In this document: piece after piece, positions 1 to 34,495 of the stretch | How the letters are laid out: each line of letters begins with the position of its first letter | Position numbering within the stretch: position 1 is the stretch's first letter | Assembly: GCA_947629465.1 (NCBI GenBank) | Contig: CANRDZ010000005.1 | Location: 1 to 34,495, forward strand | From: an uncultured Bacilli bacterium | Lineage (GTDB): Bacteria; Bacillota_I; Bacilli_A; RF39; UBA660 | Reading direction: 5' to 3' | Length of the DNA: 34,495 bases | Translations under genes and position numbers: made by a program | The notes under the pieces: model-generated | Told to the model about the DNA's origin: nothing | Databases searched by the model: none | Seen by the model: only the letters and a program-made list of their open reading frames with translations

Positions 1-65
1 ACTAGAACGTACTTCTAGTTAATGTATATTACTACTCGAAGAATTTTCCGAGTTTCCTATCAATC

Positions 66-139
66 TGGAGCAGGTGATGAGAATCGAACTCACGTTAATA
101 GCTTGGAAGGCTATAGTTCTACCATTAAACTACACCTGC
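66..139 (-). tRNA. tRNA-Gly (anticodon TCC)
   Basis: Read on the minus strand, this folds as a full cloverleaf. The acceptor stem is GCAGGTG/CACCTGC, the anticodon stem is ATAGC/GCTAT with loop CTTCCAA, and the T arm is GTGAG/CTCAT with loop TTCGATT. The discriminator is T and the CCA end is encoded. The anticodon TCC reads Gly codons. A promoter lies just upstream. Confidence 0.95.
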
Positions 140-156
140 AATCCGAATACAAATAA

Positions 157-185
157 ATGATACCAAATTTTTTATTGTTTTGCAA
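157..185 (-). promoter_or_regulatory. Promoter of tRNA-Gly
   Basis: On the minus strand TTGCAA (180-185) is followed by 17 bp and TATCAT (157-162), about 18 bp before the tRNA 5' end. The rest of 186-372 is AT-rich and I see no gene in it. Confidence 0.6.
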
Positions 186-372
186 TAATTTTATGATAAT
201 AAATTATTTTTTATAAATTTTTGATCTTATAATTAAATTATTTTCAAACAAATATCATATATTATAAATTTTTAAATTTCTCTTCTCTCCTAAAACATTA
301 AACTTATTTTTATAGATTATCTTTTAAATTGTATAAATTAATTTATATTATTCAAACTAATAAAGTGATAAA

Positions 373-1218
373 ATGAAAAAAAATAATAAAATAAATAATA
401 TTATAATTACTAATCCTGAAAAAATAATATTTAAAAATCCTGAAATTACAAAGATAGATATAGTTAAATATTATTCTGCAGTTGGTGAAAGAATGTTACC
501 ACTTATAAAAAACAGAATAATAAGTGTTAAAAGACTTCCGGATGGCGTGGGAGGAAATAAATTTTTTAAAAAACATTTAGAAACTAAAAATAAAGGGATT
601 GGTAAAATATATTTAGAAAATGAAAATGGGCAAAAAGAAGATTATTACTATATAAAAACTATTCACGGATTAATAAGTGAAGTTCAAATGAATAGCTTTG
701 AATTTCATGTTTGGGGAAGTAATGTTAAACATTTAAAATCTCCTGATATTATGGTTTTTGATTTGGACCCCGATGAAAAATTAAATATTAATGCCGTAAG
801 AGAAGGAGTCAAAGATTTAAAAAAAATATTAGATATGTTTAATTTAAAATCTTATTTAAAAACTAGTGGTGGTAAGGGATATCATGTTGTAGTACCAATA
901 AAAAAAGAAATGAATTGGACAGATTTTAAACAAACAGCTAAAAATATTGCCAAATTAATGGAAACAAAATGGCCAAATAAATATACCAGCAATATTAGAA
1001 TTAAAAATAGAAAAAATAAAATATTTATTGATTGGGTAAGAAATGCAAGATCAGCTACATTCGTTGCCCCATATTCTGTAAGATTAAAAGACAAATGTAG
1101 CGTTTCTATGCCAATTAAATGGAGCGAATTAGATAAAATTAAGCCAAATGAAATAACTATAAATGAAGCATTAAAAAGAATTAAAAGAAAAGATCCATGG
1201 GAAGATTTTTTTAAATAA
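373..1218 (+). CDS. Stand-alone LigD-type DNA polymerase/primase domain (PolDom)
   Basis: This 281-residue protein matches the archaeo-eukaryotic primase fold polymerase domain of bacterial LigD, which fills gaps during non-homologous end joining. Visible motifs are FHVWGS at 111-116, the metal-binding pair in FDLDP (Asp130, Asp132), SGGKGYH at 165-171 and the third acidic site in IDW (Asp220). The length equals one complete PolDom, with no ligase or 3'-phosphoesterase domain. No Ku or ATP-dependent ligase gene lies in the window. The SD is weak (AAAGTG). The gene ends tail-to-tail with the next gene, with no bases between them. It is probably an intact repair polymerase whose partners lie elsewhere; a primase-polymerase with another role is possible. 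Confidence 0.88.
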   Translation: MKKNNKINNIIITNPEKIIFKNPEITKIDIVKYYSAVGERMLPLIKNRIISVKRLPDGVGGNKFFKKHLETKNKGIGKIYLENENGQKEDYYYIKTIHGLISEVQMNSFEFHVWGSNVKHLKSPDIMVFDLDPDEKLNINAVREGVKDLKKILDMFNLKSYLKTSGGKGYHVVVPIKKEMNWTDFKQTAKNIAKLMETKWPNKYTSNIRIKNRKNKIFIDWVRNARSATFVAPYSVRLKDKCSVSMPIKWSELDKIKPNEITINEALKRIKRKDPWEDFFK

Positions 1219-2322
1219 TTATAAATTTAACTCATGTGATTTTACGTTAATTAATTCATTTTTAAAAATATCTTTAGAAACTAAAACATTATCTATATAA
1301 AATAAAGCGTTTTTAATACCATTACTAAAATCAATTTTAAAATATCTAATATCATCAATTAAATAAATTGAGGCTATATTTAAATTTCTATTTATACTAA
1401 TTTTAGTTAAAGTATCTTCATCTTTAATATTTACTAAATCAAATGATTCAATAATTAAATTATTAAACTCATTTAACAAAGTATCAATATGTATCAAAAT
1501 ATATAATATTGTATCTAAATCTTTTAAATCATAAATTCTCTTATCTTTACTATATTTAATACTAGAAATCTTATCATAATAAAAATCTTTATCAACAATT
1601 TTTAATATTAAATTATATTTTGAAGCTAAAGAAGATGCTTCTTTGTAATCTTTTTCACTATATGGTTTAAATAAAATTACTCCTAAAAATTTAGTTGTTT
1701 TCGGATTTAAAGATACATCACTATAAATATTTTTATTAGGGTCAATAATAAAGTCTCCATTAAAAACAATATTATCTTTTATCATTTCATTTTCTATTTC
1801 TAATGGTAATTGAAGATTATTTACATATTCTCTACTATATAAATTTTCTTCTCCATGAGTAGAAGCTAAATAATATCCATCTAATTTTTTTCCTACTACA
1901 TTTACATCTTTAGAACTAACTACTAACAAATTGCTTTCATCAACACTACAAACAATTCCATAATTTATTCTATTAAAAGTTCCCATATGTTTATTAGTTA
2001 CTAGAGATGTTGATAAAAATGCTCTGTCTTTTAAATCATAATCACTAGCATAAACTGTTGGACATGTGATAACAAACCTAAAATCGTCACCATTTTTAAA
2101 AGTAGAAAAATCACTTAAATAATAATTCCAAGCTCTTCCAAAATATCCTATTAACCTATCTTCAAAATTTTTTAATTCTTCAATTGAACTAATTGATGAT
2201 TTTTTTAATTCAAAATATATTTTTTTTATTGCCATATATTCTTCTTTAGTAAAAAGATTACGGTAACTATTTAATAAATCATTTATATTGACTAACATTT
2301 CACTAACTAACTTTGAGTACAT
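1219..2322 (-). CDS. Hypothetical protein, co-transcribed with HD-domain gene
   Basis: This is a 367-residue soluble protein with no signal peptide or membrane segment, and I do not recognise its family. The N-terminal 60 residues look helical and charged. The middle contains many short beta-like stretches and repeated Gly/Asn turns. The C-terminus is again Asp/Asn/Ile rich. Its start overlaps the end of the upstream HD-domain gene by 20 bases, so the two are almost certainly translationally coupled. The stop codon abuts the stop of the convergent LigD-type gene. Codon use matches its neighbours. A role linked to the HD enzyme is inference from the overlap only. Confidence 0.75.
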   Translation of the reverse strand: MYSKLVSEMLVNINDLLNSYRNLFTKEEYMAIKKIYFELKKSSISSIEELKNFEDRLIGYFGRAWNYYLSDFSTFKNGDDFRFVITCPTVYASDYDLKDRAFLSTSLVTNKHMGTFNRINYGIVCSVDESNLLVVSSKDVNVVGKKLDGYYLASTHGEENLYSREYVNNLQLPLEIENEMIKDNIVFNGDFIIDPNKNIYSDVSLNPKTTKFLGVILFKPYSEKDYKEASSLASKYNLILKIVDKDFYYDKISSIKYSKDKRIYDLKDLDTILYILIHIDTLLNEFNNLIIESFDLVNIKDEDTLTKISINRNLNIASIYLIDDIRYFKIDFSNGIKNALFYIDNVLVSKDIFKNELINVKSHELNL

Positions 2323-2941
2323 TATATAAATCTCCCTTAACTATTTCATCATCTAAATTCAAACTATCAATATATTTAATAAATTTAATTAATGATTCTG
2401 ATTCTTCTAAAGATAATTCATCTAGTTTTAGTTTAAAACTATCTAATCTTAATCTTTCTAAAATATCAGCATCTCTTAATATTTTTAACAAAAGTAAAGG
2501 TTTATCTTCAAAAGTTAAATATTTACTATAAATTGTTTTATCATATGGTGATTTATTATGCCCTAATATAATAGTCCTAATTAAATCTAAATAATATTGA
2601 TTATGATAAAACTCTTGATCTTTTAATATATCATTTACTAAAATTGAACCAATATAACCATGATTAAAGTCATAGATATCATCAATTCTTCCTATATCAT
2701 GAAGTAAAGATGCATCACATAAAATTTTTAAATAATCTTTATTTAAATCAAAATTTGAGGCTATAAATAAAGAAATTAAAGCAACATTTACATAATGTTT
2801 AATATTATGAAAATAAAAATTAGGAAATAAACCTTTGTTTATTAAAGTAAGATTACTTTTAATAAATTCTACAACTTCACTTGTATTTACCCAATTAAGA
2901 ATATTTTCTTTAGTCACCTTTACTTCTTTAGTCAATGCCAT
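2303..2941 (-). CDS. HD-domain phosphohydrolase
   Basis: This 212-residue protein has the metal-binding pattern of HD-superfamily hydrolases: His45/His49 upstream, LLHDIGR with His81-Asp82, a following NH at 93-94, GHNKS near 127, and a DAD near the last third that would supply the final metal ligand. Such enzymes hydrolyse phosphate esters of nucleotides or cyclic nucleotides; the substrate cannot be told here. The start is an ATG preceded by GAGATGGTGAT. It is the first gene of a two-gene unit with the unknown gene downstream (20-base overlap). Confidence 0.8.
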   Translation of the reverse strand: MALTKEVKVTKENILNWVNTSEVVEFIKSNLTLINKGLFPNFYFHNIKHYVNVALISLFIASNFDLNKDYLKILCDASLLHDIGRIDDIYDFNHGYIGSILVNDILKDQEFYHNQYYLDLIRTIILGHNKSPYDKTIYSKYLTFEDKPLLLLKILRDADILERLRLDSFKLKLDELSLEESESLIKFIKYIDSLNLDDEIVKGDLYNVLKVS

Positions 2942-3140
2942 AAATCACCATCTCTTTTACATATTATAAAATATTTAAAAAATGTAGTCAAATTATATTA
3001 TTAGATTTTTGTTAAACTTATGATTAGTATATGAAGTATTTTATCACCTATAGTTAAAAAGAAAAAGGCAACTATTCTTTTCTTACCATTTACTGGTAAT
3101 ATTATCATGGATAATTTAATAATTTAGCAAAATCTTTACA

Positions 3141-3182
3141 AAAGAAAAAGTTCGTAATATATGATACTACGGACTTTTTCTT
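3141..3182 (-). terminator. Terminator of tRNA-His
   Basis: GAAAAAGTTCGTA (3144-3156) pairs with TACGGACTTTTTC (3168-3180). This is a 13-bp stem with one wobble or mismatch and a T-rich flank on the minus strand. It lies 35 bases past the tRNA 3' end. The stem is A/T-terminated on both sides, so it could act in either direction. Confidence 0.75.
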
Positions 3183-3216
3183 ATCTTTCACACAAAAATG
3201 TGTATAAAATTCAATA

Positions 3217-3293
3217 TGGGGCGGAATAAGGGAATCGAACCCTTGCATACCGGAGCCACAATCCGGCGTGTTAACCACTTCACCAATTCCGCC
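3217..3293 (-). tRNA. tRNA-His (anticodon GTG)
   Basis: The acceptor stem is GCGGAAT/ATTCCGC. The diagnostic extra G at position -1 pairs with discriminator C, followed by an encoded CCA. The anticodon arm is CCGGA-TTGTGGC-TCCGG, giving anticodon GTG. The T arm is AAGGG-TTCGATT-CCCTT. The G-1:C73 pair is the identity element of bacterial tRNA-His. Confidence 0.96.
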
Positions 3294-3307
3294 ATAACTC
3301 AACTAAA

Positions 3308-3336
3308 ATAATATCAAATAATTTAGCAAATTGCAA
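3308..3336 (-). promoter_or_regulatory. Promoter of tRNA-His
   Basis: On the minus strand TTGCAA (3331-3336) is followed by a 17-bp spacer and TATTAT (3308-3313), placed 14 bp upstream of the tRNA. It is close to the sigma-A consensus. Confidence 0.65.
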
Positions 3337-3352
3337 CAAAAAGGCAAAATAT

Positions 3353-4273
3353 TTAACCCATATCATTTAAATTAACATTTTCATTTTTAATATAATCTTT
3401 AAATTGTTCTTTAAATTTTTCTATTTCTTTAATTCTAACATCATCATAAACACTTTTAGTATTACATATTGCTTTGTAAAAATGTTTAGTTGTAACAACT
3501 TTTTCATTTGCAAACAAAGCATAAGTAAAAGCATTAGCTAATATACTTAAACAAATATCTGGATATCTACTTGAAATTTCATAAATTCTTTTATATTCAT
3601 CTGTCATTTCCACTATAAATTTCATAAATTTTTCAATTTCATAAGGTTGATAATTAATTTTTACCCCAATTTGATGTTCTAATTTAGGAATTGTCCCCAT
3701 CAATATTTTAATTGTTGTTTGTTGATCTGGTTCTAAAACATCAATTTTTTGAAATCTTCGTAAAAATGCTCTATCTTTTAAAATATAAGATTCATATTCC
3801 TCATTAGTTGTAGCCCCAATCATTTTTAAAGTTCCTCTATCTAAAAAAGGCTTTAAAAGATTAGCAAAATCAACTCCTCCACTTTTACTAACTAACAAAT
3901 GAGTTTCATCAATAAAAAGAATAGTTTTTTCACGTTGTGAAATTTCTCTAACTATTACATCAAGTTTACTTTGCGTTTCCGTTTTATTAGTGGCATTTCC
4001 AATTAAACTAGCAACATTTATTTTAATAATATTCCATCCCTTTAAAGCATCAGGAACCATTCCCTTTTGAATACGATAGGCAATTCCTTCTACTATTGCT
4101 GTTTTACCTATACCTGCTTTACCAACTAATAAAGCACTTTTTTCTGGAGTTAAAAGAGTTAATATACATTGTTTAATTTCATTATCTCTTGCTATAGCTG
4201 GATCAGTTATATATTCTTTAGTTGTTAAATTATCACCATATATATCAATTAAAGTTAAAACATCACTATCCAT
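3353..4273 (-). CDS. Single-domain AAA+ ATPase related to ClpB/ClpC D1
   Basis: This 306-residue protein equals one AAA+ module of the Clp/Hsp100 type. It has Walker A GKAGIGKT at 51-58, Walker B ILFIDE at 118-123, sensor-1 region GATTNEEY at 153-160, and an arginine-finger segment with Arg168 and RRF at 172-174. A small helical lid follows. It has no N-terminal Clp repeat, no coiled-coil middle domain and no second ATPase module. The segment after helix 2, where Clp unfoldases carry the aromatic pore loop (Y-R/V-G), reads [12 protein letters not shown] with no aromatic residue. It may therefore be a switch or adaptor ATPase rather than an unfoldase; that is inference. It is monocistronic. 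Confidence 0.85.
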
Positions 4274-4401
4274 AAAATCACTCTTTTCTCATAATTTATT
4301 ATAACATAACTTATTATTATTTTATACATATTTAAATCTTAAAAATTTGACAAAATAAAAAAATAATATATAATAAAAATCTATAAGAAAAGAGAAAATT
4401 T

Positions 4402-4959
4402 ATGAGTAGTAAATGTGGAACATGTTTAAATTTAAATTTAAAAGAAAAATCAAAATATTCTGACAAATATTGGTGTCAAGAAAGAAAAAATTATTTTGAA
4501 CCAACCGATTATTCTTGCAGCTATTATATCGAAGATCCTAACCGAGTAAGAACACCAGGTAGTTGCTATATAACAACGATTGTCTGTAATATTTTAGGAT
4601 ATGATGATAATTGTGAACTTTTAACGATTTTAAGAAATTTTAGAGAACTATATTTAAAACAAAATGAAAAATTTTTACATCTATTAGTAGAATACGACAT
4701 TATTGGTCCCAATATAAGTTATGAAATTGCAAAAGAAAACAATTATTCTTTTTGCTTAATTATTTTACAAGGATATTTAATACCATGCGTAAATTTTATT
4801 AAAAATAATCAATTTGAAGAAGCAATTAATATTTATAAAATGATGGTAAAACATTTAATTAATAAATTTAATATTAATCAAGTTGAATATGAAGTTAATT
4901 TAAGTGATATAGACATTAATTCACTAGGTAAAGGAAGAAAAAAATTACTTAATACTTAA
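4402..4959 (+). CDS. Cys-rich protein with CFI-box-like domain
   Basis: This is a 185-residue cytoplasmic protein. The N-terminus has a likely zinc-binding cluster: Cys5, Cys8, Cys25 and Cys39. A CYITT segment at about residue 55 follows, leading into an ILGYDDNCELLTILRNFRE stretch, which resembles the CFI-box (CFIATAAYG..LRxFRD) motif of uncharacterised proteins. The rest is helical. An SD-like AAAAGAGAAA precedes the ATG. A strong hairpin terminator follows. The function is unknown; the CFI-box assignment is by eye only. Confidence 0.75.
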   Translation: MSSKCGTCLNLNLKEKSKYSDKYWCQERKNYFEPTDYSCSYYIEDPNRVRTPGSCYITTIVCNILGYDDNCELLTILRNFRELYLKQNEKFLHLLVEYDIIGPNISYEIAKENNYSFCLIILQGYLIPCVNFIKNNQFEEAINIYKMMVKHLINKFNINQVEYEVNLSDIDINSLGKGRKKLLNT

Positions 4960-4989
4960 AAAGAAAGTTTTTAAATACTTTCTTTTTTT
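4958..4989 (+). terminator. Bidirectional terminator between convergent genes
   Basis: AAAAAGAAAGT and ACTTTCTTTTT form an A/T-flanked perfect stem with T runs in both directions. It serves the plus-strand Cys-rich gene and overlaps the stop of the convergent membrane-protein gene. Confidence 0.85.
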
Positions 4990-5614
4990 ACCAATTATTA
5001 TTAAACATATTTTTTAAATATTCACTATTAAAGGTTTTATCTAAATATTCCTCAAACTTATTTTGAGGTTTTAAACCTTTATCAAAATCTCTTGCTCTAT
5101 TCATTGCACAAATTGTAAATAATCCATCTAAAGATAAAAATATAACTAAAAAAACTATAAATTTTTGGCCAACTTTCCTATCCATCTTATTAATTAATTT
5201 ATCTATTTTAGGATAACAATATTTAATCCATAAAATCCCTAAAAAACCCCACATAATTGAATAAAGTAAACTTATTCTTCCATTAATATTTAAAAATTTT
5301 TTTGAATAATTCCAAGCTGTAAAACCAAAAGTAATTTCCATAAGATAACTCATTAAATACTCTAATAAAGAGCAAATAATAAAACTTAAAATAAATATTT
5401 TAAAAGATGACTTATCTTTAAATTTATATAAACAAATTGTCAATACAATTGCACAGATTCCATAAATCATATTAAAAGGGCCAATTACAACTGCCGAATG
5501 ATTTATAATTACTCCTTTTTTTAAAAAAGTCCATAATCCTTCAATATACCATCCTGCTACACTTCCAATAATAAAAATATAAAATAAATTGTACAATTTT
5601 AAATTATCTTTCAT
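4988..5614 (-). CDS. Multi-pass membrane protein, putative ABC-transporter type IV / CmpB family
   Basis: This 208-residue protein has about five hydrophobic segments. Features match the PF06541 family (putative ABC-transporter type IV): an N-terminal GSVAGWYIEGLW motif, a following VIGPFNMIYG motif, and an LLEYLMSYLMEITFG..AWNYS segment. The C-terminal ~45 residues are polar and lie after the last segment. The family is widespread in Bacillota and its transport function is unproven. It sits six bases downstream of a small membrane protein, and the two probably form an operon. Confidence 0.8.
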   Translation of the reverse strand: MKDNLKLYNLFYIFIIGSVAGWYIEGLWTFLKKGVIINHSAVVIGPFNMIYGICAIVLTICLYKFKDKSSFKIFILSFIICSLLEYLMSYLMEITFGFTAWNYSKKFLNINGRISLLYSIMWGFLGILWIKYCYPKIDKLINKMDRKVGQKFIVFLVIFLSLDGLFTICAMNRARDFDKGLKPQNKFEEYLDKTFNSEYLKNMFNNNW

Positions 5615-5620
5615 TTTTCA

Positions 5621-5815
5621 TCACTTATCTTCTATATCTTGTTTTGTAAAATAATAAGTAAATACTGCTGTAATTAAATTAGTTACTAAAATTAATATAT
5701 TATCTTCTAAAACCAACCCATATAAATTACCTATTACAATTACAAATAATATAACAATCATGGCAATTGTCACAAAACTTTTTAAATCAGTCCAGGCTTT
5801 TTTTATATTTATCAC
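5621..5815 (-). CDS. Small two-helix membrane protein
   Basis: This 64-residue protein has two hydrophobic segments (about 14-34 and 38-56) joined by a short acidic loop, and a charged tail. It looks like the small holin-like or YvlD-type proteins found beside membrane genes, but I cannot assign a family. The start is GTG, with GAAAGGG immediately upstream at unusually short spacing; an internal start at Met19 is possible. The downstream membrane protein follows after five bases. Confidence 0.6.
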   Translation of the reverse strand: MINIKKAWTDLKSFVTIAMIVILFVIVIGNLYGLVLEDNILILVTNLITAVFTYYFTKQDIEDK

Positions 5816-6048
5816 ACCCTTTCAAAAGTTTTTGCATATATTATATAATTATGAAAATACATTATAAAAGTGTGTTTTAAATAACTAAAAAACAATTTTT
5901 ATTATTTAAAATTATAAATAAACTTTAATAATTCTTTTAATTTATAATTTATTTTAACATATTACTGAATATTTAGCAAATTTTACCTTTAAAATAATAT
6001 TTCTATACAAAATAATATTTTTTGTGTATACTAATCATCATCAAAAAG

Positions 6049-6101
6049 TAATTGCAACTAATATTTTACACATTTCCACCGAAAGTTGGTGGTTGCAATT
6101 A
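6049..6101 (+). promoter_or_regulatory. Nested inverted repeat in leader of XRE regulator
   Basis: TAATTGCAAC (6049-6058) is repeated inverted as GTTGCAATTA (6092-6101). Inside it lies a second hairpin, CCACC (6076-6080) with GGTGG (6088-6092), and G6092 is shared between the two pairings. The structure lies 41 bp before the start codon. It could be an operator for the XRE protein or a structured mRNA leader with two alternative folds. The rest of the 5816-6142 gap is AT-rich; it includes an AT-only palindrome around 5876-5909, and I see no gene. Confidence 0.5.
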
Positions 6102-6142
6102 ATAATTATATTATAAAATGGTCATGAAAGGAGATGAATTTT

Positions 6143-7504
6143 ATGAGTTTTGGAGAAATACTCATGAACTTAAGGAAAAGCAAGGGGTTAAGTCAAGAAG
6201 ATTTAGCGAGTGAATTAAATGTTTCTAGACAAGCAGTATCGAAATGGGAATCAAATAATGCTTATCCAGAAACTGAAAAAATATTAGCCATATGTAAACT
6301 CTTTGATGTTAGTATGGATGAATTAATGGGATTAAAAGTTAAAAAAGGAGAAAAGAAAAAAATTATAAATATAATTAACTATTGGTGTGATAATTTTATT
6401 AAATCAATTAGATTATTTTTTAATTTAAGCTTTAAAAATAAAATTTTATGTTTAATGGAAATGGCTTTATATTTAATAATTATTATTATTTTTATTTCAA
6501 TATTTAATATTTTATTTACAGAAATATTATCAAAAATTTTTGTTATTTTTCCTTATGAAATAAATGGCATTATATTCTCTATGTTTCAAGGAGTATTATA
6601 TGCATTTTATTTTATAATAACTTTAATTTTATTAATCAAATTATATAAAATTAGATATTTAGATTATTATGATTATTACAAAAATAAAGAAGAAATTAAT
6701 ACTTATGATAATAATCTTAAAAATTTAAACGAAAAAAAAGAAAAAATAATTATTAGAGATGCTAAAAATTTTAATCCTTTTCATTTTATATACAAAGCTT
6801 TTATAATATTTGCTAAAGCTATTTGTTTAATTTTATTATTATTTGTAGCGTTTATCTTTGTATTATTATGTACTATTTTAATGTTTGATATTTATTTTAT
6901 TTATTATGGATTACTACTTGTTTATTTTGCATTCATATTATTATCCTTAATTACTATATGCTATATAATTTTAGAAATAATAATTAAACTAGTATTTAAT
7001 TTAAAAATTAAAGGAAAAAAATTATATATAATGTTTATTACATCATTAATAGTTCTAGGATTATCTATTGGTTTATCTATATGTGAGATTACTACTTATC
7101 AGACAACAAATCAGGATTATAATTTTAAATTAGATGAAATAGACATTGATATGAAAAATAATTTAATTATGAATCAACTATTATATAATAATGATGTTGA
7201 AGTAATTTTTGAAAACAGAGACGATATATTAATAAAACTCTATAGTGCTGAAAAAATGAATGGTAATCTTGCTATTCAAAACTATAAAGATAATGGTTAT
7301 GAATTTACTTACTATCGCACTTATAATTTATATTTAACAAGTTCAATAAACGAAATGATTAATATGTACTTAATGCAAATTAAAAATAAAACATTATTTA
7401 TAGATGAAAATAATTGGTATAAAGTAAAAGTATATATAAGTAAAGATAATTACAATAAAATAAAAGATAATTTATATAACTATAATAATTTATATGAAGA
7501 ATAA
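6143..7504 (+). CDS. Membrane-tethered XRE-family regulator
   Basis: Residues 1-65 form an XRE/Cro helix-turn-helix: LRKSKGLSQEDLASELNVSR, then QAVSKWES. At least six hydrophobic segments follow, between about residues 100 and 335. The C-terminal ~110 residues (after QTTNQDYNF) form an Asn/Lys/Tyr-rich, beta-like domain probably outside the cell. The ATG at 6143 was chosen because AAAGGAG (6127-6133) lies nine bases before it; an in-frame ATG at 6134 directly abuts that SD. The gene is followed by a hairpin terminator. DNA-binding domains fused to membrane segments suggest signal sensing at the membrane. It faces the ABC operon in convergent orientation, so the link to that operon is inferred. 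Confidence 0.85.
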   Translation: MSFGEILMNLRKSKGLSQEDLASELNVSRQAVSKWESNNAYPETEKILAICKLFDVSMDELMGLKVKKGEKKKIINIINYWCDNFIKSIRLFFNLSFKNKILCLMEMALYLIIIIIFISIFNILFTEILSKIFVIFPYEINGIIFSMFQGVLYAFYFIITLILLIKLYKIRYLDYYDYYKNKEEINTYDNNLKNLNEKKEKIIIRDAKNFNPFHFIYKAFIIFAKAICLILLLFVAFIFVLLCTILMFDIYFIYYGLLLVYFAFILLSLITICYIILEIIIKLVFNLKIKGKKLYIMFITSLIVLGLSIGLSICEITTYQTTNQDYNFKLDEIDIDMKNNLIMNQLLYNNDVEVIFENRDDILIKLYSAEKMNGNLAIQNYKDNGYEFTYYRTYNLYLTSSINEMINMYLMQIKNKTLFIDENNWYKVKVYISKDNYNKIKDNLYNYNNLYEE

Positions 7505-7529
7505 AATTGAAAATAAAATAAATAAAAAT

Positions 7530-7562
7530 AAAGGACACTAAAGTTTACGAGTGTCTTTTTAC
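7530..7562 (+). terminator. Terminator of XRE-membrane regulator gene
   Basis: AAAGGACACT pairs with AGTGTCTTTT around a 10-base loop, and a T run follows. It lies about 27 bases after the stop codon. Confidence 0.8.
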
Positions 7563-7615
7563 TTTAAAAGTAATAAATAAAAAAGTAATTTCAATATTTA
7601 TAAATAGCAAATTTT

Positions 7616-8545
7616 TTAACAATAAAGAATAGGCAAATCATAATCCCTTAATTGAGAAAATAAATAGTCTAAATCTAACAAATAATTGTATCTATAATAT
7701 TTAGAAATAGAAGAATAAATTCTATCTAATTTTTTAAATTTATATTCTAATGTAATTTCAATAGTGTCTAATTCGTTTATTATTTCAGGTAATCCTGTTC
7801 TATTTCCATATTCATCTTTTGGTATTCTTAAATACTTTTTATTTAAATATTCACAAAAATTTTTTAAATCATCACTAATTATTTCTATAATAATATCTTT
7901 ATTTTTATTATAAAAATTAGCATAATTTTTGTTAATTTCATTTTCTAATTCTTTTATTGAATAATTATTATTAAGTTTTTTAAATAATTTATTTATAAAA
8001 TAATTACTTACATTATTTGATTTTATATAATCAAAATACATATTATTAAATAATTTTTTTCCAATAACTTTTTTTCTAACTTCATAAGTATAAATTCCAT
8101 TTTCATAATAATAATTTTTTTTATCAATTTGAGGTACAAGAATCTCTTGCCTATTCTTGTAAGTTGCAACATTAAAATCTTCTAAAAATTCAGAAATTAA
8201 ACTAAATGAATCAAATAATTTCTGATCTTCTTCAGAAGAATATAAATAATTTAAAATAGGTATTATTTGATATTTTGCAAAATCATAAATTAATTCACCC
8301 TTTGTATACTTTTTTGATTTAGTCAAAGCTAATTTATCTACTAAAAGAGAATACTGTATATCAAAAGATTTATTGTATGAAAGCATAATAGTAGTATTAC
8401 CCATAGTTGCATCAGAATATAATTTATAATTGTCGATTTCTTTTTTTACATAATTTATTATAAAGTACAATATTATTATGGTAATTAAAACTATAAACGT
8501 AATTATAAGCAATGTATCTTTTTTTGTTAACTTTTTACTTTTCAT
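7616..8545 (-). CDS. Single-pass membrane protein of ABC operon
   Basis: This 309-residue protein has one N-terminal membrane segment (about residues 11-33) preceded by a Lys-rich cytoplasmic end, and a long extracytoplasmic Asn/Lys/Tyr-rich domain without cysteine pairs. I do not recognise a family. Its ATG overlaps the stop codon of the ABC ATPase gene by four bases (ATGA), so it is translated with the exporter. It may be an accessory, immunity or substrate-handling subunit; this rests on position only. Confidence 0.75.
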   Translation of the reverse strand: MKSKKLTKKDTLLIITFIVLITIIILYFIINYVKKEIDNYKLYSDATMGNTTIMLSYNKSFDIQYSLLVDKLALTKSKKYTKGELIYDFAKYQIIPILNYLYSSEEDQKLFDSFSLISEFLEDFNVATYKNRQEILVPQIDKKNYYYENGIYTYEVRKKVIGKKLFNNMYFDYIKSNNVSNYFINKLFKKLNNNYSIKELENEINKNYANFYNKNKDIIIEIISDDLKNFCEYLNKKYLRIPKDEYGNRTGLPEIINELDTIEITLEYKFKKLDRIYSSISKYYRYNYLLDLDYLFSQLRDYDLPILYC

Positions 8546-9159
8546 ATTTTTTCTAATACTCCATCTACCATTTCATAAACATCACTACATAACATTTCAA
8601 TATCTTCATGATAATGACTAGTTAAAATAATTGTTAATCCGTTTTTATTCATTTCTAAAAATTTATTTCTAAAATAATTAACACTATCTTTATCCAAACC
8701 ATTAAAAGGTTCATCTAATATTAATACTTTAGGATTTTCCATAATTGATTGTGCAATTCTCAATTTTTGTTTCATTCCTGTTGAATAATTTTTATATTTT
8801 GTTTTATCAAATGGATTAAGCCTAACAAATTCTAAAATTTTGTATATATCTTCATCTTTAACAATTCCTTTTAATGAAGCTAAAAATTTTAAATTATTAA
8901 ATCCATTTTCGTCGTCTAAAAAACCATTATCTATTAAAACTCCATAATCATCATTTACATTATAAGTACTATATTCAACACTTCCTTCAGTTGGAAAATA
9001 TAAATTTGTTAAAATTTTTAATAATACTGTTTTACCAGAACCATTACGACCAATTATTCCTATAATTTTTCCTTCCTCGATAGTTATATTAATTTTTTTT
9101 AATACTTCTTTATCCTTAAATTTTTTAGTCAAATTTTTAACAACTATTATATTGGCCAT
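8542..9159 (-). CDS. ABC transporter ATP-binding subunit
   Basis: This is a complete nucleotide-binding domain of 205 residues. It has Walker A GRNGSGKT, signature YSTGMKQK, Walker B VLILDEP with D-loop FNGLD, and the switch His in LTSHYHED. The Q-loop region is short. The subfamily resembles the BcrA/CcmA-like exporters that handle peptides or antibiotics. The ATG at 9159 is preferred because AGAGGAG lies 11 bases upstream; two earlier in-frame ATGs sit before or against that SD. It follows two membrane-subunit genes and overlaps the next gene by four bases. Confidence 0.92.
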   Translation of the reverse strand: MANIIVVKNLTKKFKDKEVLKKINITIEEGKIIGIIGRNGSGKTVLLKILTNLYFPTEGSVEYSTYNVNDDYGVLIDNGFLDDENGFNNLKFLASLKGIVKDEDIYKILEFVRLNPFDKTKYKNYSTGMKQKLRIAQSIMENPKVLILDEPFNGLDKDSVNYFRNKFLEMNKNGLTIILTSHYHEDIEMLCSDVYEMVDGVLEKI

Positions 9160-9160
9160 T

Positions 9161-9871
9161 TTATACATCTCTCCTCTCAAATAATTTTATAATAAGTTTA
9201 TATAATGTTATATTAATTAATACGAAAAACAAAATAATAATTAATGAAAAATTAAACTTTAATTTATTTAAATTAAATAAAATATTTAATAATATTCCTA
9301 TAATAATATCATATACAAAAAGGAAGATCATCGAAAGAAATGAACTGTCAAATTGTATGTAAAAATATGTATATATTAAAGTTAAAGATATTGTAAATAA
9401 TAATTTATATATTGTAACAATTAATATTTTATTTGTTAATTCAAATTTGATATCTTTAAAGAAGTACCATACTGAAAAAAATAAAAATATGAAAATTAAA
9501 AAAATTATTATAGAATATATTATATTTAAAATCATTACAGATTTAATTAATTTTTTTCTTTCAATTCTTGGTACAATTGAAGACCCTATTGCTATAAATA
9601 TAAAGTCCACAAACTTAATAGATACATATAAAATAATTGATAAATATGAAAATTCTAATAAAAAGGAAAAAAGCATAGATCCATCATAAAATGCATTCGG
9701 CATTAAATAAGAATAAAATAAATATATATTATCAGTAATTCCCATTTGTAACATCAATTCTTGTTTAACACTTAAAATCATATCATAACTATAATAAATA
9801 AGACCAAATGTTAAAAAAAACCATAATATATAAAAAGGACTTTTTATTATTTTTAAAAAAATTTTTTTCAT
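9161..9871 (-). CDS. ABC exporter membrane subunit 2
   Basis: This 236-residue protein has about six transmembrane segments and a short basic C-terminus (KLFERRDV). No sequence family is evident, but size, topology and position between another membrane gene and the ATPase fit an ABC-2-like permease. Its start overlaps the upstream gene by four bases (ATGA), and its stop lies one base before the chosen ATPase start. Confidence 0.82.
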   Translation of the reverse strand: MKKIFLKIIKSPFYILWFFLTFGLIYYSYDMILSVKQELMLQMGITDNIYLFYSYLMPNAFYDGSMLFSFLLEFSYLSIILYVSIKFVDFIFIAIGSSIVPRIERKKLIKSVMILNIIYSIIIFLIFIFLFFSVWYFFKDIKFELTNKILIVTIYKLLFTISLTLIYTYFYIQFDSSFLSMIFLFVYDIIIGILLNILFNLNKLKFNFSLIIILFFVLINITLYKLIIKLFERRDV

Positions 9872-10788
9872 ATATTTACCTTAATTGCTCTTTTAAATAA
9901 AAATTTAGATATAATACCCATAACTATACTTAAAATAAAAATTATATAAATTGGTAAAAAAACATTTGTAACACTTGAATCAAAAAACAAAATTTGAGAA
10001 TAAAAGCAATAAATAGAATTGTAAAAAATAAATGGAACGTGTTGAAAAAGAACATATGGTAAAATTGAAAATAATCCATTTGTAATTACAAAGACAAAAT
10101 ATGAAAGAGGCTTATTTTTAACCAAAGCTACTATTGATAATGAAATAAAGTATATAACTATTCCAAATAAAAATGTCATTAAAAAATCCAATCCAACCAT
10201 TAAAAATGGGTTAATACTGTATGCATTATACAAATATGCCGAATCTAAAAAACTAACTTCACTAATATAATGCGTATATGAATACCCAACTGGAAAAAAC
10301 AAAGATAAAATAACGAAATATAAAACTTTAGGAGCCAATAATATAAAACCATAATAGAAGCTATCAGATAATAAAAATTTATTAATATATTTTGTTTTAC
10401 CTATTCTAGTTATTTTTGAAATACATGCACTTTTATAAAATTCACAACTATAATTATTACAAATCTTATTAAATATTAATAAAATAGCTATAATAACAAA
10501 AACAAAATAAAAAATATTTGAAAATGTAGCCACATATAAATAAAGAGATGAAAAAATGTTTTTAACATCGCTTTCAACGTACAATATAATATCATTATTA
10601 ATGCTAAATAAGTATTTTGGACTTCCACCCAAATACTCATTAACATAATATTTAACATAAGTTGGTATATATTTAATCACATTATAAAAAAATTCTCCTT
10701 TAATTGACATAAAAATTAACAATAAAACTAAAAATATCATCAATATAAATAATATTGTAAATTTTGATTTTATTTTATTTTTTAACAT
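9868..10788 (-). CDS. ABC exporter membrane subunit 1
   Basis: This 306-residue protein has an N-terminal membrane segment (about 12-30), a loop of about 50 residues (NEYLGGSPKY region) that probably lies outside, and then five more hydrophobic segments. The topology resembles ABC-2 permeases with a large first extracytoplasmic loop. It is the first gene of a four-gene unit that continues into the second permease, the ATPase and the single-pass protein. An SD-like GGAGG precedes the ATG. No promoter was identified with confidence in the 140 bases upstream. Confidence 0.82.
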   Translation of the reverse strand: MLKNKIKSKFTILFILMIFLVLLLIFMSIKGEFFYNVIKYIPTYVKYYVNEYLGGSPKYLFSINNDIILYVESDVKNIFSSLYLYVATFSNIFYFVFVIIAILLIFNKICNNYSCEFYKSACISKITRIGKTKYINKFLLSDSFYYGFILLAPKVLYFVILSLFFPVGYSYTHYISEVSFLDSAYLYNAYSINPFLMVGLDFLMTFLFGIVIYFISLSIVALVKNKPLSYFVFVITNGLFSILPYVLFQHVPFIFYNSIYCFYSQILFFDSSVTNVFLPIYIIFILSIVMGIISKFLFKRAIKVNI

Positions 10789-10930
10789 AACTCCTCCAAT
10801 AATTAAAATATAATATAATCATTTAATTAATCAGTATTGTACCAACATACAATTAAACTATTAAAATAAACTTTAAAAAATTTTTTCCATATTTCTTTCC
10901 TCTTTTCAACAAAAATGTAACAATTTTGTC

Positions 10931-10970
10931 AAAAAAATGAAAGGACTTATTCGGTCCATTCCTTTTTTTA
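10931..10970 (-). terminator. Bidirectional terminator upstream of ABC operon
   Basis: On the minus strand GAATGGAC pairs with GTCCTTTC (one mismatch) around CGAATAA, followed by ATTTTTTT. The plus strand also ends in seven T. It closes the XRE regulator gene and insulates it from the ABC operon. Confidence 0.8.
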
Positions 10971-10977
10971 TAATAAT

Positions 10978-12042
10978 TTAAGTTAAGTCTAACATATTTT
11001 TAATTATTTCAAAGAAGTAATTACATATTGATTGAGTGTTATTTTCATTATTATTAGAAATACATTCACAGTTTTCATTAAAAGTCAAATAGTCACCATA
11101 TTTACTAACATAATCTAACAATTTATATTTTAAATCATAGTTATACTCTTTTTGTAAATTATTTTGATTATCTAAAATTTGTAAATTTATTATCTTTGTA
11201 TCAGAGAAAAATATTGCATTAATATATAAGTCATTATCTTGCTTTTTTAAAATATAATCTTTATTTACTTTATTAAATTTGTTTTTTATTAAATCAATTA
11301 TTTTAGTATCATCATTTAAAACATTTTCCTCATTTTTTTTAATATTTTTATATTTATTAAAAATCAAATTATCATTTACATAATCTCTAGTAATAACCAA
11401 TTTCATAATTTCTACTTTATCTTCAAAATATATTTTTACAAATAAATTTTGAAAAATATCATTTAATTTTGAAAAATCAAATATTTCTTCATACCCATAA
11501 TAGTCATTTATTAATATGTTATTCCCGTTTGTAGTATATAATATTTTATCTCCATATATAATTTCCATTTTCTTTATTTGATTATTATTATTTTCAAAAT
11601 TACCCAAATCAAAATATATTTTTTCTTTAGTTTTTATAATTAATCCATTATTTAAAACAAAATTACTGCTTTTACCAGATATTGTATATATTTTTATAGA
11701 CTTGTATTGGTTTAAAAAATAATAACCTAAAAATAAAAACATTATAAAAATAGTTAAAAATATCAATAATTTCAATTTTTTATTTATTTTATTTCTTTCT
11801 TTATATAGTTCTAAAGCCACATTTTTTGTAGTATTTTTTTCTTCTGCTAAAAGTTCATCAATTGTTACATTTAGAACTTTTGCTAATATATTAAGACTAG
11901 AAATATCAGGTGTATTGATACCACGCTCCCACTTGCTTATTGCTTCTCTAGTTATTGGAATCTTTTTTGCTAATTCTTCTTGCGTCCATCCCTTTTCTAG
12001 TCTTAATTCTTTTATAAATTTTCCTAGTTCATTATACTTCAT
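10978..12042 (-). CDS. XRE regulator with one membrane segment and outer domain
   Basis: This 354-residue protein has an N-terminal XRE helix-turn-helix at about residues 5-62 (LRLEKGWTQEELAKKI, ITREAISKWERG), a linker, one membrane segment at about 93-112, and a C-terminal domain of ~240 residues probably outside the cell. The ATG at 12042 was chosen over a GTG at 12057 because AAGGTGAG sits ten bases before it; the GTG lies within that SD. It is transcribed in the same direction as the ABC operon and separated from it by a terminator. It is a likely sensor-regulator of that operon; this is inferred from context. Confidence 0.85.
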   Translation of the reverse strand: MKYNELGKFIKELRLEKGWTQEELAKKIPITREAISKWERGINTPDISSLNILAKVLNVTIDELLAEEKNTTKNVALELYKERNKINKKLKLLIFLTIFIMFLFLGYYFLNQYKSIKIYTISGKSSNFVLNNGLIIKTKEKIYFDLGNFENNNNQIKKMEIIYGDKILYTTNGNNILINDYYGYEEIFDFSKLNDIFQNLFVKIYFEDKVEIMKLVITRDYVNDNLIFNKYKNIKKNEENVLNDDTKIIDLIKNKFNKVNKDYILKKQDNDLYINAIFFSDTKIINLQILDNQNNLQKEYNYDLKYKLLDYVSKYGDYLTFNENCECISNNNENNTQSICNYFFEIIKNMLDLT

Positions 12043-12257
12043 AAAAAATGCACTCACCTTCTTTTATATCTTAATTTAAAATTTAAGAAAAAGTAAAGAT
12101 AAGAGAAATATTATTTTTTTGCTTGCATTAATCAGTTAATCATAATAAAATAACATTTTTTTATCTTTAATGGGTGTATCACAACTAATAAATATTATAT
12201 CATTTAGATCACTAAATTCAAATAAATTTTTATGTTTATATTAATGCAACAGTATTC

Positions 12258-12272
12258 ATATTCAATGAATAT
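12258..12272. promoter_or_regulatory. Short perfect palindrome between divergent genes
   Basis: ATATTCA and TGAATAT flank a single central A. It lies in the 390-base gap between the divergent XRE-sensor and CAP-protein genes, so it could be an operator. The gap otherwise holds a direct repeat of TTAATCA near 12129-12143 and the CAP promoter; no gene is visible. Confidence 0.35.
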
Positions 12273-12364
12273 TTCATTGTTCAAATTTTTTTAAAAAGAC
12301 TAAACGGTATTTTTCTAAAAGTTTTACCTTCATTTAATTTAATTTTTTTCTTTAAAAAAAGCAT

Positions 12365-12393
12365 TTGCAAGTTCAAAAGAATATGTATATAAT
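12365..12393 (+). promoter_or_regulatory. Promoter of CAP-domain gene
   Basis: TTGCAA (12365-12370), a 17-bp spacer, then a perfect TATAAT (12388-12393). The ATG lies 39 bases downstream. Confidence 0.8.
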
Positions 12394-12432
12394 ACAAGTG
12401 GATATAAAAAATTGTTTAGGAGTTGGTATTAT

Positions 12433-13467
12433 ATGAAAAGAAAAATAATTGTTATTTTGACACTATGCTTATTGGTCTTTGGTTTATCTTTTTATATTGG
12501 AAAAAATAATTTATTTCATGATGTAGATAATGCGTTAGATAAAGAAGAAAATAATAATGTTGAAGAAAAAAATCTAGAGGAAAATCCAACATTAGATAAT
12601 TCTTCTTCTAGTAATCAAAATATTGATGATTCAAATGTAGAAGATAATCCTATTAGTAGTGATGAAAAAAATACAAATGATTTACAGTCTAATACTACTG
12701 ATACAAAAACGAACCAAAATACAACAAATAATAATACAAAGACAAATAAAAATACAACAGTATCTAAAGATAATAGTACAAGCAAAAATACTAGTAGTGA
12801 AAATAATAATACAAATAATAGTGCAAATAAAACCGAAGAAAAAGAAGAAAAAAAGATTGTTAATACAGAAAAAAATGTTACAGAATTAGAATTTAAATAT
12901 GAAAAATATGGAACTAAATTTTATTCAGTTAATTATTATAATATTTATACTTATAATGATGGAACAAAAGAAAAAGAATTTCTTTTTACATTGTCTACCA
13001 AAATGGATACAAGTGGTTATAATGGAACAGTATCTTCAATGTTAGAAGAAGCAAAATCTACAGTAGAGAAAAATAAAAAAGAATATGAAAAACTTTTAGA
13101 TATAGTTAATGGTTATAGAGAAGAAAAAGGAGTTGCACCATTAGAACTTGATGATAAATTAACACTTCTAGCAACAATTAGAGCTATGGAGATGGCTTAT
13201 TATAACAATATGAGTCATGTTAGACCTAAAGGTGGTTATTATAATGATATTTTTAAAGAACTAAATATACCATCCCCATTCGCTAGTGCTGAAAATATTG
13301 CAGCTGGTCAAGCAAATGCCGAATCTGCAGCAAAATCATGGAGAAATTCAAAAGATGGACATTATGAAAGTATGATAAATTCAACTTATAAAAAAGTTGG
13401 TTTAGGAATGTTTAAATTAGAAGGAAGTGGATATGGTACTTATTGGGCCCAAGTATTTACTTCATAA
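12433..13467 (+). CDS. Secreted CAP (SCP/PR1-like) domain protein
   Basis: This 344-residue protein begins with a hydrophobic signal segment (about 3-22). About 100 residues of Asn/Ser/Thr/Glu-rich low-complexity linker follow, then a short beta-rich stretch and a C-terminal CAP domain (~120 residues). CAP hallmarks are VNGYREEKGVAPLELDDKLT, the first His in MSHVRPKGG, the Glu of SAENIAAG, and the HYESMINSTYKKVGLG block with the second His. The family acts outside the cell and its bacterial activity is unclear. The ATG at 12433 follows TTAGGAG at ten bases; a TTG at 12412 is upstream of that SD. It has its own promoter and terminator. Confidence 0.92.
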   Translation: MKRKIIVILTLCLLVFGLSFYIGKNNLFHDVDNALDKEENNNVEEKNLEENPTLDNSSSSNQNIDDSNVEDNPISSDEKNTNDLQSNTTDTKTNQNTTNNNTKTNKNTTVSKDNSTSKNTSSENNNTNNSANKTEEKEEKKIVNTEKNVTELEFKYEKYGTKFYSVNYYNIYTYNDGTKEKEFLFTLSTKMDTSGYNGTVSSMLEEAKSTVEKNKKEYEKLLDIVNGYREEKGVAPLELDDKLTLLATIRAMEMAYYNNMSHVRPKGGYYNDIFKELNIPSPFASAENIAAGQANAESAAKSWRNSKDGHYESMINSTYKKVGLGMFKLEGSGYGTYWAQVFTS

Positions 13468-13486
13468 TTTACTAAATAATTAATTT

Positions 13487-13517
13487 AACCTCGTTTCTTA
13501 TTCAAAACGAGGTTTTT
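13487..13517 (+). terminator. Terminator of CAP-domain gene
   Basis: AACCTCGTTT and AAACGAGGTT form a perfect 10-bp stem followed by a T run. It lies 20 bases after the stop. Confidence 0.9.
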
Positions 13518-13698
13518 ATATGAGTAAATTATTTATGCTTTTAATGCACATCTAAAAATTCATTTTTTTTAAAATAAAAATGACTATGTTCTGTCACGAA
13601 AAAAATTAAGTCATTTGACATTTTTTGACTTATTATGTAGTTTTAAAAATACTGTTCGTTTTTTTAAATTAGTTTAAATTTATCTCTTTTTTTTAAAA

Positions 13699-13735
13699 TC
13701 TGCGACAAATTTTCGCGACACTTTCGCGAATCTGC
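13699..13735. repeat. CpG-rich palindromic repeats in non-coding gap
   Basis: TTCGCGA (13712-13718) and TCGCGAA (13724-13730) form a perfect 7-bp inverted repeat with a 5-base loop. GCGACA occurs twice (at 13702 and 13715). This is unusually CpG-rich for the AT-rich surroundings. The rest of 13518-13780 shows an AAGTCA/TGACTT inverted repeat near 13607-13632 and no gene. Confidence 0.5.
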
Positions 13736-13775
13736 TTTAAAAAAAGCTGTCGTAAATACATGTACTTTTGGACAT

Positions 13776-13812
13776 AAAAAAAACAAACCCTTTATTTATA
13801 AGGATTTGTTTC
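13776..13812 (-). terminator. Terminator of tRNA-Asn
   Basis: AAACAAACCCTT (13781-13792) pairs with AAGGATTTGTTT (13800-13811) with one mismatch. On the minus strand it is followed by a run of T (13776-13783). It starts about 11 bases past the tRNA 3' end. Confidence 0.8.
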
Positions 13813-13822
13813 ATATTCTAAA

Positions 13823-13898
13823 TGGCGCCCGATGTAGGACTCGAACCTACGACCTAACGGTTAACAGCCGTGCGCTCTACCGACTGAGCTAATCGGGC
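13823..13898 (-). tRNA. tRNA-Asn (anticodon GTT)
   Basis: The acceptor stem is GCCCGAT/ATCGGGC, discriminator G, with encoded CCA. The D arm is GCTCAGTCGGTAGAGC. The anticodon loop is CTGTTAA, giving GTT. The T arm is GTAGG-TTCGAGT-CCTAC. All arms are canonical. Confidence 0.96.
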
Positions 13899-13905
13899 AT
13901 TACTC

Positions 13906-13939
13906 CAATAGTATAATACAAAAATTATACTATTGTCAA
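13906..13939 (-). promoter_or_regulatory. Promoter of tRNA-Asn inside a perfect 12-bp inverted repeat
   Basis: The promoter on the minus strand is TTGACA (13934-13939), an 18-bp spacer, then TATACT (13910-13915). CAATAGTATAAT (13906-13917) and ATTATACTATTG (13924-13935) form a perfect inverted repeat with a 6-base loop covering the spacer and -10. It may act as an operator, or as an end-of-transcript hairpin for the gene that stops at 13945. Confidence 0.65.
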
Positions 13940-13944
13940 CAAAT

Positions 13945-14382
13945 TTATAAATATTTTTTTAATTCATCAATGTTTTTTTCTAAAGTAGATTTTAGTCTAT
14001 TTGCTAATACAATTATTTCAGCATCATCACAATTATAAGAATTAATTTTTTCAGTTATTTCTATTATTCCCTTATTAGTTCCTTCCATCATCATTTTAGC
14101 TATTGTTTGATCAGAAGAATCTTTTAACATTTTCATTTCACTCATCATTTTACTACTCATTTTGGCCATTAAACCTAATTCTTCATTTTGTTTACCATAT
14201 TTTTTTAAAATATTTTCTGCTTCATTACAAATACTTTGATATTCTTCACGTTCTTGTTTTAAAAGCTTTATAAATTTTTCATTATTAGCTTTAGTAATAA
14301 TATCATCAATTCCTATAACACCCATTTCAGCATTTTTAAAAATATAATTTAAAAATTCTACTTCTTCATTTTTCTTTTCCAA
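13945..14382 (-). CDS. Helical ferritin-like-fold hypothetical protein
   Basis: This is a 145-residue, all-helical, soluble protein. The pattern FLNYIFKNAEMGVIGIDDII, then KLLKQEREEYQSICNEAE, then two more long helices with many Met and Lys residues (MAKMSSKMMSEMKML), resembles four-helix ferritin-like proteins (DUF2383-like) common in Clostridia and Bacilli. No clear di-iron EXXH set is seen, so metal binding is doubtful. The start is TTG, with GGGTGAT six bases upstream. It begins 41 bases after the RNase J2-like gene and is probably co-transcribed with it. Confidence 0.65.
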   Translation of the reverse strand: MEKKNEEVEFLNYIFKNAEMGVIGIDDIITKANNEKFIKLLKQEREEYQSICNEAENILKKYGKQNEELGLMAKMSSKMMSEMKMLKDSSDQTIAKMMMEGTNKGIIEITEKINSYNCDDAEIIVLANRLKSTLEKNIDELKKYL

Positions 14383-14423
14383 AATAAATCACCCATTTAA
14401 AGTATGGATGTTTTATTTATAAA

Positions 14424-16061
14424 TTATACTTCTTGAACAACAGCAATTATCATTGGTTTACATTCTGTTTCTTCAAATAAATAATTGCTCAATTTTTCTC
14501 TAATCTCTACTTTTATTTTATTATAATCAACAAATGTTGGTGTAATATTATTATTAATTATTTCTTCACAAATATTTTTTATTTCTAAAATAAGGTCTTT
14601 AGAATCTTTAACATAAATAAATCCTCTAGTTGTAACTTCAGGTCCTACTAACATAACTTTATCTTTTCTAGATATTGTAGCGCTTATTAAAACAATTCCA
14701 TTTTCTGCTAACATCTCTCGATCTTTAATAACTAGTTCTCCAACATCTTCACTAGATATACCATCAATTAATACATCATTAACTTTAACTTTTTCATTTG
14801 ATTGCATAAGTTTTCCATCAATAAAAGTAACTACTTCTCCATTTTGCTTAAGTAAAATATTTTCAGATTTTATACCAAGACGACTAGCTAAATTGGCATT
14901 ATTAACCATATAACGATACTCACCTTTAACAGGCATATAATATTTTGGATGAACAAGTTTTATCATAAGCATTATATCTTCACTTGAAGGATGATGTAAA
15001 ATAACTTTATCACTTGGAATATTTATAATATTACATCCAAATTTTGCAAGTTCATTTTCAAGTTTTACTAAAGCTTTTTCATTATTATCATATCTAGGTT
15101 CAGCAAATACAATACTATCAGAAGGTTTTAAAGTAATATATTTATCATAACCATGCAATATTTTACTTATGTTTGCAAAAGGATTTGCCCTTTCATCACT
15201 TATTAATAAAATTGCATTATCATCATTTATATTTGATAAATCTCCTATAATACCTAATTCCACATCTAAATATTTTTCCTTAATAGCAAAATTAACAACG
15301 TTTTGTAATTTTTTCCCCATTATAACTATTTTTCGGTGACTGTTTCTAGCGGCATTAAAAATATCATTAATAGTATATAAATGATATGGTAAAATAGAAA
15401 AAATTATTCTTTTTTCATTATGTTTAACAATATCTTTAAAAAATTCTTCTAAACGATGATTAGGGGAAGTATGCCCTTTTCTTTCAGAAAAAGTTGATTC
15501 ACCCAACATACATAATACTCCTTGTTTACCAACATAAGCAATTTTTCCTAAATCCATATCATATGCTCCTAACATAGTTGGATCTATAACAAAATCGCCT
15601 GTATAACATATTGCTCCATCTTTTGAATTAATAACATACATTACAGAATCAGGAGTACTATGAGAAACAGAAATTGGAAAAATCGAAATATTATTATCAA
15701 AATTAATTTTACGATGTGGTTTTATTTCAATAATATTTTTTTCACTTATACCATGTTCTTCTAAAACAAATTTTGTAAATTTAGTTGAAAATATTTTCAA
15801 ATTCGGTAATTCTTTTGATAAATCAGCTACACTACCCATATTTTCACTATGACCGTGGGTAATAAACAAACCTTTTATTCTTTTTTTATTCTTAATTAAA
15901 TAACTAAAATCAGGCATAATATAATCAATACCTAAAAGATTAGAATTAGCGTATTTAAGTCCACAATCAAAAACAAAAATATCATCATCTATTTCTACAA
16001 CATACGAATTCTTTCCATTTTCAGCAAGACCACCCAAGCCAAAAATTTTAATTTTACTCAT
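14424..16061 (-). CDS. rnjB: RNase J2-like ribonuclease J
   Basis: This 545-residue protein is full length for RNase J: a metallo-beta-lactamase/beta-CASP core and a C-terminal domain ending KPMIIAVVQEV. RNase J degrades or matures RNA, and J2 forms a complex with J1. The metal-binding HxHxDH is here HGHSEN (69-74), His134 and Asp156 are kept, and the late PxHGEYR is PVKGEYR (Lys379). From memory, B. subtilis RnjB also has an EN pair and a non-His residue at these places, so this is the J2 type. It further lacks the SGH of beta-CASP motif C (LHH at 355-357). It is probably a weak or structural partner, with a catalytic RNase J1 elsewhere. Confidence 0.9.
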   Translation of the reverse strand: MSKIKIFGLGGLAENGKNSYVVEIDDDIFVFDCGLKYANSNLLGIDYIMPDFSYLIKNKKRIKGLFITHGHSENMGSVADLSKELPNLKIFSTKFTKFVLEEHGISEKNIIEIKPHRKINFDNNISIFPISVSHSTPDSVMYVINSKDGAICYTGDFVIDPTMLGAYDMDLGKIAYVGKQGVLCMLGESTFSERKGHTSPNHRLEEFFKDIVKHNEKRIIFSILPYHLYTINDIFNAARNSHRKIVIMGKKLQNVVNFAIKEKYLDVELGIIGDLSNINDDNAILLISDERANPFANISKILHGYDKYITLKPSDSIVFAEPRYDNNEKALVKLENELAKFGCNIINIPSDKVILHHPSSEDIMLMIKLVHPKYYMPVKGEYRYMVNNANLASRLGIKSENILLKQNGEVVTFIDGKLMQSNEKVKVNDVLIDGISSEDVGELVIKDREMLAENGIVLISATISRKDKVMLVGPEVTTRGFIYVKDSKDLILEIKNICEEIINNNITPTFVDYNKIKVEIREKLSNYLFEETECKPMIIAVVQEV

Positions 16062-16130
16062 TTTATCACACGCTTTCTTTAACTTTTTACTTTTATTTAT
16101 AAAGTTTCTTTCACTAAATAAATTATAACA

Positions 16131-16157
16131 AAAAAAAGAGTTGAAATCAATCTCTTT
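16131..16157 (-). terminator. Terminator after zinc-ribbon gene
   Basis: On the minus strand AAAGAG and CTCTTT flank TTG/CAA with one bulged base, followed by seven T. It separates the small zinc-ribbon gene from the RNase J2-like gene. Confidence 0.7.
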
Positions 16158-16164
16158 AATAATA

Positions 16165-16377
16165 CTATCTTTTTCTCTTTAATAATTTTTCTGGTTCTCT
16201 AACATATAATCTAACTATTGAACCACAATTTGCACATACTTTTACACTAATTTGTTGATTAAAATCAGTAAGAACACTTTTATAATTTGTTAAACAAAGT
16301 AACGAATTATTAATTGCAAGTTCAGCTTCAATCATTTTTTCACATCCACAAAATGGACATTTATCTTTTATATCCAT
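16165..16377 (-). CDS. Small zinc-ribbon protein
   Basis: This is a 70-residue protein with two Cys pairs, CPFCGC near the N-terminus and CANCGS near residue 50, as in zinc-ribbon proteins. It has no other recognised domain and a basic C-terminal end (KLLKRKR). The function is unknown. Its own terminator follows. Confidence 0.75.
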   Translation of the reverse strand: MDIKDKCPFCGCEKMIEAELAINNSLLCLTNYKSVLTDFNQQISVKVCANCGSIVRLYVREPEKLLKRKR

Positions 16378-16416
16378 AAAATGACTCCATTCGAATTAAT
16401 AATATAGCATTTATTC

Positions 16417-16440
16417 AAAAAAAAAGCAATATAATGCTTA
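16417..16440 (-). terminator. Terminator overlapping the stop codon
   Basis: AAGCA (16424-16428) pairs with TGCTT (16435-16439), followed on the minus strand by eight to nine T. The stem includes the stop codon of the upstream gene. Confidence 0.75.
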
Positions 16441-17214
16441 TCTACTTTCTGTAATTAATTCACTAACAAACATAACATTTAAATCTTGATAAAATACTTG
16501 TCTTATTAATATTTTAAAATCAGATAAACTTACATTATCGTTTATAAAAATAATATGACCTGATTCAATATTATCTTTTATTGTCGATAAATTATAATTA
16601 TTTAAAGTCATTGTTGATTCAATTAAATATTTTTTATTTTTTCGACAAATATCAATAATATTATTATTTATAAAACAAAGATTTTTATTAATATTAGAAT
16701 TATTTAACATTAATTCTACTTTATTATATTTTTCATAATCATTATTAATTTGTTCAAAATTAACATTAGGATCAAAAGTATTATAATCAATTAATCTAGT
16801 AATTTTAATTTTTTTATCTTCAGCATAATCAATTATTTCTTGATTATCTTTTATAATAATAGAAACACCATTTTTATTTTTATTTCCCTTTTTAATTATT
16901 TTATCTTTATTATTTTCTAAAGATATTTCTGGAATAACTTGATCATATTCTAAATAATATGAATTAAATGTATCTAAATAACGCATATTATTATAACTTT
17001 TTAAGACATTAACTGAATAACCATTAAGTCCCGGAATAATATAATTATCTTCAATTATTGCACTTACTGGATCAATATTATAATCTTTACTATTTTCATT
17101 TATTATTTCAACTAAATTACTATTATTTATAACAATTTTACTCATTTTTTCAGTGTAATAAAAGCTTCCAATTAATACTATTCCAAGAGCAAAATATTTT
17201 AAAAAATATTTCAT
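16438..17214 (-). CDS. Membrane-anchored hypothetical protein, possible degenerate polysaccharide-deacetylase fold
   Basis: This 258-residue protein has one N-terminal membrane segment (about 4-22) and an extracytoplasmic part. The order of elements (GLNGYSVNVLKSYNNMR early, then a beta strand GVSIIIKDN, a helix-strand alternation and a C-terminal VMFVSELI) resembles NodB-like deacetylases. However, the TFDDG and HxxxH motifs are absent, so no activity can be claimed. The ATG at 17214 was chosen because AAAGGTGAG lies close before it; an upstream in-frame ATG at 17247 lacks an SD. It has its own terminator. Confidence 0.65.
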   Translation of the reverse strand: MKYFLKYFALGIVLIGSFYYTEKMSKIVINNSNLVEIINENSKDYNIDPVSAIIEDNYIIPGLNGYSVNVLKSYNNMRYLDTFNSYYLEYDQVIPEISLENNKDKIIKKGNKNKNGVSIIIKDNQEIIDYAEDKKIKITRLIDYNTFDPNVNFEQINNDYEKYNKVELMLNNSNINKNLCFINNNIIDICRKNKKYLIESTMTLNNYNLSTIKDNIESGHIIFINDNVSLSDFKILIRQVFYQDLNVMFVSELITESR

Positions 17215-17283
17215 TAAACTCACCTTTAATAAATTATAATTATGCAAATAAATTTTTATTCTTTAATCAAATATAATTAATTA

Positions 17284-17631
17284 TCACTTATTTTCATTAT
17301 TAACATCTATTTTTTTATTTGTTGACAAAAATGTAACTCTTTCAGCAATAACATCTGTAACAAAATGAACTTTTTTATTTTCATCTTCATATTTGCTTGA
17401 TTGAAGTCTTCCCTTAACTCCAATTACATCACCAACATGACAATACTCTGTCGTAGTAGCAGCCACACTATTCCATAAAATACATCTTATAAAATCACTT
17501 TCATATATTCCTTCAGCATTTTTAAAATTTCTATTAACTGCTAGAATAACTGATGTAACTTTTTTATTTTCATCAACTTCAATTATTTCGGGATTTTGAG
17601 TAAGTCTTCCAACTAAAATAACATTATTCAT
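17284..17631 (-). CDS. ssb: Single-stranded DNA-binding protein
   Basis: This 115-residue OB-fold SSB starts MNNVILVGRLTQNPE and contains the DFIRCILWNSVAATTTEY block and the GDVIGVKGRLQSSKYED strand pair. It binds ssDNA during replication, repair or uptake. The C-terminus ends in VNNENK and lacks the acidic tip (DDDIPF-like) that recruits partner proteins; B. subtilis SsbB, the competence paralog, is similarly short. It could therefore be an SsbB-type protein rather than the essential SSB. A strong SD, AAAGGAGG, precedes the ATG. Confidence 0.92.
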   Translation of the reverse strand: MNNVILVGRLTQNPEIIEVDENKKVTSVILAVNRNFKNAEGIYESDFIRCILWNSVAATTTEYCHVGDVIGVKGRLQSSKYEDENKKVHFVTDVIAERVTFLSTNKKIDVNNENK

Positions 17632-17742
17632 TTATAATCCTCCTTTCTCATTCAAAATAACATAAAATTGTTAAATAACCAAATTGTTAAATATTATAAA
17701 ATTTAACTAATAAAATCAACCAATTATATAGAAATTTAGAGC

Positions 17743-17779
17743 AAAAAAAATTACTAAATATCTTAATTTAGCAATTTTT
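17743..17779 (-). terminator. Terminator of sufB
   Basis: On the minus strand AATTGCTAAAT pairs with ATTTAGTAATT (one mismatch), followed by a T run. The stem overlaps the sufB stop codon. Confidence 0.75.
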
Positions 17780-19079
17780 AATCTTTTATTAATCTATTTA
17801 ATTCAACAGCATATTCCATTGGTAATTCTTTTTTAAAATCAGCAATAAATCCCATAATTAATAATTCTTTAGCCTTATTTTCCGATAATCCTTTACTCAT
17901 TAAATAATTTAATATTTCCTCATTAACTTTAGAAATTGTAGCTTCATGTTCTAAAGTACTAGAATCATTTAAAACAATATTTTTAGGATAAGTATTACTA
18001 CTTGATAAATTATCTAAAATCAATGTATCACATGCAACTTTAGCATAAGAATTTAAAGCATTAACACCAATATTAACTAACCCCCGATAATTACTTAAAC
18101 CTCCTGATTCAGCAATACTCTTACTAATAATATTGCTTTTAGTATTTTTACCTATATGAATCATTTTAGCACCAGCATCTAATTTTTGATTATTTTTAGC
18201 ATAAGCAATAGATAAACTATTACCAATAGAATTATCACCTTTTAAAATGCAACTTGGATATTTCATAGTAATTTTACTTCCAATATTACCATCTACCCAT
18301 TCCATAACGCCAAAATCATCAACTATAGCTCTTTTAGTAACTAAATTATAAACATCTTTACTCCAATTTTGAATAGTAGAATAACGAACATGAGCATGTT
18401 TACCAACAAAAATTTCTACTACTCCGGCATGAAGTGATGAAGATGAATAACTTTTAGCAGTACAACCTTCAATATATTCTAAACTACTATAATCATCTAC
18501 TATTATAATAGTTCTTTCAAATTGTCCTAAAGATTCACTATTAATTCGAAAGTAACTTTGAAGAGGACGATCCAACTTAATATGAGGTGGAATATATATA
18601 AATGAACCTCCACTCCATAAAGCACCATTTAAAGCCGTATATTTATTTTCATCATATTTAACTAATTTATTAAAATATTTATAAAAAAGATCTGGATATT
18701 TTTTTAAAGCTTCATCAGTTGAAGTAAATATAATATTTTTATTTTCAGCTGATGCTGAATTTTTATGATATACTACTTCACTTTCATATTGATTAGAAAC
18801 TCCATCTAAATACTTTTTTTCAGCTTCTATCACTCCTAAAGAAGCAAAAGTATTTTTAATCTCTTCATCAACATTTTTCCATTCTTCTTCAATTTTATTA
18901 TTTTCACTTTTATAATAATTTATATTATTAAAATCTATATCAATTTTAGGTCCAAAGCTAGGATTATCTAATTTAAAAAAAGTCTCTAAAGCTTTTAAAC
19001 GAAAAGAAAGCATTTTATCATCTTCCCCTTTTTTATTAGATAACCATTTAACAAAATCTTTATTTAAAACTTTATACAT
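17778..19079 (-). CDS. sufB: Fe-S cluster assembly scaffold SufB
   Basis: This 433-residue protein has the length and motifs of SufB, the scaffold of the SufBCD complex that builds Fe-S clusters in the cytoplasm. Visible blocks are LNGALWSGGSFIYIPP, EYIEGCTA, IQNWSKDVYNLVTKRA, GSKITMKYPSCILKG and the late KVACDTLILDNLS cysteine with SSTLEHEATISK. An SD of AAAGGGG precedes the ATG. It stands alone: sufC, sufD, sufS and sufU are not beside it, although these genes are usually clustered. Confidence 0.95.
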   Translation of the reverse strand: MYKVLNKDFVKWLSNKKGEDDKMLSFRLKALETFFKLDNPSFGPKIDIDFNNINYYKSENNKIEEEWKNVDEEIKNTFASLGVIEAEKKYLDGVSNQYESEVVYHKNSASAENKNIIFTSTDEALKKYPDLFYKYFNKLVKYDENKYTALNGALWSGGSFIYIPPHIKLDRPLQSYFRINSESLGQFERTIIIVDDYSSLEYIEGCTAKSYSSSSLHAGVVEIFVGKHAHVRYSTIQNWSKDVYNLVTKRAIVDDFGVMEWVDGNIGSKITMKYPSCILKGDNSIGNSLSIAYAKNNQKLDAGAKMIHIGKNTKSNIISKSIAESGGLSNYRGLVNIGVNALNSYAKVACDTLILDNLSSSNTYPKNIVLNDSSTLEHEATISKVNEEILNYLMSKGLSENKAKELLIMGFIADFKKELPMEYAVELNRLIKD

Positions 19080-19173
19080 AAAGCATCCCCTTTAAATAAT
19101 ACACTAAAAACAATTCAAAAACAATTGTAATTTATTATTTCATTTGCTAAAATTATTATAGGAGAATATGTTT

Positions 19174-19773
19174 ATGAATAATGAATTATTTATAAGTCAA
19201 AACAAAACGATATATCCATCTTTAGCTAACTTTTCAATAGTAAATAATAAATTAATTTTAAATTTAGATAAAACTTATATAATTCCACTTACTCATATTA
19301 ATTTATCAACTATTAATTCAAATATATTTTTATTAAATCCAATTGAATTATTTCAAAGCTTATATATTTTAGAACTATTATATAAAAACGAATTAAATAA
19401 TAGTGAAATAACTTTTATTAATAACTATGTAAAAAAATATTTGAACTTAAATGATTTAATTCTTACTAATCAAAGTGATGAAAATATCCGTGTAAATTCC
19501 TTGGGAATTCCCATTTATACAGCTTATAATGATTATTTCATTAATTCTCCATGTGCCAATGAAATTAAAAATACAATAAATAGTCATACTGAAGATATAG
19601 AAAAAGGAGGAAAAGGAATGCGATTAGTGCTTTCTAATCCTAATTTTAAAGGTGAATTTGAAGAAGAAAATTCTCTGCCATATATTGAACGGGCTGGTTT
19701 TACCACATTATTTATTATTTTTGGTACTTCAATATTAACTATAATATATATTATTTTCTTTATTGCTAAATAA
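19174..19773 (+). CDS. C-terminally anchored hypothetical protein
   Basis: This 199-residue protein has one hydrophobic segment at its very C-terminus (about 177-197), which suggests tail anchoring with the bulk of the protein in the cytoplasm. The N-terminal part is Asn/Leu/Ile rich and unrecognised. A Gly/Lys patch (EKGGKGMRLVLSNP) precedes the membrane segment. The ATG at 19174 was preferred to the in-frame ATG at 19168 because AGGAG (19160-19164) lies nine bases before it. Confidence 0.7.
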   Translation: MNNELFISQNKTIYPSLANFSIVNNKLILNLDKTYIIPLTHINLSTINSNIFLLNPIELFQSLYILELLYKNELNNSEITFINNYVKKYLNLNDLILTNQSDENIRVNSLGIPIYTAYNDYFINSPCANEIKNTINSHTEDIEKGGKGMRLVLSNPNFKGEFEEENSLPYIERAGFTTLFIIFGTSILTIIYIIFFIAK

Positions 19774-19794
19774 TTATAAACTAAATAATAAGCT

Positions 19795-19828
19795 CTATAA
19801 TAAAGCTATAATAAAGCACTATAATAAA
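19795..19828 (+). repeat. Tandem repeats upstream of the mraZ-like gene
   Basis: CTATAATAAAG occurs at 19795-19805 and 19806-19816, and CTATAATAAA again at 19819-19828 after a two-base insertion. The spacing is 11 and 13 bp. The array ends four bases before a TTGACA. Its position and near-helical period fit a binding array for the protein encoded just downstream. Confidence 0.75.
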
Positions 19829-19832
19829 ACGC

Positions 19833-19861
19833 TTGACATTTACTTAATAATATAGTAAAGT
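19833..19861 (+). promoter_or_regulatory. Promoter of the mraZ-like gene
   Basis: TTGACA (19833-19838) is a perfect -35. The -10 is less clear: TAAAGT (19856-19861) at 17 bp, or TATAGT (19851-19856) at an unusually short 12 bp. Confidence 0.55.
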
Positions 19862-19889
19862 AATTTCTTGATTTTTAGGGGGTTTAATA

Positions 19890-20297
19890 ATGTTTGGTGA
19901 AAAATTAATTATTGGCACTGCACAAGGAAAAATTGATGGAAAAGGAAGAATTATTCTTCCCAATTTTACTTATGCTAGTCCTAACGATGAACTTATTTTA
20001 CAAGTTTTAGATACAGAAAAAGAAACATTTCTTAAATTATCATTATGTAAAAACTATCTTGAACTAATTAAAAAATTTCAAGAACTTAAAGAAAAAGCCA
20101 CATCAATTGAAGAATTTGAAAAATATAGTCGTGAAATAGAAATAATTTGTTTAAAAATTGCTTGTTGTGTAAAAATAGATGATCGTAGAAGATTTAATAT
20201 TCCCAATTCAATAATGAAAGAAAATAATCTTTTACCTGGTGATGACATTTTTATTAAAGGAGCTGGCACTTCAACATTTATCTTAAAGAAAAAATAG
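19890..20297 (+). CDS. mraZ: MraZ-like transcriptional regulator
   Basis: This 135-residue protein has two AbrB-like swapped-hairpin repeats, each with the DXXXR signature of MraZ: IDGKGRIILP (Asp16, Arg20) and IDDRRRFNIP (Asp97, Arg101). MraZ forms a ring-shaped oligomer that binds tandem DNA repeats upstream of the cell-division/cell-wall cluster and represses it. Here the usual neighbours (mraW/rsmH, ftsL, pbp) are absent and the gene is alone. The first half is somewhat divergent. A strong SD, AGGGGG, precedes the ATG. Direct repeats upstream suggest autoregulation. Confidence 0.85.
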   Translation: MFGEKLIIGTAQGKIDGKGRIILPNFTYASPNDELILQVLDTEKETFLKLSLCKNYLELIKKFQELKEKATSIEEFEKYSREIEIICLKIACCVKIDDRRRFNIPNSIMKENNLLPGDDIFIKGAGTSTFILKKK

Positions 20298-20312
20298 TCG
20301 CAAGACTATTTT
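20291..20312 (+). terminator. Bidirectional terminator with GCAA tetraloop
   Basis: AAAATAGTC-GCAA-GACTATTTT is a perfect 9-bp stem closed by a GNRA tetraloop. It overlaps the stop codons of both convergent genes (mraZ-like and spoVS), with A/T runs on each side. Confidence 0.85.
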
Positions 20313-20571
20313 ATTTTGATTCAACAATAAGTTTAATAGCAGTTTTTTGTTCTCCATTAATTGAAATATCATTAAATGCAGGTATTACTACTAAATTATC
20401 TCCCGTTGGAGCTACGAATCCTCTACAAATAGCTATTGCTTTAATGGCTTGATTTAGAGAACCAGCACCAATTGTTTGAAGTTCTACACTTCCCTTTTCC
20501 CTATAAATATTTGCAATAGCACCAGCTACTTTACTGGGATTAGATTTACTAGATACTTTTAAAATTTCCAT
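20311..20571 (-). CDS. spoVS: Stage V sporulation protein S
   Basis: This 86-residue protein is the full usual length of SpoVS. It matches the highly conserved family through MEILKVSSKSNPSKVAGAIA, the central QTIGAGSLNQAIKAIAICRG, and FVAPTGDNLVVIPAF. The protein is a small Alba-like nucleic-acid-binding fold; in B. subtilis it affects spore coat assembly and septation. Its presence suggests a sporulating ancestor or retained sporulation regulation, but SpoVS also occurs in non-sporulators. Confidence 0.96.
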   Translation of the reverse strand: MEILKVSSKSNPSKVAGAIANIYREKGSVELQTIGAGSLNQAIKAIAICRGFVAPTGDNLVVIPAFNDISINGEQKTAIKLIVESK

Positions 20572-20636
20572 AATATATTCCTTTCTTGTCTAATTAAATA
20601 TATGAACCAATTTTAAAAATATTCTTTTATAAATAA

Positions 20637-21206
20637 TTATTTAACTTTTTTATTTTTTCCATCTTTCTTGGGCGTAAATTCATCTTTTTTATTAATAATA
20701 AATGCTACCAAAGGATCCATTAAATCTAAAATTCCATTGATAAGGAAGAAAAATCCTAAAACAAGAATTTGTATATCACTAGTATAATATAAATTCAATG
20801 TCGTAATTATACCAGCAATTATAAATAAAACTAAATTGACTACGTTAAGTTCCCATAACTTATTTTTACGATCATGATAATAATCACTTTCTTTTAATTT
20901 AGTTAAACTCATAAGTATTATCCAAATAAATAAAAGTAAAGCTAAATTCCAAGGTTCAGTTATATCTAAAAATAACAATAAAATAAGAATTAATAAAGAG
21001 CTAAGAGAAGTACTAAATCCAGAATATTCTTTAAAACTTAAAATTAAAATATTTTTAATTAAATGAACTATTCCATATAAAGATATTATTAAGATAAAAA
21101 TTAACCTAACATTCATAACACCAAATATTGGAAGAATACAAATAATTGCTCCTATAGCGATTAAAATCCATCCAGTAATAAATTCTACTAAAGTTCTTTT
21201 ATTCAT
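20637..21206 (-). CDS. DUF308/HdeD-like membrane protein
   Basis: This 189-residue protein has six hydrophobic segments in three hairpins and a Lys/Asp-rich cytoplasmic tail (FTPKKDGKNKKVK). The repeated pairs of membrane helices with GxxxIxxP-type turns (ITGWILIAIGAIICILPIFG) fit the DUF308/HdeD family. In E. coli HdeD is linked to acid resistance; the function here is unknown. It lies between spoVS and uppS on the same strand. Confidence 0.7.
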   Translation of the reverse strand: MNKRTLVEFITGWILIAIGAIICILPIFGVMNVRLIFILIISLYGIVHLIKNILILSFKEYSGFSTSLSSLLILILLLFLDITEPWNLALLLFIWIILMSLTKLKESDYYHDRKNKLWELNVVNLVLFIIAGIITTLNLYYTSDIQILVLGFFFLINGILDLMDPLVAFIINKKDEFTPKKDGKNKKVK

Positions 21207-21254
21207 ATTACCACGCTTTCTTTATTTAAATTATAATTTATTCCCATAAATATT

Positions 21255-21962
21255 TCAATTATTTTTTACATCACCAAATTTACGATCACATTTATTATAA
21301 TATATTAAAGCTTCATCAAATTCTTTCTCATCAAAATCAGGAAAAAAAGTATCAGTAAAATAAATTTCTGCATAGAAATTTTGATACAACATAAAATTAC
21401 TTAATCTATGTTCTTTACCAGTTCTAATTAATAAATCTATTGGAGGTAAATCTTGATATAAATATTTTCTAAATGTTTCTCTATTTAAAGCTTCTTTTTT
21501 TAAAAAACCACTATTTAAATCATTTGCAATTTTTAAACAAGCATCAACTATTTCTTCTTGACCACCATAATTTAAACAAATATTTAAAATACATTTTGTA
21601 TTATTTTTTGTTTTCTCAATAATATGTTTCATTGCCTCAATAACATCACTTCTTAAATTACAAGTTCTTCCACTAAAAACAACTTTAATATTATCTTTAC
21701 ATATAGTATCTAATTTTGTTTTAAAATAATATATTAACAAATCCATTAAATTATTTACTTCTTCTTCACTTCTTTTAAAATTATCTGTTGAAAAGGCATA
21801 AACTGATAAATATTTAATTCCTAAATTTTTAGCATAAAGAGCTATCTTCTCTAAAACCTTACCACCAGCTTTATGTCCTTCACTTCTATTTAAGCCTTTT
21901 TCTTTAGCCCATCTTCCATTACCATCCATTATTATTCCAACATGTAAAGGTATTTTATTCAT
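21255..21962 (-). CDS. uppS: Undecaprenyl diphosphate synthase (cis-prenyltransferase)
   Basis: This 235-residue protein makes the C55 lipid carrier for peptidoglycan by chain elongation of farnesyl diphosphate with isopentenyl diphosphate. Motifs are HVGIIMDGNGRWAKEKG with the catalytic Asp13, LSVYAFSTDNFKR, CLNYGGQEEI and the C-terminal LIRTGKEHRLSNFMLYQ..EIYFTDTFFPDF. The TGGEQR of most family members is TGKEHR here. The cdsA partner is not adjacent. An SD of AGGAG precedes the ATG. A terminator lies between it and the upstream HD gene. Confidence 0.96.
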   Translation of the reverse strand: MNKIPLHVGIIMDGNGRWAKEKGLNRSEGHKAGGKVLEKIALYAKNLGIKYLSVYAFSTDNFKRSEEEVNNLMDLLIYYFKTKLDTICKDNIKVVFSGRTCNLRSDVIEAMKHIIEKTKNNTKCILNICLNYGGQEEIVDACLKIANDLNSGFLKKEALNRETFRKYLYQDLPPIDLLIRTGKEHRLSNFMLYQNFYAEIYFTDTFFPDFDEKEFDEALIYYNKCDRKFGDVKNN

Positions 21963-21976
21963 AAAAAACTCCTATC

Positions 21977-21998
21977 TAAAAAAGTGGCATAGCCACTT
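21977..21998 (-). terminator. Terminator between HD gene and uppS
   Basis: AAAGTGGC-TAT-GCCACTTT is a perfect 8-bp stem with a tight loop, followed by T on the minus strand. It overlaps the end of the HD-domain gene and sits just before the uppS SD, so uppS needs its own promoter or depends on read-through. Confidence 0.8.
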
Positions 21999-22531
21999 TA
22001 TTTTATTACTAAATTAAAAGCAAAAATAATATATAAACACATTTTATATTTAACTTTAAATACTAAAGTCTCATATATAGATACTAATAAATCACATAAA
22101 CAAACAATATACCCTTCTTTACTTTTAGGTTTATATTTAGTAGCATTAACTTTTTCTCTTTTATTTATAAAAGGAAAAGCATTTTTTACTAATGCATAAT
22201 GATACATATGTGTTTCTATAATATTAGCTTCATTTTCATTTATATCAAAATATAATTTAGCATTTTTAACACTAATTTTAGGATGGTTTAAATAAGAAAT
22301 ATCTTCATTTTCATTTGTATTACCATGAAAAAAATCATGTAAAAGTCCAGATATAGCGGCATCTTTACTATTTCCTTTAAACATTTTTGTAACTAAATAA
22401 CTTAAATATGACACTCTTTTACAATGATCATATCTAGTTGAACCATGATGAATATCATTTTTTAATAACAAAAAATTTTCATTATCTACCATATTTTTTA
22501 TAATTTCTCTATATTCATTTTTTAATTTCAT
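21998..22531 (-). CDS. HD-domain hydrolase
   Basis: This 177-residue protein has a His in TRYDHCKRVSYLSY, the signature LLHDFFHG (HD pair) and later HM.HYA, followed by CLCDLLVSIYE whose Asp would be the last metal ligand. It is a metal-dependent phosphohydrolase of the HD superfamily with unknown substrate. The C-terminal ~25 residues are hydrophobic (MCLYIIFAFNLVIK), which is unusual for a soluble HD protein. An AGAGGT SD precedes the ATG. Confidence 0.8.
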   Translation of the reverse strand: MKLKNEYREIIKNMVDNENFLLLKNDIHHGSTRYDHCKRVSYLSYLVTKMFKGNSKDAAISGLLHDFFHGNTNENEDISYLNHPKISVKNAKLYFDINENEANIIETHMYHYALVKNAFPFINKREKVNATKYKPKSKEGYIVCLCDLLVSIYETLVFKVKYKMCLYIIFAFNLVIK

Positions 22532-22614
22532 CTATTAATACCTCTTTTTATTTAATCTATTAAATAATATTAAAGACTTTACAATTATATCATATGTTTT
22601 ACTAAAATGCAAAA

Positions 22615-23556
22615 TTAACGCTTTCTTGTTAACAAAATAGAATCTTTGATATCAGTATCTTTAGTAATTTCACTAGTTCCTTTAAAAGATATTAATTCTA
22701 ATTCAAGATCTTTCAATATTTTTTTAAGTTGTTCAATATTATATATTGATTCCCAACTTACCTCTCCACAAGAATATTTATCTGTTTGATATAAATAACT
22801 TATGAGTAATTTTCCATTATGGTTAAGTTTATCTACTAATTTATAAATTAAATTTTTTATAATTTCATAATTATCTAAATAAGTAGCTACATTTGATAGC
22901 CAAATATTATCATAAAAATCATGTAATTCAATTTTTACTAAATTTCCTTCTATAAAATTAGGTATTACTTTTTTTACTTTATTTTTTGCTTCTAAAAAAG
23001 AAGATTTACTATTCAAATATTTATTTATACTAGTTATAACTATTTGTTCACATTCATCTAAAGTAAATAATTTTTCTCTAATATCTATTGGAATAAACAT
23101 TTGAAATAAATTATACCAAAAAAAATATGAATCTTTATCTAATGAAATAAGTGTAGAAGATAACTTTTCAAAAATTCTTATATTAAAAGCACTATAATTA
23201 TATTTATATCTTCTAGGATAATTTACATATCTCAAAAATTTAAAAAAATCTTCATAATCCAAACATATTATAGCAGCTACTTTCAAAAAATAATAATATT
23301 TAGCATAAGGATTGATATCTACTAAAGTAACATTCTTACACCCACTACAAATAGCATTTATAGCTTGATCACCAGAACTTCCAACAGTAAGTAAAGATTT
23401 ATTTTTTAAATCAAATTCATTAATATAACCATTAATATTTTCATTACTAAATGGATATATTCGATAAAAACTAAATTTACTACTTTCATCATATACCATA
23501 CGTCCATTTAGTCTTTTAATTGCTTTATTTAAATTAATTTCTAAATTACCATCCAT
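22615..23556 (-). CDS. SAM-binding protein resembling BtaA/DUF3419
   Basis: This 313-residue protein contains a Rossmann-type SAM site, LLTVGSSGDQAINAICSG, followed by VTLVDINPYAKYYYFLK with the acidic residue expected at the end of strand 2. This resembles DUF3419 proteins such as BtaA, which transfer the 3-amino-3-carboxypropyl group of SAM in betaine-lipid synthesis. The last part is a methyltransferase-like LISYLYQT stretch. No BtaB is nearby. The reaction cannot be decided from the sequence; a methyltransferase is possible. Confidence 0.65.
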   Translation of the reverse strand: MDGNLEINLNKAIKRLNGRMVYDESSKFSFYRIYPFSNENINGYINEFDLKNKSLLTVGSSGDQAINAICSGCKNVTLVDINPYAKYYYFLKVAAIICLDYEDFFKFLRYVNYPRRYKYNYSAFNIRIFEKLSSTLISLDKDSYFFWYNLFQMFIPIDIREKLFTLDECEQIVITSINKYLNSKSSFLEAKNKVKKVIPNFIEGNLVKIELHDFYDNIWLSNVATYLDNYEIIKNLIYKLVDKLNHNGKLLISYLYQTDKYSCGEVSWESIYNIEQLKKILKDLELELISFKGTSEITKDTDIKDSILLTRKR

Positions 23557-23605
23557 AAAACCTCTTCAACTCCAAAAACATATTCTATCATAAATTACTT
23601 AATAT

Positions 23606-23646
23606 TAAAACTCGAACTTATCAAATAATTAAAAAAGTCCGAGTTT
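23606..23646 (-). terminator. Terminator of tRNA-Thr
   Basis: On the minus strand AAACTCGGACTT pairs with AAGTTCGAGTTT, a 12-bp stem with one G-T pair. A modest AT-rich tail follows. It lies 11 bases past the tRNA. Confidence 0.65.
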
Positions 23647-23656
23647 GGTACCTATC

Positions 23657-23730
23657 TGGTGCCGATTGGCAGAATTGAACTGCCCTTTGATGCTTACCAT
23701 GCATCTGTAATGCCTCTATACTAAATCGGC
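23657..23730 (-). tRNA. tRNA-Thr (anticodon GGT)
   Basis: The acceptor stem is GCCGATT/AATCGGC with discriminator A and encoded CCA. The anticodon arm is GATGC-ATGGTAA-GCATC, giving GGT. The T arm is GGCAG-TTCAATT-CTGCC. The D stem has only three good pairs (GTA/TAC). The anticodon reads ACC/ACU. Confidence 0.92.
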
Positions 23731-23734
23731 TTAT

Positions 23735-23771
23735 AAAATATATAATTATATTATTTTATAATTATATATTT
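23735..23771. repeat. 15-bp perfect AT palindrome over the tRNA-Thr promoter
   Basis: AAATATATAATTATA is followed by a short spacer and its exact inverse TATAATTATATATTT. On the minus strand TTGAAA lies at its outer edge, with a TAATAT about 17 bp further in, so the tRNA-Thr promoter is probably inside the hairpin. It also follows the stop of the cohesin gene closely and could be its 3' hairpin. Confidence 0.6.
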
Positions 23772-23785
23772 TTCAACATTTTTAT

Positions 23786-25309
23786 TTATTCTTTACTTTT
23801 TTTCTTTTTAATTTTATCATCTTCAAAAATATCATAAAATTCTTTTGTCTCTTCTTCTTTATTTACTATTTCTTTTATTTCATTAATATCTTCTTTTATT
23901 ATACTTTCATTTATTTCTTCTTCAATTTTAGCTTTTTTTTGCTTATTCTTCTTTTTATTTTTTTTAGTTTCAGGTTTAATTTCTTCTTTTTTACTTTCTA
24001 ATTCTTTTTTTAATTCATTATTCTTTTTTATAGTTTTTCTCTTGCTAGAATTTAAATTAATTAAACAAATAATAGCTAAAAGTAAACCTATACCAAAGGC
24101 TACTATAACATAAAAATATGTTTGATTTAAATCTTCTAAAGATTCTATAATACTTTGATCATAATAAGCAAATGTCTTATTAACAGAATCATAATTATAA
24201 AAATCCTTTTCACCATTTAAAACATTTATACCATAAACTATATAATTTTGTGAATCTTCACGTGCTTTAAAAACTGTATAAGTATTTCCATCTATTTCTT
24301 CTTCATATTTTGTCAAACCTTTTAATTCATCATCATAATCTAAAACAATAATTTTTAAACTAGTTCCTATAGTTTCTGTATATTTTTTATAATTACCATT
24401 ATCATATATAAAATTTAAAACAGTACCATCATCTTTTTTTAATCCAACTAAAGTATAATCCAATTTTTCATTATAACAAGCCGGTATCTTTAAACCATTA
24501 ATCTCAACTTCACTTTCATTATATAATTCTGGACAACTATAATTACTGCGAAGTTTTATAACTGTATAATTTAAATTATTAATTGTTACATTAATAGGAT
24601 TTTCATCAATAACATTTACTAAAATTGTATAAGTTTTTTCACTACCATTTTCCGCTCTTACAACGACATTAACTGTATTAATTCCTTCCGTTACTTCTAT
24701 AGTACCATCACCAGATACATGAGATTTACTATCACTTGGAGTAGCATTTACTTTAATACTATTAGTACCTTCTGGAACATTAATAGAATAATTTAAAGTA
24801 TCTTTATTAAATACAGGATCTAAAGTGTATCCTTCAATACTTAAACTTTTTAAATTATTATCTTTAGAATAACTAGCCTCTAATTCTTCTTGAGTTATAA
24901 TTTTAATTGTTTTAGTAGATTGGCTAACAGTCATTTCATTCATATCATTATCATAAACTAAAAGACTTCCAATTGATAATTTTGATGATCCAGTTTTTAA
25001 AGTTTTAAATTTAAATGTATAAGTTTTACTTTTAACACCATCTACACCAGAAGCATAACCAACCATATAATTACCAGAACTTTCAGCTGTAGATGAAGTT
25101 AATTGTAAATATTTTTTATCATAATTAAGTTGCATTTCCCAACTACCAATTGGTGTATTACTAGATAATTTAACTGTTACTGTAACACTATTATTAACGA
25201 CAATTTGATTAGAAGATGAAATAGAAACACTAGCGCTTGCAGCATATACTAAATTAGGTAATAAAACTAAATTTAATATTGTTAATAACAAAATCGTAAA
25301 TTTTTTCAT
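23786..25309 (-). CDS. Membrane-anchored cohesin-domain surface protein
   Basis: This 507-residue protein has a signal peptide (1-24), a cohesin-like beta sandwich at about 25-137 (ASVSISSSNQIVVNNSVTV, GSWEMQLNYDKKYLQL), and a cadherin-like beta-sandwich domain at about 148-234. A Tyr-rich region with one Cys pair (259, 278) follows, then a membrane segment at 397-417 and a cytoplasmic Lys/Glu-rich tail of ~90 residues. Cohesins bind dockerins. The gene lies 11 bases downstream of a dockerin-bearing glucosaminidase on the same strand and is very probably co-transcribed. It likely tethers that enzyme to the cell. SD AAAGGAG. Confidence 0.85.
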   Translation of the reverse strand: MKKFTILLLTILNLVLLPNLVYAASASVSISSSNQIVVNNSVTVTVKLSSNTPIGSWEMQLNYDKKYLQLTSSTAESSGNYMVGYASGVDGVKSKTYTFKFKTLKTGSSKLSIGSLLVYDNDMNEMTVSQSTKTIKIITQEELEASYSKDNNLKSLSIEGYTLDPVFNKDTLNYSINVPEGTNSIKVNATPSDSKSHVSGDGTIEVTEGINTVNVVVRAENGSEKTYTILVNVIDENPINVTINNLNYTVIKLRSNYSCPELYNESEVEINGLKIPACYNEKLDYTLVGLKKDDGTVLNFIYDNGNYKKYTETIGTSLKIIVLDYDDELKGLTKYEEEIDGNTYTVFKAREDSQNYIVYGINVLNGEKDFYNYDSVNKTFAYYDQSIIESLEDLNQTYFYVIVAFGIGLLLAIICLINLNSSKRKTIKKNNELKKELESKKEEIKPETKKNKKKNKQKKAKIEEEINESIIKEDINEIKEIVNKEEETKEFYDIFEDDKIKKKKSKE

Positions 25310-25320
25310 ATCTTACTCCT

Positions 25321-27063
25321 TTACTGAACTATTGTATAAGTTCCCAAAATATTTTTTTGAATTTGTAATAAATCTAAAGCATTTATTTTTCCATCACCTG
25401 AAGTGTCTCCAGCATGAAAATATTCATTATTTAATGTGTATGTTTTTAAAATATTTTTTTGAACTTGTAATAAATCTAAAGCATTTATTTTTCCATCTCC
25501 TGAAGTATCACCTTTAATTAAAACAACTAAAGTTTCACTTTTTTCTTTATTACTAACTGTTACTTTAAAACCAGTACCAATTAAACCATCTGTTACAACA
25601 TTATCATTACTATCTTTAATAATAACACTATTAGCACCAGAAATACTTTCTATAGTATTTTTAACTGTACTTACTGAAGTATTAGGATTAATACCGGCAA
25701 TTTGATTTGTTTGATATTTATAACCACTACTAACTATTATTGTATTAATATCTAATGTAGTTTTAATATCATCATCAGGCATCGGAACTGCACCACTATT
25801 TTGATTAAAATCACTTTTATCCATATTATTATAAACAGGAATATGAAAAATAAAATCGCTATCTAAAATATTCATATTTTTATAAGATTTATAAGTTGTT
25901 TTTGCTTCACTAGAAGGAGCAGCAATATTAGTCATATATTGATGACCATATAATCTACTACTTTCAGTGGGAACAACATTAAATTTTTGAAGATAACCAC
26001 TATACTGACCAACAGAAATATAAGATGAAGCTATTCCACTAGCCCCTCCATATATAGCATTATACAAACTATCCCATTTTTTAGCATAAGCATATTCTAA
26101 TCCACAAAGTGTTGTTCCTTTAGAAGTGGCACAACTATCAGTAACTCCAAAATTATAAAAGTTATAATATCCTAAATATTTACCACCTTCACCATCATAT
26201 ACCCCACTATAAAGATTATAAAGTGAATTACTATTACCAAGCTCTTGTAAAATTCGACTTGATACAAAAATAGGACTTATATTTGCAGCCAGTGAAGCTG
26301 TATTAATTATTTCTCCTAAATTATTTCCAATCCCCACATGATAAGTATAGAATTGAGCATTTTTAATAATATTATTTATTGCATCGACATATTTATCTTT
26401 TAAAGTATCACTATATTTTAAATATTCAAATTGAAAAATAGTATTTTCTGAAAACCAATTCCTAGGATCCATATAATAAGCTACTGCTTTAGAAGATGCT
26501 GGATACCAAATACTAGTATAAGCATTTTTACAAGTACTATCTATATTTGATTTATCATTACTAGCAATATAACTTTTTCCACAAGCACTTTCACTTGTAA
26601 CGGCACTACTCCAATCAAGACCTGTAAATATTGGCTTAAATTCCCAATTAGGATGATTTATTTTTAAAGCACATAAACCTTGCCAATAACTTTCTGGAAA
26701 GCCTAAATCTTTTAATTGCTGTTCACAAGCATTTTTCGCTTCAACATCAATTTTTTCTTCACTTACTTCAACAAATTCACTACAAACATATCCAATAGAT
26801 GAAGATTCATAATATATCTGATACCACCCATTAGAACATCCCCCTTCATCCTTAACCAAAGTATTATTAACTAACGTATAAACTGAATCTTCAACTAAAG
26901 TTTTAATTCTTTCATAATTAGTACCAGGACCTTTTCTTAAACTAACCCCAGAGTCAATTATTTTACCTTTATAAGTATCAGCATAACAAATATTCATATT
27001 AAATATGAATATAAGTATTAAAAAAAACATAAATAATAAATAGAATTTTTTAATGTTTTTCAT
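25321..27063 (-). CDS. Secreted N-acetylglucosaminidase with SH3b and dockerin domains
   Basis: This 580-residue protein has a signal peptide (about 1-28), a bacterial SH3 domain at about 30-98 (VSLRKGPGTNYERI), and a GH73-type glucosaminidase region at about 110-400. The likely catalytic Glu is in SSRILQELGNSNS (Glu274), and the YNFYNFGV block is typical. A spacer domain follows, then a type I dockerin in the last ~62 residues: two GDTSGDGKINALDLLQ calcium-loop repeats 34 residues apart. It probably cuts peptidoglycan glycan strands outside the cell. The ATG at 27063 follows GAAGGTAGG; an upstream in-frame ATG at 27087 has no SD. It is the first gene of a unit with the cohesin protein. Confidence 0.92.
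   Translation of the reverse strand: MKNIKKFYLLFMFFLILIFIFNMNICYADTYKGKIIDSGVSLRKGPGTNYERIKTLVEDSVYTLVNNTLVKDEGGCSNGWYQIYYESSSIGYVCSEFVEVSEEKIDVEAKNACEQQLKDLGFPESYWQGLCALKINHPNWEFKPIFTGLDWSSAVTSESACGKSYIASNDKSNIDSTCKNAYTSIWYPASSKAVAYYMDPRNWFSENTIFQFEYLKYSDTLKDKYVDAINNIIKNAQFYTYHVGIGNNLGEIINTASLAANISPIFVSSRILQELGNSNSLYNLYSGVYDGEGGKYLGYYNFYNFGVTDSCATSKGTTLCGLEYAYAKKWDSLYNAIYGGASGIASSYISVGQYSGYLQKFNVVPTESSRLYGHQYMTNIAAPSSEAKTTYKSYKNMNILDSDFIFHIPVYNNMDKSDFNQNSGAVPMPDDDIKTTLDINTIIVSSGYKYQTNQIAGINPNTSVSTVKNTIESISGANSVIIKDSNDNVVTDGLIGTGFKVTVSNKEKSETLVVLIKGDTSGDGKINALDLLQVQKNILKTYTLNNEYFHAGDTSGDGKINALDLLQIQKNILGTYTIVQ
25346..25514 (-). repeat. Direct repeat encoding the two dockerin halves
   Basis: Two near-identical copies of about 66 bp start at 25346 and 25448, a period of 102 bp (34 codons). 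They differ at only a few positions, including third codon bases. This is the usual internal duplication of dockerins, here little diverged. Confidence 0.85.
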
Positions 27064-27150
27064 TATATGCCTACCTTCATATAACATTTTATCATATTAT
27101 ACAATAAAACTCTCTAAATAGATAATTACTTTGACATTTTTTTTCAATTA

Positions 27151-27179
27151 TTTACATTCTAAATTAATTATAATATAAT
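27151..27179 (+). promoter_or_regulatory. Promoter of small membrane-protein gene
   Basis: TTTACA (27151-27156), a 17-bp spacer, then TATAAT (27174-27179). A second, overlapping TATAAT begins at 27169. The GTG start lies 28 bases downstream. Confidence 0.7.
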
Positions 27180-27207
27180 ATTAAACTGTTTAAGAAAGAG
27201 GGATTTT

Positions 27208-27408
27208 GTGTTACAAAAAAATTTTGATTCGGTGGATATTTTCTTTATTATTTTTATTTGTGTTTATTTTATAACTCTTTTTTTATTTTTAATTTCATTA
27301 ATAACAAAAGAATTAAATAAAACCAAAATAAAAAAGGTTAAGAAAAAACATAACCTTATATTAAATAAACATTACAAACATAATATATCATATCTTAAAA
27401 ATATTTAA
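27208..27408 (+). CDS. Small single-pass membrane protein
   Basis: This 66-residue protein has one long hydrophobic segment (about 9-32) and a strongly basic tail (NKTKIKKVKKKHN). The GTG start is preceded by AAGAGGG at a normal distance, and a good promoter lies upstream, which argues that it is real despite its size. The stop overlaps the end of the convergent lipoprotein gene by four bases. The function is unknown. Confidence 0.6.
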   Translation: MLQKNFDSVDIFFIIFICVYFITLFLFLISLITKELNKTKIKKVKKKHNLILNKHYKHNISYLKNI

Positions 27409-27944
27409 TCTAATTCATAATTATATATACCATGAATTTTTAAAAGATCATTTTCAGAAGGTTGATTTATAATATATTTATCTTTTTCTTTATTAACGGT
27501 AAATGTTATTGTATAATCAACTTTTTTTGTCATATCCATCATTTTATCTAATTTATATGAAATAAATAATTCCTCATTATAATTACCATCTTTATCAACA
27601 AATTCTTTACTATTTTTTGCTAAATATTCATTTGCCTCATTAATTGCTTTATATAAATCATAAACACTAATTTTAACCGTTACATAAGCAGTATCCCCAT
27701 CATACTCTTCATCTAATATTTCATAACTTAAATCTTTATATTGTTTTTTTAATATATCACGATATTTATCTTTATCTAATTCACTTAAATTTTCTTCATC
27801 AATTATTTTTTCCATATCTACTAAAACTTCACTATCTAAAGTTTTATATTTTTTTAAATATTCTTCAACTTCCATTTTAGCAGTCTTCATTCCACAAGCT
27901 CCAAGCATTAATAAAGAAACAAATAATATTATAAATTTTTTCAT
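27405..27944 (-). CDS. Lipoprotein of unknown function
   Basis: This 179-residue protein has a short signal peptide with a clear lipobox, LMLGAC, so the mature protein starts at Cys17 and is lipid-anchored outside the membrane. The remainder is helical at first (EEYLKKYKTLD..), then beta-rich with repeated Lys/Tyr/Asp, similar to uncharacterised DUF-type lipoproteins of Bacillota. It has a good SD (GAGG). Confidence 0.8.
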   Translation of the reverse strand: MKKFIILFVSLLMLGACGMKTAKMEVEEYLKKYKTLDSEVLVDMEKIIDEENLSELDKDKYRDILKKQYKDLSYEILDEEYDGDTAYVTVKISVYDLYKAINEANEYLAKNSKEFVDKDGNYNEELFISYKLDKMMDMTKKVDYTITFTVNKEKDKYIINQPSENDLLKIHGIYNYELD

Positions 27945-27987
27945 TTATACACATCCTCATTTATAATTATTCCTTTATTTAAAAAAT

Positions 27988-28620
27988 TTATACATTATTA
28001 TAAGATAGTTTAATTAATTCATAAATATGATATTCTTTTTCAGTTAATTTATTTTGTAATTTTAATAACATATTTTGATACATTTTATCAACATCATTTA
28101 AAAGATTAGAAAACCATTCTAAATAAATATATTTTAACTTACTATATTCTTTATTATTATAAATTGAATCTATTTCTAATTTTAAAATTTTCTTTATTTT
28201 TAAATCTTGTCTAGTTTCTATTTCATAATTATCATCACTTATTATTTGATAATTTATTTTTCTTAAAGCTATATTATACATAAATTCATTTATATTTAAT
28301 TCATCTTCTAAAATTAAACTACTTTTACTTAAAGATATTCCTTCATCATTAAATTCTAATGCTATACTATTTTTACCATCACTAAATATACTTGTATATT
28401 TTAAAGTATTATTACCTTTTAATTTAGTTTTATTTTCTATTAAATTCATTAATTCTTGATCTATTTTTATTTTTTTAGAAATCATATTAACTATCGTTTT
28501 AGCATCAACATGAAATAGAGGTATTTTCTTAACATAATCAATTACATCTTCACTATCCCATTCATAAAACATTGAATAGCTATCTTGAAAATTTAAAAGT
28601 ACATCATAATAATAATCCAT
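27988..28620 (-). CDS. DUF3603-like hypothetical protein
   Basis: This 210-residue soluble protein starts with DYYYDVLLNFQ and FYEWDSEDVIDYVKKIPLF, followed by IALEFNDEGISLSKSSLILEDELNINEFMY. These blocks resemble the DUF3603 family of Bacilli, as recalled. The C-terminal third is helical and charged. The function is unknown. Its start overlaps the end of the upstream small membrane gene by 17 bases, so the two are translationally coupled. Confidence 0.75.
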   Translation of the reverse strand: MDYYYDVLLNFQDSYSMFYEWDSEDVIDYVKKIPLFHVDAKTIVNMISKKIKIDQELMNLIENKTKLKGNNTLKYTSIFSDGKNSIALEFNDEGISLSKSSLILEDELNINEFMYNIALRKINYQIISDDNYEIETRQDLKIKKILKLEIDSIYNNKEYSKLKYIYLEWFSNLLNDVDKMYQNMLLKLQNKLTEKEYHIYELIKLSYNNV

Positions 28621-28819
28621 TTTTAGATTTCCTCCTTAATGATAAAATAATAAATAAAATTCCAATAAAAAATAAGTCACAATAAACACTTCTAATAATA
28701 AAATAAACAAATTCAAAAAAACTATACCCTATGACTAATAAATTTAAATATAAAAATATAAAAAATAAACCTACAACACTAAATATATAACCTAATATAA
28801 ATAAAATTATTCTTATCAT
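28604..28819 (-). CDS. Small two-helix membrane protein
   Basis: This 71-residue protein has two hydrophobic segments (about 3-31 and 35-61) and a basic C-terminal end. It is unrecognised. It overlaps the DUF3603-like gene by 17 bases and is probably its operon partner. It is divergent to uppP. Confidence 0.65.
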   Translation of the reverse strand: MIRIILFILGYIFSVVGLFFIFLYLNLLVIGYSFFEFVYFIIRSVYCDLFFIGILFIILSLRRKSKNGLLL

Positions 28820-28889
28820 AAATATCTATTATATTTTATTTATAAATTTTTAAAAATATTATATAATTATATAGAAAGTGAGATAAAAA

Positions 28890-29693
28890 ATGAATTATAT
28901 AAAATATTTAATCCTTGGTATCATTCAAGGAATAACTGAACCTTTACCAATATCATCTAGTGGACATATTTTTTTATTTAAAAATTTATTTGAAACCGAA
29001 ATATTTAATACTTTTAATTTTGAAATTATTTCCAATTTTGGTTCTTTTTTAGCTATCTTATTTATATTTAGAAAAGATATTATTAAGTTAATAAAAGATT
29101 TTTTTGGTTATATATTTAGTAAAGAAAAAATTAAATATAAAAATGGTTTTCTTTATGTTATTAAAATGATTATTAGTACTATTCCTGTAGGAATAACTGG
29201 TTTATTATTTAATGATTATTTAGAAACTCATTTTAATTCTTTAAATTTATTAGCTTTTACTTTTTTATTTACATCACTAATGTTATTTATTGTAAGAAAT
29301 ATAAAAGGTGAAAAAGGAAGTAATGAAATAACTTTTTTTGACGCGATTATTATTGGTTTATTTGAAGCAATAACTATCATACCAGGAATATCTAGAAGTG
29401 GAACAGTTTTAGTAGCATGTCTTATTTGTCATTTAAAAAGAGATGATGCTTTAAAATATACATTTATGTTATATTTTCCAGTAAGTGCTGGAACTATGTT
29501 ATTAAAAGCACCAGATTTACTTACCACTACAACATCTTTACTTTTACCATATTTATTAGGAATGTTTGCAGCTTTAATAACTACCTATATTTCATATAAA
29601 TGGTTAAGTAATATTGTTAAAAATGGTAAATTATGGCATTTTTCCATATATTGTCTTTTATTAACATTATTTATATTTATTTATTTTCGTTAA
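28890..29693 (+). CDS. uppP: Undecaprenyl-diphosphatase (BacA family)
   Basis: This 267-residue membrane protein has about eight transmembrane segments. It carries both active-site loops of the family: GIIQGITEPLPISSSGH near residues 11-27 and the second repeat IIGLFEAITIIPGISRSGT. It removes a phosphate from undecaprenyl diphosphate to recycle the cell-wall lipid carrier, complementing UppS in this window; it can confer bacitracin resistance. The length is normal. It has its own terminator. Confidence 0.96.
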   Translation: MNYIKYLILGIIQGITEPLPISSSGHIFLFKNLFETEIFNTFNFEIISNFGSFLAILFIFRKDIIKLIKDFFGYIFSKEKIKYKNGFLYVIKMIISTIPVGITGLLFNDYLETHFNSLNLLAFTFLFTSLMLFIVRNIKGEKGSNEITFFDAIIIGLFEAITIIPGISRSGTVLVACLICHLKRDDALKYTFMLYFPVSAGTMLLKAPDLLTTTTSLLLPYLLGMFAALITTYISYKWLSNIVKNGKLWHFSIYCLLLTLFIFIYFR

Positions 29694-29696
29694 ATT

Positions 29697-29718
29697 CTAA
29701 CCATTAGGTTAGTTTTTA
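29697..29718 (+). terminator. Terminator of uppP
   Basis: CTAACC-ATTA-GGTTAG is a perfect 6-bp stem with a 4-base loop followed by TTTTTA, just past the stop codon. Confidence 0.8.
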
Positions 29719-29721
29719 TTT

Positions 29722-29772
29722 TAAAAAAATAAAGTTTTAAAATAAAAGCATACACTTTTTATCTTAAAACTT
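29722..29772 (-). terminator. Terminator of phase-variable surface gene A
   Basis: On the minus strand AAGTTTTAAGATAAAAAG pairs with CTTTTATTTTAAAACTT with minor mismatches, followed by ATTTTTTT. It lies about 30 bases past the stop. Confidence 0.75.
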
Positions 29773-29800
29773 CATTATAAAAATTTTCTATATCTTTCAA

Positions 29801-31481
29801 TTACTTCTCAACTATAAAAGGTTTACTAACTGACCCATCACCATCACCAACTTTAGAACTGGAAGAAAGGTAGAACGTAGGCCTAACGAGATACCTATTC
29901 ACCTCGTCTTCTAATTTGACATGCTCCGTCGACACCGTGAGTCCCGCATAAACAAGTCCCCACTTTTTGTATCCGGAACTAGTCAAAATCCACTCATCTC
30001 CGGGACTGCGTTTACCGCAATTCCATATGGCCAACCAGTTACGGGAGCAAGCGTTTTGGGAACAATCAGCATATTTCCCATCTTTGTAATCGGTAGAATA
30101 GGCAAAATATATATCATGAAGGTACAATAGACCGACTTTAGACGACACCTTTTGTCTTTCATCCCACACGCCTCTCAAGGGGATACTAGAATTTTCGGGA
30201 CAACTCATATCGGTCTCAATTTGACCTGTCTCAACTCTATATATTTCATCCGCCGGCCTTGAAAGACCGAGAGCAACGACGGTGCTCGCACTATCACCTT
30301 GAATTTCGCCAAACCACCAAAGATGGTTAGTGATCATTTCATACCAAACACTTGACGTCGACATATATGGATAATTAACACTGTTAATGAATATATTCGT
30401 ATCTCCATCACTTCCGGAAGAAGAACCATCACTCAATCCATTCAGTCTCCTGAAAAGTTCAGTTCTATCCCAAAATCCACCGGAATCTCCAAGGTCTGAT
30501 CTGAATATAAGATGGTTCATAGAAAAGGCATTAACCGTTCCCTCTAATATCTCTGTATTTTTTATTACTTTTATCTCGCCTTCTGGTGTTATTCCTATTA
30601 TTCGATACATATATTCACTCGTTTCTGTACAATCTGTTTTAGCATTATTATATCCAAAACATATGAAATTATCTACATCTTCTTCTGTTCCAACAAACCT
30701 GTACATATCTCCTAGTATTACATCACTTAATCCTCTAGGTTTTTGTGCTAATATATATTTACCGGCATTAGAAACACCACTTTCAACTGTCTCTTCTGGA
30801 TTATTTACTACTATACTTAAAATACTTTTAAAATCTTTCCCTTGTGTTTCATTCCCTGCTGAATAATCTATCCATATATATTCTTCATATTCTATTGTTG
30901 TCTTTCCACCTATTTTACTTTTTTCTATTACTCTTGATTCTTTTTCATATCCTGAATATTTCTTATTTAACTCTTTTTCTAATAATGTCTTTGTTTCACT
31001 TTCTTTTAATTCTTTTATTGAACTTATATTTACGGAACTTATTATTTCTTCCTTTGTTCCATTATTTACCTTTTTATCTATTTTACCTTTTATTAAATTT
31101 GTCCCTATATATTCACTACTACTATTTCTTAATGCCGTTATTATTAAACTATAATCTATTTCTTCTTCACATGTATTTCTTAATGTTACTTTTATCGGCT
31201 TTATATTTTCTTTTGCAAAGTTATCTTCTATTGGATAGTTATATGTTAATCCTACTTCTCCTTCATCAGTTATTGTTACTTCCATACATGCTGTCTTTCC
31301 ACCTATTAATGTCGTTACACTATTTCCACTTCCCAAAACATTTATATAGGCATAACTGACTCCTATCCCCATTATAGCTACTACCATTATTATTAGTGCT
31401 ATATACAATTTTACTTTCTTCTTGGGGGATTTTTCATTTTCTAATAACCCCCCCCCAGGCGAACATTATTTTGCTTTTCAT
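29801..31481 (-). CDS. Surface protein A, phase-variable through a G9 tract (out of frame as sequenced)
   Basis: The ATG at 31481 follows AAAGAGG at a normal distance. From it, translation reads MKSKIMFAWGGGY and stops, because the G run at 31448-31456 is nine long. With eight G the frame continues for 559 codons: MKSKIMFAWGGLLENEKSPKK, a membrane segment, a beta-rich domain (~240 residues), then a C-terminal DUF6273-like domain (GDMYRFVG, VDNFICFG, YMYRIIGI, RPTFYLSSS). As sequenced, only a TTG at 31408 could start the long frame, and it has no SD. The C-terminal half is GC-rich compared with all neighbours. The protein is probably exposed at the surface; its ligand is unknown. Confidence 0.75.
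31448..31456 (-). repeat. Homopolymeric G9 tract in start region of gene A
   Basis: Nine consecutive C on the plus strand (G on the coding strand) lie 25 bases after the start codon of gene A. In a genome this AT-rich such a run is very unlikely by chance. Eight G would restore the frame. Confidence 0.85.
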
Positions 31482-31510
31482 CTACTATCCTCTTTCTATT
31501 TTATACTTTT

Positions 31511-31539
31511 ATTCTAACATATTCTTTTTTTATTGTGAA
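31511..31539 (-). promoter_or_regulatory. Promoter of gene A
   Basis: On the minus strand TTCACA (31534-31539), a 17-bp spacer ending in TGT, then TAGAAT (31511-31516). The TGn makes it an extended -10 promoter. It lies 30 bases before the ATG and downstream of the gene B terminator. Confidence 0.65.
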
Positions 31540-31550
31540 TACATATTTTT

Positions 31551-31578
31551 AAAAAAAGAAGAGAAAAATATTCTCTTC
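31551..31578 (-). terminator. Terminator of gene B
   Basis: On the minus strand GAAGAGAA-TATTT-TTCTCTTC is a perfect 8-bp stem followed by seven T. The 42 bases between it and the gene B stop hold two copies of CGGTTTAAG and a short CGAG/CTCG hairpin. Confidence 0.88.
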
Positions 31579-31620
31579 CGGTTTAAGTCTATGAGGTTTT
31601 AACGAGTTTTCCTTCTCGGT

Positions 31621-34264
31621 TTAAGCTTGTACTATATATGGATCTGATACTGTTCCCGAACCAACTAATTTAACAGAACTTGAAAGATAGAAAACTGGTC
31701 TTACAGCTTTGTAACCAACTAAACCATCAGAATTTCCAATATTTCCTGTTGAATTAATCCATAAAGCTAGACTATTTCCATTACTATAAAGTCCACTCCA
31801 AGTCATTACTCTTTCACTTTTTTCTTCCGCATTTGTTGCTTTACCATTATTGTTTATATGTAACCAACTATTTTTACAACCAGCACTGCTTGAAAAACAA
31901 TTCGTACTATCACTTCCTTGATAAGAATAATAATAGTCATGTAAATACATTAATCCTATTTTGGAAGGTACAATATCCGTTTGCGAATTCCAATAATAAG
32001 TAGACCAAGCGCTACCATTATAATAATAAGCAGGAGCTTTTCCAGTTTCAATCAAAAGCAAAGTAGACGCGGGAGTAGATGGACCAAGCGCACCAGTTTT
32101 ACCATTAGCATTTACTCCAATATCACCATATATCCAATTATGCTCATTAATCTTGTTATACCAGCTATTACCTTTAGATAGATAATTTACATTACTTGTT
32201 GTACTGTCAACAAATAAATCAGTATATTTTGTATCATTAATTTCTTTACCATTTAATCTCTTAAATATATCGCTATTAGGCCATGTACAGTTTTTATTTT
32301 CACAACTTGCCTTATCCATTTTATCTTCCCATTGATAACTTTTTATACTACCACTATTTTCTTGAATTGAAGTGTTTTTTATTAACTTCATTTCGCCAGA
32401 TGAAGTTATACCAATTATTCTGTACATATAGTCACTTGTTAAATCGCATTTTTTTATACCCCCTTTTCCAAAGCATATGAAGTTATCTACTACTCCATTA
32501 CATGCTGTTCCAGAAGCGGTTCCAGCATCGACGCTTGAATTGCAAGATCCAACAAAGCGGTACATATCACCTATTACTTTACTACTTAATCCTTTTGGAT
32601 TTTTAGTAAGTAAATCTTTAGGTGATATTGTAGTCTTGTAATCATTTCCTTGAACTACTGATGACGCCCTACCTAAAGTATCATAAACATAAGCCTCTAT
32701 GGTATAACTTGTACCTGGAGATAATCCTGTTACTGTACATCTTCCATCTGATGATGCTTTCGTCCAACCACTTGCTCCACTTTTCCTACAATACATCTTA
32801 CTTGTATCTATTCCATTTATATCTGTACCATAAACATCTACTGTAATAGTGTTATCTGTACTTGACATAAACATTATATATGCTGTCGGATTTGTTTTAT
32901 CTACTTTTATTAACGTTGTTGCAATTCCACTACATCTTCCTGATTCATTACATGCTCTTATATATGTATTACTATTTCTATCTATATCATATTCACCTGT
33001 TATATACGTATTTATTCCGGTACTACTATATGCGCTATAATCCGTTTTCCAATCTTCACTTGTACTATCTCTATATTGCCATTTTGATATCTTATTATTT
33101 ACTTCATTTGATGTTAATCTTAATAAAATATCATCTATATTCCATTGACCATTTGTTCCTGATACCCCTAAATGTTCTATCTTATAACTTAATCCACTGG
33201 AACTTCCTATATCAAATCTTACTTGTTTCCATGTTCCACTTGCAGTTATTGGTAAATATAATTTTTTTTCTCCTGCATTTAATGTCCCTTTTACTGAATT
33301 TTCTTCACTATAATATCCACTTGAAGTTGCATAAAATACTTGTACTGGTATACTTTGACTTATTGATGATGATAATTCTATATAAAATCCATTTACTCCA
33401 CTTATACTTCCTATATCATTAAATATTATCATTGGATCTCCATTATTTGTTGTCCATGTTCCATTTTCACCCGCATTACTACTATATCCTTGATAACTAT
33501 TACTTCTACTTCCCCATATATCATATATTTCTACTACACTTGGTGTTGGTGGATTACTTTTATTTAACGTTATTGTATAATTACTACTTCCTATATTATT
33601 GGCTCTATCTTTTAAATAAAGATACATCTTCTTACTTCCTTCGGTATTTTCTAATGCTGGAGTTGTTCTTGTTAAGGCTGTTGATGATGGTGGTGTTCCT
33701 GGTGATGTTATCCATCCACTAGTTACAGTTCCACTGCATCCTGAACTACTATTACTTATACAATAACTTACTACATCGGTTGCACTCCATTTCATACTAT
33801 ATGTTACTGTATTTGTATGCGTATATTTACTTCCATCACTTAATGTTTGTCCACTTTCTGCTGTACCTGTCATACTAAATGATGTTACTGATGGTATTTC
33901 ATCATCTTTATCATAATAAAAATTACAGTATAATGATTTACTACTTACTACTGTTATACTCATATCATCATTTAAGGTTATTGAATTATTTACTGTATTA
34001 CCTTGATAATCTTTGCATACTGATTTTGTTGTATTCAAAAAATATCCTTGCGTTGGAAACGTTGTATCTGTTGTTAAGGTATGATCCCCTTTACCCATAT
34101 TTTGTTCTTTATATATTGCAAATTGTTTATTTAAAGTTTTTTTCTGTCTATGTATCTCTACTTCATTTAAAGTATTATTTCTTATTTTAGTTATTGGTAT
34201 TATTAATAATAGTATTAATAATAACCCCCCCCCATACGAACATTATTTTGCTTTTATTTCTCAT
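31621..34264 (-). CDS. Surface protein B, phase-variable through a G9 tract (out of frame as sequenced)
   Basis: From the ATG at 34264 translation reads MRNKSKIMFVWGGGYY and stops, because the G run at 34225-34233 has nine bases. With eight G the frame stays open for 880 codons. The product then has a membrane segment (GGLLLILLLIIPI), a charged helix, an SVCKDYQGN/LYCNFYYD region, several Ig- or FN3-like domains, a galactose-binding-like middle (GTWKQVRFDIG), and a C-terminal DUF6273-like domain homologous to that of gene A (GDMYRFVG, YMYRIIGI, RPVFYLSSS). Without the shift, an internal ATG at 34098 could only give a form lacking the anchor. It has its own promoter and terminator. The domain calls are by eye. 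Confidence 0.78.
34225..34233 (-). repeat. Homopolymeric G9 tract in start region of gene B
   Basis: Nine consecutive C on the plus strand lie 31 bases after the start codon of gene B, in the same codon context (TGG GGG GGG) as in gene A. Eight G would join the start to the long frame. Confidence 0.85.
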
Positions 34265-34294
34265 AGACTATCTTTCTCTTTCTATCTTAATTAA

Positions 34295-34323
34295 AGTTTA
34301 TTATTTTTTCTTTCCTTTGTCAA
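34295..34323 (-). promoter_or_regulatory. Promoter of gene B
   Basis: On the minus strand a perfect TTGACA (34318-34323), a 17-bp spacer, then TAAACT (34295-34300), 30 bases before the ATG. An AGCTCT/AGAGCT hairpin (34352-34373) lies upstream. Confidence 0.7.
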
Positions 34324-34415
34324 GCGCATTTATTTTATTAGGCATTTTATCAGCTCTTTTAACTTTTAGAGCTTTCTATTAGCGTTATCATCTTTTATTA
34401 TAGTTTTTATCAAAA

Positions 34416-34442
34416 CTAAAAAAAGCTTAAAAATTAAGCTTT
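34416..34442 (-). terminator. Terminator of the partial third surface gene
   Basis: AAAGCTTAA and TTAAGCTTT form a perfect 9-bp stem with a 3-base loop, followed on the minus strand by a T run. It overlaps the stop codon of the gene at the window edge. Confidence 0.8.
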
Positions 34443-34495
34443 AAGATAAAGTTTCAGGATTATTTACAACTATACTGAAAATACTTTTAAATGTT
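34441..34495 (-). CDS. Third paralog, 3' end only
   Basis: The last 17 codons read TFKSIFSIVVNNPETLS then stop. This closely matches the internal segment FKSILSIVVNNPEETVE of surface protein A, so a third member of the family lies upstream beyond the window. Unlike A it ends there, without the DUF6273-like C-terminal domain. Confidence 0.7.
   Translation of the reverse strand, partial: TFKSIFSIVVNNPETLS

Follow-up and report, generated by a model that had tools for sequence, protein, structure and literature searches.

A type I dockerin on a predicted cell-wall enzyme, encoded directly beside a membrane protein with a cohesin-like first domain, raises the question of what such a coupling device does at the cell envelope. 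Cohesin-dockerin coupling has, to our knowledge, been described almost exclusively as a means of assembling enzymes that break down food or host polymers. We address this question in a stretch of 34,495 nucleotides from an uncultured Bacilli bacterium (hereafter the window), in which a reading of the sequence alone had noted a glucosaminidase with a C-terminal dockerin, followed after 11 bases by a membrane anchor. Both open reading frames (ORFs) are present as described, on the minus strand, with the glucosaminidase gene preceding the anchor gene.

The gene pair and its modules

The features of the pair, listed in the order of transcription, are as follows (residue numbers count from the start of each ORF).

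25321-27087, minus strand: gene of the glucosaminidase with C-terminal dockerin, 588 codons, likely start at 27063
26977-27063, minus strand: enzyme signal peptide, about residues 9-37 (sequence; start of aligned homologues)
26767-26952, minus strand: bacterial SH3_3 domain, residues 46-107 (Pfam 26.6 bits against a cut-off of 27; kept in relatives)
26089-26733, minus strand: catalytic domain, N-terminal part, residues 119-333 (AtlE-type similarity; homologue alignment)
26242-26244, minus strand: predicted catalytic Glu282 (aligned with the AtlE Glu that is Ala in the 4pi8 chain)
25813-26088, minus strand: catalytic domain, C-terminal part, residues 334-425 (stands first in permuted relatives)
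25525-25770, minus strand: X module before the dockerin, residues 440-521 (conserved block without a Pfam name)
25345-25515, minus strand: type I dockerin with two near-identical loops DTSGDGKINALDL, recognition positions 10-11 AL/AL (Pfam; loop reading)
25310-25320, minus strand: intergenic gap of 11 bases
23786-25309, minus strand: gene of the membrane anchor with cohesin head, 507 codons
25238-25309, minus strand: anchor signal peptide, residues 1-24 (sequence; helix 2-16 in the model)
24896-25237, minus strand: predicted cohesin head, residues 25-138 (sub-threshold Pfam match; AlphaFold2 model; fold searches)
24602-24868, minus strand: Cadherin-like beta-sandwich PF12733, residues 148-236 (E 1.2e-10; in 62 of 62 members)
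24125-24601, minus strand: core beta domain, residues 237-395 (kept in relatives; confident in the model)
24053-24118, minus strand: transmembrane helix, about residues 398-419 (sequence; helix 385-441 in the model)
23789-24052, minus strand: charged cytoplasmic tail, mostly disordered, ending in ETKEFYDIFEDDKIKKKKSKE (model; sequence)

The ATG at 27063 is the second ATG of the enzyme ORF (residue 9) and is probably the true start, since the homologues begin at that ATG. The catalytic domain is of AtlE type (phmmer E 2.2e-10 to 4pi7) and its predicted catalytic residue, Glu282, is invariant across the aligned homologues, which places the enzyme among glucosaminidases of the AtlE/SagB kind. In the Pfam profile search, PF01832 stayed below threshold for this enzyme, and its score of 41.3 bits against the SagB equivalog NF052642 does not reach the curated cut-off of 425. 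The window's genome encodes a single copy. We predict a secreted glucosaminidase that would cut peptidoglycan, in agreement with the peptidoglycan hydrolase named as cargo by the sequence-only reading. At its C-terminus, Dockerin_1 (PF00404) matches residues 525-581 over the whole profile (1-57 of 57; E 4.8e-13, 49.5 bits against a cut-off of 22.9) and the two loops begin at residues 527 and 561, so that the module is a type I dockerin, as had been read. The repeats agree with each other at recognition positions 10-11 in most relatives, and the Ala-Leu of the window dockerin at these positions, A536/L537 and A570/L571, is what we take to be the Ala-Ile/Leu kind of Clostridium cellulolyticum.

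The head of the anchor is less evident from profiles. The Pfam cohesin family (PF00963) scores 19.4 bits on residues 28-112, under the cut-off of 24.1, rising to 26 bits once neighbours in frame are added; across the anchor homologues it matches 22 of 62 at E 0.01 or better (best 2.6e-8), and a sequence search of the window anchor against the PDB gave no match. Residues 25-138 are, in contrast, confidently modelled by AlphaFold2 (62 sequences). With this model as query, the best Foldseek matches are cohesins of C. perfringens (2w1n, E 5.8e-9; 2jh2, E 2.8e-7), while VIA-align superposes it on the C. cellulolyticum cohesin 1g1k with Z 13.4 and 2.2 Å over 116 residues and on 2vn5 with Z 12.9, cohesins occupying the top rows of the comparison. 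By its predicted fold the head is thus a cohesin; the possibility that the first domain is something else, by which the sequence-only reading could have failed, was checked on the model and did not materialise. Below the head and the Cadherin-like domain, the core beta domain had no convincing Pfam match, and a single-pass helix holds the protein in the membrane, as expected from the initial reading. A 427-residue protein with tandem Cadherin-like domains resembling the anchor stalk is encoded on another contig of the same genome (G000:C2:24594-25109) and has homologues in most genomes of the genus.

That reading had further suggested that the long charged tail might link the enzyme to machinery inside the cell. 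Taken up as an explanation of the pair, the proposal makes it a transmembrane coupling device, whose tail ties the wall enzyme to division or synthesis complexes in the cytoplasm. A C-terminal motif like ETKEFYDIFEDDKIKKKK (Y-D-I-F-E-D-D, then lysines) indeed recurs in 34 of 77 anchors from several genera, and the median tail of the relatives is 74 residues long; in the window no other ORF carries this motif. We nevertheless consider a coupling function unlikely, and as a general property of the anchors it finds no support: the tail is predicted to be disordered in the AlphaFold2 model, ranges from 9 to 173 residues with four relatives having 22 or fewer, so that it is nearly absent in several of them, and lacks the motif in 43 of the 77. 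Lysine-rich tails can, moreover, act simply as positive-inside stop-transfer signals. In some lineages the tail may still serve as a binding peptide.

Conservation of the pair and its cargo

A scan of public genome contigs yielded 78 loci, nearly all from bins of uncultured Bacilli, Mollicutes or Tenericutes. Together with sixteen loci from the wider class, a paralogous pair (L077) and the window, these make up the locus set, in which 94 loci have a usable anchor. A dockerin protein lies directly beside the anchor in 88 of the 94, across several Bacilli families and with a median gap of 12 bases. This number of adjacent pairs in the window and its relatives exceeds what chance would give, and the enzyme and anchor genes form a conserved two-gene, operon-like unit. 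Among the six unpaired anchors, four end at a contig end. In the fifth (L170, one species), the enzyme has no dockerin and has instead many SH3 domains, some of them inserted where the two catalytic parts would meet, and the anchor retains a cohesin-like head, a combination that counts against the tether proposed below. The sixth (L193, 4349-5395) is a headless anchor in a single-contig genome of 3.2 Mb (G218) without any dockerin, that is, socket and plug are both absent.

Spread of the anchor was counted across 395 sampled genomes of the class, the genomes compared being mostly metagenome bins. A full-length-like anchor (E below 1e-80) occurs in 42 of the 56 genomes sampled from the window's family; one more was counted in a third family, and about 17 anchors at greater distance (E about 1e-32 to 1e-57) in two other families. 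In these two families, the genomes with loci L187-L196 measure 1.4-3.2 Mb. Within the window genus, 33 of 37 genomes searched contain a dockerin, mostly one each. The window's genome (1.14 Mb, 86.8% complete) has exactly one dockerin and one cohesin, encoded by the two genes described here; the count of other dockerin proteins that had been suggested as a check thus gave none beyond the enzyme's own. Membership in a cellulosome was accordingly rejected, the only dockerin of the genome being on a glucosaminidase. Next to the pair, at 27405-29693, lie genes for a lipoprotein, a DUF3603 protein and a divergently oriented undecaprenyl-diphosphatase, an order kept in much of the genus.

The partner of the anchor in most loci is a glucosaminidase of the window type. 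Other families have in its place a glucosaminidase of the Pfam type, PF01832 (E 5e-9 to 4e-15), or else a GH25 lysozyme (E 9e-23). Where it was identified, the cargo is, judged by domain content, nearly always a peptidoglycan glycosidase. In six species the catalytic domain is circularly permuted: residues 119-333 of the window enzyme match the later part of the permuted domain and residues 334-422 its earlier part (L076 8383-10104; L078 8680-10395; L079 8301-10019; L080 6843-8663; L083 1624-3384; L171 2288-3991). The breakpoint corresponds to window enzyme residues 333/334, the place at which L170 has its inserted SH3 domains. We considered that the variant loci might be assembly artefacts and rejected this, the permuted order being identical in six species from different projects. 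The paralogous pair L077 (7422-11595) is a second docking pair of its genome (G014), in which an M6 peptidase carries the dockerin, the anchor is Big_2-headed and the anchor gene comes first.

Co-variation and joint switching of head and dockerin

Evolutionary distances of the anchor head correlate with those of the dockerin more strongly than in any other of 15 module pairs (raw 0.84-0.89, partial 0.49-0.72; 68 loci), and this correlation remains the top one without the variant loci, without the window genus and in the deep lineages. Since dockerin and head are close in the DNA, we used the modules beside or between them (X module, signal peptide and Cadherin-like domain) as linkage controls. 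In this comparison, dockerin and head reach 0.49-0.64, against 0.15-0.23 for X module and dockerin, 0.07-0.12 for dockerin and signal peptide, 0.11-0.17 for signal peptide and head, and -0.02 to 0.12 for head and Cadherin-like domain. Linkage as the sole cause of the co-variation is therefore insufficient.

The two modules also switch type together. All eleven pairs with a dockerin of the GATDYVKIKN type (ATDYVKIKN, subtype B) have a Big_2-like head, 67 pairs are of the cohesin/A type on both sides, and none of the 78 typed pairs is mixed; the remaining ten of the 88 pairs have heads outside both profiles used and were left untyped. On the tree of the anchor body, four supported independent contrasts of head type all agree (sign test p 0.125), rising to six when all branches are counted. 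With only four supported contrasts and this p-value, the pattern of switching makes a strong argument whose statistical weight is modest. More specifically, species of the window genus with Big-type and cohesin-type heads have a common anchor body (99% supported clade), whereas the enzymes of the Big-type species group with that of the distant locus L171 in a clade of their own (100% support). The two clades are most simply explained if enzyme and anchor head were exchanged together, with a breakpoint between the head and the Cadherin-like domain. In addition, the Big-type pair of L176 goes with an enzyme that is not permuted, and at L171 the enzyme is permuted and the head is of another kind; the docking pair therefore does not simply track the catalytic domain.

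Such an exchange also bears on a reading in which head and dockerin co-vary as DNA neighbours passed on together by recombination. Only the gap and a signal peptide separate the two modules, and one whole cassette of enzyme and head was clearly exchanged within the window genus. We hold this reading to be very improbable as an account of the co-variation, given that the signal peptide and X module, lying between or beside them, correlate much less and that the association of head and dockerin recurs in other families. A dockerin that has another partner, or none, with adjacency reflecting shared transcription only, has equally little in its favour: some relatives do encode other large proteins with cohesins and dockerins, but the window's genome is without a second cohesin or dockerin, the head and dockerin co-vary more than physically closer modules, and the 78 typed pairs are free of mixing. 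We would be surprised if this were the explanation. Co-variation and co-switching across relatives thus indirectly support the head and the dockerin as partners.

What the Big-type head is was approached through a model of the L131 anchor. Its head is shorter and Ig-like, with intimin (1f00, Z 11.4, 2.1 Å over 87) and further Ig-like domains as the best matches and only Z 9.6 and 6.8 Å over 169 to the cohesin-FnIII double module 2w1n; the Big_2-type head may nonetheless descend from a cohesin. Should this head bind the dockerin encoded next to it, it would form a class of receptor distinct from the cohesins. We see a little under an even chance that dockerins indeed have this second, Ig-like receptor class, that socket and dockerin subtype switched together in about four to six independent Bacilli lineages, and that one anchor body was in this way fitted with different plug-socket pairs and different glycosidases, one of them circularly permuted. 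The natural matched and switched pairs could serve directly as a set for probing dockerin specificity, among them a possible receptor that is not a cohesin.

Proposed tether and comparison with known systems

We consider it quite probable that the pair is a Ca2+-dependent tether holding a peptidoglycan glycosidase at the membrane. The domains, the cohesin fold, the adjacency, the co-variation and the matched switching are computed results; the binding, its dependence on calcium and the activity of the enzyme are inferred. In this mechanism, the glucosaminidase would be exported from the cell, and its dockerin would take up a calcium-bound fold outside and plug into the cohesin head of the neighbouring anchor. 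The head would be carried by two additional beta domains and, beneath them, a single transmembrane helix, so that one glycan-cutting enzyme per anchor is kept at the inner face of the wall. There the enzyme might shorten newly made glycan strands or set them free, in the manner of SagB when held by SpdC in Staphylococcus aureus. The analogy draws on the shared glucosaminidase fold, the membrane location and the neighbouring undecaprenyl-diphosphatase gene in the window genus; a role in new-strand processing is the weakest step of the mechanism, and we put it forward tentatively, as somewhat doubtful.

Alternatively, the enzyme could act beyond its own wall, in release or in attack on competitors or food, with the anchor only displaying it like a minimal scaffoldin. 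Cellulosomes, mucinolysomes (PMC12997984) and C. perfringens toxins all work on outside substrates, and the M6 peptidase of the one paralogous pair would suit such a role. The anchor is, however, membrane-spanning and not sortase-linked, though sortases are present in 38 of 38 genomes of the genus (the window's own has three); where the cargo was identified, it is with few exceptions a peptidoglycan glycosidase; and the undecaprenyl-diphosphatase gene is a neighbour of the pair in the window genus. Action outside the cell's own wall thus seems improbable to us. The same sortase counts rule out a lack of sortases as the reason for having a tether.

The tether at the membrane resembles several known systems in part. 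Like the type I cellulosome pairs of C. cellulolyticum (1g1k, 2vn5), it has the cohesin fold (Z 13.4) and duplicated dockerin loops, but here there are one cohesin per anchor and one enzyme, direct membrane anchoring and no scaffoldin array, and the expected substrate is peptidoglycan rather than plant polysaccharide; no cellulose-binding module was found. Cohesin-dockerin pairs that occur singly and outside cellulosomes have precedents, for instance in C. perfringens, where they join toxins and glycosidases (as cited in PMC12997984). These single cohesins (X82; 2jh2, 2vo8, 2w1n) are the closest Foldseek matches of the window head; they are borne by secreted glycosidases acting on the host, whereas the window cohesin sits on a membrane anchor, and peptidoglycan is the expected substrate of that anchor's partner. 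The mucinolysomes of Limousia (PMC12997984) likewise place cohesins and dockerins outside cellulose degradation in gut Firmicutes, with many dockerin enzymes on scaffoldins for mucin in contrast to the single pair for peptidoglycan considered here. In S. aureus, the SagB-SpdC peptidoglycan release complex frees new strands from the membrane (PMC12272431). It shares with the window pair a membrane-held glucosaminidase under a membrane partner, the catalytic domains being distantly related (NCBIfam 41 bits), but SpdC belongs to the CAAX protease family and is integral to the membrane, and the window anchor is a single-pass protein with a predicted cohesin plug and socket. We found no cohesin-dockerin pair dedicated to a peptidoglycan hydrolase in the open-access literature, subscription papers lying beyond the scope of the search, nor any open-access paper linking a dockerin to RF39.

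Taken as a one-to-one tether for a peptidoglycan glycosidase, the pair suggests that the coupling device of the cellulosome also serves wall maintenance. Its conservation throughout a broad group of gut Bacilli with small genomes, and its presence in further families of the class, suggest a housekeeping role. The tether also offers a testable answer to the question of how these bacteria hold a hazardous wall enzyme in place at their membrane.

Some species of the genus additionally encode giant proteins of about 2470-3075 residues with cohesins, dockerins or both (L096 2770-10185, L097 1328-10555, L098 1152-10208). Elsewhere, clusters of several dockerin-bearing surface proteins (L093 8071-17184, L094 9592-13971) resemble small multi-protein scaffolds; they are accompanied by small membrane proteins (L093 3904-4716; L094 5521-6297), near which cohesin matches fall.

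Follow-up and report, generated by a model that had tools for sequence, protein, structure and literature searches.

Genes A and B lie on the minus strand of the window (the whole 34,495-nt stretch of DNA that was analysed, from a contig of an uncultured Bacilli bacterium), and each carries a run of nine G in its 5′ coding part. The features concerned are as follows.

34295..34323, minus strand: promoter-like sequence, TTGACA - 17 nt - TAAACT, alone a weak match
33885..34323, minus strand: 5′ module comprising promoter, start, tract, membrane segment and the first ~130 codons, 92-99% identical in further copies
34225..34233, minus strand: G9 tract of gene B, the proposed switch, read from the sequence; a T precedes the nine G
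34187..34264, minus strand: short ORF of 25 codons plus stop that begins at the promoter-proximal ATG when the tract has nine G (coordinates by arithmetic)
31621..34242, minus strand: long open frame of gene B, 873 codons plus stop; joined to ATG 34264 at eight G (880 aa)
34189..34246, minus strand: hydrophobic segment IMFVWGGLLLILLLIIPIT of the eight-G form, encoded on both sides of the tract
32614..33816, minus strand: middle region, a presumed stalk, with weak fibronectin type III and Ig-like matches below Pfam cut-offs
31624..32613, minus strand: C-terminal domain, predicted C-type-lectin-like fold, nearest to the N-terminal (DUF6273) domain of the Thomasclavelia ramosa IgA peptidase
31448..31456, minus strand: second G9 tract, in gene A, inside the same 5′ coding motif as that of gene B
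29801..31481, minus strand: gene A, about 559 aa at eight G (by arithmetic), with a C-terminal domain 40% identical to that of gene B

The sequence-only reading of this DNA had proposed that a G9 tract switches gene B out of frame, and a homopolymer tract is indeed present at 34225-34233, within the 5′ coding part, where the frame that is read depends on its length. At nine G, translation from ATG 34264 meets a stop after 25 codons, rather than the roughly 16 given by that reading; with one G fewer, as it had claimed, the same ATG is joined to the long frame, yielding 880 codons with the stop at 31621. The eight-G form also supplies the membrane segment described as otherwise lacking, through a helix encoded across the tract with a Kyte-Doolittle mean of 2.64; the best 19-residue mean is 0.91 in the nine-G form and 0.48 over the first 63 residues of a product begun at ATG 34098. 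Nor, at nine G, does any upstream start already share the register of the long frame, which that reading had named as evidence against itself, because a TAA bounds the long frame three codons (TGT TCG TAT) ahead of the first GGG and the earliest ATG, GTG or TTG within it, with no alternative before, is ATG 34098, past the hydrophobic segment. The leader between the promoter-like match and ATG 34264 is AG-rich on the minus strand; matches of the TTGACA-17-TAAACT type number 3 in a 396-bp stretch versus 2.4 in shuffles. In gene A, the ATG at 31481 leads to a stop after 15 codons at nine G and joins the long frame at eight.

Full-length protein might also arise from a fixed tract of nine G by programmed recoding, either RNA polymerase slippage with one G dropped or a +1 ribosomal shift, giving a steady full-length minority. 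An RNA hairpin that can form beside the gene B tract is consistent with this (z −2.81 over 161 nt, 0/200 shuffles as good), but its signal falls to z −1.44 over 81 nt, and z lies below −3 in just two of eight folded tract regions (L260 and L307), with differing shapes. The shift needed would moreover be +1 (or −2) relative to the ATG frame, and because the long frame stands in that register, the common −1 shift at G runs meets a TAA three codons on. We regard recoding as improbable. A hairpin after the tract as a general feature was rejected, there being no common one across the eight folded regions.

Predicted product of gene B

Scans of genes A and B against Pfam and NCBIfam gave nothing above cut-off. 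The C-terminal domain of gene B, to whose family that of gene A also belongs, was modelled (330 aa; pLDDT 90.3, pTM 0.92) from a 68-row alignment, A1, made up of gene B and 67 of 68 other candidates, and the predicted model has a C-type-lectin-like core fold. Its best solved match is 9qa6 at residues 38-304 (Z 14.9, 212 residues, rmsd 3.6, 18% identity; Foldseek E 8e-6); Legionella Lcl, a Bacteroides fimbrial protein, C-type lectins and Mtd proteins score Z 3-6, which is little proof alone, and a search of PDB sequences with the domain profile returned no match. According to the matched text of the respective reports, the part of 9qa6 in question is DUF6273 (PMC12402451), and the N-terminal domain of the T. 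ramosa IgA peptidase is C-type-lectin-like and dispensable for cleavage (PMC12237041). Gene B is like that peptidase in the fold of its N-terminal DUF6273 domain, but unlike it in carrying the domain at the C-terminus, with no peptidase domain recognised. The Pfam model of DUF6273 (PF19789) matches 14 of the 68 family members at E ≤ 1 (best 1.4e-4), gene B not among them. Phage receptor-binding proteins are also reported to combine DUF6273 domains with Ig domains (PMC10743442).

We read the gene B product as a putative anchored, stalked binding protein. From the predicted membrane helix and binding-type domain we infer that it would be exposed and displayed at the cell surface and bind there.

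Between paralogs, dN/dS was 0.28-0.40 in the stalk (6/6 comparisons) and 0.22-0.48 in the C-terminal domain (10/10 comparisons, with dS near or above 1), ratios that indicate purifying selection on the long frame outside the 5′ module; within the module they ranged from 0 to 0.88 on few changes (8 comparisons). Elsewhere in the window, a 588-aa protein with SH3-like and dockerin type I domains (25321-27087) adjoins a cadherin-like protein at 23786-25309.

Module copies and tracts in the window's genome

Gene B DNA has 67 matches in its own genome, in which the 5′ module corresponds to query positions 78-516. Fourteen other contigs match the start region, and in 11 of them the match begins exactly at query 78, the −35 box (34323), and runs at 92-99% identity into the coding part until copies diverge or contigs end; four contigs (C32, C66, C59 and C52) end within the module, before the tract. 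Judged by these matches, the genome holds about 15 copies of the module, which is linked to predicted C-type-lectin-like surface genes. Contig breaks within the module leave most of the 5′ copies here unjoined to their 3′ domains, but genes A and B are complete. The tractless paralogs C10 and C16 (near 24.7 kb) begin with ATG, Lys and a hydrophobic helix followed by the same FAIYKEQNMGKGD segment, and the eight-G form of gene B therefore restores the family's normal layout. The 5′ motif had no exact match in viral_contigs, and near matches were found in 2 of the 37 other genomes of the genus (G003 and G029).

Many copies with very similar 5′ modules and divergent 3′ domains, alongside tractless C10 and C16 with starts of their own, would suit a silent archive in which G9 copies are permanently off and their binding domains are expressed after recombining into another site. 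An archive, however, needs neither starts nor tracts, and the module copies at the tract retain both an ATG and a ribosome-binding-like leader; nor does a stop lie inside any of the 22 listed of the 25 own-genome matches to the C-terminal domain. We consider such an archive likewise improbable.

The genome comprises 1.14 Mb in 78 contigs, at 86.8% completeness; outside the tract-bearing surface genes the DNA is about 22% G+C. The window contains 6 G7 windows versus 0.18 expected, a number reached in 0/100 shuffles, and the assembly as a whole has 12 runs of eight or more G, each of them nine long (24 overlapping G8 windows), against 0.014 and 0.17 runs of nine or more expected on the two strands (a first-order expectation scaled from the window's composition), exceeding chance. 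Eleven of the 12, gene A included, occupy one 5′ coding motif, ATGTTCGYNT-G9. The remaining tract (C16:3174) lies between TTGCGT (−35-like) and TATAAT (−10), ahead of the gene for a 235-aa protein that by eye has a hydrophobic segment at its N-terminus, and this promoter spacer is a second classical position for such a tract. Nine of the 11 coding copies could be judged from the sequence after the tract, and all nine are OFF (C4, C30 and C37 through core identity, their rows being merged with other copies).

As it stands, the uniform nine in the window's own genome speaks against switching, and it is what recoding at a fixed length would predict. Several of the G9 copies nevertheless probably reflect a single consensus into which the assembly collapsed them: gene B and C4, C13, C30, C37 and C63 have identical 234-280 bp cores around the tract, which exceed usual short-read k-mers, so that one consensus may fill all six. 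In a metagenome-type draft the same collapse, or base-calling error, could hide a true tract of eight G in genes that are simply on, and one relative (G352) has artefact-like runs of G50 and G23. Those runs, however, stand at contig ends, whereas the window's two tracts are internal; gene A, C16, C29, C50 and C42, whose more different flanks make them more independent, also read nine, as do tracts in G003, G029 and G001. An error of this kind is the explanation to which we give least credence.

Tract length in relatives and the proposed switch

Set beside the 12 G9 tracts of the window's genome, homologous tracts vary in length in G003, G446 and G435, supporting the proposal of phase variation. 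Two near-identical gene A-type 5′ ends in G003, both carrying the same C-terminal domain family, have eight G in frame (C97, open for at least 510 codons, to the locus edge) and nine G out of frame (C3). Three near-identical 5′ ends in G446, which belongs to another genus, have nine G in frame and ten and ten out, while eight loci of G435 with one promoter motif around the run have lengths of 9, 9, 10, 11, 11, 13, 14 and 14. That related tracts read G8, G9 and G10 argues against recoding at a fixed length, and a silent archive or assembly error fits the comparative data less well than phase variation. Among the 104 homologous pairs drawn from every tract fetched (alignments of at least 120 nt upstream and 60 nt downstream), 19 differ in length and 85 are equal, own-genome pairs included; the pairs share loci and are not independent, one of them being two tracts of a single locus, L286.

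Coding tracts out of frame as assembled, and open at eight G, were also read in G029 (nine G), G001 (L260, nine), G352 (L401, nine) and G010 (L068, ten). Further coding tracts, tallied where the downstream frame has at least 100 codons, are out of frame in a ToxN-like gene (L121), two of three L399 genes (G477) and L230 (a G7 tract on a named contig), and in frame in the third L399 gene, L433 (G441), L070 and L109, although the runs of L070 and L109 may be ordinary glycine codons. This reading of frames skipped L043-L055 and merged rows with identical flanks.

Some of these tracts lie in genes of other kinds. At L121 (G001:C2:58530), G9 interrupts the ToxN-like gene, whose downstream piece matches Pfam ToxN_toxin (E 8e-21), and this type III toxin-antitoxin gene may be phase variable too; such genes are of a kind known from phage defence. 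The three adjacent L399 genes begin M(T)KLLD, and each has a G8 tract after 5-7 codons that leaves two of them out of frame and one in frame; they have no Pfam match, and our guess would be phage tail genes. The out-of-frame G9 of L401 precedes a protein with DUF285 (E 1.8e-42) and leucine-rich repeats, and surface families besides the lectin-like one therefore carry the tract. In G006, L307 (G10) and L353 (G6) have a short leader ORF with a G run before a surface gene; at the eight-G register the leader would pass through a CAACAACC/GGTGGTGTTG hairpin and its TGA would overlap the gene's ATG (by eye for L353), which suggests switching by translational coupling.

Taken together, these observations make it likely that the G9 tract of gene B is a contingency locus, mostly OFF, that varies in phase by slipped-strand mispairing. 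DNA polymerase slippage in the G run would alter tract length, and on that length would depend whether ribosomes that begin at ATG 34264, the only good start, make the 880-aa surface protein. Eight G (or eleven) would be ON, giving an N-terminal membrane anchor through the helix encoded across the tract, then a stalk, presumed to be Ig/fn3-like, and at the C-terminus a C-type-lectin-like binding domain; the assembled length of nine G would be OFF and give a 25-residue peptide. Most module copies would be OFF at any one time and, with ~15 copies and diverse downstream domains, each cell would show its own subset, an arrangement whose advantage might lie in evading immunity or phage, or in changing attachment.

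Homopolymer contingency loci are known mostly from pathogens, and Neisseria has poly-G tracts in promoters and coding parts. From the excerpts matched, Campylobacter poly-G contingency genes and Neisseria simple-repeat phase variation (PMC4965091, PMC5084427, PMC5320596) resemble the present case in that homopolymer tracts change the frame or promoter spacing of surface genes; here, unlike there, the phylum and proteins are other ones, and the tract sits in DNA of ~22% G+C within a duplicated 5′ module. Listeria inlA has a 5′ poly(A) tract, and the homopolymer survey of Orsi et al. finds tracts at 5′ ends (PMC2831843): as in inlA, the gene B tract lies near the 5′ end and leads to an early stop and a very short peptide, but it is poly-G, whereas those are poly(A) or poly(T).

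Among the literature matches listed, Bifidobacterium breve is the one gut Gram-positive precedent. In the excerpt of that study, poly-G switching was measured in strain UCC2003 at bbr_0113 and bbr_1889 (sortase-dependent pili), signal peptide and remainder are encoded by two ORFs that fuse when one G is lost, and G tracts in promoter spacers are mentioned too (PMC9187656). As far as that excerpt shows, the likeness to gene B extends to a 5′ coding G tract that parts the N-terminal signal or anchor from the rest of a gut commensal surface protein, to an annotated state that is out of frame, and to loss of one G, there the main productive event. It does not extend to the sortase and LPXTG pilins of the two B. 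breve loci, the gene B long frame having no LPXTG motif of the kind expected in a sortase-dependent pilus cluster; to the many-copy module, C-type-lectin-like proteins and N-terminal membrane anchor of an uncultured Bacilli lineage; or to the evidence, switching having been measured in B. breve and being predicted from sequence for gene B. The open-licence literature matches listed contained nothing on poly-G phase variation in the lineage studied here. If the proposal is true, this uncultured gut lineage possesses poly-G switches in large number, open to testing in public gut reads, and what such assemblies annotate as gene fragments can be genes that are switched off rather than decaying; the shared 5′ module and the spread over an uncultured lineage add to the interest.

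Spread of the domain and tracts in the lineage

Of 38 genomes of the genus, 36 contain matches to the C-terminal domain; the window's genome has 25, and the highest number in a single genome is 61. Runs of eight or more G occur in 34/37 genus genomes versus 15/23 genomes from other families of the class, the latter mostly with few tracts each (richer are G046, with 33 windows, G053, with 20, and G057, with 11). Across the family, G8 windows are present in 84 of 117 genomes, with ten or more in 45 and one to three in 26. The G50 and G23 runs of G352 (L409 and L413) resemble two-colour sequencing artefacts and, lying at contig ends, inflate its G-run counts.

Many of these tracts sit in promoters. 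Since a set of 237 tracts (64 set aside as not promoter-like, 13 of them the background loci L043-L055) was biased by its promoter-pattern scan, we used an unbiased recount of sister-genome tracts from a plain G8 search, in which 51 of 91 unique tracts lie, by a strict rule, between a −35-like and a −10-like box (G8 31, G9 20). The GTDB-220 promoter matches listed include 96 clean runs, with 3, 5, 67, 20 and 1 at lengths of 6 to 10 and spacers mostly of 15 (42) or 16 (48), after 35 of at least 131 matches whose run fell outside the strict form were set aside. Among the same listed matches, 69 of 80 records are named 'uncultured Bacilli bacterium isolate Lapin-...', Lapin being read as rabbit, from which we infer that the window's genome also came from a mammalian gut. 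A class-wide search with a promoter pattern matched 2 of 395 genomes, in a sample that holds just 5 genomes of the genus and with a pattern narrow enough to miss the tract-rich G001 and G023.

The broader proposition, that throughout this family of uncultured small-genome gut Bacilli poly-G tracts are a main regulator of a large C-type-lectin-like surface repertoire, would have the tracts act not only in promoter spacers but also in 5′ coding modules that duplication has spread and in one or more toxin-antitoxin genes of the phage-defence type, with OFF as the default and each cell showing its own set; we see the case for it as evenly balanced.

Other tracts and surface genes take different forms. 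Five loci in G001 and G010 (L258, L264, L265, L267 and L286) share a conserved purine-rich leader, GGGGCCCCGC-G8/9-AGGG, and in L286 the frame starting MEKKNTMLLTVIAVATLLVAVVGATFA comes after it. Two G8 tracts on one contig (G006:C33) lie in a cytosine-methyltransferase-like frame (L118), whose GSPCQDF motif we take as a sign of that activity, and, by eye, in a resolvase-like gene (L070), perhaps on a mobile element. Several of L352-L366, together with L384 (G006, G029, G003, G060 and G000), are same-family surface genes without a tract, which by eye have gene-specific inverted-repeat, operator-like sequences around the promoter and a divergent gene upstream, whose start in L352 (MNRLKSLRKEKKLSQAEIA) resembles a Cro/C1-type regulator.
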